Shown here piece after piece: positions 1 through 64,000 of a DNA stretch of 64,000 nt (the stretch's first letter is position 1; every line of letters begins with the position of its first letter). A program made the translations under genes and the position numbers. The notes under the pieces are model-generated. The model had not been told where the DNA came from and did not search any database. It was given only the letters and a program-made list of their open reading frames with translations. The DNA lies in NCBI RefSeq assembly GCF_006538745.1, contig NZ_BJLR01000016.1, positions 248,001 through 312,000 on the forward strand, given 5' to 3'. The stretch comes from Cellulomonas cellasea. Its GTDB lineage: Bacteria > Actinomycetota > Actinomycetes > Actinomycetales > Cellulomonadaceae.

Positions 1-1
1 G

Positions 2-244
2 TGGGCGTGGGACCCGGACACGTCCGCGCCGACGGACGTGCACATCTACATCGACGGTGTGGGGGTCGCGGTGCGGGCCGACCTGAACCGGCCCGACGTC
101 GCCGCGGCGTTCGGCACCGCCCCGACGCGGGGGTTCGGGCACACCCGCGCGGTCGGCCCGGGAAGCCACACGGCGTGCGTCTACGCGATCAACCTCGGCC
201 CGGGGGACAACACCGGGCTCGGGTGCCATGTCTTCCACGGGTAG
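2..244 (+). CDS. C-terminal end of a secreted repeat/cell-wall-type protein (partial)
   Basis: The reading frame is open at the left edge and stops at TAG 242-244, so only the last 80 residues are present. The segment begins WAWDPDTSAPTDVHIYIDG and ends in a two-cysteine region (TACVYAIN, then LGCHVF). This pattern, a beta-rich module with a D-rich start and a paired C-terminal Cys, recurs in actinobacterial secreted proteins beside hydrolase or FG-GAP domains. The catalytic part, if any, lies outside the window. The gene precedes two secreted pseudoprotease genes on the same strand, separated by about 140 bp without a clear terminator. Function cannot be assigned; secretion is inferred from the module type. 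Confidence 0.7.
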   Translation, partial: WAWDPDTSAPTDVHIYIDGVGVAVRADLNRPDVAAAFGTAPTRGFGHTRAVGPGSHTACVYAINLGPGDNTGLGCHVFHG

Positions 245-385
245 TGCGGTGCCGGCGCCGTGGCGGTCGTGCCGTCCGCGCGCGGTGACCAGCGGGCACC
301 GGCCGGCCGGTCCGGGTGCGCGTCCGGGGCCACGCGACGGACGCCGATCGACCGGTGCTGTGACGAACCGACGAGCAGGGGAGTG

Positions 386-1681
386 ATGGGTGTGCGCAGG
401 ACGGGGATGATCCGGGTCGTGGTGGCGGCGCTGGCGCTGGCGTGCGTGGGGGTGCCGGCCGCCTACGCGGTGCAGGGCTCGACGCCGACGGGGCCGGCCG
501 CGGCGGGGACCGTGCGGATCGAGGTCGGCAAGGAGAGCCGGGCGTGCTCGGGCGCGCTCGTGGGCTCGTGGTGGGTGCTCACCGCGAGGTCGTGCTTCAC
601 CGCGGCGCCCGGGACCCAGGTGGCGTGGGGCGCGCCGCCCGAGCCGACGAAGGTCACGGTCGGGCGCGTCGACCTGACCGGCACCGCCGGGCACGTCGTG
701 CCGGCGGCGTGGCTCGTGCCGCACCCCGACCGGGACGTGGTCCTGGTGCGGCTGGCCTCCGCCGTCACCGACGTGGCGCCGGTGAAGGTCACCGCCACGG
801 CCCCGGTCGCCGGGGAGACGCTGACCGTCACGGGCTACGGGCGGACCACCACCGAGCTCGTGCCCGACACCGCGCACGCGGCGACCTACACGGTGAGCCT
901 CGTCGGCCCCGGGACCCTCGGCATCGAGGCCGCGAGTGACGGTGCGACGATCTGCAAGGGCGACGCCGGCGGTCCCACGCTGCGTACGTCCGCGACGGGT
1001 GCGGTCGAGCTCGTGGCGATCCACCACACCGCCTCCCAGGGCGGTTGCCTCGGCAGCGCGACGACGGCCCAGGGCGCCACCGAGACCCGCGTGGACGACA
1101 TCCGCGACTGGGTCAACCAGAACACGAAGGCCACGCCTGGCGCGGACACCATCGGCGTCCGTGGCGGCGCCACGTGGTACCTGAACGACCAGAACGACGC
1201 GTCCGCGCCGGAGAAGGTCTTCCTCTACGGCAACCCGGGCGACACCGTCGTGGTCGGGGACTGGAACGGTGACGGCGTCGACACGATCGGCGTCCGGCGT
1301 GGCGCCACGTGGTACCTGAACGACCAGAACGACGCGTCCGCACCCGAGAGGATCTTCCTCTACGGGGACCCGCAGCACACCCCGCTCGTGGGCGACTGGG
1401 ACGGCGACGGCGTCGACACGGTCGGGGCTCGCCTCGGGGCGACGTGGTACCTGAACAATCAGAACGACTCGTCGGCGCCGGACAACGTGTTCATCTACGG
1501 GGACCCGCAGCACACCCCGGTCGTGGGTGACTGGGACGGCAACGGGACCGACACGGCCGGGGCTCGCCTCGGGGCGACGTGGTACCTGAACAACCAGAAC
1601 GACTCGTCGGCCCCGGACAACGTCTTCATCTACGGCGACGCGCACAACACCCCGCTGGTCGGCAACTGGGACGGCCGGTGA
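386..1681 (+). CDS. Secreted trypsin-fold pseudoprotease with four FG-GAP-like repeats
   Basis: An export signal (residues 1-28, ending AAYA) precedes a chymotrypsin/S1-fold domain (about 29-250). The usual TAAHC motif reads TARSC, so catalytic His is Ser69; Asp117 is kept (RDVVLVRL); the GDSGGP motif reads GDAGGP, so catalytic Ser is Ala194. Two of three triad residues are missing, and the domain should not hydrolyse peptides. Four 45-residue repeats follow, each with a GATWYLN(D/N)QND segment and a GDWxGxG calcium-loop-like turn typical of FG-GAP/VCBS propellers. ATG 386 was chosen because an AGGGGAG ribosome site precedes it; GTG 383 and ATG 407 are in frame. The stop overlaps the next start by one base, which suggests coupling. 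A role as secreted binding or scaffold protein is inferred. Confidence 0.8.
   Translation: MGVRRTGMIRVVVAALALACVGVPAAYAVQGSTPTGPAAAGTVRIEVGKESRACSGALVGSWWVLTARSCFTAAPGTQVAWGAPPEPTKVTVGRVDLTGTAGHVVPAAWLVPHPDRDVVLVRLASAVTDVAPVKVTATAPVAGETLTVTGYGRTTTELVPDTAHAATYTVSLVGPGTLGIEAASDGATICKGDAGGPTLRTSATGAVELVAIHHTASQGGCLGSATTAQGATETRVDDIRDWVNQNTKATPGADTIGVRGGATWYLNDQNDASAPEKVFLYGNPGDTVVVGDWNGDGVDTIGVRRGATWYLNDQNDASAPERIFLYGDPQHTPLVGDWDGDGVDTVGARLGATWYLNNQNDSSAPDNVFIYGDPQHTPVVGDWDGNGTDTAGARLGATWYLNNQNDSSAPDNVFIYGDAHNTPLVGNWDGR
1151..1681 (+). repeat. Four tandem 135-bp coding repeats
   Basis: Units begin at about 1151, 1286, 1421 and 1556 (exact 135-bp period) and encode the FG-GAP-like repeats. The last two units are nearly identical at DNA level, including synonymous positions, which suggests recent duplication or gene conversion. 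Confidence 0.85.
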
Positions 1682-3312
1682 TGGCGCCGTTCGACGCAGC
1701 GGCAGAGGGTCGTACCGCAGCCCCGGCAGCGACCTCCGGCGAGCGGGGAGCAGCGCGGGTGTCGAGCACGCGGAGCCGGGCGGGCGGAGCTGCGGTGGCG
1801 CGGCGGTCGTGGGTCGTCCGGACGCTCGCCGGCGCACTGGCGCTGACCGCGGGGGTGGTCCCCGCCGCCTCGGCGGTGCAGGGCAGCGCACCGACCGGGG
1901 CTGCGGCGGCTGCGACCGTCAAGATCGCTGTCGGGGAGGTCCGCGCCTGCTCGGGAGCGCTGGTGGGCCCGTCGTGGGTCGTCACCGCGAAGTCGTGCTT
2001 CGCCGCGACGCCCGGCGCCGCGGTCGCCCAGGGCGCGCCGACCGAGCGGACCACGGCCACCGTCGGGCGGACGGACCTGACCAGCACCGCGGGGCACGAG
2101 GTGGCCGTGACGCTCGTCGTGCCGCACCCGGACCGGGACCTGGTGCTGGTCCGGTTGGCGGCACCGGTCACCGACGTGGCCCCGGTGGCGGTCGCGACCA
2201 CAGGCCCCGTTCCCGGTGAGGACCTCACCGTGACCGGGTACGGCCGGACCACGACGCAGTGGGTCCCGGACGTCGCCCACGCGGCGACCTACACCGTCAC
2301 CACCGTGAACCCGGGCACGGTGGACCTGCGGGCAGCCTCGCCCGACGCCTCGGTCTGCAAGGGCGACGCCGGAGGCCCGACCCTGCGCACCACTCCCGCC
2401 GGCGGGGTCGAGCTCGTCGCGATCCACCACACCGCGGACCAGGGCGGGTGCCTCGGCGCGAGCACCAGCGGGCAGGCCGCCCGGGACACCCGCGTCGACG
2501 ACCTCCGCGACTGGATCACCCGGAGCACGACGCCCACGCAGCAGGTGGCGCTCGGCGGCTCCCGGATCGCGGTCCTCACGGACGACCGCCGGGCGCAGGT
2601 CAAGGACGGCGGCCTGCGGGCGGACTGGGTGCAGCTCCTGGGTGCCAACGCGAAGCAGGTCGTGGTGGACGGCACCCGGATCGCGGTCCTGGCGGAGGAC
2701 GGGGTGGCCTGGGTCAAGGACGGCGCGACGACCGCCACCTTCGTGCCGGTGTTCACGAACGTCCGGGAGATCGCGTTGTCCGGCAACCGCATCGGCGTGC
2801 TGACCCGCGGCGGTGAGGCGCGCGTCAAGGAGGGCGACCTGTACGCCCCCTGGGTCGTCGAGGCGACCGGCGTGACGTCGCTCGTGCTGTCGGGCAACCG
2901 CATCGGTGTGGTGAACGACGGCGGTGAGGCGCACGTGAAGGAGGGCAGCCTGTCGGCCGACTGGGTCGTCGTGTACCCCGGGGTGAAGTCCCTGGTGATG
3001 TCGGGCAACCGCATCGGCGTGCTGACGAAGAGCGGTGAGGTGCGGGTCAAGGAAGGCGGGCTGCGGGCCGACTGGGTCGTCCAGTCGAGCGGGGTGACGT
3101 CGCTGTCGCTGTCGGGCAACCGCATCGGCATCCTGAAGAACGGTCAGGCGCACGTGAAGGAGGGGCCCCTGGGGGCCACGTGGGTTCTCGAGGCCTCCGG
3201 CGTGACGTCGTTGGTGTTGTCGGGCAACCGCATCGGCGTCGTGGACCAGGCGGGGAAGGCGCACGTGAAGGAAGGCGATCTCTACGCGGGATGGGTGGTC
3301 GTCTGGCAGTAG
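1681..3312 (+). CDS. Secreted trypsin-fold pseudoprotease with seven 37-residue repeats
   Basis: This is a paralogue of the upstream gene over the S1-fold domain, with the same losses: TAKSC replaces TAAHC and GDAGGP replaces GDSGGP, while the Asp motif (RDLVLVRL) remains. The C-terminal module differs: seven repeats of about 37 residues with consensus LSGNRIGVLT-GGEA-VKEG-L-A-WVV. Seven equal beta-rich units suggest a closed propeller-like domain, but that is inferred. ATG 1681 overlaps the preceding stop by one base. GTG 1759 is an alternative with a nearby GGGGAG and would give a more ordinary signal peptide (RRSWVVRTLAGALALTAG, cleavage after ASA). Secretion is clear; the ligand is unknown. 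Confidence 0.8.
   Translation: MAPFDAAAEGRTAAPAATSGERGAARVSSTRSRAGGAAVARRSWVVRTLAGALALTAGVVPAASAVQGSAPTGAAAAATVKIAVGEVRACSGALVGPSWVVTAKSCFAATPGAAVAQGAPTERTTATVGRTDLTSTAGHEVAVTLVVPHPDRDLVLVRLAAPVTDVAPVAVATTGPVPGEDLTVTGYGRTTTQWVPDVAHAATYTVTTVNPGTVDLRAASPDASVCKGDAGGPTLRTTPAGGVELVAIHHTADQGGCLGASTSGQAARDTRVDDLRDWITRSTTPTQQVALGGSRIAVLTDDRRAQVKDGGLRADWVQLLGANAKQVVVDGTRIAVLAEDGVAWVKDGATTATFVPVFTNVREIALSGNRIGVLTRGGEARVKEGDLYAPWVVEATGVTSLVLSGNRIGVVNDGGEAHVKEGSLSADWVVVYPGVKSLVMSGNRIGVLTKSGEVRVKEGGLRADWVVQSSGVTSLSLSGNRIGILKNGQAHVKEGPLGATWVLEASGVTSLVLSGNRIGVVDQAGKAHVKEGDLYAGWVVVWQ
2545..3309 (+). repeat. Seven tandem 111-bp coding repeats
   Basis: The SGNRIG codons recur at 2779, 2890, 3001, 3112 and 3220. 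The period is 111 bp except for one 108-bp unit that lost a codon. The first two units are more diverged than the other five. Confidence 0.8.
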
Positions 3313-3472
3313 GCGACTTGCCGGCTGGGACCCGGGGGCGGCGCCGTGCGCGATGGCCTCCCGAGCGAGCCGGGACGGCACGCACGGGCGGGCGGTCAGC
3401 ACCAGCCGGCCGCCCGCCGGCGCGTGCGGCTGCGGGTGGACGCACCCCGGACCCGGGCTCGGGGCGTGCAGC

Positions 3473-4036
3473 TCAGTCGTCGTCGGAGCCGGAGGAGCCG
3501 TCGTCCCCGTCGTCGTGCAGCTGGGGGGTGCCGTCCGCCGCACAGGCCGCGCGCACGGACGTCCGGTCGTCGCCGCTGCGGAGCTCGACCTCCACCTCCT
3601 CGGGGCCCGCGCGCTTCACCTCGACGGCCCAGCCGTCCGCGGGGGTCGCGTACTGCAGCTCGATGACGGTGCCGCGGCAGGCCGCGCCCACGCTCCCGCC
3701 CTCGACGTCCCAGGCGCGCGCGACGACGGCTGGCTCGGTCACCGGAGGAGCGGCGGTCGGCGCCGGGGCCGGTGTCGCGGTCGTGGTCGGGGTCGCCGTG
3801 GCGGGCGGGGAGGACCCGGTCGAGGGCAGGGCGGCGAGCCGCCGCGCGACCTCCGCCTCGCTGAGCACCGAGCCGCTCCCCGGGCCCCCGACCGCGCTCA
3901 CCGCCCAGCCGGTCACCGACCCGGCGAGCAGCACGGCGGCGAGCCAGGCGGCGGGGACGGCGAGCCGTCGCCGGGCCGTCGCCCCGGCGCTCTCGCGGGC
4001 GGTCGGCACCGCGGGGCTGCTGCCGCTCTCGTCCAT
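3473..4036 (-). CDS. Membrane-anchored or secreted hypothetical protein, Asp-rich tail
   Basis: A 187-residue product has one hydrophobic segment (about residues 27-50, AAWLAAVLLAGSVTGWAV), a Pro/Thr/Ala-rich linker, a small domain with two cysteines (GAACRG and RAACAAD), and a DDGDDGSSGSDDD-like acidic end. The topology suggests a single membrane anchor with an extracytoplasmic domain. ATG 4036 was preferred to the upstream in-frame ATG at 4075 because 4075 would lie inside the putative operator. The gene is divergent from the response-regulator gene, and phased repeats 34-62 bp upstream of its start point toward it. It may be a target of that two-component system. No family was recognised. 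Confidence 0.6.
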   Translation of the reverse strand: MDESGSSPAVPTARESAGATARRRLAVPAAWLAAVLLAGSVTGWAVSAVGGPGSGSVLSEAEVARRLAALPSTGSSPPATATPTTTATPAPAPTAAPPVTEPAVVARAWDVEGGSVGAACRGTVIELQYATPADGWAVEVKRAGPEEVEVELRSGDDRTSVRAACAADGTPQLHDDGDDGSSGSDDD

Positions 4037-4069
4037 GCCTGCATGCTGCCGCACCGCCGGACGGCGCCA

Positions 4070-4098
4070 GGACAAGGCGCGGTTAAGAGGACGACAAG
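4070..4098 (-). promoter_or_regulatory. Putative OmpR-family operator (three 11-bp-phased heptamers)
   Basis: Read on the minus strand, heptamers CTTGTCG (4098-4092), CTTAACC (4087-4081) and CTTGTCC (4076-4070) are exactly 11 bp apart. This phasing is the known binding architecture of PhoB/OmpR-type regulators. The array reads toward the divergent gene that starts at 4036, and its last heptamer sits near the expected -35. A matching array lies at 6119-6147. Confidence 0.65.
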
Positions 4099-4146
4099 AC
4101 GTGCCCGCCCGCGCGGCACGAGGCTCCCCCGACGCCGGTCATGGCC

Positions 4147-4152
4147 TACCGT
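4147..4152 (+). promoter_or_regulatory. -10 box (TACCGT) for a leaderless response-regulator mRNA
   Basis: TACCGT lies 7 nt before the GTG start at 4160, with no Shine-Dalgarno sequence between them. The expected transcription start coincides with the start codon. Confidence 0.5.
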
Positions 4153-4159
4153 CCCTGGT

Positions 4160-4840
4160 GTGGCTGACGTGCTGATCGTCGAGGACGACGCGACGATCCG
4201 GACCGCGCTCGTCCGGGCGCTCGGCGCGCGCGAGCACTCGACGATGACCGCGCCGACCGCGCTCGAGGGGCTGCAGAGCATCGTCAGCCACCGCCCGGAC
4301 GTCGTGCTGCTCGACCTCGGGCTGCCCGACCTCGACGGCGCGACGCTGCTCCCGATGATCCGCTCGGTGAGCGACGTCCCCGTGATCGTCGTCAGCGCGC
4401 GCGACGACGGCCGGGACATCGTGGCGCTGCTCGACGCGGGCGCCGACGACTACCTGGTCAAGCCGTTCGCCGTCGACCAGCTCGACGCGCGCATCCGGGC
4501 GGTCCTGCGGCGCGCGGAGCCCGAGCGGCCACCCGCGGAGGTCGCCGTCGGGGGGCTCGTGATGGACGCCCGGGCACGCACCGCCGTGCTGGACGGGGTC
4601 GCGCTCGAGCTGAGCCCCAAGGAGTTCGACCTGCTGCTGTACCTCGCGGAGCGCGCCGGCGAGGTCGTGAGCAAGCGGGAGCTGCTCGCGAAGGTGTGGA
4701 ACCAGCCGTACGGCGGCGCCGACAAGACCGTCGACGTGCACCTGCACTGGCTGCGCAAGAAGCTCGGCGAGACCGCGGAGCACCCCCGGTACGTGCACCG
4801 GGTGCGCGGGGTGGGCGTCAAGGTCGCCTCGCCGCCGTGA
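4160..4840 (+). CDS. OmpR/PhoB-family response regulator
   Basis: The 226-residue protein has a receiver domain (1-115) with acidic pair Asp9-Asp10, phospho-acceptor Asp52 in LLDLGLPD, Ser79 and Lys101 in VKPF. A winged-helix DNA-binding domain (about 130-222) contains ELSPKEFDLLLYL and a VDVHLHWLRKKLGE recognition region. GTG 4160 gives the canonical VADVLIVEDD N-terminus. The stop overlaps the GTG of the kinase gene, so the two are coupled. Phased repeats at 4070-4098 and 6119-6147 are probable DNA targets. Both direct it toward neighbouring genes for extracytoplasmic acidic proteins, which suggests an envelope or cation stimulus. The stimulus itself is not shown by the sequence. Confidence 0.93.
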   Translation: MADVLIVEDDATIRTALVRALGAREHSTMTAPTALEGLQSIVSHRPDVVLLDLGLPDLDGATLLPMIRSVSDVPVIVVSARDDGRDIVALLDAGADDYLVKPFAVDQLDARIRAVLRRAEPERPPAEVAVGGLVMDARARTAVLDGVALELSPKEFDLLLYLAERAGEVVSKRELLAKVWNQPYGGADKTVDVHLHWLRKKLGETAEHPRYVHRVRGVGVKVASPP

Positions 4841-6102
4841 GGCCGCTCCTCGTCCGGTACGGACTCGCGATGACGTCGGTCGTGCTCGTCGCGTTCCTCG
4901 TCCCGCTCGCGGTCCTCGCGCGCGGGCTCGCGGAGCAGCGGGCGCTCGAGCAGGGCCGGACCGACGCGCAGCGCGTCGCGGTCTTCGCGGGCGGCGCGAC
5001 GCAGGACGACGCCCGGCTCGAGGCGGCCGTGCTCGCGAACGACGCCGGCGCGCACCCGACCACGGTGTTCCGCCCCGACGGCACGAGCCTCGGCGACCCC
5101 AGGCCGCGCACGGCGGCCGTCGACCTCGCGGCCTCCGGGCAGGCGTTCACGGCGCGGGTCGACGGCGGCGTCGACGTGCTGCTCCCCGTCGCGGGCGCGG
5201 GCGGGACGACGGTCGTGCGGACCCACGTGCCCGACGACGAGCTCCGGGCGGGCGTCACGGAGGCGTGGCTCGTGCTCGCCGGGGTCGGGGTCGTGCTGCT
5301 CGGCGGGACGGCGCTCGCCGGCGACCGGCTGGCCCGGCGCGTCTCGCGCTCGGTGCGCGAGCTCTCCGGGGTCGCCCAGCGGCTCGGCGGCGGGGACCTC
5401 GAGGCCCGCGTCGAGCCGTCCGGACCGCCCGAGGTCGCCGCCGTCGGGCGCGTGCTCAACGGGCTCGGCGCGCGGGTCGCGGACCTTCTCGCCGCCGAGC
5501 GCGAGCTCGTCGCGGACCTGTCGCACCGGCTCCGCACGCCCGTCACCGCGCTCCGGCTCGACGTCGACCTGCTCCCCGACCCGCGCGAGCGCGCGCGCCT
5601 GACCGCGCACGTCGACCACCTCGTCGAGGCGGTCGACGACCTGGTCCGCACGGCACGCGAGCCCGCGGCGTCCCGGTCCGGGGCGCGCTGCGACGCCGCC
5701 CACGTGGTGCGCGAGCGCGCACGCTTCTGGGCGGTGCTCGCCGCGGCCCAGAGCCGCCCCCTCACGGTCGACGTGCCCGACGCGGTGCTCGACGTCGGCG
5801 TGGCCGCGACGGACCTCGGCGCCGCGCTCGACGTGCTCGTCGACAACGTCCTGACGCACACCCCGGAGCGGACCCCGCTCGCGCTCGCCGTGCAGCCGGG
5901 CGCTCCGGTGCGGGTCGTCGTCGAGGACGCCGGGCCGGGCCTGGCTCCGGGCGACGTCGAGCGCGGGCGCAGTGGCGCCGGCTCGACGGGGCTCGGGCTC
6001 GACGTCGCGCGGCGCACGGCGGAGCAGGGCGGCGGCCGGCTCGTCGTCGACCGCGGGCCCCTCGGCGGGGCCCGCGTGACGCTCGAGCTGCCCCCGGCCT
6101 GA
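4837..6102 (+). CDS. Two-component sensor histidine kinase
   Basis: The 421-residue membrane kinase has two transmembrane helices (about 8-29 and 143-162) that flank an extracytoplasmic sensor loop of some 110 residues, a HAMP segment (about 163-215), a HisKA helix with phospho-acceptor His230 in DLSHRLRTP, and a HATPase domain with VDNVLTHTP (N box), EDAGPGL (G1) and GSTGLGLDVARR (G2). GTG 4837 overlaps the regulator stop (GTGA), so the two are co-expressed. The sensor loop has no recognised domain. It is the cognate partner of the upstream regulator by position and family. Confidence 0.93.
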   Translation: MRPLLVRYGLAMTSVVLVAFLVPLAVLARGLAEQRALEQGRTDAQRVAVFAGGATQDDARLEAAVLANDAGAHPTTVFRPDGTSLGDPRPRTAAVDLAASGQAFTARVDGGVDVLLPVAGAGGTTVVRTHVPDDELRAGVTEAWLVLAGVGVVLLGGTALAGDRLARRVSRSVRELSGVAQRLGGGDLEARVEPSGPPEVAAVGRVLNGLGARVADLLAAERELVADLSHRLRTPVTALRLDVDLLPDPRERARLTAHVDHLVEAVDDLVRTAREPAASRSGARCDAAHVVRERARFWAVLAAAQSRPLTVDVPDAVLDVGVAATDLGAALDVLVDNVLTHTPERTPLALAVQPGAPVRVVVEDAGPGLAPGDVERGRSGAGSTGLGLDVARRTAEQGGGRLVVDRGPLGGARVTLELPPA

Positions 6103-6118
6103 CGAGCCGGTCGGCCGC

Positions 6119-6147
6119 CTTAACCGCACCTTGTCCTGGCCTTGCCG
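6119..6147 (+). promoter_or_regulatory. Putative OmpR-family operator upstream of the Asp-rich gene
   Basis: Heptamers CTTAACC (6119-6125), CTTGTCC (6130-6136) and CTTGCCG (6141-6147) repeat every 11 bp and read toward the gene at 6222. The segment 6119-6139 matches the reverse complement of 4067-4087 at 20 of 21 positions. The shared sequence in two otherwise unrelated intergenic regions indicates a common binding protein, most likely the adjacent response regulator. Confidence 0.65.
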
Positions 6148-6221
6148 CCGCGCTCACCGGCACGGCGCGACTGTGAGGTCGACGCGGAGGTACCGCGTCG
6201 ATCCACCCCCGGAGGCCTGAC

Positions 6222-6833
6222 ATGCGCTGGACCCGACGCTCGACCCTGACCCTCACCGCTGCTGCCGCCCTCGTCGGCGTGGGCGCCGTCGCGTTCGCGC
6301 AGGCGTCTGCCCCCGTCGACGGCCCGACGTCCGTGCCGCGCGTCGTCGACGTCTCGCCGTCGCCCACGAGCAGCCCCGACGACCGCGTGGGCGACGACCG
6401 CGGGGGCGACCACCGGCGCGGCGGTGACGACGACCCGACGCCTGGCCCGTCCGCGACGCCCGGCGTCTCGCCGTCCGCCGTGCCGAGCGCCAGCCCGTTC
6501 CCGCACTCGTCCGCGAGCCCGTCCTCGTCCTCCAGCCCGTCCTCGGCCCCGGGCACCGACGACAGCGACGGCCGGGTCGGTGGGGGCCACGGCTCGGACG
6601 ACCTGGGCTGGGACGACAGCGACGGCCGGGTCGGTGGCGGGCACGGCTCGGACGACCTGGGCTGGGACGACCACACTTCCGACGGCCGCGGGGGCGACTC
6701 GGACGACGACCGCCGGGACGAGCGGGGCTCGGACGACGACCACGACGACGACTCGCGCGGGCGGGGCTCCGACGACAGCGGCTCGGACGACAGCCACGAC
6801 GACGACTCGCGCGGCCGCGGTTCGGACGACTGA
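6222..6833 (+). CDS. Secreted Asp/Gly/Ser-rich low-complexity protein
   Basis: The 203-residue protein has an N-terminal signal (residues 1-27, LTLTAAAALVGVGAVAFAQA), a Ser/Pro-rich linker and a strongly acidic C-terminal half made of GSDD, DSDGRVGGGHGSDD and DDDHDDDSRGRG-type repeats. An ideal GGAGG precedes ATG 6222. It has no catalytic signature. Dense Asp clusters suggest cation binding at the cell surface, which is inferred. The gene lies just downstream of the sensor kinase, and phased operator repeats occur 75-103 bp upstream, so it is a probable output of that two-component system. A strong hairpin follows. Confidence 0.75.
   Translation: MRWTRRSTLTLTAAAALVGVGAVAFAQASAPVDGPTSVPRVVDVSPSPTSSPDDRVGDDRGGDHRRGGDDDPTPGPSATPGVSPSAVPSASPFPHSSASPSSSSSPSSAPGTDDSDGRVGGGHGSDDLGWDDSDGRVGGGHGSDDLGWDDHTSDGRGGDSDDDRRDERGSDDDHDDDSRGRGSDDSGSDDSHDDDSRGRGSDD
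6561..6668 (+). repeat. Two tandem 54-bp coding repeats
   Basis: Two almost identical 54-bp units start at 6561 and 6615 and encode DSDGRVGGGHGSDDLGWD twice. Confidence 0.8.
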
Positions 6834-6860
6834 CCGGCCGCACAGCACAGGTGCGTCGCG

Positions 6861-6897
6861 GTGGGTGGCCGGTCGGTGCGACCGAGCGGCCACCCAC
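6861..6897. terminator. Strong hairpin between convergent genes
   Basis: Arms 6861-6877 and 6881-6897 pair at 16 of 17 positions around a 3-nt GCG loop. The hairpin lies between the stop codons of the Asp-rich gene (+) and the VOC gene (-) and could terminate both transcripts. There is no U-run, as is common in this group. Confidence 0.7.
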
Positions 6898-6907
6898 GCG
6901 GGGGAGG

Positions 6908-7699
6908 TCAGGACGCCGAAGGGATCTCCGCGAGCAGCGCGAACGTCTCGCCGAACCGGCCGCGCAGCACGGCGATGCGGCCGTAGGGCGTGTCCTCGGG
7001 TGCGCTGAGCACCGTCCCGCCGAGGCTCGTCGCGAGCGCCGCCGACGCGTCGCAGTCGAGCACCCCGAAGTACGTGCTCCACGACGGGCGCAGGTCGCCG
7101 GTCGGGCTGGGCATGCTCTCGCCGTACTGCCCGATCCCGGCGACCTCCCGGTCACCGAGCTGGAGGCTCACGTAGTCGAAGCCGGGCCCGCTCATGTCGA
7201 CGACCTGGTAGTCGAACAGCGACGTGTAGAACGCGCGGGCGGTCGTCGAGTCGGTGCCCATGTGCTCGCTCCAGACGACGGAGCCCGGCACCCCGACGAC
7301 GTCGACCCCGGTGTGCGACCCGGCCTGCCAGAGCCCGACGACGGCGCCGGTCGGGTCGGCCAGCACGGCCATCGAGCCGAAGCCCATCACGGTCAGCGGC
7401 GGCATCAGCAGCGTCCCGCCCGCGGCGGTCGCGCGCGCCGCCGCGACCTCGACGTCCGAGGTCGCGAGGTACGTCGTCCAGGCCGGCGGCGCGGGCTCGG
7501 TGCCCGGCATCGGCGTCCCGATCCCGGCGGCGGCGTGGCCGTCGAGCGTCGCGGTCGTGTAGTAGCCCGTCTCGGGGGAGCCCTCGTCGAACTCCCAGCC
7601 GAGGAGGGGGCCGTAGAACTCCCGTGCGGCGTGCCGGTCCGGCACCATCACGTCCGCCCAGCCGGGCGTGCCGTCGGGCCAGGGCTCCTCGTGGATCAT
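6908..7699 (-). CDS. VOC-family (glyoxalase/bleomycin-resistance fold) two-domain protein
   Basis: A 263-residue protein carries two VOC domains in tandem (about 8-125 and 138-260), each beginning with a strand such as WADVMVPDRHAAREFY or VWSEHMGTDSTTARAFY and ending near a Glu or Phe-rich strand. It resembles actinobacterial proteins annotated as VOC or putative glyoxalase/hydroxylase. These bind a metal and act on small molecules, but the substrate cannot be read from the sequence. ATG 7699 gives MIHEEPWPDG, a usual N-terminus. It is monocistronic, convergent with the Asp-rich gene. Confidence 0.85.
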   Translation of the reverse strand: MIHEEPWPDGTPGWADVMVPDRHAAREFYGPLLGWEFDEGSPETGYYTTATLDGHAAAGIGTPMPGTEPAPPAWTTYLATSDVEVAAARATAAGGTLLMPPLTVMGFGSMAVLADPTGAVVGLWQAGSHTGVDVVGVPGSVVWSEHMGTDSTTARAFYTSLFDYQVVDMSGPGFDYVSLQLGDREVAGIGQYGESMPSPTGDLRPSWSTYFGVLDCDASAALATSLGGTVLSAPEDTPYGRIAVLRGRFGETFALLAEIPSAS

Positions 7700-7848
7700 C
7701 GCGTGCTCCTCGGTCGGGCGGGCGACTGCTCGTGGCCACATCCCACACCCGCGCTCCCACACGCCGGAGCGCCGCCGCCGAGCCCGGCACGATCGGGCGC
7801 CGGACCTGCTGCCCCCCGCGCGACCGGTACCCCTCCGCCGCGCCCCGC

Positions 7849-7968
7849 GGGAACGACGAGCGCGAGGACGACGAGCGCCGCGACGACGAGGGCGGGGACG
7901 CCGAGGGCGGGAACGACGAGGGCGGGAACGACGAGCGCGGGAACGACGAGCGCGGGGACGACGAGGGC
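7849..7968. repeat. 15-bp minisatellite, eight units
   Basis: Eight consecutive 15-bp units (consensus GGGAACGACGAGSGC) run from 7849 to 7968 with substitutions but no indels. There are no spacers, so it is not a CRISPR. The 3-fold unit keeps any overlapping frame open. Confidence 0.8.
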
Positions 7969-7996
7969 GGGCACGACCGACGTGCCCGCCCTCGTC
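7960..7996. terminator. Perfect 16-bp hairpin at the end of the minisatellite
   Basis: Arms 7960-7975 and 7981-7996 are perfectly complementary around a 5-nt loop (ACCGA). It lies downstream of ugd on the minus strand and upstream of the VOC gene. It may be a late terminator or a cruciform. Confidence 0.55.
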
Positions 7997-8127
7997 CCGC
8001 TGCACGCCCCCCGACGTGCCCGGTCCCGCCACGCGACCCCCCTGGTCACGCGACGGCCTCCGGCCCTGCTCCCTGCTCCACGTGCGCCCGGGCGGCGGGC
8101 CCGGTGCACGGTCGAGAGGCCGCACGA

Positions 8128-8151
8128 CCCTGGGACGCCGTTGTCCCAGGG
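8128..8151 (-). terminator. Hairpin downstream of ugd (second)
   Basis: A perfect 9-bp stem (8128-8136 with 8143-8151) has a 6-nt loop, about 70 nt past the ugd stop codon. Confidence 0.5.
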
Positions 8152-8180
8152 CCTGCAGCCGGCCCACAGGGAGGGCCGGA

Positions 8181-8207
8181 CGTGTCCGGTTGGATGGGCC
8201 GGACACG
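8181..8207 (-). terminator. Hairpin directly after ugd
   Basis: A perfect 9-bp stem (CGTGTCCGG at 8181-8189 with CCGGACACG at 8199-8207) lies 11 nt past the ugd stop. It is the likely primary terminator of the GT2-GH26-ugd operon. Confidence 0.6.
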
Positions 8208-8217
8208 GAACGGGAGC

Positions 8218-9600
8218 TCAGGCGGCGGTGCGCCCGAGACCCCGGAACTCCCAGCCGGCGGCACGCCACTCGGCGGGGTCGAGCTTGCCGCGCGCGTCGA
8301 TGATGCGCGGGGACGTCGCGACCTTGGCCAGGGCGGCCGGGTCGAGGCTCGTGAACTGCTTCCACTCCGTGAGCATGAGCACCACGTCGGTGCCCTCGAC
8401 GGCCTCCTCGGCCGACGTCGCGTAGGAGAGGGTCGGGAAGCTCGCCCGCGCCGTGTCGCCCGCCTCGGGGTCGAACACGGTGACCTGCGCGCCGCGCAGG
8501 TGCAGCGCCGCGGCCACGTTCAGCGCCGGCGAGTCGCGCACGTCGTCGGTCAGCGGCTTGAAGGCCGCACCGAGGACGCAGATGCGCCGGTTGAGGACGG
8601 AGCCGCCGAGCGCCTCCATCGTCATGTCGATGACGCGCTCGCGCTGGCCCATGTTGATCTCGTCGACCTGCTGCAGCAGCGCCGCGGCACGGTAGGCGCC
8701 GAGCTCGTTGGAGCGGTGCATGAGCGCACGGATGTCCTTGGGCAGGCAGCCGCCACCGAAGCCGAGACCGGCGTCGAGGAACTGGCGGCCGATGCGGACG
8801 TCGTGGCCCAGCGCGTCGGCCAGGACCGTCACGTCGGCGCCCGCGGCCTCGCACACGCCGGCGATCGCGTTGATGAACGAGATCTTGGTCGCGAGGAACG
8901 CGTTGGCGGAGACCTTGACGAGCTCGGCGGTCGGGAGGTCCGTCACGACGACGGGCGTGCCCTCGGCGATCGGGCCCGCGTAGACCTCGCGCATGATCGC
9001 CTCGGTGCGGGCGTTCGTGCCGCCCAGGACGATGCGGTCGGGGTGCAGCGTGTCGTCGACGGCCTTGCCCTCGCGGAGGAACTCCGGGTTCCAGAGGAGG
9101 TCGACCTCGACGCCCTCGGGCGTGAGCCCCGCGATCAGCTCGCGCAGGCGGGCCGCGGTGCCGACCGGGACGGTCGACTTGCCGACGATGACGCCGTTCT
9201 TCGTGAGGTTCTTCGCGACGGTCGACGTGGCGGCCTCGACGTAGCCGAGGTTCGCCGCGTGGCTCGTCTTCATCTGCGGCGTGCCGACGCAGATGAAGTG
9301 CACGTCGCCCCAGCGCGCGGCCTCCTCGAGGTCCGTCGAGAAGGTCAGGCGGCCGGTCGCGAGCTGCTTCTCGAGCAGCTCGGGCAGTCCGGGCTCGAAG
9401 AACGGGACCTTGCCCGCGGCGAGCGCGGCGACCTTGTTCGCGTCGGTGTCGACGCCCATGACCTCGAAGCCGAGCTCGGCCATCGAGACGGCGTGCGTCG
9501 CGCCGAGGTAGCCGGTGCCGTAGACCGAGATCTTCAGGCCGGCGGGGACGGTGGCGTCGGCCGCGACGGCGGCGACGGTGGTGGCGGTGGTCTTGCTCAC
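8218..9600 (-). CDS. ugd: UDP-glucose 6-dehydrogenase
   Basis: The enzyme oxidises UDP-glucose to UDP-glucuronate with two NAD+. A Rossmann motif VYGTGYLGATH lies at 27-36, the central domain has GKSTVPVGTAA and NPEFLREG, and catalytic Cys285 sits in FGGGCLPKDIRA. Length (460 residues) and motifs fit the UDP-glucose rather than the GDP-mannose branch and resemble mycobacterial UdgA. GTG 9600 follows AGGGAG and overlaps the stop of the GH26-like gene (GTGA), so it is translated by coupling. In this operon it most likely supplies UDP-glucuronate to the upstream GT2 synthase. A specificity switch to another sugar nucleotide cannot be ruled out from sequence alone. Confidence 0.92.
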   Translation of the reverse strand: MSKTTATTVAAVAADATVPAGLKISVYGTGYLGATHAVSMAELGFEVMGVDTDANKVAALAAGKVPFFEPGLPELLEKQLATGRLTFSTDLEEAARWGDVHFICVGTPQMKTSHAANLGYVEAATSTVAKNLTKNGVIVGKSTVPVGTAARLRELIAGLTPEGVEVDLLWNPEFLREGKAVDDTLHPDRIVLGGTNARTEAIMREVYAGPIAEGTPVVVTDLPTAELVKVSANAFLATKISFINAIAGVCEAAGADVTVLADALGHDVRIGRQFLDAGLGFGGGCLPKDIRALMHRSNELGAYRAAALLQQVDEINMGQRERVIDMTMEALGGSVLNRRICVLGAAFKPLTDDVRDSPALNVAAALHLRGAQVTVFDPEAGDTARASFPTLSYATSAEEAVEGTDVVLMLTEWKQFTSLDPAALAKVATSPRIIDARGKLDPAEWRAAGWEFRGLGRTAA

Positions 9601-11258
9601 GGGTTCTCCCTGGGTGCGGTGCTGACGGTGGCCGACGCGGCCGGTGACGCGCTGGGCGCGTGGACAGGTGCTGCTGCGGGTCGTGCGGCCGCCCCGGCGG
9701 CGTCGAGCGGCGTGGAGCCCTCGACGAACCGGGCCAGCGGGTTCGTGGTGCCGGCGGTGAACGCCTCGGTCGAGGCGCGGCGCGAGTCGATGCGCCAGTC
9801 GTTGGTGACGAGCTCTCCCCGGACCGTCGAGGTCACCGTGAGGTTGAACCACGCGAGGCCGACGATGTCGTCGTTCTCCGGCAGCGTGAGGGCCTCGAAG
9901 AGCGAGGCGATCCACTGCGGCTTGGTGCCGCCGACCTCGGACGCCCCGATCTCGGCGAGCAGGATCGGCTTGTCCGCGATCGCGCGGAGCTGGTCGAGCG
10001 AGCGCCCGAACGTCCAGGCGAACGTCGAGTCGTTGCCCGCGCGGTACGGCGGGCGGTTGTAGCCGGACAGCCCGACCCAGTCGACGTACTCGTCGCCCGG
10101 GTAGAGGCCCTCGAGCACGCCCGGCGCCTGGAGCGACGCGGGCAGGTTGTTGACGATGTTCGGCGCCCAGACCCAGACGACGAGGTCGCCCGCACCCTCC
10201 TGCTCGAAGATGTCGTGCACGTGGCGCCACATGGCCGCGTAGTCCCCGACCCGGTTGCCGTTGATCGGCTCCCCGGTCTGGGTCCGCTCGGCCCACGGGT
10301 ACCAGTCGCCGTTCATCTCGTGGTCGAGCCGGATGCCGAGCGGCAGACCGAGCGCGACCACGTCCCGGGCGTACTGGCGCAGGTACGCGTCGTACGCCCC
10401 GGGCACGCCGGCCGCGGGGTCACCGAGGACGACGGGCAGCGAGTAGGCGGGCTGGTCGAGCTCGTCGTTCGGGGCGTCGCTGGGGTGCGACTCCCACGTG
10501 AGCAGCGGCATGAGGCCGCGCGTCCACGCCGCGGTCACGGCGTCGGCGCGGAACGGCTTGTCCCACCCGCTGAACCAGCCGACCGTCGTCGGCGTGATCC
10601 CGGCCTTCGCCGCGACGTCGTCGAACGTCGCGAAGCTGAACGGCGCCTGCGCGGTGTACAGCCCGAGCTGCCGCCTCGTCGGGTTGACGAGCTCGGCCTT
10701 GCTCGGCGCAGTGGGCCGCCGGGTGACCGGCGCCGCCGGACCGGCCGGCTGCGTCGGGTTCCTCGTGTTCGCGGGCCCGGTACCGGGCTCGCGGGCCGCC
10801 TTCTTGGTGCTCGACGCGCTCCCGGCCGCGCCCGAGCGGGCCGAGGACCCGCCCGTGGACGACCCCGTGCCGGCGGCCGCCTTCTTCGCGGCGGCCTCCC
10901 CCTGCGCGGCCGCCGCCTCCTGCTCGCCCTTGAGGCGTGCCGCCTGCTCCTTGCCGAGCGTCTCGCGCAGCCCCCGGGACTGCGCGCGGCTCTCGGCGAG
11001 GTCCTCGCGTGCCGCCGCGAGCTCCCGGGCCAGGCGACGCTCCTCCGTGGAGGGCGTCGCCGTGGCCGCGGCGGCGACGGGGTGTCCGGTGGCGGACACG
11101 TCCGGGGTGTTCCACACGGTCAGCGCGACCACGACGAGCGCGGCAGCCACGGCGGCGGTGAGGACCCGCCCCCGGGCGGTCAGGCGACCGATCGTGGGAG
11201 CCCACCAGGCGCGGCCGAGGGCCGCGGCGGACTCGCTGAGCGTGCGGCGGTCAGACAT
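9597..11258 (-). CDS. Membrane-anchored GH26-like glycoside hydrolase
   Basis: A 553-residue protein has a single transmembrane helix (about 31-49), a charged coiled-coil stretch (about 72-127), a Ser/Pro/Gly-rich linker, and a catalytic TIM-barrel domain (about 196-520). Glu314 in LDHEMNGDWYPW is the acid/base expected in GH26, and Glu436 in ILLAEIGAS is the likely nucleophile. Known GH26 members hydrolyse beta-mannans or mixed beta-glucans. Its position between a polysaccharide synthase and ugd, with overlaps on both sides (ATGTCTGA with the synthase, GTGA with ugd), argues for trimming or releasing the exopolysaccharide made by the operon rather than for nutrition. Substrate is not determined. 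Confidence 0.85.
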   Translation of the reverse strand: MSDRRTLSESAAALGRAWWAPTIGRLTARGRVLTAAVAAALVVVALTVWNTPDVSATGHPVAAAATATPSTEERRLARELAAAREDLAESRAQSRGLRETLGKEQAARLKGEQEAAAAQGEAAAKKAAAGTGSSTGGSSARSGAAGSASSTKKAAREPGTGPANTRNPTQPAGPAAPVTRRPTAPSKAELVNPTRRQLGLYTAQAPFSFATFDDVAAKAGITPTTVGWFSGWDKPFRADAVTAAWTRGLMPLLTWESHPSDAPNDELDQPAYSLPVVLGDPAAGVPGAYDAYLRQYARDVVALGLPLGIRLDHEMNGDWYPWAERTQTGEPINGNRVGDYAAMWRHVHDIFEQEGAGDLVVWVWAPNIVNNLPASLQAPGVLEGLYPGDEYVDWVGLSGYNRPPYRAGNDSTFAWTFGRSLDQLRAIADKPILLAEIGASEVGGTKPQWIASLFEALTLPENDDIVGLAWFNLTVTSTVRGELVTNDWRIDSRRASTEAFTAGTTNPLARFVEGSTPLDAAGAAARPAAAPVHAPSASPAASATVSTAPRENP

Positions 11259-12840
11259 AGAGGAGCGACTCCAGCGCGAGGATCCCGACCGCGATGACGT
11301 AGGGGATGCCGGCCTTGGGGTTGAGGTGGCGACGGCGCGAGCGCTGCGCGGGCGCGGCCGAGGCGGTGCGCACGGGGCGCTCGCGGACGGCCACGGCGGC
11401 ACCCGGGCGGGTGTCGACGACGTCGGCCGGCGCGGTGCCGTAGAGCGCGTCGAGCTCACGGAGCAGCTCGTCGGACATCGGCTCGATCGGCTCGGTCGAG
11501 CCCTGCGGCGCGAGGCGGCGGGCCGGTGCGGCCGCTGCCACGGGTGCTGCGTCGCCCGTCGTCAGGTTCGCCGCGGAGTCGACCTCGCTCTCGCCACCGG
11601 CGTAGGCGCCGGCACGCGTGCCCCACCCGGAGGCGTGCGCCATGCGCAGGAAGCCCAGGAGGCGGATCGGCATGAGGAAGAACGTCGAGACGATGATGAA
11701 GATCGGCAGCCGGAAGAAGTCCGAGGGGACCTCCTGCAGGTGGCGGATCTGGCGGATCGCCATGGACAGGACCGACGAGACGACCATGAGGCTCACGACC
11801 CAGGCCCAGCCGGCGCGCTGGCCGTAGGTCTCGAGGATCGCCTGGTACAGGTTCACGCCGGTGCCGGTCGCGGCGCGGTACAGCCAGCCGCCGAGGGTCC
11901 CGACCAGCAGGAACGGCAGGATGATGTCCGCGAGGAAGAACATCGCGAGGACCGGGGCGTGCCCGAGCATCCAGGGCAGCATGCGCAGGGTGTTGTACTG
12001 GCTGCCGCGGGCCCAGCGGAGCTGCTGCTTGAAGAGCTTCTTCACCTGCAGCGGGGCGTCCGTGTAGACGAGGCTCGTGTGCTGGTACACCGTGCGGTAG
12101 CCGGCCTTGAGCGTGAGGTTCGTGAGCGTCCGGTCGTCGGAGACCTCGAGGAACACGCCCATGAACTTCTGGGTCATGAAGTCGTCCATGACCTTCATCA
12201 GGATGTCGCGGCGGAACGCGATCGTGCGGCCCGGGAGGCAGCCGACCTGGCCGAGCACCGACTGCGCGGGCATCGAGTACAGCGAGCGCGAGTTCTCGAG
12301 CCAGTCGGCCCAGCGGGTGATCCAGGAGCGCTCGGGCTCGAGGATGCGCTGACGCGTGGTCACGCCGCCGACGCGCGGGTCGGCGAACGGCTTGACGAGC
12401 TCGCTGAGCGCGCCCGGGGTCCAGATCGTGTCGGAGTCGAGCAGCACCGTGATCTCGTACCGCGACATCTCGGTGCCGATCTTGACGGCGTTGCGCTTGC
12501 CCGGGATCGGGGTGTGCACCCAGCGCACGAGCGGGGCGAACTCGTCGCACACCGCCTGCAGGTCCGGGTTCGGCTTGCCGTTGATGACGACGATGACCTC
12601 GTCGGGGTTCTGCTCCGTCACGCGGGTCAGCACGTCCCGGAACAGGTCGAGCGGCTCGTCGACGACGGGCACGATGATGCTCGTCCGGGCGTGGTGCTCG
12701 GCGGTGAACGGGCGGTAGCGCCGCGAGAGCACCACCTTGGCGACCCAGAGGAGCCACACCAGGGCGGAGAACACCGAGAACAGGTAGATCTCGGCGTGGT
12801 CCACCCACATGTGGCGCAGCTGGAGCAGGAAGATGAACAT
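11251..12840 (-). CDS. Processive GT2 polysaccharide synthase, hyaluronan-synthase-like
   Basis: A 529-residue integral membrane glycosyltransferase has N-terminal helices (about 18-38), a cytosolic GT2 domain (about 50-290) and further helices (about 290-420), then a cytosolic tail with a final hydrophobic segment. DSD at 135-137, SDDRTLTNLTL from 234 and QQLRW at 272-276 match the D, DxD, (E/D)D and QxxRW signature of processive synthases; SDDRTLTN and GYRTVYQHTS resemble hyaluronan and chitin synthases. It likely polymerises a UDP-sugar and extrudes the chain. ATG 12840 has GAGGACC upstream. It overlaps the GH26-like gene by 8 nt and heads the operon. Confidence 0.88.
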   Translation of the reverse strand: MFIFLLQLRHMWVDHAEIYLFSVFSALVWLLWVAKVVLSRRYRPFTAEHHARTSIIVPVVDEPLDLFRDVLTRVTEQNPDEVIVVINGKPNPDLQAVCDEFAPLVRWVHTPIPGKRNAVKIGTEMSRYEITVLLDSDTIWTPGALSELVKPFADPRVGGVTTRQRILEPERSWITRWADWLENSRSLYSMPAQSVLGQVGCLPGRTIAFRRDILMKVMDDFMTQKFMGVFLEVSDDRTLTNLTLKAGYRTVYQHTSLVYTDAPLQVKKLFKQQLRWARGSQYNTLRMLPWMLGHAPVLAMFFLADIILPFLLVGTLGGWLYRAATGTGVNLYQAILETYGQRAGWAWVVSLMVVSSVLSMAIRQIRHLQEVPSDFFRLPIFIIVSTFFLMPIRLLGFLRMAHASGWGTRAGAYAGGESEVDSAANLTTGDAAPVAAAAPARRLAPQGSTEPIEPMSDELLRELDALYGTAPADVVDTRPGAAVAVRERPVRTASAAPAQRSRRRHLNPKAGIPYVIAVGILALESLLYV

Positions 12841-13268
12841 CAAGGTCCTCAGGTGTCGGCGACGTGCGGGCACAGCGGCGCCCGCCCGCGAGGGGCGATC
12901 AGCGATGGACGGCTCGAACCGTCGAGGAGACACGCGAGGGTGTGGTGGGCGCGCTCGCCCCGGCGCCGATCGGGGTGACCCGGATCTGCGTCCAGCCCCC
13001 TGTGGCTTCGGCACTCGCCGCTCGGTCCCCCGAACGGCTGAAGCAACAGTCACCCGGACGGAGGTGAAAAAGCAACCCTCCGGAAGGTAATTCTCTGGGC
13101 GGTGTGACGGACCCCACTAAAGGCTTGCGAAGGTCCTCCGAGAATGTCCGATTGACACGATTCCGTAAATCACCCTAAAAGCACTCCGCACCTTTTTCGG
13201 ACAAGCGTCCAGAAGTGCCTCCTGGACGCTTGTCCTGCATTCACCCGGGCGCTGCCGGGGGTGCTGTG
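12841..13268. other. 428-bp region: promoter and structured leader of the polysaccharide operon
   Basis: The first 230 bp upstream of the synthase are GC-rich and foldable. On the minus strand GGGTGAC (13055-13049) pairs with GTCACCC (12979-12973) and encloses an 80-nt element with an inner hairpin (GCTTC/GAAGC, GCCG/CGGC and TCGG/CCGA segments). The stretch 13060-13200 is much lower in GC than its surroundings and is the probable promoter region; TTTACG with CATTCT 17 bp later is a weak minus-strand candidate. No known riboswitch consensus was recognised and no gene is supported. Confidence 0.45.
13199..13235. terminator. Perfect 14-bp hairpin downstream of the alpha/beta hydrolase gene
   Basis: Arms 13199-13212 and 13222-13235 are perfectly complementary with a 9-nt loop. 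On the minus strand it begins 34 nt after the hydrolase stop. A T-run (13193-13197) precedes it on the plus strand only. Confidence 0.55.
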
Positions 13269-14342
13269 CTACGGCGCGCGCAGGGCCCCGAGGCGCGTGT
13301 CGAGGAAGTCGAGGACCTCGGTCAGGTAACGGCTGCGGGCCGGCTCCGGGGACAGCGCGAGGTCGTGCGCGCCGCCCGGCACCGGGACGTACGTGACGTC
13401 CGGGCCGAGCCGCGACGCGAGGGCGGCGATGTGCGCGACGTCGAGCACGCTGTCGGTCGTCAGGAGCTGCTCGTGCCAGCGGTCCTTCGGCCCCGTCGCG
13501 TCCGACGACAGGACGAGCACCGGGCAGTCGACCGCGAGCCCGCGCGCGACCCGCCGGTGCGCGCGCCGCACCGTGCGCACCCAGCCCGCGCGCGCCGGGA
13601 ATCCCTCGTGCGGCTTCCAGGTGAGGTCGAACTCCCACTCGCCGCCGGTCGCGGAGTGCAGCGCGGTCCCGTAGTGCTCGGCGATCTTCCCGACGACGAG
13701 CCGGGGCGCGGGGCGGCCGACGACGTCGATCACGCGGGTGAAGATCGTCCGCTCGAACCACGTGCCGCGCAGGTCGAGGTACGGGCTGTTGAGGACCAGG
13801 GCGTCGACGGGCCTGCTCGCGCGGCGCGCGTGCGCCCACAGCGACGCGACGAGCCCGCCGGTCGAGTGCCCGAGCACGACGACCTGGTCGTGGTCCTCGC
13901 GCAGCAGCGCGACCGCCGCGTCGAGCTCCTCGGCGTACGTCGCGAGCTCGGTCACGTAGTTGGGCTCCTGCCACGGCCGCAGGGACCGCCCGTACCCGCG
14001 CAGGTCGAGCGCGTAGAAGTCCTCGCCGTGCGCCGCGAAGGCGTCGCCCACGTGCGCCTGGAAGAAGTAGTCGACGAAGCCGTGCACGTACAGCACTGCC
14101 CGGCGCGACGTCGGCTCCGGGCCGTCTCCGACGGGGTCGACCTCGCGGTGCACCAGCGTCGCGACGGCCTCGCCCTGCGCGTCGGGGCGCAGGTGGATCG
14201 TGCGCGCGGTCCAGCCGGCGCCGAGCACGTCCGGCACGGGCTCGCTCACGTGGACCGGGGGGCGGACCGCCGCGGCGTGCGCGCCGGGGCGTCCGGGGGC
14301 GGGGGCGTGCGCGTCGTGCGGCGTCTGCGCGTCGTCGAGCAT
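13269..14342 (-). CDS. Alpha/beta-fold hydrolase, serine aminopeptidase S33/monoacylglycerol-lipase type
   Basis: The 357-residue protein has an alpha/beta hydrolase core starting at RAVLYVHGFVDYFFQ (oxyanion region). The nucleophile is Ser160 in VVLGHSTGG, the acid is probably the Asp in VLSSDATGPKD, and the base is the His in PGGAHDLAL. The lysophospholipase-like DLRGYGRS motif is present. ATG 14342 (MLDDAQTPHD) was chosen as the nearest start before the conserved region. There is no signal peptide, so it is cytosolic. It probably hydrolyses acyl esters, but the substrate is unknown. It is divergent from clpB. Confidence 0.85.
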   Translation of the reverse strand: MLDDAQTPHDAHAPAPGRPGAHAAAVRPPVHVSEPVPDVLGAGWTARTIHLRPDAQGEAVATLVHREVDPVGDGPEPTSRRAVLYVHGFVDYFFQAHVGDAFAAHGEDFYALDLRGYGRSLRPWQEPNYVTELATYAEELDAAVALLREDHDQVVVLGHSTGGLVASLWAHARRASRPVDALVLNSPYLDLRGTWFERTIFTRVIDVVGRPAPRLVVGKIAEHYGTALHSATGGEWEFDLTWKPHEGFPARAGWVRTVRRAHRRVARGLAVDCPVLVLSSDATGPKDRWHEQLLTTDSVLDVAHIAALASRLGPDVTYVPVPGGAHDLALSPEPARSRYLTEVLDFLDTRLGALRAP

Positions 14343-14543
14343 GCGCCGATCGTCGCACGCGCCGAGCACCGCGAGCCCGCCACGGCGCATCCAGCCGGGA
14401 GCGGTGCGCGCGAGGCGCAGCACCCGCGGCTCGGGCGGACCCGGCCGGCCCGTCCCAGGTCCAGGAACGGCGAGGACAGCACGACGATCGCGCCGGCGGG
14501 CAGCAGCAGGACCCGCCCGGGCGACCGGGAGTCGCGCGCCAGA

Positions 14544-14564
14544 CTTGAGCGGAATAGGCTCAAC
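14544..14564. promoter_or_regulatory. HAIR element (HspR operator) for clpB
   Basis: CTTGAGC (14544-14550), a 7-nt spacer (14551-14557) and GCTCAAC (14558-14564) match the HspR consensus CTTGAGT-N7-ACTCAAG at 12 of 14 positions, with exact spacing. It lies 84 bp before the clpB start. HspR repression of clpB and dnaK is established in Streptomyces and mycobacteria. The rest of the 305-bp gap (14343-14647) shows nothing further. Confidence 0.85.
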
Positions 14565-14647
14565 TCTGGACGGGTTGCACCGCACGGAACGCCGTGCGCG
14601 CACCCGAGAACCCGCGCAGCACGACAGCACGACCCCGGAGGCACCAC

Positions 14648-17281
14648 GTGGACGCCAAGCTCACGACCAAGTCCCAGGAGGCCCTCGGCGACGCCATCCA
14701 GCAGGCGTCCGCCGCCGGCAACCCCCAGCTCGAGCCCGCGCACCTGCTCAGCGCGCTGCTCGCCCAGCAGGGCGGCGTCGCCAACGCCCTGCTCGACGCC
14801 GTCGGCGCGGACCGCTCGGCGCTCGGCCGCTCGGTGCGCGCGACCCTCGTCGGCCTGCCCGCCGCGAGCGGCTCGGCCGTCGCCCAGCCCACCGCGTCGC
14901 GCGCGACGGCCGCCGCGATCGACGCCGCGTCGTCGGAGGCCCGGGCGCTCGGCGACGACTACGTCTCGACCGAGCACCTGCTGCTCGGCCTCGCCGCCGG
15001 CCAGTCCGGCGTCGCCGACGCGCTGCGCGCCCAGGGGGCCTCGCGTGACGCCCTGGCCGCCGCGCTGCCGACCGTGCGCGGCACCGGGCGCGTCACGAGC
15101 CCCAACCCCGAGGGCACCTTCCAGGCGCTCGAGCAGTACGGCGTCGACCTCACCGCCGCCGCGCGCGACGGCAAGCTCGACCCCGTGATCGGCCGCGACT
15201 CCGAGATCCGGCGCGTCGTGCAGGTCCTCTCGCGGCGCACCAAGAACAACCCCGTGCTCATCGGCGAGCCCGGCGTCGGCAAGACGGCCGTCGTCGAGGG
15301 GCTCGCGCAGCGCATCGTCGCGGGCGACGTCCCCGAGTCGCTGCGCGGCAAGCGGCTCGTCTCGCTCGACCTCGCGGCGATGGTCGCGGGCGCGAAGTAC
15401 CGCGGCGAGTTCGAGGAGCGGCTCAAGGCCGTCCTGGAGGAGATCAAGTCCTCCGAGGGCGAGGTCGTCACGTTCATCGACGAGCTGCACACCGTCGTCG
15501 GCGCGGGCGCGTCCGAGGGCAGCATGGACGCGGGCAACATGCTCAAGCCGATGCTCGCGCGCGGCGAGCTCCGGCTCGTGGGTGCGACGACGCTCGACGA
15601 GTACCGCGAGCGCATCGAGAAGGACCCCGCGCTCGAGCGGCGGTTCCAGCAGGTCTTCGTCGGCGAGCCGTCGGTCGAGGACTCCATCGCGATCCTGCGC
15701 GGCCTCAAGGAGCGCTACGAGGCGCACCACAAGGTGACGATCTCCGACGCCGCGCTCGTCGCCGCCGCGACCCTGTCGGACCGCTACATCGCCGGGCGCC
15801 AGCTCCCCGACAAGGCGATCGACCTGGTCGACGAGGCCGCGAGCCGCCTGCGCATGGAGCTCGACTCCTCGCCGGTCGAGATCGACGTGCTCCAGCGTGC
15901 GGTCGACCGGCTCACGATGGAGGAGCTCGCGCTCGGCACGGCCGACGACGCCGCGAGCCTCGAGCGCCTCGAGAAGATCCGCGCCGACCTCGCCGACCGC
16001 CGCGAGGAGCTCGCGTCGCTCACCGCGCGGTGGGAGAAGGAGAAGGCCGGCCACAACCTCGTCGGCGACCTCAAGGCGAAGCTCGACGAGCTGCGCAGCG
16101 CCGCGGACAAGGCCCAGCGCGAGGGCGACCTCGCGACGGCCGGCCGCCTCCTCTACGGCGAGATCCCGACCGTCGAGAAGGAGATCGCGGCCGCCGAGGA
16201 GCGCGAGCAGCAGGCCACGCTCGGCGCCGACGGGGACGGGCTCGCCGGCCCGGCGCCCGCGCCGATGATCGCCGACAAGGTCGGCCCCGACGAGGTCGCC
16301 GAGGTCGTCTCGGCATGGACGGGCATCCCCGCCGGGCGCCTGCTCGAGGGCGAGAGCGCCAAGCTCCTGCGCATGGAGGACGTGATCGGCGAGCGGCTCA
16401 TCGGGCAGCGCCCCGCGGTCGCCGCGGTCTCCGACGCCGTGCGCCGGGCCCGCGCCGGCATCTCCGACCCCGACCGCCCGACGGGCTCGTTCCTGTTCCT
16501 CGGGCCCACGGGCGTCGGCAAGACCGAGCTCGCGAAGGCGCTCGCGGACTTCCTGTTCGACGACGAGCGCGCGATCGTCCGCATCGACATGTCGGAGTAC
16601 TCGGAGAAGCACGCGGTCGCCCGGCTCGTCGGCGCCCCGCCCGGGTACGTCGGCTACGAGGAGGGCGGTCAGCTCACCGAGGCCGTGCGGCGCCGGCCGT
16701 ACTCGGTCGTGCTGCTCGACGAGGTCGAGAAGGCGCACCCCGAGGCGTTCGACATCCTGCTCCAGGTGCTCGACGACGGCCGCCTCACCGACGGCCAGGG
16801 CCGCACGGTCGACTTCCGCAACGTCATCCTCGTGCTCACGTCGAACCTCGGCTCGCAGTTCCTCGTCGACCCCCTGCTCGACCCCGACGCCAAGCGCGAC
16901 GCCGTGATGAGCGCCGTGCGGTCCGCGTTCAAGCCGGAGTTCCTCAACCGGCTCGACGACGTCGTGCTGTTCGACCCGCTGACCATCGGCGAGATCGGGC
17001 GCATCGTCGAGATCCAGGTCGCCGCGCTGGCGGCCCGGCTCGCCGATCGCCGGCTCTCGCTCGACGTGACGCCCGCGGCGCGCGAGTGGCTCGCGATCGA
17101 GGGGTTCGACCCGGCGTACGGGGCGCGGCCGCTGCGCCGGCTCGTGCAGAAGGAGATCGGCGACCGGCTCGCGCGGATGCTGCTCGGCGGCGAGGTGCAC
17201 GACGGCGACACCGTCGTGGTCGACCGCGCGGGCGACGGCGGGCTCGTGCTCTCGTCGGGCCGGGCGGTCACGGTCGCCTGA
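14648..17281 (+). CDS. clpB: ATP-dependent disaggregase ClpB
   Basis: The 877-residue Hsp100 chaperone unfolds aggregated proteins together with DnaK. It has the N-terminal repeat domain (1-145), NBD1 with Walker A GEPGVGKT near 206 and Walker B FIDELHT, the coiled-coil middle domain (about 400-530), and NBD2 with GPTGVGKTE near 619, [11 protein letters not shown] and a C-terminal domain. Length and domain order are typical. GTG 14648 is preceded by GGAGG. A HAIR operator upstream indicates HspR-controlled heat-shock expression. The gene is monocistronic, with the convergent phosphatase gene downstream. Confidence 0.97.
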
Positions 17282-17373
17282 CTGCGGCGGGCGGCGGCGG
17301 TGGGCGAGCGGTCACCTGACGGGACGGGGTGGGCCGGACGAGGGGCCGTACCGGTCGCCCGGACGGCCGCGGC

Positions 17374-19533
17374 TCAGCGCAGCAGGTCCCGCACGTCCTC
17401 GCGCCGCACGGCCACGACCGTGAGGTCGTCGAGCTGCTCGCCCGCCCCGGCGACGAGCGTGAGGACGGCCTGCGCGGCGTCGTCGGCGCTCGCGGTGCCG
17501 CGCACCGCGGCCTCGACGACCCCGAGGTCCGCGACCGTGCCGCCGATCGCGTCGAGCACGGCGTCGCTGAACATGAGCAGCAGGTCGCCGGGGTCCAGGT
17601 GCGTCGTGCCGCTGCGGCGCGACGCGCCCGGGTCGACGCCGAGCGGGAGGCCCAGCGCGGGCAGCCGCTCGCCCCCGCCGTCGGCGCGCACCAGGAGCGA
17701 GAGCCCGTGCCCCGCGTCGGCGTACGTGACCGTGCCCGTGGTGATGTCGATGCGCGCGTGGAACACCGTGACGAACGCGCCGGCGTTGGCGAGGTCGGCC
17801 TCCATCGCCTCCTCGGCGGCGACGAGCGCCGCGGCGACGTCCCGCTCCGGGCCGAACGAGCGCAGCACCGACCGGGACGTCGCCGCGAGGATCGCCGCGC
17901 CGGTGCCCTTGCCCATGACGTCGGCGAGCGTGACGACGAGCCCGCCGAACACGGGCTGCCAGTCGTAGAAGTCCCCGCCGACGGAGCCCGCGGGGGAGAA
18001 GCGGGCAGCGACCGCGTACCCGGGGACGTCCGGGAGGCTCGCGGGCAGGAGGCTCGCCTGCACCTGCGCGGCGCGGGTCAGCTCCTCGCGCTGCGCGGTG
18101 ACATCGCGCATCACGGTGACCACGCCGCCGCCGGCCTCGTCGGGCAGCAGGGACGAGCTGAAGCTCAGGACGCGCCCGCGCGGGACCCCGACGTTGCGCA
18201 CCAGCAGGTCGAGGTCGTGCACCTTCTCGCCGGCGAGGGCGCGACGGTACGGGAGCTCGTGGTCGGGCAGCGGCGAGCCGTCGGGCCGGTAGAGGCCGTA
18301 GTAGGAGCTCGCCGCGACCGCCCCGGTCGTGCTCGTGATCCCGCCCATGAGCTCGGACGCGCGCCGGTTCCGCAGCACGATGCGCCCGTCGCGGTCCGTC
18401 ACGGTGACGCCCTCGTCCATGGTGTCGACGATGGTCGCGAGCAGCCCGGCCTGCGTCCGTGCCTCGTCGCCGGCCGCCCGGACGTCGCGCACGAGCCGGT
18501 CCCGCTCGTCGCGCGCGAGCGCCAGCGCGAGGCCGATGACCGACACGAGCCCCACGTAGAGCTGCGCGACGACGACCTGCGTGACCTGGTCCCCGACGGC
18601 GGCGAACGGCCCGATCCCGGCGAGCGTGAAGAGGATCGCGGTCACGCCCATCGCGGAGTCGTGCGCGACGACGAACCGCGTCCGCAGCCGCGTCCCGGTC
18701 CAGACGGTCAGCGCGATGAGGGGGAACGCGAGCGGCAGGCTCTCGAGCGCGACGAACCACAGCCCGTACATCGCGGGCGGGAGGATCACGGCGGCGACGT
18801 GCTCCCCGAGGCGCGTCGGCACCCACCGTGCGGAGCCGCCGGGCCGGGCCTGGGCGGAGCGCCGCTCGTGCAGCCACGACCCGATGCTGAACCCGAGGGT
18901 GCCGACGACGAGGATGCTCACGGTGTTGCGGACGACCCAGACGAGCACGAGCGGCCAGGACCAGCCGTCGCCCGAGAGCCACGACACCGCGGGCACGAGC
19001 AGGCCCGAGACCAGCGAGCTGACGACCGCGGTGAGCACGAGCCACCACAGCTCCTCGACCCGCACGAACGGCGTGCGCCCCGCGCCGAGCCAGATCCGCG
19101 GGCACCAGCGGCTGAACAGCACGCAGAACGTCCCGGCCTGCGCGACGGACGCCGCGCTGAGCACGAGCGCCTCGGGCGGCGGCGTCCCGGTCATCACGTT
19201 GACGACCCAGGTGACGGCCGCGAGCACCGCGAGGTCGATGCGCGGCAGCGAGCCGTTCGCGCGCACCGCGAGCCACAGCACCGCGACGCCCGCCGCGGGC
19301 CAGACGAGGCTGACCTCGCCGCCCTCCAGGACCGTGAGCCGCCCGACGAGCGCCGCGCCCGCGTAGATCGCGGCGAACCCGACGAGGGTCCGCCACGACG
19401 TGTGCGCCGGGCGCGCCTGCGTCGGTGCCGGCACGCCCGGCACAGGCGGCGCCGACGTCGGCGTCCGCGCGACGGCAGCCGTCAGCGCACTGGGCACAAC
19501 GGAACCCCCCGATCCGCGTGAGAACTTTGCCAT
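17374..19533 (-). CDS. MASE1-PAS-SpoIIE (PP2C-type) serine phosphatase
   Basis: A 719-residue membrane protein has an N-terminal multi-helix MASE1-like sensor (about 45-330), a PAS domain (about 365-480; GVTVTDRDGRIVLRNRRASELM) and a C-terminal SpoIIE phosphatase (about 490-715) with metal-binding Asp in GGDFYDW, GKGTGAA, and DAGHG. Such proteins dephosphorylate STAS anti-sigma-factor antagonists. No STAS or kinase gene is adjacent, so the partner may be one of the STAS proteins at 39-42 kb. ATG 19533 lacks a good ribosome site; GTG 19497, preceded by GGGGGG, is an equally likely start. Confidence 0.88.
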   Translation of the reverse strand: MAKFSRGSGGSVVPSALTAAVARTPTSAPPVPGVPAPTQARPAHTSWRTLVGFAAIYAGAALVGRLTVLEGGEVSLVWPAAGVAVLWLAVRANGSLPRIDLAVLAAVTWVVNVMTGTPPPEALVLSAASVAQAGTFCVLFSRWCPRIWLGAGRTPFVRVEELWWLVLTAVVSSLVSGLLVPAVSWLSGDGWSWPLVLVWVVRNTVSILVVGTLGFSIGSWLHERRSAQARPGGSARWVPTRLGEHVAAVILPPAMYGLWFVALESLPLAFPLIALTVWTGTRLRTRFVVAHDSAMGVTAILFTLAGIGPFAAVGDQVTQVVVAQLYVGLVSVIGLALALARDERDRLVRDVRAAGDEARTQAGLLATIVDTMDEGVTVTDRDGRIVLRNRRASELMGGITSTTGAVAASSYYGLYRPDGSPLPDHELPYRRALAGEKVHDLDLLVRNVGVPRGRVLSFSSSLLPDEAGGGVVTVMRDVTAQREELTRAAQVQASLLPASLPDVPGYAVAARFSPAGSVGGDFYDWQPVFGGLVVTLADVMGKGTGAAILAATSRSVLRSFGPERDVAAALVAAEEAMEADLANAGAFVTVFHARIDITTGTVTYADAGHGLSLLVRADGGGERLPALGLPLGVDPGASRRSGTTHLDPGDLLLMFSDAVLDAIGGTVADLGVVEAAVRGTASADDAAQAVLTLVAGAGEQLDDLTVVAVRREDVRDLLR

Positions 19534-19647
19534 TCGGAGGTTACGCGGGCGCCGCGGGACGAATCGGGCAGGAGCCCGACGAAGCGTCCCCGCAGCGGGT
19601 GATTCCTGACCGGACGGTAGCGTCTGGGCTCGTCGCGGGCCGTCCGG

Positions 19648-19653
19648 TAGCGT
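19648..19653 (+). promoter_or_regulatory. -10 box (TAGCGT), leaderless start at 19661
   Basis: TAGCGT lies exactly 7 nt before ATG 19661. A second CGG-TAGCGTC copy occurs 30 bp upstream (19618-19623). Confidence 0.5.
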
Positions 19654-19660
19654 CCGGCGG

Positions 19661-20164
19661 ATGACCGACGCGACCCCGACCGTCCCGTTCAGCGACCCCG
19701 CCCTGCTCGCCGAGCTGCTCGCGCAGGAGGAGCGCCTCGTGCTCCCGCACCTCGACCACGACGACGCCTGGCGCCTCGGCACCCTCGTCGCCGGCCTCGC
19801 CGAGGAGCGCGGCCTGAGCGTCGTCGTCCGCGTCGAGCTCGACGGCGAGGAGGGCCCGCACACGGTGTTCCAGCGCGCGTTCGCGGGCTCCACGCCGGCC
19901 AACGACTGGTGGCTCGGGCGCAAGGCCGCGGTCGTCCGGCACTTCGGGCACTCGTCGTTCGCGGTCGGCACCCGGTTCCGCGTCGAGGGCACGACGTTCG
20001 AGGAGTCCGCGGGCCTCGATCCCGAGCGGTACGCCGCGCACGGCGGCTGCGTGCCGCTGCGGGTCGGCGGCGCGATCGTCGGCGTGCTCGGGGTCTCCGG
20101 GCTCCCGCAGGCCGAGGACCACGCGCTCGCGGTCGAGGGGCTCGAGGCGTACCTGCGCCGGTAG
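19661..20164 (+). CDS. UPF0303/GlcG-type heme-binding/degrading domain protein
   Basis: The 167-residue protein matches the UPF0303 branch of the HbpS/GlcG fold: an N-terminal helix (LLAELLAQEERLVLPHLDHDDAW), a strand with LSVVVRVEL, and a C-terminal AHGGCVPLRVGGAIVGVLGVSGLP motif. Family members are annotated as heme-degrading or heme-binding on limited evidence. It is cytosolic, with no signal. Its TAG stop is embedded in the -10 box of the next gene. A role in small-molecule or heme handling is uncertain. Confidence 0.82.
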   Translation: MTDATPTVPFSDPALLAELLAQEERLVLPHLDHDDAWRLGTLVAGLAEERGLSVVVRVELDGEEGPHTVFQRAFAGSTPANDWWLGRKAAVVRHFGHSSFAVGTRFRVEGTTFEESAGLDPERYAAHGGCVPLRVGGAIVGVLGVSGLPQAEDHALAVEGLEAYLRR

Positions 20165-20167
20165 CGT
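20162..20167 (+). promoter_or_regulatory. -10 box (TAGCGT), leaderless start at 20175
   Basis: TAGCGT is 7 nt before ATG 20175 and begins with the TAG stop codon of the preceding gene. Confidence 0.45.
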
Positions 20168-20174
20168 GCCCGTC

Positions 20175-21257
20175 ATGACCGCCGCACGCGTCCTGCCCTC
20201 CGCCCTGCCCGCCCCCCGCTTCCCCGACCCGGCCGACGCGCCGCCGCTGCGCTGGGGGATCCTCGCGCCGGGCTGGATCGCCGGCATGTGGGCCGAGACC
20301 GTCCTCGCGAACACGAACCAGCGGATCGTCGCCGCCGGCTCGCGGTCCGCCGAGCGCGCGGCCCGGTTCGCGGCGCAGCACGGCATCGAGCGCTCCTACG
20401 GCTCCTATGCGCAGCTCGTCGAGGACCCCGACGTCGACGTCGTCTACGTCGCGAGCCCGCACAGCGAGCACCGCGAGCAGGCGCTCCTCGCGATCGCGGC
20501 CGGCAAGCACGTGCTCGTCGAGAAGGCGTTCACGCGCAACGCCGCCGAGGCCGCCGAGGTCGTGGCCGCGGCCCGCGCCGCCGGGGTCTTCGTCATGGAG
20601 GCCATGTGGACGCGGTACCTGCCGCACACGGACGTGGTGCGCCAGCTGCTCGACGACCGCGCGCTCGGCGACGTGCACCTCGTGACCGGTGACTTCGGCG
20701 TGCTCGCCGACCCGGAGCCCTCGCACCGGCTGCTCAACCCCGAGCTCGCGGGCGGCGTGCTGCTCGACCTCGGCATCTACCCGCTCGCGTGGGCGCAGCT
20801 CGTCGCGGGCCACGCCGGGGGAACGGGCGCCACGGCCCTCGCCGTCGAGCCGACCAGCATCCAGGCGACCGGCGTGCTCGCGCCGACCGGGGTCGACGCG
20901 CAGGCGCTCGTGCAGCTCGGTTGGGCGAGCGGCGTGCAGGCGCAGGTCTTCACGACGATGCTCGGTGCGACCGCGCAGACCGGCACGGTCACGGGCTCGC
21001 GTGCGCGCCTCGAGCTCGGCGGGGAGTTCTTCACGCCGACGAGCGTGACGATGGTCGCGGGCGACGAGCGCGTCACGTGGGACGACAACCGCATCACGGG
21101 CCACGCCGGGCTCTGCTTCCAGGCCGCCGCGCTCGCCCGGTACGTCGCCGAGGGCCGCACGGAGTCGCCGCTCCAGCCGCTCGACGAGACCGTCGCGGTG
21201 CTGCGCACGGCCGACGAGGTCCGCCGCCAGCTCGGGGTCGTCTTCCCGGGCGAGTGA
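20175..21257 (+). CDS. Gfo/Idh/MocA-family NAD(P)-dependent oxidoreductase
   Basis: The 360-residue enzyme has an N-terminal Rossmann domain beginning WGILAPGWIAGMWAE (Gly-rich loop slightly variant, APGWIAG) and the family signature VLVEKAFTRNAAEA, where the Lys is the catalytic residue of the EKP motif, here EKAF instead of EKP. The C-terminal domain has DLGIYPLAWAQ, the usual G-x-D-hydrophobic-x-H position replaced by YPLAW as in dimeric dihydrodiol-dehydrogenase-like members. It likely oxidises a sugar or cyclitol; the substrate is unknown. ATG 20175 was chosen over GTG 20166. Confidence 0.87.
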   Translation: MTAARVLPSALPAPRFPDPADAPPLRWGILAPGWIAGMWAETVLANTNQRIVAAGSRSAERAARFAAQHGIERSYGSYAQLVEDPDVDVVYVASPHSEHREQALLAIAAGKHVLVEKAFTRNAAEAAEVVAAARAAGVFVMEAMWTRYLPHTDVVRQLLDDRALGDVHLVTGDFGVLADPEPSHRLLNPELAGGVLLDLGIYPLAWAQLVAGHAGGTGATALAVEPTSIQATGVLAPTGVDAQALVQLGWASGVQAQVFTTMLGATAQTGTVTGSRARLELGGEFFTPTSVTMVAGDERVTWDDNRITGHAGLCFQAAALARYVAEGRTESPLQPLDETVAVLRTADEVRRQLGVVFPGE

Positions 21258-21412
21258 CGCCCGCGGGCACCGCCGTGCGGTCCGCCCGCCGCACCCCGGC
21301 GGACGGTGGTGCCCCGGGCCCGGCGCGCGCAGCCCCACGCAGAGGCCGCGCACGCCGCGGCCTGCACATCCGCTCCTCGGGACGTCCACAATCCGCTCGC
21401 CGTGGGGGGGTG

Positions 21413-21426
21413 TGGGAGCGCTACCC
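21413..21426. promoter_or_regulatory. CelR/CebR-like operator upstream of tetR-GH3 genes
   Basis: TGGGAGCGCTACCC matches the 14-bp palindrome TGGGAGCGCTCCCA bound by LacI-family cellobiose repressors (CelR of Thermobifida, CebR of Streptomyces) at 12 of 14 positions. It lies 65 bp before the TetR gene and in front of the beta-glucosidase gene, a plausible cellulose-utilisation target. Confidence 0.6.
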
Positions 21427-21490
21427 TCGTCCGTGTCGGACGCCTGACCAGGTGCTCCGTCTCCGGGGGCGAGACGACCGAGGGGGCGAC

Positions 21491-22090
21491 GTGACTGACG
21501 AGTCGCTGCGCGGGTACGCGAAGGGGCGGGCCAAGCGCGAGGGGATCCTCGACGCCGCCACGGTCCTGTTCGGCGAGGTGGGGTACCGGGCGGCGTCGCT
21601 GCGCGAGATCGCGGCGCGCGCGGGCCTGTCGCACCCCGGGCTGCTGCACCACTTCCCGACCAAGGAGTCGCTGCTCGCCGCGGTCCTCGACCGCCGCGAC
21701 CGGCTCGACCGCGCGCAGTTCGAGCTCGACACGAGCCAGGGCGTCGACGCCCTGCGCCACCTCGTCGACGTGGTCGCCCACAACGCGCAGTCGCCCGGGC
21801 TCGTCGAGCTCTACTGCGTGCTGTCCGCCGAGGCCACCGCGCGCGACCACCCGGCGCACACGTTCTTCGTCGACCGGTACGCGCGCGTCGTCGCGCTGTG
21901 CGTCGAGGCCTTCCGGGTCGCGGAGGCCGAGGGGGCGCTCCGCCCGGGCACCGACCCGGAGACGGCCGGGCGCTCGCTCGTCGCGCTCATGGACGGCCTC
22001 CAGCTGCAGTGGCTGCTCGACCGGGACGCGGTCGACATGGCCGCCGCCGTGCGCGAGCACCTCGACGACCGGCTCGCGGTCCGCGTCTGA
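21491..22090 (+). CDS. TetR-family transcriptional regulator
   Basis: A 199-residue repressor has an N-terminal helix-turn-helix (about 13-60; KREGILDAATVLFGEVGYRAASLREIAARAGLS split as helix 1, helix 2 and recognition helix) followed by LLHHFPTKESLL, the family signature. The C-terminal ligand domain has no recognised specificity. GTG 21491 follows GAGGGGG. The gene is 100 bp upstream of the GH3 beta-glucosidase on the same strand, and a CelR-like box precedes it, so a role in beta-glucoside utilisation is suggested by position. Confidence 0.88.
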   Translation: MTDESLRGYAKGRAKREGILDAATVLFGEVGYRAASLREIAARAGLSHPGLLHHFPTKESLLAAVLDRRDRLDRAQFELDTSQGVDALRHLVDVVAHNAQSPGLVELYCVLSAEATARDHPAHTFFVDRYARVVALCVEAFRVAEAEGALRPGTDPETAGRSLVALMDGLQLQWLLDRDAVDMAAAVREHLDDRLAVRV

Positions 22091-22190
22091 GCCGGGCGTG
22101 CCGGCTGTGAGCCGCAGGCCCCGGGCGTGGCGTCGGACCGGCTGGTAAGCAGGACCTCGACACCCGCCGCACGGAAGAACGAGGTCGACG

Positions 22191-24692
22191 ATGACTGTGC
22201 CCGCCGAGCCCCGCGTCGAGGAGCTCCTCGCGCGCCTGACCCTCCCGCAGAAGGTCCGCCTGCTGACGGGCGCCGACTTCTGGTCGCTGCACGCCGAGCC
22301 GGCGGTCGGCCTGCGGACGGTGGTCGTCTCGGACGGGCCCTCGGGCGTGCGCGGCGCGGAGTGGGACGAGCGGGACCCGTCGCTCAACCTCCCGAGCGCG
22401 ACGGCGCTGGCCGCGACGTGGGACACCGACCTCGCCTACCGCTACGGCGTCGCGGCGGCGCACGAGGCCCGGCGCAAGGGCGTCGACGTCGTGCTCGGCC
22501 CCACGATCAACCTGCACCGCAGCCCGCTCGGCGGCCGGCACTTCGAGGCGTACTCCGAGGACCCGCTGCTGACCGGCGAGCTCGCCGAGGCGTTCGTGCG
22601 CGGCTGCCAGGACAACGGCGTCGGCGCCTGCCCCAAGCACTACGTCGCGAACGACTTCGAGACCGAGCGGTTCTCCGCGTCGGTCGAGGTCGGCGAGCAG
22701 GCGCTGCACGAGGTCTACCTCGCGCCGTTCGAGCGGGCCGTCACGGGCGGGCGCGCGTGGACGGTGATGAGCGCGTACAACGCCGTCGGCGGGACGACGA
22801 TGACCGAGCACCCACTACTGAATGAGCCGCTCAAGGGCTCGTGGGGCTTCGACGGCGTCGTGATCTCCGACTGGACGGCCGTGCGCTCGCTCGCATCGGC
22901 CGCCGCGGCGCAGGACCTCGTCATGCCCGGGCCCGAGGGGCCGTGGGGCGACGCGCTCGTCGACGCGGTCGAGTCCGGCGACGTCCCGCTCGACGCGGTC
23001 GACGACAAGGTCCGGCGGATCCTGCTGCTCGCCGCCCGGGTCGGTGCGCTCGAGGGGGTCGACGCCGGCAGCCACGGCGCCGTCGTCGGCTCGGCTCCCG
23101 CCGCGGAGGGCGCGCGCCGCCCGACCGACGACGCCGACATCGCCCTCGCCCGCGAGGTCGAGACGCGCGGCATCGTGCTCGTCCGCAACGACGGGATCCT
23201 CCCGCTGCTCGGGGGTGCCGCCCCGGCGCCGACCAGCGTCGCGGTCCTCGGCCAGAGCGCGCTGCGCCCGCGGACGCAGGGCGGCGGCTCGGCGACGGTC
23301 GTCCCGGTCGGGACGGTCTCGCCGCTCGACGGCCTGCGCGCGGCGTTCCCCGACGCGACGGTGACGCACGCGACCGGCGCGCTCGTGCACGACGGCGTGC
23401 TGCCGTTCCCGCTCGACGAGATCCGCGACCCGCGGACCGGCGAGCCCGGCATCCGCGTGCGCTTCCTCGACGCCGAGGGCGGCGTGCTGCTCGAGGAGGT
23501 CCGGCGCGCGACCGACCTCATGTGGCTCGGCAACGCGCCCGTCGGGCACGACTTCGACGCCGAGACCGACTGGACGCCCACCGAGAGCGGCCCGGTCGAG
23601 CTCGGCTGGGCGGTGCTCGGCCGCACGGCGCTCGCGGTCGACGGCGAGACCGTGCTCGACGAGGAGCTCGCCGTGGCCCCCGAGGACTTCGGCGCCGCGC
23701 TCATGGCCCCGCCGAGCGTCGCGGCGCGCGTCGAGGTCGAGGCCGGGCGCACCTACCGCCTGCGCTGGACGCACCCGATGACCGGCATCCCGTCGATGCC
23801 CGACGGCTCCGACCTGCCCGGCGTGCTCGGCTTCACGGCGGGCTGGCGTCCCGTCGTCGACCGGCCCGACGACCTGATCGCCGAGGCCGTCGAGGCCGCA
23901 CGCGCGGCCGACGTCGCGGTCGTCGTGGTCGGCACCAACGAGAAGGTCGAGTCCGAGGGCTTCGACCGCACGCACCTGTCCCTGCCCGGGCGCCAGGACG
24001 ACCTCGTCGCCGCGGTCGCCGCCGCGAACCCGCGCACGGTCGTCGTCGTGAACTCCGGCTCGCCCGTCGTGATGCCGTGGCGCGACGACGTCGCCGCGGT
24101 GCTGCTCACGTGGTTCGGCGGGCAGGAGTACGGGCACGCGCTCGCGGACGTGCTCACGGGCGCCGCCGAGCCCGGCGGGCGGCTGCCCACCACGTGGCCC
24201 GCGACGCAGGAGGACGTGCCGGTGCTCGACGTGACCCCGCGCGACGGCGTCGTCCGCTACGACGAGGGCGTGCACCTCGGCCACCGCGCGTGGCTGCGTG
24301 CGGGCGTGGCGCCCGCCTACCCGTTCGGCTTCGGGCTCGGGTACACGACGTGGTCCTACGACGACGTGCAGGTCGGTACCGACCCCGCCGGGGACCGGTG
24401 GGTCACGGTCACCGTCACGAACACGGGCGACCGGCGCGGGCGCGAGGTCGTGCAGGTCTACCTGAGCCGGCCGGGCAGCGCCGTCGAGCGTCCCGTGCGC
24501 TGGCTCGCCGGGTGGACGGTCGTGTCCGCCGACGCCGGCGCGCAGGCGACCGCCGACGTTCGCGTGCGGCCGCGCGCGTTCGAGCACTGGGACACCGACG
24601 TGCACGGCTGGTCGACCGAGCCGGGGGAGTTCACCGTCGAGGTCGCGCGCCATGCGGGAACCACGGACCTCACGACGACCGTCGAGGTCTGA
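22191..24692 (+). CDS. GH3 family beta-glucosidase
   Basis: The 833-residue enzyme releases terminal beta-glucose or related sugars. It has the GH3 N domain with substrate motif KHYVANDFETER near 149 and nucleophile Asp227 in GVVISDWTAV. A C domain follows, interrupted by a PA14-like beta domain (about 395-545), and a fibronectin-III-like C-terminus with GREVVQVYL ends it. A PA14 insert is known in beta-glucosidases for cello-oligosaccharides and macrolide glycosides. There is no signal peptide, so it acts in the cytosol on imported sugars. No sugar ABC genes are adjacent. It probably belongs to the CelR regulon. Confidence 0.93.
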   Translation: MTVPAEPRVEELLARLTLPQKVRLLTGADFWSLHAEPAVGLRTVVVSDGPSGVRGAEWDERDPSLNLPSATALAATWDTDLAYRYGVAAAHEARRKGVDVVLGPTINLHRSPLGGRHFEAYSEDPLLTGELAEAFVRGCQDNGVGACPKHYVANDFETERFSASVEVGEQALHEVYLAPFERAVTGGRAWTVMSAYNAVGGTTMTEHPLLNEPLKGSWGFDGVVISDWTAVRSLASAAAAQDLVMPGPEGPWGDALVDAVESGDVPLDAVDDKVRRILLLAARVGALEGVDAGSHGAVVGSAPAAEGARRPTDDADIALAREVETRGIVLVRNDGILPLLGGAAPAPTSVAVLGQSALRPRTQGGGSATVVPVGTVSPLDGLRAAFPDATVTHATGALVHDGVLPFPLDEIRDPRTGEPGIRVRFLDAEGGVLLEEVRRATDLMWLGNAPVGHDFDAETDWTPTESGPVELGWAVLGRTALAVDGETVLDEELAVAPEDFGAALMAPPSVAARVEVEAGRTYRLRWTHPMTGIPSMPDGSDLPGVLGFTAGWRPVVDRPDDLIAEAVEAARAADVAVVVVGTNEKVESEGFDRTHLSLPGRQDDLVAAVAAANPRTVVVVNSGSPVVMPWRDDVAAVLLTWFGGQEYGHALADVLTGAAEPGGRLPTTWPATQEDVPVLDVTPRDGVVRYDEGVHLGHRAWLRAGVAPAYPFGFGLGYTTWSYDDVQVGTDPAGDRWVTVTVTNTGDRRGREVVQVYLSRPGSAVERPVRWLAGWTVVSADAGAQATADVRVRPRAFEHWDTDVHGWSTEPGEFTVEVARHAGTTDLTTTVEV

Positions 24693-24702
24693 CGCGGCGG
24701 CG

Positions 24703-24728
24703 GGGCCGGCGGCTGCTTCCGCCGGCCC
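24703..24728 (+). terminator. Terminator after the GH3 gene
   Basis: A perfect 10-bp GC stem (24703-24712 with 24719-24728) has a 6-nt CTGCTT loop, starting 10 nt after the stop codon. Confidence 0.7.
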
Positions 24729-24900
24729 GACCGCACCGTTCGGGGGCCGCCGCGTGCGCCCGGCGTCCGCCCGTCGGGGCCGGACGCCCTGGTCAGGCGC
24801 GCGTCCCCGTGCCGTCCGCCGGGCTCTGTGCGAGGCTCGGGAGCGCCGGCGTCGGGCGCCCGACCGGACGCGCCGAGAGCCTCGATGACGAGGAGATCCG

Positions 24901-26280
24901 ATGGAGGACTTCACCCAGACGCTGGGGGCGGGGCCGCTGCTGGGCATCGCCGCCGCCGCGATCGCGCTGATCCTGCTGCTCGTCATCAAGTTCAAGCTGC
25001 ACGCGTTCCTGACCCTCGTCGTCGTCTCGCTCCTGACGGCCCTCGCGACGCGCATCCCGATCGGGGAGATCGCACCCACGCTGATCACCAGCTTCGGGAA
25101 CACGCTCGGGCCGGTCGCGCTGCTGATCGGGCTCGGCGCGATGCTCGGCAAGCTCATCGAGCACAGCGGCGGCGCGCGGGTGCTCGCCGAGAAGCTCGTC
25201 TCGGTGTTCGGGGAGGAGCGCGCGGCGTTCGCGCTCGGTGTCGCGTCGCTGATGCTCGGGTTCCCGATCTTCTTCGACGCCGGGCTCGTCGTGATGCTGC
25301 CGATCATCTTCGCGGTCGCGCGGCGCCTCGGCGGCACCAACGTCCTGCTCTACGGCATCCCCGCGGCGGCGGCGTTCTCCGTGATGCACGTGTTCCTGCC
25401 GCCCCACCCCGGACCGGTCGCGGCGACCGAGCTGTACGACGCGAACCTCGGCCTGGTGCTCCTGGTCGGCCTCGTGATCGCGCTGCCCGTCTGGTACGTG
25501 TCCGGGTACGTCTGGGGGAAGCGCGTCGGGCGGAAGTACCCGCTCCCGGTGCCCGGGCTGTTCGGCGAGCTCGACGACGACCAGCCGGTGAACCCGCCGT
25601 CGGTCCGCACGGTCGTCCTCGTCCTGCTGCTCCCGCTCGTCCTCATCTTCATGAACACCGGGCTCGACTCCGCCGAGGCCGCCGGCGCGGTCGACGGCGA
25701 CGCGCTGTGGGTCCAGGCGCTGACCCTCCTCGGCACGTCGAGCGTCGCGCTGCTCATCTCCGTGCTCGTCGCCGCGATCGCGCTCGGCACCCGCCGCGGC
25801 GAGTCGGGCACCGCGCTCGAGAAGGTCCTCGACTCGGCGCTCGGGCCGGTGTGCTCGGTCATCCTCATCACGGGCGCGGGCGGCATGTTCGGCGGCGTGC
25901 TGCGCGCGTCGGGCATCGGCGACGCGCTGTCGACGTCGCTCGAGAACATCGGGCTGCCCGTGATCGTCGCGGCGTACGTCATCGCGGTCGTGCTGCGCCT
26001 CGCGCAGGGCTCGGCGACCGTCGCGCTCGTGACGGCGGCCGGGCTCATGGCCCCGGCGGTCGGCGCGGGCGACTACAGCGCGCTGCAGATCGCGTGCATC
26101 GTGCTCGCGACCGCGGCCGGCTCCGTGTTCGCGAGCCACGTGAACGACTCGGGCTTCTGGCTCGTCGGCCGGCTCATGGGCATGGACGTCAAGACGACCC
26201 TGCGCACGTGGACGGTGCAGCAGACGCTCGAGTCCGTGCTCGCGTTCGCGCTCATCTCGGTGATCTTCGTCGTCGCGTAG
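24901..26280 (+). CDS. GntP-family gluconate:H+ symporter
   Basis: The 459-residue protein has about 12-14 hydrophobic helices and the GntP signatures GFPIFFDAGLVVMLPI, HVFLPPHPGPVAA and SHVNDSGFWL. The family imports gluconate or related sugar acids with protons. No gluconate kinase, 6-phosphogluconate dehydrogenase or GntR gene is nearby, so it is an orphan permease here and specificity within the family is open. It is preceded by the terminator of the GH3 gene and has its own 170-bp upstream region. ATG 24901 fits the expected N-terminus. Confidence 0.92.
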   Translation: MEDFTQTLGAGPLLGIAAAAIALILLLVIKFKLHAFLTLVVVSLLTALATRIPIGEIAPTLITSFGNTLGPVALLIGLGAMLGKLIEHSGGARVLAEKLVSVFGEERAAFALGVASLMLGFPIFFDAGLVVMLPIIFAVARRLGGTNVLLYGIPAAAAFSVMHVFLPPHPGPVAATELYDANLGLVLLVGLVIALPVWYVSGYVWGKRVGRKYPLPVPGLFGELDDDQPVNPPSVRTVVLVLLLPLVLIFMNTGLDSAEAAGAVDGDALWVQALTLLGTSSVALLISVLVAAIALGTRRGESGTALEKVLDSALGPVCSVILITGAGGMFGGVLRASGIGDALSTSLENIGLPVIVAAYVIAVVLRLAQGSATVALVTAAGLMAPAVGAGDYSALQIACIVLATAAGSVFASHVNDSGFWLVGRLMGMDVKTTLRTWTVQQTLESVLAFALISVIFVVA

Positions 26281-26364
26281 GCCGGCACGGAGACCGCCTG
26301 CACCCGCGCCGCCGGCTACGCCCGCTGACGCTCTCGTCGGGGGTGCCGCGCGCGCCCGCCCTGG

Positions 26365-27078
26365 CTACGGCAGCGTGACGCTCCCGTCGAGGAAGGACCC
26401 GGTGATCCCGCCGCCCTCGACCGTCGCGAGGCACAGCCCGGTGCGGTCGCCCCGGCCCCACGACTCCTCGGTCGGCGCCCAGGTGACCGGGCGCACGCCC
26501 TGCTCGACCTCCGCGGGGCTCAGCGCGCACGCCGCCGCCACGCGCGCGTCCGCGGACTCCTGACCGGGCCAGATCGCGTCGCGCGAGAACGCGTACTGGG
26601 TGACCACCTCGGCCGCGTGCGGGTCGGCGCACGGCACGGCGGACACGGAGTCGACGGGCCCGTCGGGCGGCAGCTCGGCGAGGCAGACGCCGGTCACGAG
26701 CTGCGCCGCGTGCACCTCGCGCGGCGCGTCGACGTCGCCCGCGAGCGGACGCTCGGCCCGGGAGGTGAGGACCGAGCCGAGGACGACGCCGGTCCACGCG
26801 AGCGTGCCGAGCACCCCGAGCGCGATCCCGGCGAGCGCGAGCCGGCCACCGCGCCGCCCCCGGGAGCGCACGCGCGCCCGGGCGACGAGCCCCAGCACGA
26901 GCGCGAGCGGCCCCCCGCCGAGCGCACCCACGACGACCGACACCCAGGCGGTCGGCTCGGTGGGTACCGCGGGCGCCTCCCAGCCGGGGGCGTAGTACGG
27001 CGCGTCCGACGACGCGAACGGGTCGGCGGGCCGGTCGGGGCCGGGTCCGGACGGCTGCGGGCCGGGCGCTGCGCTCAT
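26365..27078 (-). CDS. DUF4190/septum-formation-domain membrane protein
   Basis: The 237-residue protein has a Pro-rich cytosolic N-terminus, two transmembrane helices (about 45-65 and 82-105) that match DUF4190, and an extracytoplasmic domain with CLAELPPDGP, CADPHAAEV and two further Cys (AAACALS and GLCLATV), as in the actinobacterial septum-formation family. These domains occur in envelope proteins of unknown role. A TAGGTT box lies 7 nt before the ATG, indicating a leaderless mRNA. It is a paralogue of the next gene and shares its orientation. Confidence 0.78.
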   Translation of the reverse strand: MSAAPGPQPSGPGPDRPADPFASSDAPYYAPGWEAPAVPTEPTAWVSVVVGALGGGPLALVLGLVARARVRSRGRRGGRLALAGIALGVLGTLAWTGVVLGSVLTSRAERPLAGDVDAPREVHAAQLVTGVCLAELPPDGPVDSVSAVPCADPHAAEVVTQYAFSRDAIWPGQESADARVAAACALSPAEVEQGVRPVTWAPTEESWGRGDRTGLCLATVEGGGITGSFLDGSVTLP

Positions 27079-27085
27079 GGGCACG

Positions 27086-27091
27086 AACCTA
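27086..27091 (-). promoter_or_regulatory. -10 box (TAGGTT), leaderless start at 27078
   Basis: On the minus strand TAGGTT is followed by 7 nt and ATG 27078. The neighbouring paralogue has the same box with 6 nt. Confidence 0.5.
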
Positions 27092-27233
27092 ACCGAGCGG
27101 CGCCCGCCCTCGAACGGGACAGGTCCGGCGGAGGGCACACCGCGCCGGCCCGGCCCGCGGGCGCGTGCTCGTAGGTCGGGCCCGCGCCGCCCGCAGCCAG
27201 GGCCGTTCGGCCGTTCCCTCGCGAGGGGGTCGC

Positions 27234-28619
27234 TCAGGGGCCGACGGGCTCGCCGTCGACCGTGAGCCCGCCCGCGACGAGCGAGCCGGTGAGCTCGCTG
27301 TCCCACCCGTCGAGCACGCAGTAGCCGGACGTGCGACCCGCGGCGTACTGGTCGGGGTGCGGGTAGAAGACGTCGACGCCGACGGGGTAGCCGACGATCC
27401 GCTCCGCGAGGTCCGACGCGACGACCTGGCAGTCGGTCCACGCCTCGTCGTACGCGGGGTCCTCGCTCTCGAAGTCGAGCACGACCGGGCCGGACATCTC
27501 GACGACGGCGACGATCTCCCCGCCGTGCGGCTGCGCGCAGTCGACCGTCCGGGCCTCGACGAGGTCGTAGTCGTACGGGACACGCACGAGGCAGTCGCCG
27601 GGCTCGAGCGCGTCGGTCAGCTCGTACTGCGGCAGCGTGTCGTCGTACATGCCCTCCTCGAACCCCTGCTCGAAGCTCTCCGCGAGGCTGCCCGTGCCGT
27701 CAGGGTCGGTCGTGAAGCCGTAGACCATGAGCCCGATGAGCGCGACGAGCCACAGCGTCATGATCGCGCCGACCCAGATGCCCGCGACCGCGAGCCCGCG
27801 GCCACGGTGGCCCGTGCGCCGGATGCGGCGCAGCGCCGCGATGCCGAGGCCGATGCCGACGGGCCCGGTGATCCCGCCGAGGAAGACGCCGGCGCCGCTC
27901 GTGGAGATGGCGGCGATCGCGAGGCCGTCGTGCGGCGCGTCGGACTGTCCCCACGTGCCGGGCGGCGGGTATCCGTAGCCGGGCTGGGCGTACCCGGGCT
28001 GGCCGTACCCCGGCTGCACGTAGCCGTACGGGGTGGGCTGACCGTAGCCGGCTGACTGCGCCTGGCCGTAGCCCTGCTGCGGCTGCGCGTACGGGGAGCC
28101 GGGCGTCGGGTAGGGCGCCCCGGGGTGGCCCGTCGCCGACGCGCCGTCGTACGGGCCTGCGGGCATCGAGCCGTACGCACCTGCGGGCGTCGACCCGTAC
28201 GCACCTGCGGGCGTCGAGCCGTACGCGCCCGCCGGGTCCGCGCCGTGAGCGCCCTGCGAGGCGGTGCCGTACGCGCCGGCCGAGCCCGCGCCGTAGGAGC
28301 CCTGCCCGGTCGTGCCGTACGCGCCCTGCGAGCCCTCGCCGTAGGGGCCCGCCGGGGCGGTGCCGTAGGGGGTGCTCGGGGCGGGGGGCGGCGTCGGGGC
28401 CGCGCCGTACGGGGGCGTCGGGCCCGCGGGGGCGCCGTCGTGCGCGGACGTCCCTGGCTTGAGCAGCGAGACCGCCTCGTAGCCGCTCGGCGCGGGCGCG
28501 GTGGGGTAGCCGGAGGCGGGCGCGGAGCCGGTCGCGGGCGTGCTCCGGTCCGGACCGGGGGCGGCGAACGGGTTGTGCGGTTCGGGGTCCGACGAGGGCC
28601 ACCCGGGCGTCGTGCTCAT
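27234..28619 (-). CDS. DUF4190/septum-formation-domain protein with long Gly/Tyr/Pro-rich N-terminus
   Basis: A 461-residue protein has about 225 residues of low-complexity sequence (GAYGSTPA, YGQPGYAQPGYGYPPPG-type repeats), then two transmembrane helices (about 235-260 and 278-300, DUF4190-like) and an extracytoplasmic septum-formation-type domain with CLVRVPYDYD, CAQPHGGE, CQVVASD and GYCVLDGW. The four Cys probably form two disulfides. The flexible N-terminus is cytosolic by prediction and could drive self-association, which is speculative. A TAGGTT box 6 nt before the ATG suggests a leaderless mRNA. It is paralogous to the adjacent downstream gene. Confidence 0.78.
   Translation of the reverse strand: MSTTPGWPSSDPEPHNPFAAPGPDRSTPATGSAPASGYPTAPAPSGYEAVSLLKPGTSAHDGAPAGPTPPYGAAPTPPPAPSTPYGTAPAGPYGEGSQGAYGTTGQGSYGAGSAGAYGTASQGAHGADPAGAYGSTPAGAYGSTPAGAYGSMPAGPYDGASATGHPGAPYPTPGSPYAQPQQGYGQAQSAGYGQPTPYGYVQPGYGQPGYAQPGYGYPPPGTWGQSDAPHDGLAIAAISTSGAGVFLGGITGPVGIGLGIAALRRIRRTGHRGRGLAVAGIWVGAIMTLWLVALIGLMVYGFTTDPDGTGSLAESFEQGFEEGMYDDTLPQYELTDALEPGDCLVRVPYDYDLVEARTVDCAQPHGGEIVAVVEMSGPVVLDFESEDPAYDEAWTDCQVVASDLAERIVGYPVGVDVFYPHPDQYAAGRTSGYCVLDGWDSELTGSLVAGGLTVDGEPVGP
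28153..28224 (-). repeat. Three tandem 24-bp coding repeats
   Basis: Three 24-bp units (28153-28176, 28177-28200, 28201-28224) encode the GAYGSTPA repeats. Confidence 0.75.
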
Positions 28620-28625
28620 GCGACG

Positions 28626-28631
28626 AACCTA
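28626..28631 (-). promoter_or_regulatory. -10 box (TAGGTT), leaderless start at 28619
   Basis: TAGGTT on the minus strand is separated by 6 nt from ATG 28619, without a Shine-Dalgarno sequence. Confidence 0.5.
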
Positions 28632-28726
28632 GTGCGTGCGGAGCGGCTGCCGAGCCCGTCCGCCGGGTGATGCTCGACGCAGGGCGGGTGCATCGACGGG
28701 CGGCCGGCGGAGCCGCCCCGGGCCGG

Positions 28727-29527
28727 TCAGTCGGCCAGGTCGAGGATCACCGGCACGTGGTCCGAGGCGCCCTTGCCCTTGCGCTCCTCGCGGTCGATCG
28801 TCACCCCGGCCACGCGCGCCGCGAGCGCGGGGGAGGCGTACGTCAGGTCGATCCGCATGCCCTCGTTGCGCGGGAACCGCAGCTGCTTGTAGTCCCAGTA
28901 CGTGTAGGCGCGCTCGGGCGTGCGCGGGCGGGAGACCTCGGTGTAGCCGGCGGAGGCGAGGGCCGCGAACGCCTCGCGCTCGGCCGGGGTCACGTGCGTC
29001 GACCCGGCGAACGCCGCGACGTCCCACACGTCGGTGTCGAGCGGGGCGATGTTCCAGTCCCCGACGAGCGCGACCTGCGCCGCGGGGTCGCCGCCGGCCG
29101 CGGGGTCGAGCCACGCACCGGCGGCCTGGCGCAGGCGCTCGAGCCACTCGAGCTTGTACGTGTAGTGCGGGTCGCCGACCGCCCGGCCGTTCGGCACGTA
29201 CAGGCTCCACACGCGCACGCCGCCGCACGTGGCGCCGAGCGCCCTCGCCTCGGTGACCGGCTCCGCGCCGAACCCGGGCTGCCCCGCGAACGCGCGCTCG
29301 ACGTCGGCCGTGCCCACGCGGGAGAGGATCGCGACCCCGTTCCACTGGCTGTACCCGCTCGTCGTCACCTCGTAGCCCGACGCCTCGAACATCGCGTACG
29401 GGAACTGCTCGTCCTTGCACTTGGTCTCCTGGAGCGCCAGGACGTCCGTGCCGCTCCGCTCCAGGAACGCGAGCACGCGCTCGGCGCGGGCCCTGATCGA
29501 GTTGACGTTCCACGTGGCGAGGCGCAT
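28727..29527 (-). CDS. xthA: Exodeoxyribonuclease III / AP endonuclease
   Basis: A 266-residue enzyme of the endonuclease/exonuclease/phosphatase fold that nicks DNA at abasic sites in base-excision repair. The motifs are complete: ATWNVNSIRAR, LQETKCKDEQFP (metal-binding Glu), YVPNGRAVGD, GDWNIAP (Asp-x-Asn), YTYWDYK and a C-terminal SDHVPVILDL (catalytic Asp-His). ATG 29527 gives the standard N-terminus MRLATWNVNS. It has a TAGCCT box 7 nt upstream and is divergent from the SDR gene. Confidence 0.95.
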   Translation of the reverse strand: MRLATWNVNSIRARAERVLAFLERSGTDVLALQETKCKDEQFPYAMFEASGYEVTTSGYSQWNGVAILSRVGTADVERAFAGQPGFGAEPVTEARALGATCGGVRVWSLYVPNGRAVGDPHYTYKLEWLERLRQAAGAWLDPAAGGDPAAQVALVGDWNIAPLDTDVWDVAAFAGSTHVTPAEREAFAALASAGYTEVSRPRTPERAYTYWDYKQLRFPRNEGMRIDLTYASPALAARVAGVTIDREERKGKGASDHVPVILDLAD

Positions 29528-29534
29528 GCGGGCC

Positions 29535-29540
29535 AGGCTA
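29535..29540 (-). promoter_or_regulatory. -10 box (TAGCCT), leaderless xthA
   Basis: TAGCCT on the minus strand lies 7 nt before ATG 29527. Confidence 0.5.
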
Positions 29541-29613
29541 ACGACCGGCACGCGGCCGGCACGCGACCGGCCCGCGACCGGCCCAGCCGGCTCCCGACGG
29601 GTCCGCGCAACGT

Positions 29614-29643
29614 CTGACAAGCGCGTCCGCCGGTCCGTAAGGT
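29614..29643 (+). promoter_or_regulatory. Promoter (-35 CTGACA, -10 TAAGGT), leaderless SDR mRNA
   Basis: CTGACA (29614-29619) and TAAGGT (29638-29643) are 18 bp apart. ATG 29651 follows after 7 nt. This is the clearest complete vegetative-type promoter in the window. Confidence 0.65.
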
Positions 29644-29650
29644 GTCGGCC

Positions 29651-30460
29651 ATGGGTACCGCGATGATCACGGGCGCGAGCGCCGGCCTCGGGCTGGAGTT
29701 CGCCTGGCAGCTGGCGACCGCGAAGCACGACGTCGTCCTGGTGGCGCGCGGGACGGAGCGCCTCGAGCGGCTCGCCGCGCAGCTGCACGCCGCCGCCGGG
29801 GTGCACGCCGAGGTCCTCACCGCCGACCTCGCGGACCGCGCGGACGTCGAGCGGGTCGCCGAGCGGCTGCGCTCCGACGAGCACCCGGTCGGGCTCCTCG
29901 TGAACAACGCCGGGCTCGGGCTGCGCAAGCGGTTCCTCGAGGGCGAGCTCGAGGACGAGGAGCGCTCGCTCGAGCTCATGGTCCGCACCGTCATGGTCCT
30001 CTCGCACGCCGCCGCCGAGTCCATGACCCGGCGCGGGCGCGGGGCGATCCTCAACGTCTCGTCGGTCGCGGCACTGCTCGCGTCCGGCACGTACTCCGCG
30101 CACAAGGCGTGGGTCCGCACGTTCACCGAGAGCCTCGCCGTCGAGCTGCGCGACACCGGCGTCACCGCGACGGTGCTGCAGCCCGGGTTCGTGCACACCG
30201 AGTTCCACGACCGCGCGGGCATCGACATGACGGCGCTCCCCGAGATCGCGTGGCTCAACGCCGACGCGGTCGTGGCCGCCGCGCTCGCGGACGTGCGCCG
30301 CGGGGTCGTCATCTCGACCCCGAGCCTGCGCTACCAGGCCGCCGCCGGCGTCGCCCGGCTCCTCCCGCGCTCCGCGGTGCGCGCGCTCGGCAGCTACCGC
30401 GCCCGGCTCGCGGCGGCGTCGGCCGACGGCAGCGAGTCGGACCACGGGTTCACCGACTGA
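29651..30460 (+). CDS. SDR-family short-chain dehydrogenase/reductase
   Basis: The 269-residue enzyme has the classical SDR cofactor loop TGASAGLG near the N-terminus, NNAGLG, catalytic Ser in NVSSVAAL and YxxxK in YSAHK. Substrate-loop sequences do not show specificity. Related actinobacterial proteins are annotated as DltE-like or generic SDRs. ATG 29651 is at the predicted transcription start. The following gene, an SRPBCC protein, begins 43 bp downstream, so lipid- or polyketide-like substrates are possible, but this is only positional. Confidence 0.88.
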   Translation: MGTAMITGASAGLGLEFAWQLATAKHDVVLVARGTERLERLAAQLHAAAGVHAEVLTADLADRADVERVAERLRSDEHPVGLLVNNAGLGLRKRFLEGELEDEERSLELMVRTVMVLSHAAAESMTRRGRGAILNVSSVAALLASGTYSAHKAWVRTFTESLAVELRDTGVTATVLQPGFVHTEFHDRAGIDMTALPEIAWLNADAVVAAALADVRRGVVISTPSLRYQAAAGVARLLPRSAVRALGSYRARLAAASADGSESDHGFTD

Positions 30461-30503
30461 GCACCCCCTCCCGCTCGGGGCGCCGCACCGCCATGCTCGG
30501 GGC

Positions 30504-31136
30504 GTGACCGAGCCCATCTACGTCGAGACGCACGTCCGCGCGCCGCTCGACCGGGTCTGGGAGCTCACGCAGGACACCGAGCTGCACCCGCGCTGGGACG
30601 CGCGGTTCAGCCGCATCACGCCCGTCGAGGAGCTCGCGGGCGGCGGCTACCGGTTCCGCTACGAGCTGCGGCTGCCGCTGCACACCCTGGCCGGCACCGG
30701 GACGAGCCTCGGCGAGCGGCACCGCCCCGACGGCACCCGCACGTCGGCGCTGCGGTTCACGACGCCCGACCGCCTCTCGCCGCTCGGCCCGGGACGCGGC
30801 TACTGGCGCTACGTCCCCACGGCCGACGGCGTCACGTTCGTCACCGGGTACGACTACGCGCCCGGCTGGGGGAGCGTGCTGGACCGGCTCGTGCTGCGGC
30901 ACGTCGTCGGCTGGCTCACCGCCTGGAGCTTCGACCGCCTGCGCATCTGGGCCGAGACCGGCACGGAGCCCGAGCGCTGGCCGCTCGCCTCGGTGCTCGC
31001 GGTGTGGCGGCCGGACCGCCCGCGCGCGAGCCGCTGCCGGCGCGCACCGGGGGCGCGCCGGCGTCCCCGCACCGACCCGGCGCCGTCCGTCATGGACGAC
31101 GCCCCCGCCACGCTCGACCAGCTGGAGGCGCCGTGA
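30504..31136 (+). CDS. SRPBCC/START-like ligand-binding domain protein
   Basis: The 210-residue protein has a helix-grip fold opening with VETHVRAPLDRVWELTQDTELHPRWDARF, a standard polyketide-cyclase/START-like N-terminus, followed by alternating strands to about residue 165 and an Arg-rich, probably disordered tail. Such folds bind hydrophobic ligands. GTG 30504 is 6 nt after a CATGCT box. Its stop overlaps the GTG of the frameshifted DUF4166 gene (GTGA), so the two were cotranslated. The pair may act on the same lipid-like ligand, but this is not testable from sequence. Confidence 0.8.
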   Translation: MTEPIYVETHVRAPLDRVWELTQDTELHPRWDARFSRITPVEELAGGGYRFRYELRLPLHTLAGTGTSLGERHRPDGTRTSALRFTTPDRLSPLGPGRGYWRYVPTADGVTFVTGYDYAPGWGSVLDRLVLRHVVGWLTAWSFDRLRIWAETGTEPERWPLASVLAVWRPDRPRASRCRRAPGARRRPRTDPAPSVMDDAPATLDQLEAP

Positions 31137-31800
31137 CGTCCGTGTTCGCCCAGGCCCTCGGTGCGGACTTCGCGCGCCTGCACCCGATGCTCCAGCGCCG
31201 GTTCGGGGTCGGCCTCGACGCGGGTACGCGTGCGTCGGCACGGGGGTCATGCACGAGATCCGGCGGGGCCCGTGGTGGACGCTGCCGTTCCTGTACCTCG
31301 GCGCGGTCCGCAACATCCTGCTGCCCGACGTGGGCCGGGACGTGCCGTTCACCATCTCGAACTACCCGTACCGCGACCCGCACGGCCGCGAGACGGTGAC
31401 GTTCGTGCGCGAGTACCTGCTGCGCGGCCGCACGCGGCGGTTCGACGCGACGATGGTGCTGCACGACGGCCGGGTCGTCGACTACCTCGGCACGCACCAG
31501 CACCTCGCCGTCGACCTCGACCTGCAGGTGCAGGACGACGGCTCGCTCCGCCTGACGACGCACGGCCAGCGGTTCTACGAGGGCCCGGTCGGCTTCCGGT
31601 TCCCGCTGCTGCTCAGCGGCGAGGCCCGGCTGCACGAGTGGTTCGACGACGACGCGCAGGAGTTCCGCGTCGACCTCCAGGTCCGCAACCGGCTGCTCGG
31701 GTTCCTGTTCGGCTACCGCGGGACGTTCACGTGCGAGTTCCCCGACGCCGACGACGCCCCCGAGCGCCTGCGCCCCGTCCGGCACGAGCTGCGCACCTGA
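31133..31800 (+). pseudogene. DUF4166-domain protein gene with a one-base frameshift
   Basis: The frame starting at GTG 31133 reads a normal DUF4166 N-terminus (FAQALGADFARLHPMLQRRFG...GLDAG) and leaves it near 31224. The rest of the domain (YACVGTGVMHEIRRGPWWT through the stop at 31800) continues in the next frame. One missing base at 31223-31225 (GGTAC where GGNTAC is expected) restores a 222-residue protein of normal length. The remainder is well conserved, with no other stop, so the event is recent or a sequencing error. Internal restart at ATG 31249 would give a 183-residue product. The family function is unknown. Confidence 0.8.
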
Positions 31801-31815
31801 CCCCGGCGGGCCGGC

Positions 31816-31925
31816 GCGGGCAGGGGCGGGCCGTCGGCGGTGCGGGCACGGCGGCGGCGGCGCGGGCAGGGGCGAGGCGGCGGTGCGGGCACGGGCACGT
31901 CGGCGGCGGTGCGGGCGCGGTCGGT
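31816..31925. repeat. Imperfect GC-rich repeats before pyrE
   Basis: A GCGCGGGCAGGGGCG...GGCGGTGCGGGCACG block recurs twice with a third degenerate copy in the 137-bp gap. It may be a slippage product, and no function is seen. Confidence 0.45.
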
Positions 31926-31930
31926 AGCCT
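31925..31930 (+). promoter_or_regulatory. -10 box (TAGCCT), leaderless pyrE
   Basis: TAGCCT lies 7 nt before GTG 31938. No PyrR-type leader is present. Confidence 0.5.
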
Positions 31931-31937
31931 GGCGGCC

Positions 31938-32534
31938 GTGACCTCCTCGACCGGCCCCGACGGCCGTACCCTGTCCCCGACGCCGCGCGAGCAGCTGCGC
32001 GAGCTCATCGCCGAGATCGCGGTCGTGCGCGGCCGCGTGACCCTCTCGTCGGGCCGCGAGGCCGACTACTACGTGGACCTGCGCCGGATCACGCTGCACC
32101 ACCGCGCGTCCCCGCTCGTCGGACACCTGCTGCTGGACCGCCTCGAGGAGGTCGGCCTCGGGACCGCCGAGGTGGACGCCGTCGGCGGGCTCACGCTCGG
32201 CGCGGACCCCGTCGCGACGGCCCTGCTGCACGCGGCGGCGTCGCGCGGGCTCGACCTCGACGCGTTCGTCGTCCGCAAGGAGGGCAAGGCGCACGGCCTG
32301 CAGCGGCGCATCGAGGGACCCGACATCGCAGGGCGGCGCGTCGTCGTCGTCGAGGACACCTCGACCACGGGCGGCTCGGCGATCACGGCCGTCGAGGCGG
32401 CGCGCGAGGCGGGCGCCGAGGTCCTGGGGGTCGCCGTCATCGTCGACCGCGGGACGGGCGCGCGGGAGGCGATCGAGGCGCTCGGCGTCCCGTACCACTT
32501 CCTCTTCGACCTGACGGACCTCGGCCTGGCCTGA
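31938..32534 (+). CDS. pyrE: Orotate phosphoribosyltransferase
   Basis: The 198-residue enzyme joins orotate to PRPP to form OMP in pyrimidine synthesis. The PRPP-binding motif VVVVEDTSTTGGS is intact, with the flexible loop FVVRKEGKAHG that carries the catalytic Lys. An N-terminal SSGREADYYVDLR matches the orotate site. GTG 31938 was chosen from the family N-terminus and the -10 box. It stands apart from other pyr genes, as is usual in actinobacteria, where pyrE lies in the clpB-fba region. Confidence 0.93.
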   Translation: MTSSTGPDGRTLSPTPREQLRELIAEIAVVRGRVTLSSGREADYYVDLRRITLHHRASPLVGHLLLDRLEEVGLGTAEVDAVGGLTLGADPVATALLHAAASRGLDLDAFVVRKEGKAHGLQRRIEGPDIAGRRVVVVEDTSTTGGSAITAVEAAREAGAEVLGVAVIVDRGTGAREAIEALGVPYHFLFDLTDLGLA

Positions 32535-32537
32535 GCC

Positions 32538-32563
32538 GGCCGGTCCGGCGGGTCCGACCGGCC
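32538..32563 (+). terminator. Probable terminator after pyrE
   Basis: A perfect 7-bp stem (GGCCGGT 32538-32544, ACCGGCC 32557-32563) starts 4 nt past the pyrE stop. Confidence 0.45.
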
Positions 32564-32630
32564 GACCGAGCGGCCCGCAGCCGACGGCGCGAGCCGGTGC
32601 GGCGCGAGCCCGGGCCTGCGACGCCCCGGC

Positions 32631-32680
32631 CCGCGACGACCGCGCGCGCGACGACCGCCCAACGCGACGACCGCCCACGC
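32631..32680. repeat. Three short GCGACGACCGC repeats
   Basis: CGCGACGACCGC occurs three times within about 50 bp in the gap between convergent pyrE and the RsbW-like gene, with 15-17 bp periods. Confidence 0.5.
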
Positions 32681-32763
32681 GGCGCGCGCCACGGGACGCC
32701 CGCGCACGCCACCGGCGCCGCACCCCGAGGTCCGCAGGGGGCCGGCGCCGGTCGCGTGCGTGC

Positions 32764-33246
32764 TCAGCCCTGGCCGGGGAAGACCGCCCAGACGTGCTTC
32801 GTCGCGTGCGCGGTGTACCAGCCGACGTCGACGGACAGGCGGCGGGCGATCTGCAGCCCGAAGCCCCCGTTGCCCGGGATGCGGGCGCCCGCGACGTACG
32901 GCGTCGTGTTGAGGTCGTGGTCGGCGACGTCGAGCAGGTAGCTCGTGCCGTCGCGCATGAGCCGGACGATCGTGGGCGGCTTGCCGTGCTCGAGCGCGTT
33001 GGTCGCGAGCTCGGAGGCGACGAGGACCATGTGGTGCGCGACCGGCCCGAGCTCCGCCTGCGGGTCGGCGCCGTCCGCGGTGACCTCGCGCAGGATCTCC
33101 GCGCGCAGCTCCGTGAGCTGGCGCGCGGAGTCGAGGGTCCACGTCCGCACGAGCGTGTAGCTCGCGGGCGGGTCGGAGCTCTGCAGACCGTCGTCGGACT
33201 CGGTGTCCTGCTCCGGTCCGGGGTCGGTCGTCCTGGGGTCGGCCAC
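32764..33246 (-). CDS. RsbW-like ATP-binding protein (anti-sigma factor/serine kinase family)
   Basis: A 160-residue HATPase_c_2 protein has the N box SELATNALEHG and the G2-like GGFGLQIARRLSVD motif. Members bind sigma factors or phosphorylate STAS antagonists. An acidic N-terminal extension of about 30 residues is unusual but common in actinobacterial copies. GTG 33246 is preceded by GAGGAG. No sigma factor gene is adjacent, but two STAS proteins and SpoIIE phosphatases lie within 10 kb, so a role in the same partner-switching network is inferred. Confidence 0.85.
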   Translation of the reverse strand: MADPRTTDPGPEQDTESDDGLQSSDPPASYTLVRTWTLDSARQLTELRAEILREVTADGADPQAELGPVAHHMVLVASELATNALEHGKPPTIVRLMRDGTSYLLDVADHDLNTTPYVAGARIPGNGGFGLQIARRLSVDVGWYTAHATKHVWAVFPGQG

Positions 33247-33359
33247 GGTGCTCCTCGTCTCGGTGCGCGCAGCGTGCCCTACGCACCCCGCGACCGTAGG
33301 CCCCCGGCGGGGCCGTGGCGAGCGGACGTCGCCGCTCCGGACGGACTTCGCCCGGCGGG

Positions 33360-34133
33360 TCACACGCGCGCGACGAGGTCCGCGATCGAGTCGAGCACGT
33401 GGCTGGGCCGGAAGGGGAACTTCGCGATGTCCTCGCGCCGGGTCGAGCCGGTCAGCACGAGGAAGGTCTGGAGCCCGGCCTCGATGCCCGCGACGACGTC
33501 GGTGTCCATCCGGTCGCCGATCATGGCGGTGGTCTCCGAGTGCGCGTCGATGCGGTTGAGCGCCGAGCGGAACATCATCGGGTTCGGCTTGCCGACGAAG
33601 TACGGCTTGCGCCCGGTCGCGGCGGTGATCATCGCGGCGACCGCGCCCGTCGCGGGGAGGTCGCCCTCGGCGCTGGGCCCGGTCACGTCGGGGTTCGTCG
33701 CGATGAAGCGGGCGCCGCCCTTGATGAGCCGGATCGCGCGCGTGATGGCGTCGAACGAGTACGTGCGGGTCTCGCCGAGCACGACGTAGTCGGGGTCCGT
33801 GTCGGTGAGCGTGTACCCGACGTCGCGCAGCGCGCCCGTCATGCCGTCCTCGCCGATGACGTACGCGCTGCCCTCGGGGAGCTGGTCGAGCAGGAACTGC
33901 GCGGTCGCGAGCGCGGACGTCCAGATCGCCTCGGTCGGGACGTCGATGCCGGCCGCCGCGAGCCGGGCCTGCAGGTCGCCCGGCGTAAACATCGAGTTGT
34001 TCGTGAGGATGAGGAACGGCCGGCCGGCGTCGCGCAGGGCGCGCACGAAGTCGGCGGCGCCGGGCAGCGCGTCGCCCTCGTGGACGAGGACGCCGTCCAT
34101 GTCCGTGAGCCAGCTCTGGATCGTGCGGGTCAT
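33360..34133 (-). CDS. HAD-IIA (NagD-like) phosphatase
   Basis: A 257-residue HAD-superfamily hydrolase. Motif I reads WLTDMDGVL with the nucleophile Asp, motif II LILTNNS, Lys motif GKPNPMMFRSAL and motif IV IGDRMDTD. The cap insertion between motifs II and III fits the NagD/PNPase-like branch that dephosphorylates nucleotides or sugar phosphates. ATG 34133 follows GAGGGGG. It is separated by about 60 bp from dedA on the same strand, and by 113 bp from the RsbW-like gene. Confidence 0.9.
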   Translation of the reverse strand: MTRTIQSWLTDMDGVLVHEGDALPGAADFVRALRDAGRPFLILTNNSMFTPGDLQARLAAAGIDVPTEAIWTSALATAQFLLDQLPEGSAYVIGEDGMTGALRDVGYTLTDTDPDYVVLGETRTYSFDAITRAIRLIKGGARFIATNPDVTGPSAEGDLPATGAVAAMITAATGRKPYFVGKPNPMMFRSALNRIDAHSETTAMIGDRMDTDVVAGIEAGLQTFLVLTGSTRREDIAKFPFRPSHVLDSIADLVARV

Positions 34134-34194
34134 CGCGGTCCCCCTCGGGTCGTGCGGGTCGACGCGCGGGCCGGTGCACGGCCCGTGCCGCGGG

Positions 34195-34938
34195 TCACTC
34201 CCCGGCGATGTCCTCGCGGGCCACGCGGGCGCGCTCCTCGGGCTCGTCGTAGCGCTCGTCGCGCTTCTTGCTGCGGGCGCGGAGCAGCTCGACGACGATC
34301 GGGACCACGGAGATGCCGACGATCGCGACGAGGATGAGCTCGATGTTGTCCTTGACGAACGTGACGTTGCCGAGGAAGTAGCCGAGCACCGTGACCCCGA
34401 CGCCCCACAGCAGCGCGCCGACGACGTTGTACGAGACGAAGGTGCGGTACTTCATGTTGCCGACGCCGGCCGCGACGGGCGCGTAGGTCCGCACGAACGG
34501 CACGAAGCGCGCGACGATGATCGTGCGGCCGCCGTACTTGTCGAAGTAGGCGTAGGTCTGGTCGATGTACGACTGCTTGAAGAACCGCGAGTCGGGCTTG
34601 CTGAAGATCTTGGGGCCGGCCTTGCGGCCGATGAAGAACGCGACCTGGTCGCCGACGAACGCCGCCAGGAACAGCGCGAGGCACAGGGCCCACAGCGGCA
34701 CGGAGATCTCGTCCTGCGCGACGAGCATGCCCGCAGTGAACAGCAGCGAGTCCCCGGGCAGGAACGGGAACAGCAGCCCCGTCTCGATGAAGACGACCAC
34801 GACCACGCCGATGAGCGCGTAGGCGCCGAACGAGCGGATCAGGTGGTCGGCGTCGAGGAAGTCCGGGCCGATGGCCGGCACGGCTCCGCCGGCCAGCACA
34901 GCAGCGGACACGGTCGCGTCGAGGGCAGCGGTGAGCAC
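34195..34938 (-). CDS. DedA-family (VTT-domain) membrane protein
   Basis: A 247-residue integral membrane protein with the DedA hallmarks: FLPGDSLLFTAGML, a central GDQVAFFIGRKAG loop, and F(V/I)RTYAPVAAGVGNM followed by reentrant hydrophobic segments. DedA proteins help flip or recycle membrane lipids (including undecaprenyl phosphate) and depend on the proton gradient. The charged C-terminal tail is cytosolic. GTG 34938 is preceded by both GGAG and a TACCCT box 7 nt away. A dedA gene also lies beside fba in mycobacteria, which agrees with the local synteny. Confidence 0.92.
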   Translation of the reverse strand: MLTAALDATVSAAVLAGGAVPAIGPDFLDADHLIRSFGAYALIGVVVVVFIETGLLFPFLPGDSLLFTAGMLVAQDEISVPLWALCLALFLAAFVGDQVAFFIGRKAGPKIFSKPDSRFFKQSYIDQTYAYFDKYGGRTIIVARFVPFVRTYAPVAAGVGNMKYRTFVSYNVVGALLWGVGVTVLGYFLGNVTFVKDNIELILVAIVGISVVPIVVELLRARSKKRDERYDEPEERARVAREDIAGE

Positions 34939-35134
34939 GTGCTCCAGGGTACGGGGCGCACGTGGAGCGGCGTGGCGGGCCCGGTGACGGGGTCGTGCAC
35001 GGACCCGCGCCGACGAAGGGATTGCGCTTTCCCACAGCGCGTGGAACGGTGAGCGGCAGCGCCGACGGCGACGTGCGGACCCCGCCGCACGGGTCCTCCC
35101 GCGCGCTTCCGGACCGAGACAAGGGAGTCTCCGC

Positions 35135-36571
35135 ATGCAGCTCGACGCACCGTCCCGACCTTCCCCCGCGCGTGCGCCCCGCACCCGCGGAGCCCGCCTC
35201 GCGGCCGTCGTCGCGGTGGGCACCGTCGCCCTGACGACCCTCACCGTCGCCCCGGCACAGGCGGCCGACGCCGGCACCGACCACCGCCCGCCCCACCGTC
35301 AGGGCCGCGACCTCGGCCGCGAGGTGCTCGCCGACCGCGACGGCTGGGCCGCGGCGAACGGCGGCACGACCGGCGGCTCGACCGCCGACGCGGCGCACGT
35401 GTTCACCGTCCGCACCTGGGCCGAGCTGCGGGCCGCGCTCGGCGGCACCGCCGCCCGGACCGACACCACGCCGCGGATCATCTACGTCGAGGGCACGATC
35501 GACGCCTTCGAGCGGGACGGCGGCGTGCGCCTGACGTGCGAGGACATCGCCGCGCGCGTGCCCGTGGGCGGCGACCCGGCCACCACGTTCTCGATGGACG
35601 ACTACATCGCCGCCTACGACCCCGCCGTGTGGGGCCGCGTCGACCCCGCCGGTCCGCTCGAGGAGGCCCGTGCCGCCGCCGCCGCGCTCCAGGCCAAGGA
35701 GACGCAGCAGCACGTCGGCTCCAACGTCACGATCGTCGGGCTCGGGGAGGAGGCGCGGATCGTCGGCGCGAACATCCGCGTGCGCGACTCCCGCAACGTC
35801 ATCCTGCGCAACCTCACGTTCTCCGACGCGTACGACTGCTTCCCGCAGTGGGACCCGACCGACGGCGCGACCGGCAACTGGAACTCCGAGTACGACAACG
35901 TCACGGTCATGAACGCCACCAACGTGTGGGTCGCGAACAGCACGTTCGACGACGGCGACCACCCCAACGGCTCGCTCCCCGAGATCTTCGGCCGCACGTT
36001 CGAGATCCACGACGGCATGCTCGACGTCACCAACAGCGCGAACTACGTGACGATCTCCTACAACCGGTTCCTCAACCACGACAAGACGATCCTCATCGGC
36101 TCGTCGAACAACCGCCCCGCGGACGTCGGGACCCTCAAGGTCACGGTGCACCACAACCTGTTCGAGGGCATCGGGCAGCGCGCCCCGCGCGTGCGCTACG
36201 GCCAGGTGCACGTCTACAACAACCTGTACGTCCAGGCCGAGGACGACGACGACCTGTTCGAGTACTACTGGGGCCCGGGCGTCGAGTCCTCGCTGTACGT
36301 CGAGAACAACGCGATCAAGCTCCAGGAGGGCACGACCGCCGCGCAGGTCCTGACGAACTGGGGCGCGACGCGGTTCACCGAGAAGGGCACGTGGGTCGAC
36401 GGCCGGCCCGTGAGCGTGCTCGACGCGTTCGTCGCGGCGGGCGGCACCCCGTTCGCGTCCGACGCCGGCTGGACGCCCGAGTACGTCCGGCACGTCGACC
36501 CGACGAACCGGGTCGCGAGCATCGTGCGCAAGGAGGCCGGCGCCGGCCGGTACTTCGAGAAGCGGTCCTGA
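35135..36571 (+). CDS. Secreted pectate lyase family (PL1-type) enzyme
   Basis: The 478-residue protein has a signal peptide (1-43, cleaved after AQA) and a right-handed beta-helix. Conserved features of PL1 are visible: SNVTIVGLG, DAYDCFPQWDP, DGMLDVTNSANYVTISYNRF (calcium Asp) and KVTVHHNLFEGIGQRAPRVRYGQVHVYNN, where the RxPR-like Arg is catalytic. It cleaves de-esterified pectin by beta-elimination outside the cell. Six Cys-poor core strands and an Asp-rich loop (EDDDDLFEYY) are as in Bacillus and Streptomyces homologues. It is monocistronic, with a strong terminator; no other pectin genes are nearby. It adds to the plant-polymer theme. Confidence 0.9.
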   Translation: MQLDAPSRPSPARAPRTRGARLAAVVAVGTVALTTLTVAPAQAADAGTDHRPPHRQGRDLGREVLADRDGWAAANGGTTGGSTADAAHVFTVRTWAELRAALGGTAARTDTTPRIIYVEGTIDAFERDGGVRLTCEDIAARVPVGGDPATTFSMDDYIAAYDPAVWGRVDPAGPLEEARAAAAALQAKETQQHVGSNVTIVGLGEEARIVGANIRVRDSRNVILRNLTFSDAYDCFPQWDPTDGATGNWNSEYDNVTVMNATNVWVANSTFDDGDHPNGSLPEIFGRTFEIHDGMLDVTNSANYVTISYNRFLNHDKTILIGSSNNRPADVGTLKVTVHHNLFEGIGQRAPRVRYGQVHVYNNLYVQAEDDDDLFEYYWGPGVESSLYVENNAIKLQEGTTAAQVLTNWGATRFTEKGTWVDGRPVSVLDAFVAAGGTPFASDAGWTPEYVRHVDPTNRVASIVRKEAGAGRYFEKRS

Positions 36572-36590
36572 CCGGCAGCGCACCGGCCCT

Positions 36591-36629
36591 GCGCCCGGCG
36601 TCCCCCCTGCGGGGGGCGGCGCCGGGCGC
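36591..36629 (+). terminator. Terminator after the pectate lyase gene
   Basis: A 10-bp outer stem (36591-36600 with 36620-36629) plus an inner CCCCCC/GGGGGG stem form a long GC hairpin 20 nt after the stop. Confidence 0.75.
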
Positions 36630-36677
36630 TCGTGCGTCCGCCCGTCCTGCTGTGCTCCGACCGCCGGGGCCGTCGCC

Positions 36678-36683
36678 GAGGAT
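36678..36683 (+). promoter_or_regulatory. -10 box (GAGGAT), leaderless start at 36690
   Basis: GAGGAT lies 6 nt before GTG 36690, with no ribosome site in between. Confidence 0.4.
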
Positions 36684-36689
36684 GGTGCC

Positions 36690-37448
36690 GTGACGACCGG
36701 CTCGCAGGACCCGACCCCCGCACCCGCGCGCGACCAGGCGCCCGACGCGGTGCCCGACGACGCCCGGGACCCCGAACCGCAGGACGGCGTCGGCGTCGGA
36801 CCGTGGCCCGGCGGCCCCGACGCGTGGCCCGACCTCGCCGGGCCCGACGGCCGCCCGCGCTACGACCCCGAGCTGCTCGCGCACGGCGACCGGCGCAACG
36901 TCGTCGACCGCTACCGGTACTGGGCCCTCGACGCGATCGTCGCGGACCTCGACACCCGGCGGCACCCGTTCCACGTGGCCGTCGAGAACTGGGCCCACGA
37001 CCTCAACATCGGGTCGGTCGTGCGCACCGCGAACGCGTTCGCCGCCGCCGAGGTGCACATCGTCGGCCGCCGCCGCTGGAACCGCCGCGGCGCGATGGTC
37101 ACCGACCGGTACCAGCACGTGCGCCACCACCCCACCGTCGAGGACCTGCTGGCCTGGGCGTCGACCGCGGGGCCGGACGGCGGCGCGCTGCCCGTGCTCG
37201 GCGTCGACAACCTGCCGGGCTCGGTCGCGCTCGAGGGGTACCCGCTGCCGCGCGCGTGCGTGCTCGTCTTCGGGCAGGAGTCCGTCGGGCTGTCGGACGC
37301 CGCGCGGGCGGGCGTCCAGGACGTGCTGCACATCGCCCAGTTCGGCTCGACGCGGTCCATCAACGCGGGCGCCGCGGCCGCGATCGCCATGCACGCGTGG
37401 GTCGTGCAGCACGCCGGTCCGCCTCCGGACGCCGCGTCCGCTGGGTAG
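36690..37448 (+). CDS. TrmH/SpoU-family RNA 2'-O-methyltransferase
   Basis: The 252-residue SPOUT enzyme has three knot motifs: NIGSVVRTANAF (motif 1), FGQESVGLSDAA (motif 2) and IAQFGSTRSINAGAAAAIAM (motif 3, SAM-binding knot). It methylates a ribose in tRNA or rRNA; the target is not defined by sequence. About 60 N-terminal residues are acidic and disordered. The gene sits directly before fba, as in other actinobacteria. GTG 36690 was chosen because it is the leaderless start position and gives no other plausible site. Confidence 0.9.
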   Translation: MTTGSQDPTPAPARDQAPDAVPDDARDPEPQDGVGVGPWPGGPDAWPDLAGPDGRPRYDPELLAHGDRRNVVDRYRYWALDAIVADLDTRRHPFHVAVENWAHDLNIGSVVRTANAFAAAEVHIVGRRRWNRRGAMVTDRYQHVRHHPTVEDLLAWASTAGPDGGALPVLGVDNLPGSVALEGYPLPRACVLVFGQESVGLSDAARAGVQDVLHIAQFGSTRSINAGAAAAIAMHAWVVQHAGPPPDAASAG

Positions 37449-37527
37449 GACGTCCCGGCGCTGCCGGTAGGAGGACGTGCCAGACTCGGGGGGAAGCACA
37501 CCCCTCTACACGCAGGAGATGCCCGCG

Positions 37528-38547
<1,020 letters not shown>

Positions 38548-38585
38548 GCCTTGCGCCCAGCAGCCTGAGTACCACCTGACGGACC

Positions 38586-38627
38586 GAGGGCCCGGGACCG
38601 ACGCGATCGCGTCGGCCCCGGGCCCTC
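38586..38627 (+). terminator. Very strong terminator after fba
   Basis: An 11-bp outer stem (38586-38596 with 38617-38627) and an 8-bp inner stem (38598-38605 with 38608-38615) form an almost perfect 42-nt hairpin starting 38 nt after the stop. Confidence 0.8.
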
Positions 38628-38757
38628 GTCGTGCGTGCGTGCGGCACGTCCCCGACGACCCCGACGACCCCCGGCGACCCGGGCGTCCCGACCGACGACG
38701 CGCGAGAGCCCGGTCGCGCGCGGGCGACCGGGCCTCCGGTGTGCGGGGTGCGGCGGG

Positions 38758-39234
38758 TCAGGCCGTCGTGTCGGGGGACGTCCCGCCCGTGTCGGGCACC
38801 GCCTCGAACGCCGTCGCCGAGTCGTCCTCGACGACCTCGAGCAGCTCGCCGATGCGCGTGACCTCGAGCAGGAACCGCACCGTCGGCGGCACCCGGAGGA
38901 GCTGCACGGGGTGCTGGCTGCGGATCGCGAGGCGCGCGAGGAACGCGACGCCCGACGAGTCCATGAACGTGACGTGGTGCGTGTCGACCTCGATCGGCAG
39001 GCCGACCTCCTCGGCCTCCGTGGTGGCCTCCTGGAGGTCCGGGCCGAGGTCCGCGTCGACCTCGCCGGACAGCACGATGCGCGTGCGGTCCGCTCCGAGG
39101 ATCACGTGCACCGCGCCCGGCTCGCCGTTGACCGACGCGCTGCCCTGCAGGGGCGCGGTGGCTCCGTCCGAACCACCCGCGGGGTGGTGGTTCTCGACGG
39201 GCTCGTCCGGCCCCGGGCTGTTACCGTCGCGCAC
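38758..39234 (-). CDS. STAS-domain anti-sigma-factor antagonist
   Basis: A 158-residue protein has an approximately 40-residue unstructured N-terminus and a STAS domain with the phosphorylation motif HVTFMDSSGVAFLAR, where the Ser is the kinase target. In the partner-switching scheme, the unphosphorylated form sequesters an anti-sigma factor. GTG 39234 is the start. The gene is divergent from the PAS-GAF-SpoIIE-HATPase protein, with 103 bp between the start codons, so the phosphatase is a likely regulator of this antagonist. Confidence 0.87.
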   Translation of the reverse strand: MRDGNSPGPDEPVENHHPAGGSDGATAPLQGSASVNGEPGAVHVILGADRTRIVLSGEVDADLGPDLQEATTEAEEVGLPIEVDTHHVTFMDSSGVAFLARLAIRSQHPVQLLRVPPTVRFLLEVTRIGELLEVVEDDSATAFEAVPDTGGTSPDTTA

Positions 39235-39337
39235 GATGCTCCTTCCCGGGTGAGGTCAGCCCTCGGGCCCCGAAATCACGCAGAGCCCGCGGCAAGTCGC
39301 GGGATACGTTCGGCACGCTAGACGATCGGAGGTGGTC

Positions 39338-41470
39338 GTGGTCAACTCCGGGACCACACAATCTCCACACACGCCCCTGGACGGGCTGCCCGCGGCGGCT
39401 CTCGCGGCGGTCGACGTGCCGGTGTTCATCACCGCCGACGAGGGTGGCGCGTGGCCGATCGTCTGGGTCAACGAGTCGTTCGTCCGCACGACCGGGTTCA
39501 CCGCGTCGCAGGTCATGGGCCGTGAACCGGGGATGCTGCGCTCGGCGACCACCGACGAGCAGGTCGTCGAGCAGCTGCGGGCGTCGATGCGCGCGGGGGT
39601 CGGGCGCACCGAGGTGCTGCGCGCCGAGGCCGCCGACGGTTCACCCTTCTGGGCACGCGTGTCCGTCTCGCCGATGCGCGACGCGGACACCGTGACGCAC
39701 TGGGTCGTCGTGCTCGTGGACGTGACCGAGCTCATGGACCGCGACGTCGAGCACGCGGCCCTCGTCGCGTCGGAGCGTCGCGAGCGCACGTCGCTCGGGC
39801 TCGTCGCGCAGGTCTCGGACCTGCTCATGGACATCGACGACCCGCACACGCTGCGGGAGATCGCCCGGCTCCTCGAGCGCGGCCTCGTGCGCTGGGCGTC
39901 CTTCTACCTCAACGACGGCGGCCTGCGGGCGGTCGACGGCGTCGACGCGGGCTCCGCGCCGACCGGGCGCGGCACCCGCCACGGCAACGTCCCGCCGGAC
40001 CAGGTGGAAATCGACCGGGCGCCCGACGCGGACCCCGTGCAGCAGATGCTCGACGGGGAGCGCGAGGGGCCGTACGAGCTCGCGCTGCGCAGCGACCGGC
40101 CGGCGACGAGCGCGTCCGGCTGGCTCGCGCGCCGCCTCGGCACGTCTGCGACCGGCGCGACGACGGACCGGGACCGGTTGCCCGACGACGTGGCGAGCGT
40201 CGTGCTGCTGCCCGTGCCGGGCCGCCGCCGGGTCCTCGGACTGCTCGCGGTCGTGCCGCGCACGGGCGCGGGCGTCGACGTGCTCGACGAGGCGACGCTC
40301 ACGGTGCTCACCCTGACCGTGCGCCGGGTCGGCCTCGCGGTCGACAACGTGCGCCTCTACGCCCGGGAGCACCGCCTCGCGGAGACGCTGCAGCGCGCGA
40401 TGCTCCCCGAGCAGGCCGAGGTCGACGGGCTCGACGTGTGGACGTACTACGCGCCGAACTCCGAGCACGCCCAGGTGGGCGGCGACTGGTACGACGTGCT
40501 GCAGGTCGCCCCGGACGTCGTCGGCGTCGTCATCGGGGACGTCGTCGGGCACGACGTCGAGGCGGCGGCCGCGATGGGCCAGCTCCGCTCGGTCGTGCGC
40601 TCCTCCGTGTACGAGGAGGCCGAGCCGGGCGCGGTGCTCTCGCGCGTCGACAAGCTCGTCGCCGGGATGCGCGTGCCGCGGCCCGCGGGTCTGGTGCTGA
40701 CGACGATGCGCCGGCACGGCGACGGCTGGCGCGTCGCGTACTCCCGCGCCGGGCACCTGCCGGCACTGCACGTCCGGGGCGGTGAGGTCACGAGGCTGTC
40801 CGGCGCGGGCGGGCCGCTCATCGGGTTCGGGCGCGCGCCGCGCGAGAGCGCGTGGACCGACGTGCTTCCCGGCGACTTCCTCGTCTTCTACACCGACGGG
40901 CTCATCGAGCGGCGCGACCGCTCGCTGCGGCAGGGCGTGGAGTCCCTCACCGAGGTCGCCGGGAGCATCACCGCGCTCGACGCGGCCGGCATCGGCGAGG
41001 AGGTGCTCTCGCGCCTCGCCGACAGCCCCGAGGACGACGTCGCGGTCGTCGTCGTGCGCGTGCCCGGGCCCGACGACGAGACGCGGCGCTCGGGCAGCCC
41101 GCGCGTGCGGCGCTGGGTCCTGCCCGGGGAGCCCGCGTCGATCGGGCGGGCTCGGCACGCGGTGCTGCGGACCGCGCGCGCGTGGGACCTCGCGGGGGTC
41201 GGGCACGCCGAGCTCGTCGTCTCCGAGCTCGTGGCGAACGCCGTCCTGCACGGCTGGGGGCAGGTGCAGCTGCGCCTCTACGACACCGGCGACGGGCTGC
41301 GGATCGAGGTCGAGGACTCCAACCCGACGCCGCCCGTGACGACCGACGGCCACCCGGGGCGCATCGGGGGCTTCGGGATGCAGATCGTCGAGCGGCTCGC
41401 CGACTGGGGCTGGCGTCCGGCGCGCGGCGGCAAGCTCGTGTGGGCGAAGGTCCGCGACTCGCGGCGCTGA
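39338..41470 (+). CDS. PAS-GAF-SpoIIE phosphatase with C-terminal HATPase domain
   Basis: The 710-residue cytosolic protein combines a PAS sensor (about 10-130; WVNESFVRTTGFTASQVMG), a GAF-like domain (about 150-345), a SpoIIE phosphatase (about 350-575; VGGDWYDVLQ, GDVVGHDVEAAAAMGQLR, GLVLTTM, SRAGHLPA, DDVAVVVV) and an RsbW-like HATPase (about 590-708; SELVANAVLHG and GGFGMQIVERL). One chain therefore carries both antagonist phosphatase and kinase or anti-sigma activities. GTG 39338 follows GGAGG with 5-nt spacing. Two STAS genes flank it, divergent and convergent, and are likely substrates. Confidence 0.9.
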   Translation: MVNSGTTQSPHTPLDGLPAAALAAVDVPVFITADEGGAWPIVWVNESFVRTTGFTASQVMGREPGMLRSATTDEQVVEQLRASMRAGVGRTEVLRAEAADGSPFWARVSVSPMRDADTVTHWVVVLVDVTELMDRDVEHAALVASERRERTSLGLVAQVSDLLMDIDDPHTLREIARLLERGLVRWASFYLNDGGLRAVDGVDAGSAPTGRGTRHGNVPPDQVEIDRAPDADPVQQMLDGEREGPYELALRSDRPATSASGWLARRLGTSATGATTDRDRLPDDVASVVLLPVPGRRRVLGLLAVVPRTGAGVDVLDEATLTVLTLTVRRVGLAVDNVRLYAREHRLAETLQRAMLPEQAEVDGLDVWTYYAPNSEHAQVGGDWYDVLQVAPDVVGVVIGDVVGHDVEAAAAMGQLRSVVRSSVYEEAEPGAVLSRVDKLVAGMRVPRPAGLVLTTMRRHGDGWRVAYSRAGHLPALHVRGGEVTRLSGAGGPLIGFGRAPRESAWTDVLPGDFLVFYTDGLIERRDRSLRQGVESLTEVAGSITALDAAGIGEEVLSRLADSPEDDVAVVVVRVPGPDDETRRSGSPRVRRWVLPGEPASIGRARHAVLRTARAWDLAGVGHAELVVSELVANAVLHGWGQVQLRLYDTGDGLRIEVEDSNPTPPVTTDGHPGRIGGFGMQIVERLADWGWRPARGGKLVWAKVRDSRR

Positions 41471-41580
41471 CGGGGCTGCTGTCCCGGCGCCGCTGCGTCG
41501 GGCGGGCGAATGCCGGCAGACCTGCCGCGTCGGGCGGGCGGACGACGACGACCCGGCCGCGTCCGGCGCGTGAACGGCGA

Positions 41581-41610
41581 CGGACCCGCCGCAGAGCTGC
41601 GACGGGTCCG
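41581..41610. terminator. Hairpin between convergent phosphatase and STAS genes
   Basis: Arms 41581-41593 and 41598-41610 pair at 12 of 13 positions around a GAGC loop and may end both transcripts. Confidence 0.6.
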
Positions 41611-41632
41611 GGCGAGCGGGGTGGTGCGGGGG

Positions 41633-42034
41633 TCAGGCCGAGGGCGTCGAGCCCGTGCCGGCGGGGCGCTGGAAGCCCGACTCCTGCTTGGTGTGGCTGC
41701 ACGTGTCCTCGACGCGGAACAGGTCGAGCGCGCCGCAGACCTCGAGCACGAACAGGTCGCGCGCGTCGGCCCCGCGCAGGACGGTCGCACCGCCCCGGCT
41801 GCGGGACGAGTCGGCGAGTGTGATGAGGAACGCGGCGCCGGTCGAGTCCATGAACGTCACGCCGCACATGTCGATGACGAGGAGCTGGCGGCGCAGGCCC
41901 ACGACGCGCGCGGCGATCTCGGGGAACCGGTCGCGTTCGGCGAGATCGAGGTCCCCGTCGATCACGAGCGTGGTCGAGGTGGGGGAGCTCGAGATCTCGA
42001 TCATGGCCATCCCGGGAGAAGGGTCGGTGGGCAT
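41633..42034 (-). CDS. STAS-domain anti-sigma-factor antagonist (second)
   Basis: A 133-residue STAS protein with the motif VTFMDSTGAAFLITL (phospho-Ser) and CDs typical of RsbV/SpoIIAA. A Cys-containing C-terminal tail (VEDTCSHTKQES) is not usual for RsbV. ATG 42034 gives a 9-residue leader before MAMIEIS; ATG at 42010 is an alternative. It is convergent with the PAS-GAF-SpoIIE-HATPase gene, which likely dephosphorylates it. It is divergent from the DUF3151 gene. Confidence 0.85.
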   Translation of the reverse strand: MPTDPSPGMAMIEISSSPTSTTLVIDGDLDLAERDRFPEIAARVVGLRRQLLVIDMCGVTFMDSTGAAFLITLADSSRSRGGATVLRGADARDLFVLEVCGALDLFRVEDTCSHTKQESGFQRPAGTGSTPSA

Positions 42035-42118
42035 GCTGACTGTAACCACCGTCCAGGTGGCCCGCATTCCCAGGCTCGCGGCGCCGGCCGCGCCCACGCC
42101 GCGAGGTCGGCGGCCTGC

Positions 42119-42124
42119 GAGACT
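42119..42124 (+). promoter_or_regulatory. -10 box (GAGACT), leaderless start at 42131
   Basis: GAGACT precedes ATG 42131 by 6 nt. The match to TAnnnT is partial. Confidence 0.35.
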
Positions 42125-42130
42125 GGCCCG

Positions 42131-42556
42131 ATGAGCCACCAGAACCTCCTCGGGCCCGAGCCGACCCTCCTGCCGGCCGACGGCGCCGACGCCGACGCCC
42201 GCGCCGCGCTGCAGTCCGGCGCCGACCTGCGCGAGGCCGCACGGCGGAGCCCCGCGTCGTCGTACGCGTGGGCCCTGCTCGCCGAGCAGGCGCTGTCCGA
42301 GACCGGCGACCCCGTCGCGGCGTACGCCTTCGCGCGGACCGGCTACCACCGCGGGCTCGACGCGCTGCGCCGGGCGGGCTGGCGCGGCCAGGGCCCGGTG
42401 CCCGCCGACCACGAGCCCAACCAGGGCTTCCTGCGGGCGCTGCTCGCGCTGCACGAGGCGGCGGAGGCGATCGGCGAGGACGACGAGGCCGAGCGCTGCG
42501 CGCAGTTCCTGCGCGACTCCGGGACGTCGGCCGACGAGGTGTCGGGGCTGCGCTGA
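42131..42556 (+). CDS. DUF3151-family protein
   Basis: A 141-residue helical protein matches actinobacterial DUF3151: LLGPEPTLLP, SSYAWALLAEQAL, AYAFARTGYHRGLDALRRAGWRGQGPVP and EPNQGFLRALLAL. It has TPR-like helices and no membrane segment. The function is unknown, but the gene lies between fba and purA here as it does in mycobacteria, which marks it as part of the core actinobacterial neighbourhood. ATG 42131 is supported by the conserved N-terminus. Confidence 0.88.
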   Translation: MSHQNLLGPEPTLLPADGADADARAALQSGADLREAARRSPASSYAWALLAEQALSETGDPVAAYAFARTGYHRGLDALRRAGWRGQGPVPADHEPNQGFLRALLALHEAAEAIGEDDEAERCAQFLRDSGTSADEVSGLR

Positions 42557-42649
42557 CGCGGCACCGGACCCCGGCGCCGGTGTCCGCGCTGCCGCGACAC
42601 GGTGTCGGGAGACGGTCCCGGTCCGCGTCGTCGTGCCCGGCGAGCGTCC

Positions 42650-44078
<1,429 letters not shown>

Positions 44079-44116
44079 GCGGGCGAACGTCCGCCCCGAA
44101 CGGCCCGCGCGCCTGA

Positions 44117-44122
44117 GATGAT
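44117..44122 (+). promoter_or_regulatory. -10 box (GATGAT), leaderless start at 44129
   Basis: GATGAT is 6 nt before GTG 44129, in a 50-bp gap after purA. Confidence 0.4.
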
Positions 44123-44128
44123 CCGCGC

Positions 44129-45484
44129 GTGGATCTCGACTCCGTCGCCGGCACCGTGCTCATCGGCGCCCTCGCGCTCGCCCTCATCGGCTCCCTGACC
44201 TACGCGGTCGCGGGCAGCCGGGCCGCCTTCCTGCTGGGCGTCCGCGAGGAGGCCCCGTGGTGGTTCCGGCGTGCCGGGGCCCGCACGCAGGGCCTCGTCG
44301 TCGCCTACGTCGGGGCGGCCGTCGCCGTCGGCGCCCTCGCGTCGCTCGGCGTGAGCGCGGTGCTCGACGACGCCCGGACGCTGTCGTGGACGGCCGGCTG
44401 GGTCAGCGCCGTCCTCGTGGTCGCGGCCACGATGAACCGCTTCGGCCCGCTCGTGGTCAAGGTCGCCTCGGACGGCCGGGGGACCTGGGACGAGCCGGAG
44501 GAGGCCGACTTCGTCGAGCCCGACGACGCGCTCGACGACGTGGACGTCCGGGCGGCCCGCGAGGCGGCGCTCGCCGGCGACTGGCGTCCCGCGGCTCACC
44601 TGCTCGCGGCGACGACCGACCACGACGCGCGGTACCGCCGGGTCAGCGTGCTCGCGAACGCGGCGCTGTGGCGCAGCGCGTGGCTCGACGCGTGGCTGCG
44701 TGACAACCCGCGCGACCAGCACGCCCTCGCGGTCCGGGCTCAGCTCGCGGTCGGGCGCGCCTGGGAGATCCGCGGCGGGGAGTGGACCCCGAAGAGCCCC
44801 GAACGCTTCCTCGACGCGCTCGCCGACGCCGAGGAGTGCGCGCGCGAGGCGATCGCCGTGACGCCGTCCGACCCGAGCCCGCACGTGTCCCTCCTCACCG
44901 CCGCGCGCGGCCAGCAGGTCGACCGGGACGAGTTCGACCGCCGGCTCGCCGGGCTGCTCGCCGTGGCGCCGGACCACCTCGAGGGGCACGAGGCCGCGCT
45001 GCAGTACAAGGCCGCCAAGTGGTTCGGGTCCGCGGACGAGATGTTCGCCTTCGCCCGCGAGGCGTCCGCGCGGGCGACGCCGGGCACGGCGCTCGCGCTG
45101 CTCGTGGTCGTCGCGCACGTCGAGCACGTGCTCATGCTGACGAGCCGCTCCCCGAAGCTCGCGAACAAGCACGCGGAGAACCCGGCGACACGCGCCGAGA
45201 TCGCGGCGGCCGAGGCGCGCTGGCGCGGGCCGGACGGCCCCTCGCCGGTGGGCCGGTCGCGTGCCCACAACCTGCTCGCGTTCGCGTGGTGGCTCGCGGA
45301 GGACGCCGACGCCGCACGCGAGCACCTCGCGCACACGCGCGAGCACCTGTCCTCCTGGCCGTGGGAGTACGCCGACGAGCCGACGACCGTGCACGCGCAG
45401 GTGCAGGCGTGGGCCCGCGCGCGCACCGGGTCGACCGCCGACGGCGGGGCGCGCTCCGTGGGCAAGGGGTCCGGCGCGCGCTGA
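44129..45484 (+). CDS. TPR-like membrane protein of unknown function
   Basis: A 451-residue protein has three N-terminal helices (about 8-28, 57-77 and 87-105) and a long cytosolic helical domain with solenoid features (RAAREAALAGDWRPAAHLL, ADAEECAREAIAVTPSDPSPH, EGHEAALQYKAAKWFGSADEMFAFAREASARA). The segment between resembles TPRs with the TPR consensus partly kept. Similar proteins of about 400-450 residues follow purA in related actinobacteria. No enzyme motif is visible. The gene ends 28 bp before the convergent lipid-kinase gene. Confidence 0.75.
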   Translation: MDLDSVAGTVLIGALALALIGSLTYAVAGSRAAFLLGVREEAPWWFRRAGARTQGLVVAYVGAAVAVGALASLGVSAVLDDARTLSWTAGWVSAVLVVAATMNRFGPLVVKVASDGRGTWDEPEEADFVEPDDALDDVDVRAAREAALAGDWRPAAHLLAATTDHDARYRRVSVLANAALWRSAWLDAWLRDNPRDQHALAVRAQLAVGRAWEIRGGEWTPKSPERFLDALADAEECAREAIAVTPSDPSPHVSLLTAARGQQVDRDEFDRRLAGLLAVAPDHLEGHEAALQYKAAKWFGSADEMFAFAREASARATPGTALALLVVVAHVEHVLMLTSRSPKLANKHAENPATRAEIAAAEARWRGPDGPSPVGRSRAHNLLAFAWWLAEDADAAREHLAHTREHLSSWPWEYADEPTTVHAQVQAWARARTGSTADGGARSVGKGSGAR

Positions 45485-45512
45485 CGTCCGTGCGTGGATC
45501 CGGCGAGCCGGG

Positions 45513-46463
45513 TCAGCGGCGCGGGACCATGACGCGCAGCGCCGCCGCGGTGACCTCGACGTGGATCGGGGTCCCGCCCGACACCTCGCCGTCCACGTCG
45601 ACCGTCATCGGGCGGTCGGTCGTCACGTGGAACTCGGTCGCGCTCAGGTGGCCCTTGCGCGCGACGGGCTCCCACGGCGTCAGCGCCTGGCGCGCCGCGG
45701 CGCCGGCCGTCGAGAGGCGCGAGCGGCCGCCGAGCGCGTAGGCCGTGAGCAGGCGGTCCTCGAGGCTCGCGTCGCGGGCGATCGCGGTGCCCGCGTGCAT
45801 GCGGCCGTTCGCGATGTTGAGCTGGTGCGTCACGACCTCCCAGACGACGTCGCCGCTGCGGACCTCCGCGGTGAACGGGCGGTGCCGCACGAGCGACGCC
45901 GCCGCCGTCGCGGTGTAGGCGGTGCGGCCGAGGTGACGCTTGAGCAGGTGCGGGGTCCGACCCGCGACGTCCGCCGAGATGCCGATGCTCACGAGGTTCG
46001 CGAAGTAGTCGCCGTCGACGCGGCCCAGGTCGACCTGCGCGACCCGGCCGCGCGTCACGACGTCGACCGCGGCGCGCAGGCCGCGCGGCAGGCCGAGGCT
46101 CCGGCTGAAGTTGTTCGTCGTGCCGAGCGGCACGTAGCCCAGGACCGTGTCGCTGTGCGCCAGGTGGTCGACGACGCTCGCGATCGTCCCGTCACCGCTC
46201 CCGACGACGAGCATCGACGGGCGGCCCGCGAGGAGCTCCGGGAGCAGCGTCGGCAGCTCCGCGCCGGGGTCGGTGACGAGGTGCGCCGCGGTGAGCTCGA
46301 CGCCCTGCGCGGTGAGCAGGTCACGGACCCGGGGGAACGCCTCGGCGCCGCGCCGGGACCGGCCGTTGACGAGCAGCACCGCGTCGCGGGCCGGGAGCTC
46401 GGGGCGGGCGTGCGCGATCGCGTGCGACGGGGTCGGGACCGACCGGTCGGTGGTGGGGGTCAC
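45513..46463 (-). CDS. Diacylglycerol/lipid kinase (YegS/BmrU-type)
   Basis: A 316-residue protein with the DAG kinase catalytic motif VVGSGDGTIASVV and PLGTTNNFSRSLGLP, which binds ATP, and a C-terminal beta-sandwich domain. Members phosphorylate diacylglycerol or similar lipids at the inner leaflet. GTG 46463 is 6 nt after a TAGACA box. It may recycle lipids released in lipoprotein and lipoteichoic-type pathways. Specificity is not visible. Confidence 0.9.
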   Translation of the reverse strand: MTPTTDRSVPTPSHAIAHARPELPARDAVLLVNGRSRRGAEAFPRVRDLLTAQGVELTAAHLVTDPGAELPTLLPELLAGRPSMLVVGSGDGTIASVVDHLAHSDTVLGYVPLGTTNNFSRSLGLPRGLRAAVDVVTRGRVAQVDLGRVDGDYFANLVSIGISADVAGRTPHLLKRHLGRTAYTATAAASLVRHRPFTAEVRSGDVVWEVVTHQLNIANGRMHAGTAIARDASLEDRLLTAYALGGRSRLSTAGAAARQALTPWEPVARKGHLSATEFHVTTDRPMTVDVDGEVSGGTPIHVEVTAAALRVMVPRR

Positions 46464-46469
46464 GGGGCA

Positions 46470-46475
46470 TGTCTA
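46470..46475 (-). promoter_or_regulatory. -10 box (TAGACA), leaderless start at 46463
   Basis: TAGACA on the minus strand is separated by 6 nt from GTG 46463. Confidence 0.45.
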
Positions 46476-46566
46476 CCCAAACCGGGCAGGCGTGCGCCAG
46501 GAGCAGGCCGGACGTGCGCCGGGAGGAGTGACGGCCGCCGGCGCAGCGCGGTGGCGTCCGTGCGTG

Positions 46567-47547
46567 TCAGGGCGTCCCGAGCAGAGCGGCCTCGATCTCC
46601 TCGGGGAGCCCGAGCCGTGGCGGGCCGGGCCGCTGCGCCGGGGCGCCGTCCGCCGTCAGCCAGCGCCAGGTGTCGATGACGGTCTCCTCGACCGGGCGGC
46701 ACACGAGCCCGGTCGCCGCCGCGCACGACGTGTCGCCCTCGAAGAACCCGGCGAAGTCGCCCGCCTCCGGCACCCAGCAGGGCAGCTGCGTCCACGGCTG
46801 CGCGCCCGCTGCGGCGAGCGTCGCCTCGTCGACCCACACGAGCTCGGCGTCCGAGCCGGTCGCGGCGACGCACGCCTCGAGCAGCGACCGGGTCGTCGCG
46901 TGCCCCGACCTGCTCGCGACGTCGACCGCGCCGCCGAGCCCGCCCTCGAGCCCGGACAGCAGCCAGCCGGCCGCGTCGCGCGCGTCGACGTACTGCAGCG
47001 GGCGGTCGGGTCGGCCCGGCGCGACGACGCGCCCGCCCCGGGCGGTGCGGGTGAGCCACCACGGCAGCCGCCCGATGTCCTCGTGCGGGCCCAGCAGCAG
47101 CCCCGCGCGCGCCAGCAGGGCGTCCGGGTGCGCGGCGAGGACCCCGAGCTCGGCGCCGCGCTTGAGCGCCGGGTACTCGCCGTCCTCGGCGCGGGGGTCG
47201 CCGTCGACGACCGGCGAGGTCTCGTCGACGTGCGAGCCCCACGCGTACACCGAGATGCTCGACACGTAGCCGTACGCCCCGGCCCGGCCGGCCAGCAGCG
47301 CCGCCGCGTCCGAGGCGATGCGCGGGGACCCGGACCACGTGTCGACGACGAGGTCCCACGAGCCGCCGTCGAGCGCGCGCTCCACGTCCGCGGTCGAGGT
47401 GCGGTCCGCGACGAGGGTGCGGACGCCGGCCGGCGGGGTGCCGGTGACGCCGCGGTGCAGCGTCGTGACGTCCCAGCCGCGGTCGAGGGCGTCGGCGACG
47501 ACCGCGCGGCCCAGGAACTGGGTGCCGCCGAGCACGAGGAGTCTCAT
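46567..47547 (-). CDS. NAD-dependent epimerase/dehydratase-family protein (extended SDR)
   Basis: The 326-residue protein begins MRLLVLGGTQFLGRAVV, the nucleotide-binding loop of atypical extended SDRs, with a Tyr-x-x-x-Lys pair in EYPALKRG, SISVYAW, and a C-terminal domain that resembles isoflavone-reductase or chloroplast-stem-loop-binding-like proteins. Actinobacterial copies are often annotated as epimerases or reductases; no substrate is evident. ATG 47547 is 7 nt after a CAGGCT box. It lies between the lipid kinase and an ABC exporter, both on the same strand. Confidence 0.87.
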   Translation of the reverse strand: MRLLVLGGTQFLGRAVVADALDRGWDVTTLHRGVTGTPPAGVRTLVADRTSTADVERALDGGSWDLVVDTWSGSPRIASDAAALLAGRAGAYGYVSSISVYAWGSHVDETSPVVDGDPRAEDGEYPALKRGAELGVLAAHPDALLARAGLLLGPHEDIGRLPWWLTRTARGGRVVAPGRPDRPLQYVDARDAAGWLLSGLEGGLGGAVDVASRSGHATTRSLLEACVAATGSDAELVWVDEATLAAAGAQPWTQLPCWVPEAGDFAGFFEGDTSCAAATGLVCRPVEETVIDTWRWLTADGAPAQRPGPPRLGLPEEIEAALLGTP

Positions 47548-47631
47548 GCGGGCGAGCCTGCCAGCGGGCGGCCCGGTGGAGAACGGTCGTACGCGGGCAG
47601 CAGAACGCGCACGGGACAGGAGCGCCCGCCG

Positions 47632-48453
47632 TCAGCGCGCGGCGGCCCTCTGGTACTGGCGGACCGTGAGCGGGACGAAGACGACCAGCAGCACGAGACC
47701 CCACGCGAGCGTGTAGAGCACCGGGTTCTGCAGGGGCCACGCCGTCGGCTCCGGGGTGCCCGGCGGGATGTTGCCGAACAGCTCGCGGGCCGCCTGCGTC
47801 ACGCTCGACACCGGGTTCCACTCGGCGAACGTCCGCAGCACGCGCGGCAGGTTGTCCGACGGCACGAACGTGTTCGCGATGAACGTCAGCGGGAAGATGA
47901 CGATGAACGTCGCGTTGTTGAACACCTCGGGGGTGCGCACGAGCAGCCCGACGTACGCCATGAGCCAGCTGATGCAGTACGCGAAGAACAGCAGCAGCAC
48001 GTAGCCGAGCGCCGCCTCGCCGACCGACGTCGTGATCCGCCAGCCGACGACCAGCCCGGTGAGCGTCATGATGAGCACGGTCAGGACGTTGTTGACGACG
48101 TCTGCGGTGGTCCGCCCGACGAGCACCGCCGACGGGGCCATGGGCAGCGAGCGGAAGCGGTCGATGATGCCGGTCTTGAGGTCCTGCGCCATCCCGGAAC
48201 CGGTGATCGTGGCGCCGAAGATCATGGTCTGGGCGAAGATCCCCGCGATGAGGAACTGCCGGTAGAGGTCCGGGTCGACCTCCGGGGCGCCCGGCAGCGA
48301 GATGGACCCGCCGAACACGTACGCGAACAGCAGCACGAACATGATCGGCGAGATGATCGACCCGACGAGCAGGTCGGGGACGCGCTTGATCTTGATGAGG
48401 TTGCGGCGCGTGACGGTCCAGCCGTCGCCGAGCGCCTGCGTCAGGGCGGTCAT
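47632..48453 (-). CDS. ABC-2 type exporter permease (DrrB-like)
   Basis: A 273-residue membrane protein has six helices and the ABC-2 permease pattern: RRNLIKIKRVPDLLVGSIISPIMF at the start, FRSLPMAPSAVLVGR in the first cytosolic loop and PLTFIANTFVPSDNLP before the last helices. It pairs with the downstream-overlapping ATPase gene (ATGA overlap at 48450-48453), and together they export a drug, lipid or secondary metabolite. DrrAB-type pairs confer self-resistance in antibiotic producers, but no biosynthetic genes are here. Confidence 0.92.
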   Translation of the reverse strand: MTALTQALGDGWTVTRRNLIKIKRVPDLLVGSIISPIMFVLLFAYVFGGSISLPGAPEVDPDLYRQFLIAGIFAQTMIFGATITGSGMAQDLKTGIIDRFRSLPMAPSAVLVGRTTADVVNNVLTVLIMTLTGLVVGWRITTSVGEAALGYVLLLFFAYCISWLMAYVGLLVRTPEVFNNATFIVIFPLTFIANTFVPSDNLPRVLRTFAEWNPVSSVTQAARELFGNIPPGTPEPTAWPLQNPVLYTLAWGLVLLVVFVPLTVRQYQRAAAR

Positions 48454-49415
48454 GCGCCGTCTCCCTCGGTCGGTCCGTCCTCGGCCTGGTGACCCGTGAG
48501 CCGCAGGAACACGTCGTCGAGCGTCGGGCGGCGGATCCCGGCGTCGAGCACGTCGACCCCCGCGTCGTCGAGCGCCCGCAGGGCCCCGACCAGCGCGCTC
48601 GACCCGCCGTCGACCGGCGCGGTGACGGTGCGGCTGTGCTCCTCGGTCACCGGCTCGCCGACCGCGATCACGCCGAGCGCCTCGCGAGCCCGGTCGAGGT
48701 CCTCCGAGCGCGTGACGGTGACGTGCACGCGCTCGCCGCCGACCTGCGCCTTGAGCTCGTCGGACGTGCCCTCGGCGATCACGCGGCCGTGGTCGATGAC
48801 CGCGATGCGGTCCGCGAGCCGGTCGGCCTCCTCGAGGTACTGCGTCGTGAGGAGCAGCGTCGTGCCGCGCGCCACGAGCTCGGAGATGACGTCCCACATC
48901 GCGAGGCGGCTGCGGGGGTCCAGCCCGGTCGTCGGCTCGTCGAGGAAGAGCACCTCGGGCTCCGCGACGAGCGCGCCCGCGAGGTCGAGCCGCCGCCGCA
49001 TGCCGCCCGAGTAGGTCCGCACGGGCCGCCGCGCGGCGTCGACGAGGTCGAAGCGCTCGAGCAGCTCGTCGGCCCGCTCGCGGGAGCGCCTCGAGCCCAG
49101 GTGGTAGAGCCGCCCGACCATGTCGAGGTTCTCGAAGCCCGTGAGGTTCTCGTCGACCGCGGCGTACTGGCCCGAGACGCCGATGCGCGAGCGGAGCGCC
49201 TTCGCGTCCCGCACGACGTCGAGCCCGACGACGGTCGCGGTGCCGGCGGTGGGACGCAGCAGCGTCGTCAGGACGCGGACCGCGGTCGTCTTCCCGGCGC
49301 CGTTCGGGCCGAGGAGCCCGAGCACGGTGCCCTCCTCGACGGTCAGGTCGAGCCCGTCGAGCGCCCGGACGGAGCCGTACGTCTGCACGAGGCCTTGCGC
49401 GGTGATGGTCGGCAC
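48450..49415 (-). CDS. ABC exporter ATPase (DrrA-like)
   Basis: The 321-residue ATPase has Walker A GPNGAGKTT, Q loop near ISGQYAAVD, signature YSGGMRRRLDLA, Walker B VLFLDEPTTGLD and H loop LLLTTQYLEEAD. Its C-terminal domain of about 80 residues (EHSRTVTAPVDGG...TGHQAED) is typical of DrrA, which uses it to couple to the permease. GTG 49415 was chosen as the start that leaves MPTITAQGLVQTYG-like N-terminus. It is the first gene of the two-gene exporter operon and is divergent from a secreted protein. Confidence 0.93.
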   Translation of the reverse strand: MPTITAQGLVQTYGSVRALDGLDLTVEEGTVLGLLGPNGAGKTTAVRVLTTLLRPTAGTATVVGLDVVRDAKALRSRIGVSGQYAAVDENLTGFENLDMVGRLYHLGSRRSRERADELLERFDLVDAARRPVRTYSGGMRRRLDLAGALVAEPEVLFLDEPTTGLDPRSRLAMWDVISELVARGTTLLLTTQYLEEADRLADRIAVIDHGRVIAEGTSDELKAQVGGERVHVTVTRSEDLDRAREALGVIAVGEPVTEEHSRTVTAPVDGGSSALVGALRALDDAGVDVLDAGIRRPTLDDVFLRLTGHQAEDGPTEGDGA

Positions 49416-49613
49416 CCGAGCCAGTGTGCTCGGCACCACCCACACGGACCAGGACGATCCGGGCATCGCGCCGGAACGGGCAGCGGGCCGCCGGCCGTCC
49501 GCCGCGCTCTCCCCGGGGATCGACACCCTGCGCACAGCCTCGGCACAGACCCGGGGCCGAGGGTCGGACGCACACCCCGGGACCGGCCCGGGACGCACCG
49601 AGGAGCACCTCCT

Positions 49614-50315
49614 ATGAAGCTCAACCACACGCTCGCCGCCGCCGGCGTCGCCGGGGCCCTCGCGGTGGCCGGCCTGTCCGCGGTCGCCGTCGCCCCGCTG
49701 GCGTCCGCCGCGACCGACACCGCGACGGGGTCCGCGACCGCCCCGACCACGACGGCCCCCACCGCGACGGCCGACGACGCGGCGGCCCGCGCGGCCGACC
49801 GGGTGCAGGCCCTCACCCAGGCGCTCGCGGGCCTCGTCGGCGACGGGACCCTGACCCAGGCGCAGGCCGACGCGGTGGCGACGACGCTCGGCGCGTCGGA
49901 CGTCCTGCGCGGCGGCGGCGGGCTCGACCTCGGCGCGGCGGCCGAGGCGCTCGGGCTGACGTCCGACGAGCTGCGCACCGCGCTCGCGGTCGACGGCACG
50001 ACGCTCGCGGACGTCGCCGAGGCGCAGGGCGTCGAGCTCTCGGCGCTGACCGACGCGCTCGTCGCGGCGGCCACCGAGCGCATCGAGGCGGCCCTCGCGG
50101 ACGGCCGGATCACGCAGGAGGAGGCGGACGCCGCGGTGGCGGCGCTGCCGGCGGAGGTCGCGGAGCGCGTCGCGCAGGAGCTGCCCGCCGGTGGTGGGCG
50201 CGGCGGTCGCGGCGGGCCGGGAAGCGGCGCGGACGACGCGACCGTGCCGGGCGGGACGGCGACGCCGAGCAGCACGAGCGGGTCCGTGACGCCGAGCGGC
50301 ACCGGCACCGTCTGA
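49614..50315 (+). CDS. Secreted small helical protein
   Basis: A 233-residue protein has a signal peptide (1-33, cleaved after ASA) and a Thr/Ala-rich linker, then three helical segments of repeated type (GDGTLTQAQADAVATTL, LGLTSDELRTALAVDGTTLADVAEAQGV, LADGRITQEEADAAVAALP), and a disordered Gly/Ser/Thr tail. The helices resemble SHOCT-like or putative calcium-free EF-hand-like pairs but with no catalytic residues. ATG 49614 follows GAGGAG, which is partly hidden in a hairpin. It is divergent from the exporter ATPase. Function is unknown. Confidence 0.75.
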   Translation: MKLNHTLAAAGVAGALAVAGLSAVAVAPLASAATDTATGSATAPTTTAPTATADDAAARAADRVQALTQALAGLVGDGTLTQAQADAVATTLGASDVLRGGGGLDLGAAAEALGLTSDELRTALAVDGTTLADVAEAQGVELSALTDALVAAATERIEAALADGRITQEEADAAVAALPAEVAERVAQELPAGGGRGGRGGPGSGADDATVPGGTATPSSTSGSVTPSGTGTV

Positions 50316-50401
50316 CGCCCGAGGCGGTCCCGCCCTGCCCCCGACGTGCGTGCGCCGGGGGCGGGGCGGTCGTGTGCCCAGCGCGCGGTGCCCGGTCCTC
50401 G

Positions 50402-50510
50402 CGCCCGCACCTCGGACGGGCGTGCGCCCGCACCTCGGACGGTCGTACGCCCGCACCCGGCGTGCTCGCGCGCCCGCCCCCCGGACGAGCTCGCGCCCGC
50501 ACCCGCCGAG
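50402..50510. repeat. Approximately 23-bp GC-rich tandem repeat
   Basis: CGCCCGCACCTCGGACGG(G/T)CGT(G/A) repeats at 50402-50424 and 50425-50447, followed by three degenerate copies to about 50510. It fills the 233-bp gap before the next gene and has no spacers. Confidence 0.6.
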
Positions 50511-50536
50511 CCCGTGACCCCGCCCCGCGTGCGGTC

Positions 50537-50542
50537 TAGCCT
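50537..50542 (+). promoter_or_regulatory. -10 box (TAGCCT), leaderless start at 50549
   Basis: TAGCCT precedes ATG 50549 by 6 nt without a Shine-Dalgarno sequence. Confidence 0.5.
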
Positions 50543-50548
50543 CGGCGC

Positions 50549-51163
50549 ATGGGTGTGCGCTGGGAGGAGTCCCGCCAGGCGTTCACGGACGCGGCCGACT
50601 GGTTCGTCCGGACCGTCGGCCGGGTCGGGGAACGCTGGGGCGAGCCGGGGCTGGGGGAGTGGGACGTGCGTGCGCTCGTCGGGCACACGAGCCGGTCGTT
50701 CCTCACGGTCGAGGCGTACCTCGAGCGGCCGGCGGAGGTCGTCGAGATCGCGTCGGCCGTGGCCTACTACCGGGCGACGCGCGCGATCGCCGCCGGGCCG
50801 GGCGTCGCCGAGCGGGGGCGCGAGGCGGGCACGGCGCTCGGCGACGACCCGGCGTCGGCCGTCGCCGAGATCGCCGCCCGGGTCTGCGCGCTCGTCCGCG
50901 GGCGCGACGGCACCGAGATGCTGACGTCGGTCGCGGGCGGGATGCGGCTCGCCGACTACCTGCCGACGCGGACGTTCGAGCTCACGGTGCACACGACCGA
51001 CCTCGCCGTGGCGCTCGGTGAGCCCGCGGACGTCCCGGCGTCCGCCGCGCGGCAGGCGCTCGGGCTCGTGACGGCGCTCGCGGTCGAGGACGGGGCCGCC
51101 GCGCCGCTGCTCCTCGCGGCGACCGGCCGGGGCGGGCTCCCGCCGGGGTTCTCGGTGCTCTGA
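50549..51163 (+). CDS. Maleylpyruvate isomerase N-terminal/DinB-fold family protein (TIGR03083-type)
   Basis: A 204-residue four-helix protein begins WEESRQAFTDAADWFVRTV and contains GLGEWDVRALVGHTSRS, the usual motif of the mycothiol-dependent maleylpyruvate isomerase N-terminal fold (typically with a His that binds metal), and FELTVHTTDLAVALG. The expected metal His residues are GHTSRS and VHTTD. Such proteins may be mycothiol-dependent transferases. ATG 50549 lies 6 nt after a -10 box. The substrate is unknown. Confidence 0.83.
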   Translation: MGVRWEESRQAFTDAADWFVRTVGRVGERWGEPGLGEWDVRALVGHTSRSFLTVEAYLERPAEVVEIASAVAYYRATRAIAAGPGVAERGREAGTALGDDPASAVAEIAARVCALVRGRDGTEMLTSVAGGMRLADYLPTRTFELTVHTTDLAVALGEPADVPASAARQALGLVTALAVEDGAAAPLLLAATGRGGLPPGFSVL

Positions 51164-51266
51164 CCCCGCGACACGCGTCCCATGGTCGACCCACCCCGTC
51201 CGGTGACCCGACAGGACGTCGGCGCGGGGATGCTGACCCGCCCGCACCACGAGACCCCGCGAACGC

Positions 51267-52373
51267 TCACCCGTGGGGGGACGGCCTGTGCGCCACGGGC
51301 TCCGCCGGCGACTGCGGTGCCTCGCCCGTGAGCGGCCCCGCGGGCACCCCGAGCCACAGCAGCGTGACGTCGTCCCGCAGCTCGCCGTCGGTGTGGGCGG
51401 TGACGGTGCGCTGGAGGGCGTCGACGAGGTCCGCGCCCGACACGCCCGCGTGCCGACGGAGGACCTCGTCGACGTCGAGGAACCGGCCCCCGCGGTCCCG
51501 CGCCTCGGTGAGCCCGTCGCTGAACAGCAGCACCCCCGCGGGTCCGTCGGCGAGGCGTCCTGCACCGACGGCCCCGGCACCGAGCCCGAGCGGCAGGTCC
51601 GGGACCACGTCGGCGGGGCGCGGTCCGTCCGCGGTCAGCAGCACGGGCACCGGGTGGCCGCAGCAGATCGCCGTCACGACGCCGTCGTGCGCGACCTCGA
51701 CCACGACCGCCGTCACGAAGTCCTCGTCGCCGCCCTCCGCCCGCACGAGCGCCTCCATCGCGCGCACGACGTCGACGAGCGACTCCTCCCGGCGTGCTGC
51801 CTCGCGGAAGGCGCCGAGCACGTAGTTGGCGAGGCGGACGGCGGACAGGCCCTTGCCCCGGACGTCACCGAGCACGGCACGGACGCCGTACGCCGTGGAG
51901 AGGACCTCGTAGACGTCTCCGCCGACGTGGGCCTGCGCCTCGACGCCGGTGTACCGGGCGGCGATCGCCACGCCACGGAGGTTGTCCGGCAGGGGGCGGA
52001 TGACGGCCTCCGACACCGCCAGCGTGACGAGGGTCAGGCGGTCCAGCGTCGTCTCCCGGCGCACGCGCTCGGCGGCGGCGACAGCGGCGAGCAGCGTCAT
52101 GACCGCGATGACGGCCAGGCGGACCTGCTGGGCCGCGACCTGCCCGTCGTGCGCGTGCAGCCCGAAGAGCCAGCCCGACGTGAGCGCCACCAGCCCGACG
52201 GCGACCACGGCGGTGGGACCGCCGAAGACGGCGGCCAGCATGGGGGTGACCGCCAGGACTCCGACGAACGCCGTCTTGGGCCCCTCGAGCGTGTCGGCGC
52301 CGAGGATCGTCGCGACCAGGAGGCAGGGCAGGCCGAAGGCACGCAGGATGCGCCCGCCCCTCGATCCCGACAC
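51267..52373 (-). CDS. SpoIIE-type phosphatase with membrane-spanning N-terminus
   Basis: The 368-residue protein has about five hydrophobic helices (residues 8-100), a short helical linker, and a SpoIIE domain (about 145-345) with HVGGDVYEVL, GDVRGKGLSAVRL and DDVTLLWLG. Metal-binding Asp residues are retained in VGGDVYEV and GDVRGKG. GTG 52373 was chosen because GGGGGG precedes it; an ATG at 52439 would add 22 residues. The divergent neighbour supplies an HATPase and PAS without phosphatase domain, so the two may make a split signalling module. It would dephosphorylate a STAS antagonist. Confidence 0.88.
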   Translation of the reverse strand: MSGSRGGRILRAFGLPCLLVATILGADTLEGPKTAFVGVLAVTPMLAAVFGGPTAVVAVGLVALTSGWLFGLHAHDGQVAAQQVRLAVIAVMTLLAAVAAAERVRRETTLDRLTLVTLAVSEAVIRPLPDNLRGVAIAARYTGVEAQAHVGGDVYEVLSTAYGVRAVLGDVRGKGLSAVRLANYVLGAFREAARREESLVDVVRAMEALVRAEGGDEDFVTAVVVEVAHDGVVTAICCGHPVPVLLTADGPRPADVVPDLPLGLGAGAVGAGRLADGPAGVLLFSDGLTEARDRGGRFLDVDEVLRRHAGVSGADLVDALQRTVTAHTDGELRDDVTLLWLGVPAGPLTGEAPQSPAEPVAHRPSPHG

Positions 52374-52530
52374 GTTCCCCCCACCTCGGGCGTCCCGCCC
52401 CGGGCTGCAGCCGGCTCCCGGGAGAGCCGGCGCCTCCACCTTAGGCGGAGCCTGCGGCGGCCGCGTCCCGCCCCGGGCCCCTCGGGCCGACGGGCGCCTG
52501 CGGTTACGCTTCGACGATGACGGGTTCGCT

Positions 52531-53952
52531 GTGACGGAGGGCGCGCCAGCCGGCCTGCGCCCCGCCGAGCTCCGGCTCGGGTCGGACCTGCGGGCCCCGG
52601 CGGCGGCCCGGCGGCTCGTGCGCGAGCTCCTGGCCGAGGGCGGGCGCGACGCGTGGACCGACGCCGCCGAGCTGGCCGTGAGCGAGCTCGTGACGAACGC
52701 GGCGCTCCATGCGCAGACGGCGATCGGGGTCTCGGCGACCCTGAGCGCGCACGAGCTGCGCGTCGAGGTCCGGGACCACAGCCCGGCCGGTCCCCGGCAG
52801 CGGAGCTACGGCAGCCAGGCGACGACGGGGCGCGGCATGGGGATGGTCGCCGCGGTGACGGACCGCTGCGGCGTCGTCCAGCGCCCGGACGGCAAGACCG
52901 CCTGGTTCGTCCTCGAGGACGGCGCCCCGGAGCCCTCCCTCGAGGAGCTTCTCGCCGCGTTCGACGAGGAGCAGTGGGAGGTCACGCACGCCGCGCCCGC
53001 CGACCCGACGGCCGAGGGCAGCGGACCCGTCGCCCGGCAGGTCGTCCTCCTGGGGGTCCCGCCGACGCTCTGGGTCGCCGCGCAGGAGCACCACGACGCG
53101 ATCCTGCGCGAGCTGCACCTCTACAGCGAGGTCCACGCGGAGGTGGACCTCGACCTCCGGAGGGCGGAGGCCGCGCGCACGGCGCTGCTCGACCTCGTGG
53201 ACGTCCGCGCCCAGGGTGCCGACGACGCCGCAGCGCTGCGGGTCGCGCTCCCCGACGGGCACCCGAGCCCGTGGCGGGAGATCCGGGAACCCGTCGATCT
53301 CACGCTCGAGCTGCTCCCCGACGACGCTGCTGCCTCGACCGCCCTCCAGGACGTCCTCGACGCCGGCGAGCAGCTCGCGAGCGAGGGCGCGCTCCTCGCC
53401 TTCCCCGGCCAGCCGGAGATCGTCGCCGTCCGGGACTGGCTGTGCGAGCAGGTCCAGAGCCAGATGCGGGGCGTCCCGCCGCGGCGGTGGTCGGGCAGCG
53501 CGGACGAGCGCTTCGAGGTCGACGCCGGAGCGGCGCGGGCCGACACCGAGACCGCGGCCGTCGTCGAGCGCGTGCGGACCAGCCGGCGCGGTGCGGTGTG
53601 CTCCGACGCGCGGAACCGGATCCTCGCCGTGAGCGCTCCGCTCGCCGCCCACCTCGGGTGGGAGGTCGACGACCTCGTCGGACGGCGCATCGTCGCGCTG
53701 ATCCCCCCGTCGTTGCGCGAGGCGCACATCGCCGGCTTCAGCAGGCACCTGAGCACGGGGCAGGCGCACGTGCTCGGCGTCCCGCTCGTGCTCCCCGTCC
53801 GGCACGCGTCGGGCCGCGAGCTGCTGTGCGACTTCCTGATCGAGCAGGTCGGTGCGGGGGTCGGCCGCTCGCTGTACCTGGCGTGGATCGAGCCCGTCGA
53901 CGCCGGGGAGCCGCGTGGGTCGGCTGCGGGAGCCGCCGACACGCCACGGTGA
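52531..53952 (+). CDS. HATPase (RsbW-like) and PAS domain signalling protein
   Basis: A 473-residue cytosolic protein starts with an RsbW-like ATPase (about 1-130; AELAVSELVTNAALHA and TTGRGMGMVAAVTDRC). A middle region of about 200 residues follows, with LWVAAQEHHDAILRELHLYSEV, found in actinobacterial phosphatase and kinase regulators. A PAS domain (about 350-460; DARNRILAVSAPLAAHLGWEVDDLVG) ends it. No phosphatase or transmitter-kinase domain is present. GTG 52531 was chosen as the nearest in-frame start. It is divergent from a SpoIIE phosphatase, with 157 bp between the starts. It may be the anti-sigma factor or kinase of that pair. Confidence 0.83.
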   Translation: MTEGAPAGLRPAELRLGSDLRAPAAARRLVRELLAEGGRDAWTDAAELAVSELVTNAALHAQTAIGVSATLSAHELRVEVRDHSPAGPRQRSYGSQATTGRGMGMVAAVTDRCGVVQRPDGKTAWFVLEDGAPEPSLEELLAAFDEEQWEVTHAAPADPTAEGSGPVARQVVLLGVPPTLWVAAQEHHDAILRELHLYSEVHAEVDLDLRRAEAARTALLDLVDVRAQGADDAAALRVALPDGHPSPWREIREPVDLTLELLPDDAAASTALQDVLDAGEQLASEGALLAFPGQPEIVAVRDWLCEQVQSQMRGVPPRRWSGSADERFEVDAGAARADTETAAVVERVRTSRRGAVCSDARNRILAVSAPLAAHLGWEVDDLVGRRIVALIPPSLREAHIAGFSRHLSTGQAHVLGVPLVLPVRHASGRELLCDFLIEQVGAGVGRSLYLAWIEPVDAGEPRGSAAGAADTPR

Positions 53953-54060
53953 GGCGGAGCGGTCCCGCTGCCGAGGCGGTCGGGGATGTCGAGAACCCGG
54001 GACCGGCTCCGTCCAGGGGGTGACGGTGCCACGCTGGGCACCCCGAGGAGAGGTGACGAC

Positions 54061-54504
54061 ATGACCCGGTACCTGCTGGCGGTCGACTTCCAGGCCGGCG
54101 TCGACGAGACGCCGATGTCGCAGTGGTCGCCCGAGGAGATCGCGGCCCACCTGGACCACTACCGCGTGCTCAACGAGGAGCTCGTCGCGAGCGGCGAGCT
54201 CGTCGAGGCGACGATCCTCACCGGGCCCGACCTCGCGAAGATCGTCACGTCCGACGGGCTGCGTGCGCCGGTCGTGACGGACGGGCCGTTCCAGGAGTTC
54301 AAGGAGTGGGTCGCGGGCTACCAGATCGTCGACGTCGAGTCCGAGGAGCGGGCGATCGAGATCGCCGCGCGCGTCTCGGCGGTGCCCGGTCAGGGCGGGC
54401 GCGCGACGCAGCAGCCCGTCCAGGTCCGGCAGGTCATGGACGAGGGCCCGTCGGGGGTCGACGAGATGCGCGCGTTCCTCGACACGGCCGGCGGTGATCG
54501 CTGA
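54061..54504 (+). CDS. YCII/DGPF-domain protein (ECF42 partner)
   Basis: A 147-residue YCII-fold protein with the diagnostic APVVTDGPFQEFKEWVAGYQIVD. Proteins with this DGPF motif are nearly always encoded beside ECF42 sigma factors, as here. Their role is unclear; they may act as a ligand sensor or enzyme in the response. ATG 54061 follows GAGGAG. Its TGA overlaps the CTG that likely begins the sigma gene (CTGA), so the two are translated together. Confidence 0.9.
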   Translation: MTRYLLAVDFQAGVDETPMSQWSPEEIAAHLDHYRVLNEELVASGELVEATILTGPDLAKIVTSDGLRAPVVTDGPFQEFKEWVAGYQIVDVESEERAIEIAARVSAVPGQGGRATQQPVQVRQVMDEGPSGVDEMRAFLDTAGGDR

Positions 54505-55763
54505 ACGTCCCGCCCGTCGTCGAGGACCTGCTGCGCACGCTCGCGCCGCAGGTCCTCGGCGTGCTGGCACGGCGGTCCCGGGACTTCGACGCGGCCGAGG
54601 ACGCGGTGCAGGAGGCGCTGGTCGCGGCGGCGACGCACTGGCCGCGCGACGGCGTGCCCGACAACCCGCGGGGCTGGCTGCTGCAGGCGGCGACGCGCCG
54701 GCTCGTCGACCACGTGCGCGCCGACGCGTCACGCCGCCGGCGGGAGGTCCTCGCCGCGCAGGGGGAGCCCGCCGGGGCGCGCCCGACGGGGGAGGACGAC
54801 ACCCTCACGGTCCTCCTGCTGTGCTGCCACCCGTCGCTGACCCCGGCGTCCGCGATCGCGCTGACGCTGCGTGCCGTCGGCGGGCTGACGACGGCCGAGG
54901 TCGCGCACGCGTTCGCGGTGCCCGAGGCGACGATGGCGCAGCGCATCAGCCGCGCGAAGCAGACGGTCCGCGCGTCGGGGGAGCCGTTCGCGCGGCCGAC
55001 CCCCGAGGAGCTGCCGGGCCGGCTCCGGAGCGTGCTGCACGTGCTCTACCTCGTCTTCAACGAGGGGTACACGAGCAGCCGCGGGCCGGAGCTGCACCGC
55101 GTCGAGCTCGTCGACGAGGCGGTCCGGATCACGCGGCTGGTCCGCGCCCTGCTGCCCGACGACGCCGATGTCGCCGGGCTCCTCGCGCTCATGCTGCTCG
55201 TCGACGCGCGGCGCCCCGCCCGTACGGACGACGCGGGCGACCCCGTCCCGCTCCCGCAGCAGGACCGCACGCGGTGGGACGCCGCCCGCATCGCCGAGGG
55301 CCTCGACCTGCTCGACCGCGCGCTGGCGGGCGGGCCCGCGGGCGAGTACACGCTCCAGGCGGCGATCGCGGCGGTGCACGACCGTGCACCCACCGCGGAC
55401 GCGACCGACTGGCCGCGGGTGCTCGCGCTCTACGGGGCGCTCGAGCGGCTCACCGGCAACCCGGTCGTGACGGTCAACCGCGCGGTGGCCGCCGCGATGG
55501 TCGACGGCGCGGCCGCGGGGCTCGCGCTGCTCGACGGGCTCGACGACCGGCTCGGCCCGACGCACCGCCTCGACGCGGTGCGGGCGCACCTGCACGAGCT
55601 CGCGGGGGACGCGGCGGCGGCGCTCGACCACTACCGCCGGGCCGCCGCGCACGCGACGAACCTGCCGGAGCAGCGGCACCTCGCGGCGAAGGTCGCGGAG
55701 CTCACGCGCGGTGGGGCTGCGGTGGTGTCCGTGCCCGACGACGGGGGCGGGCGCGCCGGCTGA
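54501..55763 (+). CDS. ECF42-type sigma factor with C-terminal SnoaL/TPR-like extension
   Basis: The 420-residue protein has sigma region 2 (about 8-75; DAAEDAVQEALVAAATHWPRDGVPDNPRGWL) and region 4 (about 100-160; TTAEVAHAFAVPEATMAQRISRAK). The long DUF6596-type C-terminus contains FNEGYTSSRGPELHRVELVDEAVRITR, typical of ECF42. These sigma factors have no separate anti-sigma factor; the C-terminal extension controls activity. A CTG at 54501 is the best start: it gives the expected MNVPPVVEDLLRT-like N-terminus and overlaps the upstream stop. GTG 54561 would delete the conserved first helix. Transcription is shared with the DGPF gene. Confidence 0.88.
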   Translation: MNVPPVVEDLLRTLAPQVLGVLARRSRDFDAAEDAVQEALVAAATHWPRDGVPDNPRGWLLQAATRRLVDHVRADASRRRREVLAAQGEPAGARPTGEDDTLTVLLLCCHPSLTPASAIALTLRAVGGLTTAEVAHAFAVPEATMAQRISRAKQTVRASGEPFARPTPEELPGRLRSVLHVLYLVFNEGYTSSRGPELHRVELVDEAVRITRLVRALLPDDADVAGLLALMLLVDARRPARTDDAGDPVPLPQQDRTRWDAARIAEGLDLLDRALAGGPAGEYTLQAAIAAVHDRAPTADATDWPRVLALYGALERLTGNPVVTVNRAVAAAMVDGAAAGLALLDGLDDRLGPTHRLDAVRAHLHELAGDAAAALDHYRRAAAHATNLPEQRHLAAKVAELTRGGAAVVSVPDDGGGRAG

Positions 55764-55878
55764 CCGCGCTCGCCGACCCGACGGCGCGGCCGCCGACCCG
55801 GCTCGCGTGCTGCGTGCGGCCCGCGTCCGGTCCGCACGCCGGCCGGGGTGCACGCCCGTGCACCCGTCCCGCCGCCGG

Positions 55879-57408
55879 TCAGCGCGCCGCGTGCCGCTCC
55901 AGGAACGCGTACACCTCGGCGTCGTCGACCCCCGGGAACGTGCCCTGGGGGAGCGGCGCGAGGACCTGCGCGTGGAGCTTCGCCGACGGCCACGAAGCCG
56001 AGCGCCAGCGGCGGCTCAGCTCGGCGTCGGGCCGCCGGCAGCACGACGGGTCGGGGCAGCGGGACTGCGTGCGCAGCGCGGTGTCCCGGCCGCGGAACCA
56101 CGACGCGTGCGCGAACGGGACGCCGACGGTGATGGAGAACTCGCCGGACTCGGACGCCCCGGTCTGCGACGTGCACCAGTACGTGCCCTGCGGGGTGTCG
56201 GTGTACTGGTGGTACTCGGTGGTGCGGTCGCGCCGGACGAGCGAGCCGCGGGCCGCCCAGCGCCGGCACACCGGCTGCCCCTCGATCGCGCCCGTCGGGT
56301 CGGTGGGGAACGTGATGCCGTCGTTCTCGTAGCCGCGCGTCAGGGCGCCGTCGTGGCCCACACGCAGGAAGTGCACGGGCAGCCCGAGCTCGCTCGTCGC
56401 GAGGTTCGTGAACCGGTGCGCCGCGGCCTCGTGGGTGACGCCGAACGCGTCGCGGAAGTCCTCGATCGCGAGGTCCTTGGCGCGCTTGGCGGCCCCCAGG
56501 AACTCGAGCGCGGCGGTGCGCGGCATGAGGCACGACGCGGCGAAGTAGTTGATCTCCATGCGCTGGCGCAGGAAGTCGGCGTAGGAGACGGGGCGGTCGT
56601 GGCCGAGCACGCGGTGCCCGATCGCCTGCAGCGCGAGCGAGCGCAGGCCGTGGCCGCCGGGGATCGACGCGGGCGGCAGGTAGATGCGCCCGCTCGCGAG
56701 GTCGGTCACCGTGCGGGTCGAGTGGGGCAGGTCGTCGACGTGCAGGATCTGGAAGCCGAGCTGCTCGGCCATGCGCGCGACGGCCCGGTGCGTGAGCGCG
56801 CCGACGGTGTACCCGGCCTTGCGGGCCAGCTCCTCGCCGACGCGCTCGATCTCGGGCAGGTGGTTGTCGCGCTCCTGCATCCACAGCCGCAGCTCGGTGT
56901 TCGCGCGGCGGGCCTCCTCGGGCGTCGCGATCGACTCGCTCTCGCGGCGCGCGAGCTCGGCGTGCAGCCCGACGAGGGCCTCGAGCGCCTCGACCGGCAT
57001 GCCCCGGCCCGGCCGGACGGCGGGCAGCCCGAGGCCTGAGTACAGGTGCGAGCGCTGCGCGCGGTCGAGGGCGATCTCGAGCGCGGCCCGGCGGCTCGGG
57101 GGCTCGGCGGCGAGCAGCTCGGTGACCTCGACGTGCAGCGCGGCGGCGATCTCCTGCAGGAGCGACAGGCGCGGCTCGCGGTGGCCGTTCTCGACGAGCG
57201 AGAGCTGGCTCGGGGCGGCGCCGGTCGCCTGCGCGAGCTGGTCGAGCGTGAGGCCCCGGCTCGTGCGGAAGTGCCGGATGCGACGGCCGAGCGTGAGCAG
57301 GTCGCTGCCGTCGGGCCGCCGGCGGGTCGGCGCGGCGGGGTCCGCGCCGGGGGCTCCCGGGGGCAGCGGACGGTCCTGGACGGTCGGTCCCACGTCGTCG
57401 GGGGTCAT
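55879..57408 (-). CDS. ScfR/RamB-type XRE regulator (HTH, IrrE-like, DUF2083)
   Basis: A 509-residue regulator has a Cro/CI HTH (about 40-95; LGRRIRHFRTSRGLTLDQLAQATG and SQLSLVENGHREPRLSLL), a long IrrE/M78-like domain (about 190-320) and a C-terminal DUF2083 with Cys residues (PVCRRWAARG, SRCPDPSCCRR). The metallopeptidase-type HExxH is absent and reads QAIGHRVLGH, so protease activity is unlikely. RamB and PrpR in this family respond to acetate or propionate-derived acyl-CoA. ATG 57408 is directly followed by an AT-rich divergent region to pckG, so control of gluconeogenesis is probable. Confidence 0.88.
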   Translation of the reverse strand: MTPDDVGPTVQDRPLPPGAPGADPAAPTRRRPDGSDLLTLGRRIRHFRTSRGLTLDQLAQATGAAPSQLSLVENGHREPRLSLLQEIAAALHVEVTELLAAEPPSRRAALEIALDRAQRSHLYSGLGLPAVRPGRGMPVEALEALVGLHAELARRESESIATPEEARRANTELRLWMQERDNHLPEIERVGEELARKAGYTVGALTHRAVARMAEQLGFQILHVDDLPHSTRTVTDLASGRIYLPPASIPGGHGLRSLALQAIGHRVLGHDRPVSYADFLRQRMEINYFAASCLMPRTAALEFLGAAKRAKDLAIEDFRDAFGVTHEAAAHRFTNLATSELGLPVHFLRVGHDGALTRGYENDGITFPTDPTGAIEGQPVCRRWAARGSLVRRDRTTEYHQYTDTPQGTYWCTSQTGASESGEFSITVGVPFAHASWFRGRDTALRTQSRCPDPSCCRRPDAELSRRWRSASWPSAKLHAQVLAPLPQGTFPGVDDAEVYAFLERHAAR

Positions 57409-57562
57409 CGTTTGACGATAGCGAAAGATCCGCAGTTCTTGACAGCCCTCGGCTCGGGAAAGAGCGCGCGGGCGGGTCCACAGTGGAAGGGAGGTCGTCG
57501 CCGTCGCCGAGCCGTCCGCACCGTCCGCCCCGCCCGAGCCATCGCAGCAGGAGGTCCGTCCC
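57409..57562. promoter_or_regulatory. Divergent control region between the ScfR-type regulator and pckG
   Basis: The first 50 bp next to the regulator are relatively AT-rich. They contain TTTGACGATAGCGAAA (57411-57426), a partly palindromic candidate operator, and TTGACA (57439-57444), a possible -35 for pckG. A convincing -10 was not found. Confidence 0.4.
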
Positions 57563-59542
57563 ATGACCGTCATCGACCGCCCCGACGCCCGACCCGAGCC
57601 CCGCACCGAGGCCCGCGCCGACGTCCGCCCCGGCAGCGCGTCGGCGCCGGCCCGTCGCCGCGCGGCCGACGCCACGGCCCCGACGACCCACTGGCGCCTG
57701 CGCGCCTGGGTCCAGCGGATCGCCGAGCTCACCGAGCCCGCCGACGTCGTCTGGGTCGACGGGTCGGCCGAGCAGAAGCAGCGGCTCGTCGACGGCATGG
57801 TCGAGGCCGGCACGCTCGTCCCGCTGAACCCCGAGCTGCGCCCGAACAGCTACCTCGCGCGCTCGGACCCCGACGACGTCGCCCGCGTCGAGGACCGCAC
57901 GTTCATCTGCTCGCTGCGCGAGGAGGATGCGGGCCCGACGAACAACTGGCGCCAGCCGACCGCGATGCGCGCCGAGCTGCGCGGGGCGTTCGCGGGGTCG
58001 ATGCGCGGCCGCACGATGTACGTCGTCCCGTTCTCGATGGGCCCGCTCGGCGGACCGATCTCGCAGCTCGGCGTCCAGGTCACCGACTCGCCGTACGTCG
58101 TCGTGAGCATGCAGGTCATGACGCGCGTCGGCACCGCGGTGCTGGACCTGCTCGGCGCCGACGGCGACTTCGTGCCCGCGATCCACTCGGTCGGGGCGCC
58201 GCTCGTGGGCCGCGACGGAGAGCCGCTCGCCGACGTCCCGTGGCCCTGCAACCGCACGAAGTACATCGCGCACTTCCCCGAGACGCGCGAGATCTGGTCG
58301 TTCGGCTCCGGGTACGGCGGCAACGCGCTGCTCGGCAAGAAGTGCTTCGCGCTGCGCATCGCCTCGGTCATGGCGCGCGACGAGGGCTGGCTCGCCGAGC
58401 ACATGCTGGTCCTGCGCGTGACCGACCCCGCGCAGCGCGTCTTCCACGTCGCCGCCGCGTTCCCCTCGGCGTGCGGCAAGACGAACCTCGCGATGCTGCG
58501 CCCGACGCTCCCGGGCTGGACGGTCGAGACCATCGGCGACGACATCGCCTGGATGCGCCCCGGCGGCCCGGGAACGGACGGGCGGCTGCGCGCCATCAAC
58601 CCTGAGGCCGGGTTCTTCGGCGTCGCCCCCGGCACCGGCCCCACGACGAACCCGACGGCGATCGAGACGCTGCGCTCCGACGTGATCTTCACCAACGTCG
58701 CGCTGACCGACGACGGCGACGTGTGGTGGGAGGGCCTGACCGACACCCCGCCCGCCCACCTGACCGACTGGCGCGGGAACGACTGGACGCCGCAGTCGGG
58801 CACGACCGCCGCCCACCCGAACTCGCGCTTCACCGTCGCCGCCGACCGCTGCCCGACCATCGCCGACGACTGGGACTCGCCCGCGGGCGTCCCGATCGAC
58901 GCGATCCTGTTCGGCGGCCGGCGCGCGAGCAACGTCCCGCTCGTCGCGCAGGCGCGGGACTGGGCGCACGGGGTCTTCATGGGCGCGACGATCTCCTCGG
59001 AGCAGACCGCCGCCGCCGAGGGCACCGTCGGGGCGCTGCGCCGCGACCCGTTCGCGATGCTCCCGTTCTGCGGCTACAACATGGCCGACCACTGGGGCCA
59101 CTGGCTGCGTCTGGGCGCCGAGCTCGAGTCCCGCGGCGTCCCGCTGCCCGCGGTCTTCCAGGTCAACTGGTTCCGCAAGGGCGAGGACGGCCGGTGGCTG
59201 TGGCCCGGCTTCGGGGAGAACTCGCGCGTGCTCGCGTGGGTGCTCGGGCGGGTCGCGGGCGACGACGCGGACGCGGGCGGGGTCCTCGACTCGCCGGTGG
59301 GGCTGCTGCCGGCCGTCGGCGCCGACCCGGCCGCGACGCCCGGCGCGCTCGACCTGCGCGGGCTCGACGTCCCCGCCGAGGACCTCGACGAGCTCTTCCG
59401 CGTCGACGCCGCGTCGTGGCTCGCCGAGTGCGACCTGACCGAGGAGTTCTTCGCGCGGTTCGGCGACCACCTGCCGGTGCGCCTCGCCGAGGAGCTCGCG
59501 ACGCTGCGGACGCGGCTCGGGACGGGTCTCGGGACGGTCTGA
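57563..59542 (+). CDS. pckG: GTP-dependent phosphoenolpyruvate carboxykinase
   Basis: A 659-residue enzyme converts oxaloacetate and GTP to phosphoenolpyruvate, the entry to gluconeogenesis. Motifs include [12 protein letters not shown], the P-loop [11 protein letters not shown] with the catalytic Cys, GDDIAWM, a FGGRR-containing segment and [10 protein letters not shown]. About 45 residues precede the conserved core, a long and probably disordered N-terminus; ATG 57563 is preceded by GGAGG. The gene is divergent from an ScfR/RamB-type regulator, which fits short-chain-acid-responsive control of central carbon flow. Confidence 0.96.
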
Positions 59543-59609
59543 GCGGCGGGCGGGCGGGGCATCGCCCACACTCGTCCTGTCCCCGCACCCGTCCGACAGG
59601 AGCCTGCCC

Positions 59610-60320
59610 GTGTCCCGCGTCCTCATGGTGGTCTCGGCCGCCGACACCCTCACGCTCACCGACGGCACCGCGCACCCCACCGGGTTCTGGGCCGAGGAGC
59701 TCGTGGTCGCGCACCGGACGCTCACCCGCGAGGGGCACGAGGTCGTCGTCGCGACCCCCGGGGGCGCACGCCCGACGGTCGACCCGGTGTCGCTCGACGA
59801 GAAGACCGTCGGCAGCGCCGAGAAGGTCGACGAGCTGCACGCCTACCTCCAGGAGATCGGCAGCGCGCTCGACGCGCCCGTCGCGCTCGAGGACGTCGAG
59901 GTCAGCGGCTTCGACGCGGTCGTCCTGCCCGGCGGGCACGGCCCGATGGTCGACCTGGCCGTCGACCCGGTGCTGGGCCGCCTCCTCACCCAGGCCGACG
60001 AGAGCGGCCTCGTGATCGCGCCGTTCTGCCACGGGCCCGCGGGGCTGCTGTCCGCGACGACCGACGACGGCGGGTTCGTGTTCGCCGGGCGCCGCCTCGC
60101 GGTGTTCACCGACGAGGAGGAGCGCACCGGCGGGACGGGCGAGACGACGCCGTGGTTCGTCGCGACCCGGCTCCGCGAGCGCGGTGCGGTCGTCGAGGAG
60201 GGCCCGGCGTGGTCGAGCTTCGTGGTCCGCGACGGCAACCTCGTCTCGGGCCAGAACCCGCAGTCGAGCGAGGCGGTCGCGGAGGCCGTGCTCGACGCGC
60301 TGGGGGCGAGCCGCCGCTGA
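59610..60320 (+). CDS. DJ-1/PfpI-family class I amidotransferase-like protein
   Basis: The 236-residue protein has the DJ-1/PfpI fold with nucleophile Cys in APFCHGPAGLLSA and a VLPGGHGPMVDL strand. The Glu that positions the Cys is probably in FWAEELVVAHR. Close relatives include Hsp31-like and glyoxalase III-like proteins, so deglycase or glyoxalase activity is possible but unproved. GTG 59610 follows AGGAG. It is in the same direction as pckG, 67 bp downstream. Confidence 0.87.
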   Translation: MSRVLMVVSAADTLTLTDGTAHPTGFWAEELVVAHRTLTREGHEVVVATPGGARPTVDPVSLDEKTVGSAEKVDELHAYLQEIGSALDAPVALEDVEVSGFDAVVLPGGHGPMVDLAVDPVLGRLLTQADESGLVIAPFCHGPAGLLSATTDDGGFVFAGRRLAVFTDEEERTGGTGETTPWFVATRLRERGAVVEEGPAWSSFVVRDGNLVSGQNPQSSEAVAEAVLDALGASRR

Positions 60321-60351
60321 GCCGGTCACCGCTGCGTCCCCCGGGCCGCCC

Positions 60352-60382
60352 TTGACCCTTCCCCTGGGGCAGGGTCGAGAGT
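60352..60382 (+). promoter_or_regulatory. MerR-type promoter with 19-bp spacer
   Basis: TTGACC (60352-60357) and GAGAGT (60377-60382) are 19 bp apart, the MerR-typical spacing. Between them the dyad ACCCTTCCCC (60355-60364) and GGGGCAGGGT (60366-60375) pairs at 9 of 10 positions. ATG 60389 follows 6 nt after the -10, so the mRNA is leaderless and the regulator probably controls itself. Confidence 0.75.
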
Positions 60383-60388
60383 GACGGG

Positions 60389-61312
60389 ATGACGACGACG
60401 CACCAGCCACCCGCGCTCCTGACGATCGGCCAGCTCGCCGAGCGGTCCGGGCTCAGCCTCAAGGCGCTGCGCCTGTACGACGAGCTCGGGCTGCTGCCGC
60501 CCGCGCGCGTCGACCCCGCATCCGGGTACCGGTACTACGACGCCGGCCAGCTCGACCGTGCGCGGCTCATCGGGCTGCTGCGGCAGGTCCGCATGCCGCT
60601 CGCGGACATCGGGGCGCTGCTCGCCGACCGGGACCCGGAGCGGCTGCGGGCCTGGTGGCGCGCGGAGGCCGACGACCACCAGCAGCGCGAGGGGGTCGTG
60701 CGCTACCTCCTCACGGAGCTCGACGGCGCCGAGCGGCCGGTCGTCCCGGTGCTGACGCGCCACGTGCCCGACGAGAAGGTCGCCACGACCTCGGCGCACG
60801 TGCTGCAGCCGGACCTCCCGCGGTACATCCCGGAGGCGATCGGCCGGCTGCGCGCCCACCTCGAGGCGTGCGGGGCGACGGCCCGGGACATCGACTGGAC
60901 GGTCTACCACTCGACGTCCACCACGGACTCCGCGGGGCTCGTCGAGGTGTGCGTCCCGTTCAGCGGCACCGTCCAGCCCACGACGGAGGTCACCGTGCGC
61001 GTCGAGCCCGCGCACCACGAGGCGTATGCGCGGATCACCAAGGGCGAGGTCCGGGCGCCGCACATCATGTACGCGTTCGACGCGGTCGCCGCCTGGGTCG
61101 CCGAGCACGGCCACACCCGCACGCTCGACCCGCGCGAGGTGTACTTCGCGGACTGGGTCGCGGTCGACGAGTCGACGCCCGCGGTCGACATCGCCTTCCC
61201 GTTCGCGCCGGCGGGGGGCGACGGCGGGACGGCGGCCGCCGACGGCGCGGGCGCAGGCGCAGCCGGAACCGGCCCGTCGGCGGCGCTCGCGGGTGCGGAG
61301 GTCGCCCCGTGA
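60389..61312 (+). CDS. MerR-family regulator with GyrI-like C-terminal domain
   Basis: The 307-residue activator has a MerR HTH (about 10-75; IGQLAERSGLSLKALRLYDELGLLPPARVDPASGYRYY), a dimer helix and a GyrI/BmrR-like effector domain (about 130-270; EVTVRVEPAHHEAYARI and YAFDAVAAWVAEHG). Such regulators bind lipophilic cations or similar ligands and untwist the 19-bp spacer promoter. A Gly/Ala-rich tail follows. Its stop overlaps the GTG of the transglutaminase-like gene (GTGA), so the two form an operon under the MerR promoter. Confidence 0.92.
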   Translation: MTTTHQPPALLTIGQLAERSGLSLKALRLYDELGLLPPARVDPASGYRYYDAGQLDRARLIGLLRQVRMPLADIGALLADRDPERLRAWWRAEADDHQQREGVVRYLLTELDGAERPVVPVLTRHVPDEKVATTSAHVLQPDLPRYIPEAIGRLRAHLEACGATARDIDWTVYHSTSTTDSAGLVEVCVPFSGTVQPTTEVTVRVEPAHHEAYARITKGEVRAPHIMYAFDAVAAWVAEHGHTRTLDPREVYFADWVAVDESTPAVDIAFPFAPAGGDGGTAAADGAGAGAAGTGPSAALAGAEVAP

Positions 61313-62268
61313 CCCGCGCCGACGCACACGCCGACGCACGCGGCGAGGCTCTCGACCGCTACCGCGCGCACACCCCGTTCACCGACCCCGGCGTGCACGC
61401 CGCCCTGCTGCGCACCCTCCCGGCGGACCCCGACGCGCTCGCGGCGGCGGTGCGCGGGCTCGTCGTGCACTACGTCGCCTCGGGCCTGACCTTCCCGCCC
61501 GACCGGCTCGCCGACATCGACAGCCGCTGGGTCGAGACCATGCTCGGCCACCTCGCCGAGCGCGACCCGTCGCCGCTGACCGCCCCGCGCGACGTCGGCG
61601 CGTGCCTCGTCGGGTGCTGCCGCGACTTCACGCTCCTGCACGTCGCCGCGCTGCGCGAGCACGGGGTCCCGGCGCGCAGCCGCGTCGGGTTCGCGCCGTA
61701 CCTGCGCCCGGACTTCGCGCACGACCACGTCGTCGCCGAGCGCTGGGACGCGGACCGGGCGGAGTGGGTGCGCGTCGACGCGCAGATGGACCCGGCGGAC
61801 TGGGGCGACGTGGACGTGTCGGACCTCGGCACCGGGCCGGGCAGCCCGTTCCGGCCCGCGTCGCGGCTCTGGCTCGACCACCGCGCGGGCCGGCTCACCG
61901 CGGCGGACCTCGACGGCTTCGGCGTGAGCCCGGACCTGCCGCTGCGCGGGCGCTGGTTCGTGCGGAACTACGTGGTCGTGGAGCTCGCGCACCTGACCGG
62001 GCACGAGCTGCTGCTGTGGGACCTGTGGGGCGCGATGACCCCGCCCGCCGTCGGGCCCGACGGGGAGCTCGCCGAGGTCGACGTGCCCGACGCCCCCGAC
62101 CTCGACGACCTCGTCGACCGGGCCGCCGAGCTGCTGCTCGACCCCGACGCGCACCTCGCCGAGCTCGACGCGCTCGCGGCCGACCCCCGGCTCGACCCGC
62201 GGACCGGCGTCGTGTGCGACTCCCCGCGCGGGGTGCGGGAGGCGGTCGACCTCACGGCCCGCCGCTGA
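61309..62268 (+). CDS. Transglutaminase-like superfamily protein
   Basis: The 319-residue protein has a papain-like triad: Cys in GACLVGCCRDFTLLHVAALREHG (either of two adjacent Cys), His in HDHVVAERW and Asp in VRVDAQMDP. It resembles cytosolic transglutaminase-like enzymes of unknown substrate. Its C-terminal third has no assigned domain. GTG 61309 overlaps the MerR stop, so it is coexpressed with the regulator and is its likely effector gene. A role in modifying proteins or small amines is only inferred. Confidence 0.85.
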   Translation: MTRADAHADARGEALDRYRAHTPFTDPGVHAALLRTLPADPDALAAAVRGLVVHYVASGLTFPPDRLADIDSRWVETMLGHLAERDPSPLTAPRDVGACLVGCCRDFTLLHVAALREHGVPARSRVGFAPYLRPDFAHDHVVAERWDADRAEWVRVDAQMDPADWGDVDVSDLGTGPGSPFRPASRLWLDHRAGRLTAADLDGFGVSPDLPLRGRWFVRNYVVVELAHLTGHELLLWDLWGAMTPPAVGPDGELAEVDVPDAPDLDDLVDRAAELLLDPDAHLAELDALAADPRLDPRTGVVCDSPRGVREAVDLTARR

Positions 62269-62350
62269 GGAGTCGCTACAACGTTCCGGGGTCGCCGCCC
62301 GTCAGTGTGGTGACCGGGCGAGCCGCCCGGCCCGACCACAGGAGCGATCG

Positions 62351-62923
62351 ATGACCCCTCGGAACGTCGACGACACGTTCGCCGCCCTGGCGCGCGAGCG
62401 GGGTCCGGCGCTGACCGGGTACGCGTACCTGCTCACGGGCGACCTCGCGGCGGCCGAGGACCTCGTGCAGGACGCGCTGCTCAAGGTGTTCGTGCGCACC
62501 CGCACCGGCTTCCGGCCGGACGTGGCCGAGGCGTACGTGCGCCGCACCGTCCTCACGCTGTACGTCGACGGCTACCGCCGGCGTCGGCACCTCGGCGCGC
62601 TGCGGCACCTGCTCGCCCGGGACGCCGCTCACGAGGGCCCGGACACCTCCGCGCCCGACCGGCTCGATCTGCGGGCCGCGCTGGCCACGCTCGCGCCGCA
62701 GGAGCGGGCGTGCGTCGTCCTGCGGTTCTACGAGGACCTCACCGTCCCCGAGATCGCCGAGCGGATGGGCCTGGCCCCGGGGACGGTCAAGCGGTACCTG
62801 AGCAACGCGGTCCGCAGGCTCGAGGCCGTGCTCGGGCCGCTGCCCAGCCGCCGCCCGGACGCCGAGCGCCTGCCCGACCTCCTCACGGTCGACACCGACG
62901 ACACCACGAGATCCGGGAGCTGA
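62351..62923 (+). CDS. ECF sigma factor (SigE/SigK-like)
   Basis: A 190-residue sigma-70-family factor with region 2 (about 8-75; LTGYAYLLTGDLAAAEDLVQDALLKVF) and region 4 (about 105-165; LATLAPQERACVVLRFYEDLTVPEIAERMGL). There is no extension, so it fits the classic ECF type with a separate anti-sigma factor. ATG 62351 follows AGGAG. The next gene begins 2 nt after its stop and encodes a probable membrane anti-sigma factor, so the two are cotranslated. Confidence 0.9.
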   Translation: MTPRNVDDTFAALARERGPALTGYAYLLTGDLAAAEDLVQDALLKVFVRTRTGFRPDVAEAYVRRTVLTLYVDGYRRRRHLGALRHLLARDAAHEGPDTSAPDRLDLRAALATLAPQERACVVLRFYEDLTVPEIAERMGLAPGTVKRYLSNAVRRLEAVLGPLPSRRPDAERLPDLLTVDTDDTTRSGS

Positions 62924-62925
62924 CG

Positions 62926-63597
62926 ATGGAGTTCGATCTCGAGCGCGGCCTGCGCGAGCTCGCCGACGACGCCTCGCGCGGCACCCGCGTGCCGGTCGAG
63001 GAGCTCGGCCGACGCCTGCGCCGCCGCCGCGCGACCCGGGCCGCGACGGTCGCGGTGGCCGCCACGGCGACCGTCGCGGGCCTCGTCACGGGTGCCGCGG
63101 GGCTCGCGGACCTCGTCCGGCGACCGGACGCGACGGCGCCCGTGGCGACGGCCGTCCCGACGCCGACTCCGTCGACCACGTCCGCACCGGTGCCGAGCAC
63201 GACCCCGACGCCGACCTCGACGTCCACGCCGACGGTCCCCCCGCCCACCGCGGAGCCGACGGCGAGCGCACCCGCCCTCCCGAGCGCGCCCACGCCGCCG
63301 CGCCCCTCCGCGGAGGTCCACGGCAGCACCGCCTGGGCGGTGTACGTCGCCGTGTCGCCGCAGCGTGACGACGCGGCGCTGGCAGCCGACGCGCGCCTGA
63401 CGGCGATGGGGTACACCCAGCTGCGCGGCGGGGACCTGGCGTGCGACCGCGGGGCCGCCGAGGCGCTCGGGCGTGACCCGTCGGAGCACGCCGTCGCCGT
63501 CTACTTCGACACGGAGGCCGACGCGGCGCTGTTCGCGGAGCTCTACGGCGACGGCGTGGTCGGCACCGTCCAGGTCACGCTGCGCTGCCGGGACTGA
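62926..63597 (+). CDS. Probable membrane-anchored anti-sigma-type protein
   Basis: A 223-residue protein begins with a cytosolic helix (EFDLERGLRELADDASRGTR), then RRLRRRRATR and a transmembrane helix (about 39-60; TVAVAATATVAGLVTGAAGL), followed by a Thr/Pro-rich linker and a small extracytoplasmic domain with two Cys (DLACDRG and LRCRD). This topology is that of ECF anti-sigma factors, but no zinc-binding HxxxCxxC is present. The 2-nt gap to the sigma gene supports the pairing. Function is inferred. Confidence 0.7.
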   Translation: MEFDLERGLRELADDASRGTRVPVEELGRRLRRRRATRAATVAVAATATVAGLVTGAAGLADLVRRPDATAPVATAVPTPTPSTTSAPVPSTTPTPTSTSTPTVPPPTAEPTASAPALPSAPTPPRPSAEVHGSTAWAVYVAVSPQRDDAALAADARLTAMGYTQLRGGDLACDRGAAEALGRDPSEHAVAVYFDTEADAALFAELYGDGVVGTVQVTLRCRD

Positions 63598-63636
63598 GCC
63601 GCCGGGACCGGTCCGCCGTCCGACGCGAACGGCGGC
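63598..63636. terminator. Weak hairpin between convergent anti-sigma and GrpB genes
   Basis: A 7-bp stem (63598-63604 with 63630-63636) has a long loop. It could act for both genes. Confidence 0.35.
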
Positions 63637-63642
63637 CTTGCG

Positions 63643-64000
63643 TCAGAGCAGCCCGTGCGCCCGGAACACCCGGTCGAGGATGTCGTGGACGACGGGCGCC
63701 TTGAGGGCGTTGTAGTCCATCCCGGACCCGCCGCCCGCGGCGGTCAGCCGGTCCACGGCGGCGTGCTTGGCGGCCGCGTACGCCGCGCGGTCCTCGCGGT
63801 GCTCGCGCAGCCAGTCGCGGAAGAGCCGGTGCCGGACGACCTCGGGGCAGTCCGGGCTCCACACGTGCAGGTGCGCGCGGGGCTCGGCGTGCGCGAAGAC
63901 CCGGTGCTCGTGCCAGGCGCGCTCGCGCAGGCTGAGCGTGAAGCCCTCGGCCTCGAGGGCCGCGCGGTAGGCGGGCTCGTCGGTGGAGTCGGCCACGGTG
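63643..64000 (-). CDS. GrpB-family (UPF0157) protein, N-terminus outside the window
   Basis: The last 118 residues are present (TAG-like stop complement at 63643-63645), including AHLHVWSPDCPEVVRHRLFRDWLREHREDRAAYAAAKHAAVDRL, the conserved GrpB C-terminal region. GrpB proteins are about 170-190 residues, so some 60 residues, including the usual HVGSTAVPG motif, lie beyond 64000. The fold is nucleotidyltransferase-like; some members may act on coenzyme A derivatives. GTG 63996 would be too short a start. Confidence 0.85.
   Translation of the reverse strand, partial: TVADSTDEPAYRAALEAEGFTLSLRERAWHEHRVFAHAEPRAHLHVWSPDCPEVVRHRLFRDWLREHREDRAAYAAAKHAAVDRLTAAGGGSGMDYNALKAPVVHDILDRVFRAHGLL

Follow-up and report, generated by a model that had tools for sequence, protein, structure and literature searches.

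A probable small and conserved OmpR/PhoB-type regulon, likely complete, around two inverted 11-bp repeat arrays in Cellulomonas cellasea

Two similar arrays of short repeats, inverted with respect to each other, flank a regulator-kinase gene pair in a 64,000-nucleotide stretch of DNA (hereafter the window) from the 4.73 Mb genome of Cellulomonas cellasea, raising the question of which protein recognizes them and which genes they control. The elements are ordered as UP (-), array 1 (-), regulator (+), kinase (+), array 2 (+) and DOWN (+) (Table 1), UP and DOWN being the two flanking genes, and named actinobacterial relatives of the locus are found, for example, in Actinotalea solisilvae (Cellulomonadaceae) and Pengzhenrongella frigida. 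The analysis below points to a small OmpR/PhoB regulon that is real and conserved, and probably complete, a circuit of an ordinary kind that is unusually small and clearly conserved, and that includes an undescribed protein domain. From sequence comparison, we consider it likely that the adjacent regulator activates both flanking genes from the arrays.

Table 1. Features of the two-component locus (positions in the window)
Feature	Position	Strand	Basis	Remarks
UP gene	3473..4036	-	ORF, orthologue alignment	187 aa; start at 4036 selected
UP -10 element CAGCAT	4043..4048	-		start codon 6 nt downstream
Array 1, CTTGTCG-N4-CTTAACC-N4-CTTGTCC	4070..4098	-	11-bp period	last unit 21 nt before UP -10; proximal edge 48 nt from regulator -10
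Array 1 units	CTTGTCG 4098-4092; CTTAACC 4087-4081; CTTGTCC 4076-4070	-
Regulator-kinase operon -10 TACCGT	4147..4152	+		7 nt before GTG start
Response regulator, OmpR/PhoB type	4160..4840	+	Pfam, alignment	recognition helix TVDVHLHWLRKK
Sensor histidine kinase	4837..6102	+	Pfam, alignment, model	GTG start overlaps regulator stop; TM, ~105-aa extracytoplasmic domain, TM, HAMP, HisKA, HATPase
Array 2, CTTAACC-N4-CTTGTCC-N4-CTTGCCG	6119..6147	+	11-bp period
Array 2 units	CTTAACC 6119-6125; CTTGTCC 6130-6136; CTTGCCG 6141-6147	+
Array 2 weaker fourth unit GCTCACC	6152-6158	+	column information
DOWN -10 element GACTGT	6169..6174	+		exactly 21 nt after third heptamer
DOWN Shine-Dalgarno GGAGG	6211..6215	+	sequence
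DOWN gene	6222..6833	+	ORF, alignment	203 aa; pI 4.1 after residue 30

The starting observations of the original prediction are borne out. The segment 4067-4087 matches the reverse complement of 6119-6139 with one mismatch in 21; no inverted 21-mer pair from the two intergenic regions scores higher than these 20 identities, and 300 dinucleotide-preserving shuffles of the regions reach at most 17. Three heptamers at an exact 11-bp period are present in both arrays, and their triple pattern occurs twice in the window and never in 100 shuffles of it. The shared 21 bp correspond to heptamers 2-3 of array 1, but to heptamers 1-2 of array 2. Near-identity of the two 21-mers is limited to the window species and, with two mismatches, the sister locus L064, the two arrays of other orthologues having mainly the period and the core in common. 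Such a narrow distribution would suit a chance likeness, or an inverted repeat that recombination or a mobile element left behind. However, the arrays are present in 22-23 of 23 loci with a nearly invariant spacing and are absent from all the shuffles, and the probability of such an origin is minute. Chance as such is ruled out by the shuffles, the whole-genome search and the conservation described below.

The 23 syntenic loci compared are the window, 19 fetched stretches (L064-L082), L032 and L033, which stand for the close genomes G180 and G014, and L034, an extra MAG; the distant kinase loci (L030, L031, L083 and L035-L039) were kept apart from these counts. Array 1 is present in all 23, with three CTT units stepping exactly 11 bp in 21 loci and two units in L072 and L075. 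Its anchor unit reads CTTAAC in 20 loci, CTTTAC in L065 and L066, and CTTGGC in L033. Array 2 is present in 22 loci, with an invariant TT in all three units (22/22), followed at the next 11-bp step by a weaker fourth unit of consensus CCTCAC, whose A is also found in 22/22. The exception is L032, which does have the regulator and array 1: scanning its 11-kb locus revealed no array 2, no DOWN gene is assigned there, and its genome (G180) gave no match to the DOWN pattern or to the DOWN protein. Over 23 UP and 20 DOWN rows, the heptamers average 1.15-2.0 bits per column, and flanks and spacers mostly 0.2-1.1. In two loci the DOWN gene has been relocated, behind the UP gene in L034 and 1.4 kb past the kinase, behind an inserted gene, in L080, each time retaining the array and the 21-nt spacing. 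Array 2 is therefore an element of the DOWN promoter, and its movement along with the DOWN gene rules out that it is a 3' element or terminator of the kinase gene.

The positions of the arrays relative to the promoters are equally constrained. Downstream, an element whose second letter is A and whose sixth is T (xA...T) begins exactly 21 nt after the third heptamer in 22/22 loci, with a single occurrence among all other offsets between 8 and 39. Upstream, each of the 23 orthologues has a single -10-like match within 63 nt of CTTAAC, and the gap between the anchor unit (CTTAAC or its equivalent) and this -10 is 22 nt in 16 loci, 20 in two, 31 in two, 32 in two and 11 in one, so that in every locus one unit of the 11-bp series is found 20-22 nt from the UP -10. 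The earlier view that each array is aimed at one flanking gene for an extracytoplasmic protein is supported. With its start codon 6 nt past the -10, the UP mRNA is probably leaderless.

Such positions would also have to be considered for repressor sites that keep the flanking genes shut off until a signal arrives, as most UP promoters have an additional unit 11 nt from the -10, within the spacer that separates it from the -35, and the weak fourth unit of array 2 falls there as well. We nevertheless find repression improbable, because no array unit overlaps any -10 or start, one unit lies 20-22 nt from the -10 each time, and Salmonella PhoP boxes in direct orientation activate at 12, 23 and 33 nt from the -10 (cited part of PMC3335776). 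The likeness to the PhoP distances is approximate, as direct boxes at 21, 22 or 24 nt reach only some 25% of the activity measured at 23 (same source).

Is the adjacent regulator a plausible reader of these sites? It combines a receiver domain (Response_reg, 4.7e-26, 91.6 bits, cut-off 30.2) with a Trans_reg_C winged helix (3.4e-24, 85.1 bits, cut-off 26.2), as is typical of OmpR/PhoB regulators, and the period of about 11 bp in 23 (array 1) and 22 (array 2) loci is consistent with the direct-repeat operators of this type, in line with the original prediction. It stays below the NCBIfam cut-offs for orthologues of PmrA (161.1 bits vs 330), MtrA (182.6 vs 300) and CseB (179.7 vs 350). In the kinase, HAMP, HisKA and HATPase_c all score above their Pfam cut-offs, and the best 50 of 879 PDB matches to its predicted model are nearly all kinase cores, CpxA being the commonest, and give no hint of the signal. 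At E <= 1e-40, with 8 candidates scored per genome, the kinase is found in at least 25 of 221 family genomes, 22 matches being close, with 64-100% identity along almost the entire protein, and three distant.

The recognition helix offers a further link between regulator and operator. We take the two His of its motif VDVHLHWLR to be equivalent to H193 and H195 of PmrA. In Klebsiella PmrA, both residues are proposed determinants of base specificity (cited part of PMC3973317). His-X-His is present in 21/23 orthologues of the window regulator and in 0/20 of the more distant relatives aligned, which have His-X-Ser or His-X-Thr and whose intergenic regions, where scanned, are mostly devoid of arrays; in L033 and L071, Ser replaces the second His and the arrays are still present. 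This distribution fits a co-evolution of regulator and operator, without being proof of it. More broadly, 12 of 17 scanned loci of distant relatives have no CTT..C pair at 11 bp, L151 has one full pair, and L148, L152, L153 and L154 each have an 11-bp pair that deviates at one scored position. In Streptomyces-type and Saccharopolyspora relatives, UP, regulator and kinase are retained without recognisable arrays, apart from the weak partial match in L148, which confines the operator to one branch.

We ran exact patterns derived from the arrays against the 221 family genomes and compared the coordinates of the matches with those of the locus. The UP pattern gave nine matches in nine genomes and the DOWN pattern 16 in 16, all of them at the locus (9/9 and 16/16), and the reversed-pattern controls gave one and none, respectively. 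One of the 25 matches lies 1.4 kb from the kinase, ahead of the relocated DOWN gene of G023. The 196 family genomes without a kinase match contain no exact array. A scan of the whole own genome with the triple pattern and at most one mismatch found only two sites in 4.73 Mb (reversed control, none); a two-unit pattern with at most two mismatches found six, including both arrays, vs seven for the control. Together with the conservation of the arrays and their movement along with the DOWN gene, these results (25/25 matches at the locus, and only two sites in the own genome) make a dedicated regulon of the adjacent system, whose regulator would bind both arrays, well supported. They also uphold the compact, self-contained regulon of the original prediction, as many unrelated copies without the regulator were looked for and did not appear. 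The exact patterns are strict, missing 13 (UP) and 6 (DOWN) of the 22 close loci, so that weaker extra targets may exist elsewhere.

An 11-bp head-to-tail layout is common to several OmpR-type regulators, and the closeness of these families, evident from the score against the MtrA model, would allow another member, of the MtrA or PhoP type, to bind the arrays in place of the adjacent one. Yet MtrA is expected also in family genomes without this kinase, where exact arrays are absent (0/196), and the arrays travel only with the locus; we hold binding by another regulator to be hardly probable.

In the promoter of the regulator itself, the -10 (xA...T) ends 6 or 7 nt ahead of the start codon in 23/23 orthologues, which predicts a leaderless regulator mRNA, and this element (TACCGT or similar) is strongly conserved with no array unit beside it. 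Array 1, in reverse orientation, lies 37-38 (2 loci), 47-49 (8) or 58-60 nt (13) from this -10. The spacing thus spans 23 nt, yet all 23 loci fall into three classes phased at about 10.5 bp. When distinct spacings were drawn at random 50000 times, phasing as strong came up in a fraction of 4e-5, under a null that takes distinct spacings as independent although the sequences are related; measured from the regulator start codon, the fraction is 1.4e-4. The classes have changed at least six times on the regulator-kinase tree, some forks of which are weak. In Salmonella, natural reverse PhoP boxes lie at 30, 37, 47, 48, 49 and 58 nt, and tested ones are active at 27, 37 and 48 nt (cited part of PMC3335776). 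The agreement with array 1 is approximate, to within 1-2 nt, and reverse distances of 59-60 nt are not among the PhoP distances in that part of the source.

Considering that the phased distances are close to the positions of reverse PhoP boxes, the regulator-kinase operon is probably autoregulated from array 1, by analogy with PhoP. It was originally predicted that the arrays read toward the flanking genes and not toward the kinase or regulator. This is correct for their orientation, whereas the exclusion of the regulator is probably wrong, as array 1 is phased to its promoter in 23/23 loci. Under that earlier version, only the two flanking genes would be under the control of the arrays, the regulator-kinase operon being constitutive from its own leaderless promoter; this agrees with repeats oriented away from the regulator and with a regulator -10 conserved without a neighbouring array unit, but leaves the phased spacing (23/23, 4e-5) unexplained. 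We judge it rather unlikely, and since autoregulation by itself is put at no higher than probable, it overlaps with the core explanation, i.e. activation of both flanking genes by the adjacent regulator. The case for activation and autoregulation comes mainly from the near match of all three promoters to the distance rules of PhoP, a regulator of another phylum.

UP consists of an N-terminal TM helix, a Pro/Thr-rich linker, a small all-beta domain at the C-terminal end, in which two Cys are near-invariant in the orthologue alignment, and an acidic tail. In its AlphaFold model, the beta strands lie within residues 104-174, with a pLDDT of about 95-98 over residues 101-170. Pfam models match none of 25 members at E <= 0.01, and PDB sequences searched with a profile yield no hit up to E 1. 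A Foldseek comparison with PDB structures found nothing at E <= 0.001 (best 0.12) with a query that included the disordered linker, which lowers scores, so that the domain may have a known fold. DOWN is a predicted secreted protein of low complexity, rich in Asp, Ser, Gly and His, and acidic; its alignment has a conserved start resembling a secretion signal and a tail rich in Asp, Glu and His, and the only Pfam match among 22 proteins is a weak one to the DUF7310 coiled coil. Both flanking proteins had been described as acidic. This is generally true of DOWN, whose pI after residue 30 is 4.1-4.7 in all 20 proteins calculated, of 22 orthologues, but not of UP, whose acidic tail varies among orthologues.

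At E <= 1e-6, UP homologues are present in 26 of the 221 family genomes, and in 23 of these they neighbour a kinase of the present family. The distant kinases of G126 and G189 have no UP homologue nearby, and the three UP matches in genomes without a kinase match (G009, G013 and G007) have no regulator, kinase or triple array in the fetched stretches, those in G009 and G007 being near contig ends. In a sample of the phylum, UP is found in 34 of 296 genomes, own genome included (E <= 0.001). Out of 16 UP places from 14 of these genomes, 12 have a clear regulator and a clear kinase homologue adjacent, a thirteenth (L149) has a clear kinase and a weak regulator match, and three have neither, one of them at a contig end. 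The same divergent order is found at eight UP places in eight genomes (7-10 Mb) of one genus, presumably Streptomyces. DOWN is present in at least 22 of the 221 family genomes, at least 20 times at the locus and twice as a weak match elsewhere; these counts are lower bounds, because the profile missed G182, whose DOWN protein is aligned. The simplest reading would be that UP is the kinase's older partner, and DOWN an output specific to the family.

We propose the following working model. The kinase would sense an envelope signal and phosphorylate the regulator, dimers of which would bind head-to-tail to the 11-bp repeats of both arrays. From array 2 the regulator would switch on the gene of the secreted acidic protein, and from array 1 that of the membrane-anchored beta-domain protein, the activating units occupying the -35 region, 20-22 nt ahead of the -10, and positions upstream of it. 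Read backwards, array 1 would most likely also drive the leaderless regulator-kinase operon, establishing positive feedback. More speculatively, the UP protein may be the extracytoplasmic partner of the kinase, and the polyanionic DOWN protein an output that acts at the cell surface as a buffer of cations or of cationic peptides. A tentative extension, to which we give only limited credence, is that divergent UP, regulator and kinase form a widespread actinobacterial module in which UP is a co-sensor with its own fold, and that this module has become fully closed in Cellulomonadaceae, where one bidirectional operator and a second one would control only the module and one secreted polyanion.

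For most actinobacterial two-component systems, the regulon is guessed from homology. In the present case, DNA comparison by itself yields an operator sequence, a promoter geometry and an apparently complete list of targets, so that the signal, the feedback and what the two unannotated envelope proteins do become directly testable. By analogy, PhoP/PmrA-type rules, including reverse operators at half-integral turns, may hold for leaderless promoters of actinobacteria as well.

Concerning known systems, no described one matching the locus was recognised among open-licence PMC papers, in agreement with the original prediction. The gene of HbpS adjoins those of SenS-SenR in Streptomyces. Like the present locus, HbpS-SenS-SenR comes from actinobacteria and combines a kinase and a regulator with a secreted protein of one signalling pathway (cited part of PMC4991794). 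However, there are two flanking proteins here, for which a modulator role is hypothetical, and no domain like the haem/iron-binding one of HbpS was found by Pfam (E <= 0.01) in 25 UP and 22 DOWN proteins. Streptomyces CutR-CutS is also actinobacterial and has a very small conserved core regulon (htrA3, htrB), for which its identity with the present system was considered. CutR binds TAWATAAA and CutS has two extracellular Cys (cited part of PMC12802291), whereas the conserved operators here are CTT heptamers and Cys is absent from the window kinase ahead of residue 284; motif and cysteines speak against this identity.

The system is of the OmpR/PhoB type and resembles PmrA/PhoP. With PmrA-PmrB of Salmonella and Klebsiella it has in common an OmpR-family regulator, 11-bp repeats and a His-X-His in the recognition helix: PmrA half-sites CTTAAG and NTTAAT are 5 bp apart (11-bp period) and head-to-tail, and Klebsiella PmrA binds CTTAAT and CCTAAG, also 5 bp apart and head-to-tail (cited part of PMC3973317). 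It differs in its units (CTTAACC, CTTGTCG and CTTGCCG), in its arrays of three or four, in its local regulon, and in a regulator that scores below the PmrA orthologue cut-off. PhoP-PhoQ of Salmonella has another sequence motif and a large regulon, and belongs to another phylum. Nevertheless, its architectures III/IV and V, with direct repeats 21-23 nt from the -10, reverse boxes and helical phasing, place the boxes at nearly the positions found in all three promoters here (cited part of PMC3335776).

Between array 1, the array of CTT heptamers with an 11-bp period that precedes the regulator gene, and the regulator -10 element, the distance is 48 nt in the window versus 58 nt in the sister species (L064), whose kinase is 95% identical. 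This 10-bp difference, located within 4099-4146, amounts to about one helical turn.

Downstream of the kinase, the orthologous locus L080 carries an open frame inserted on the minus strand, between the kinase and DOWN genes, whose product has the look of a secreted lipoprotein. In the two distant kinase loci L083 and L037, the opposite strand directly 3' of the kinase can be read, by eye, as an acidic or His-rich stretch, which suggests that acidic/His-rich partners next to the kinase may recur in distant relatives.

The DOWN gene itself contains a tandem repeat at 6560-6680 (two copies of DDSDGRVGGGHGSDDLGW), and three similar copies are present in its orthologue in L033.

Two further genes precede the locus. 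The second codes for a trypsin-like serine protease with a repeat region; by eye, the product of the first looks similar to this protease, followed by repeats.

Neighbouring genes upstream of the two-component locus
Feature	Position	Strand	Pfam match (gene 2)
Neighbouring gene 1	260-1681	+	
Neighbouring gene 2	1579-3312	+	Trypsin (1.1e-17)

Finally, in the relatives with Streptomyces-sized genomes (L141-L146), the region between the UP and regulator genes harbours copies of TTGTCCACA in place of CTT arrays, a sequence that we take to resemble the Streptomyces DnaA box.
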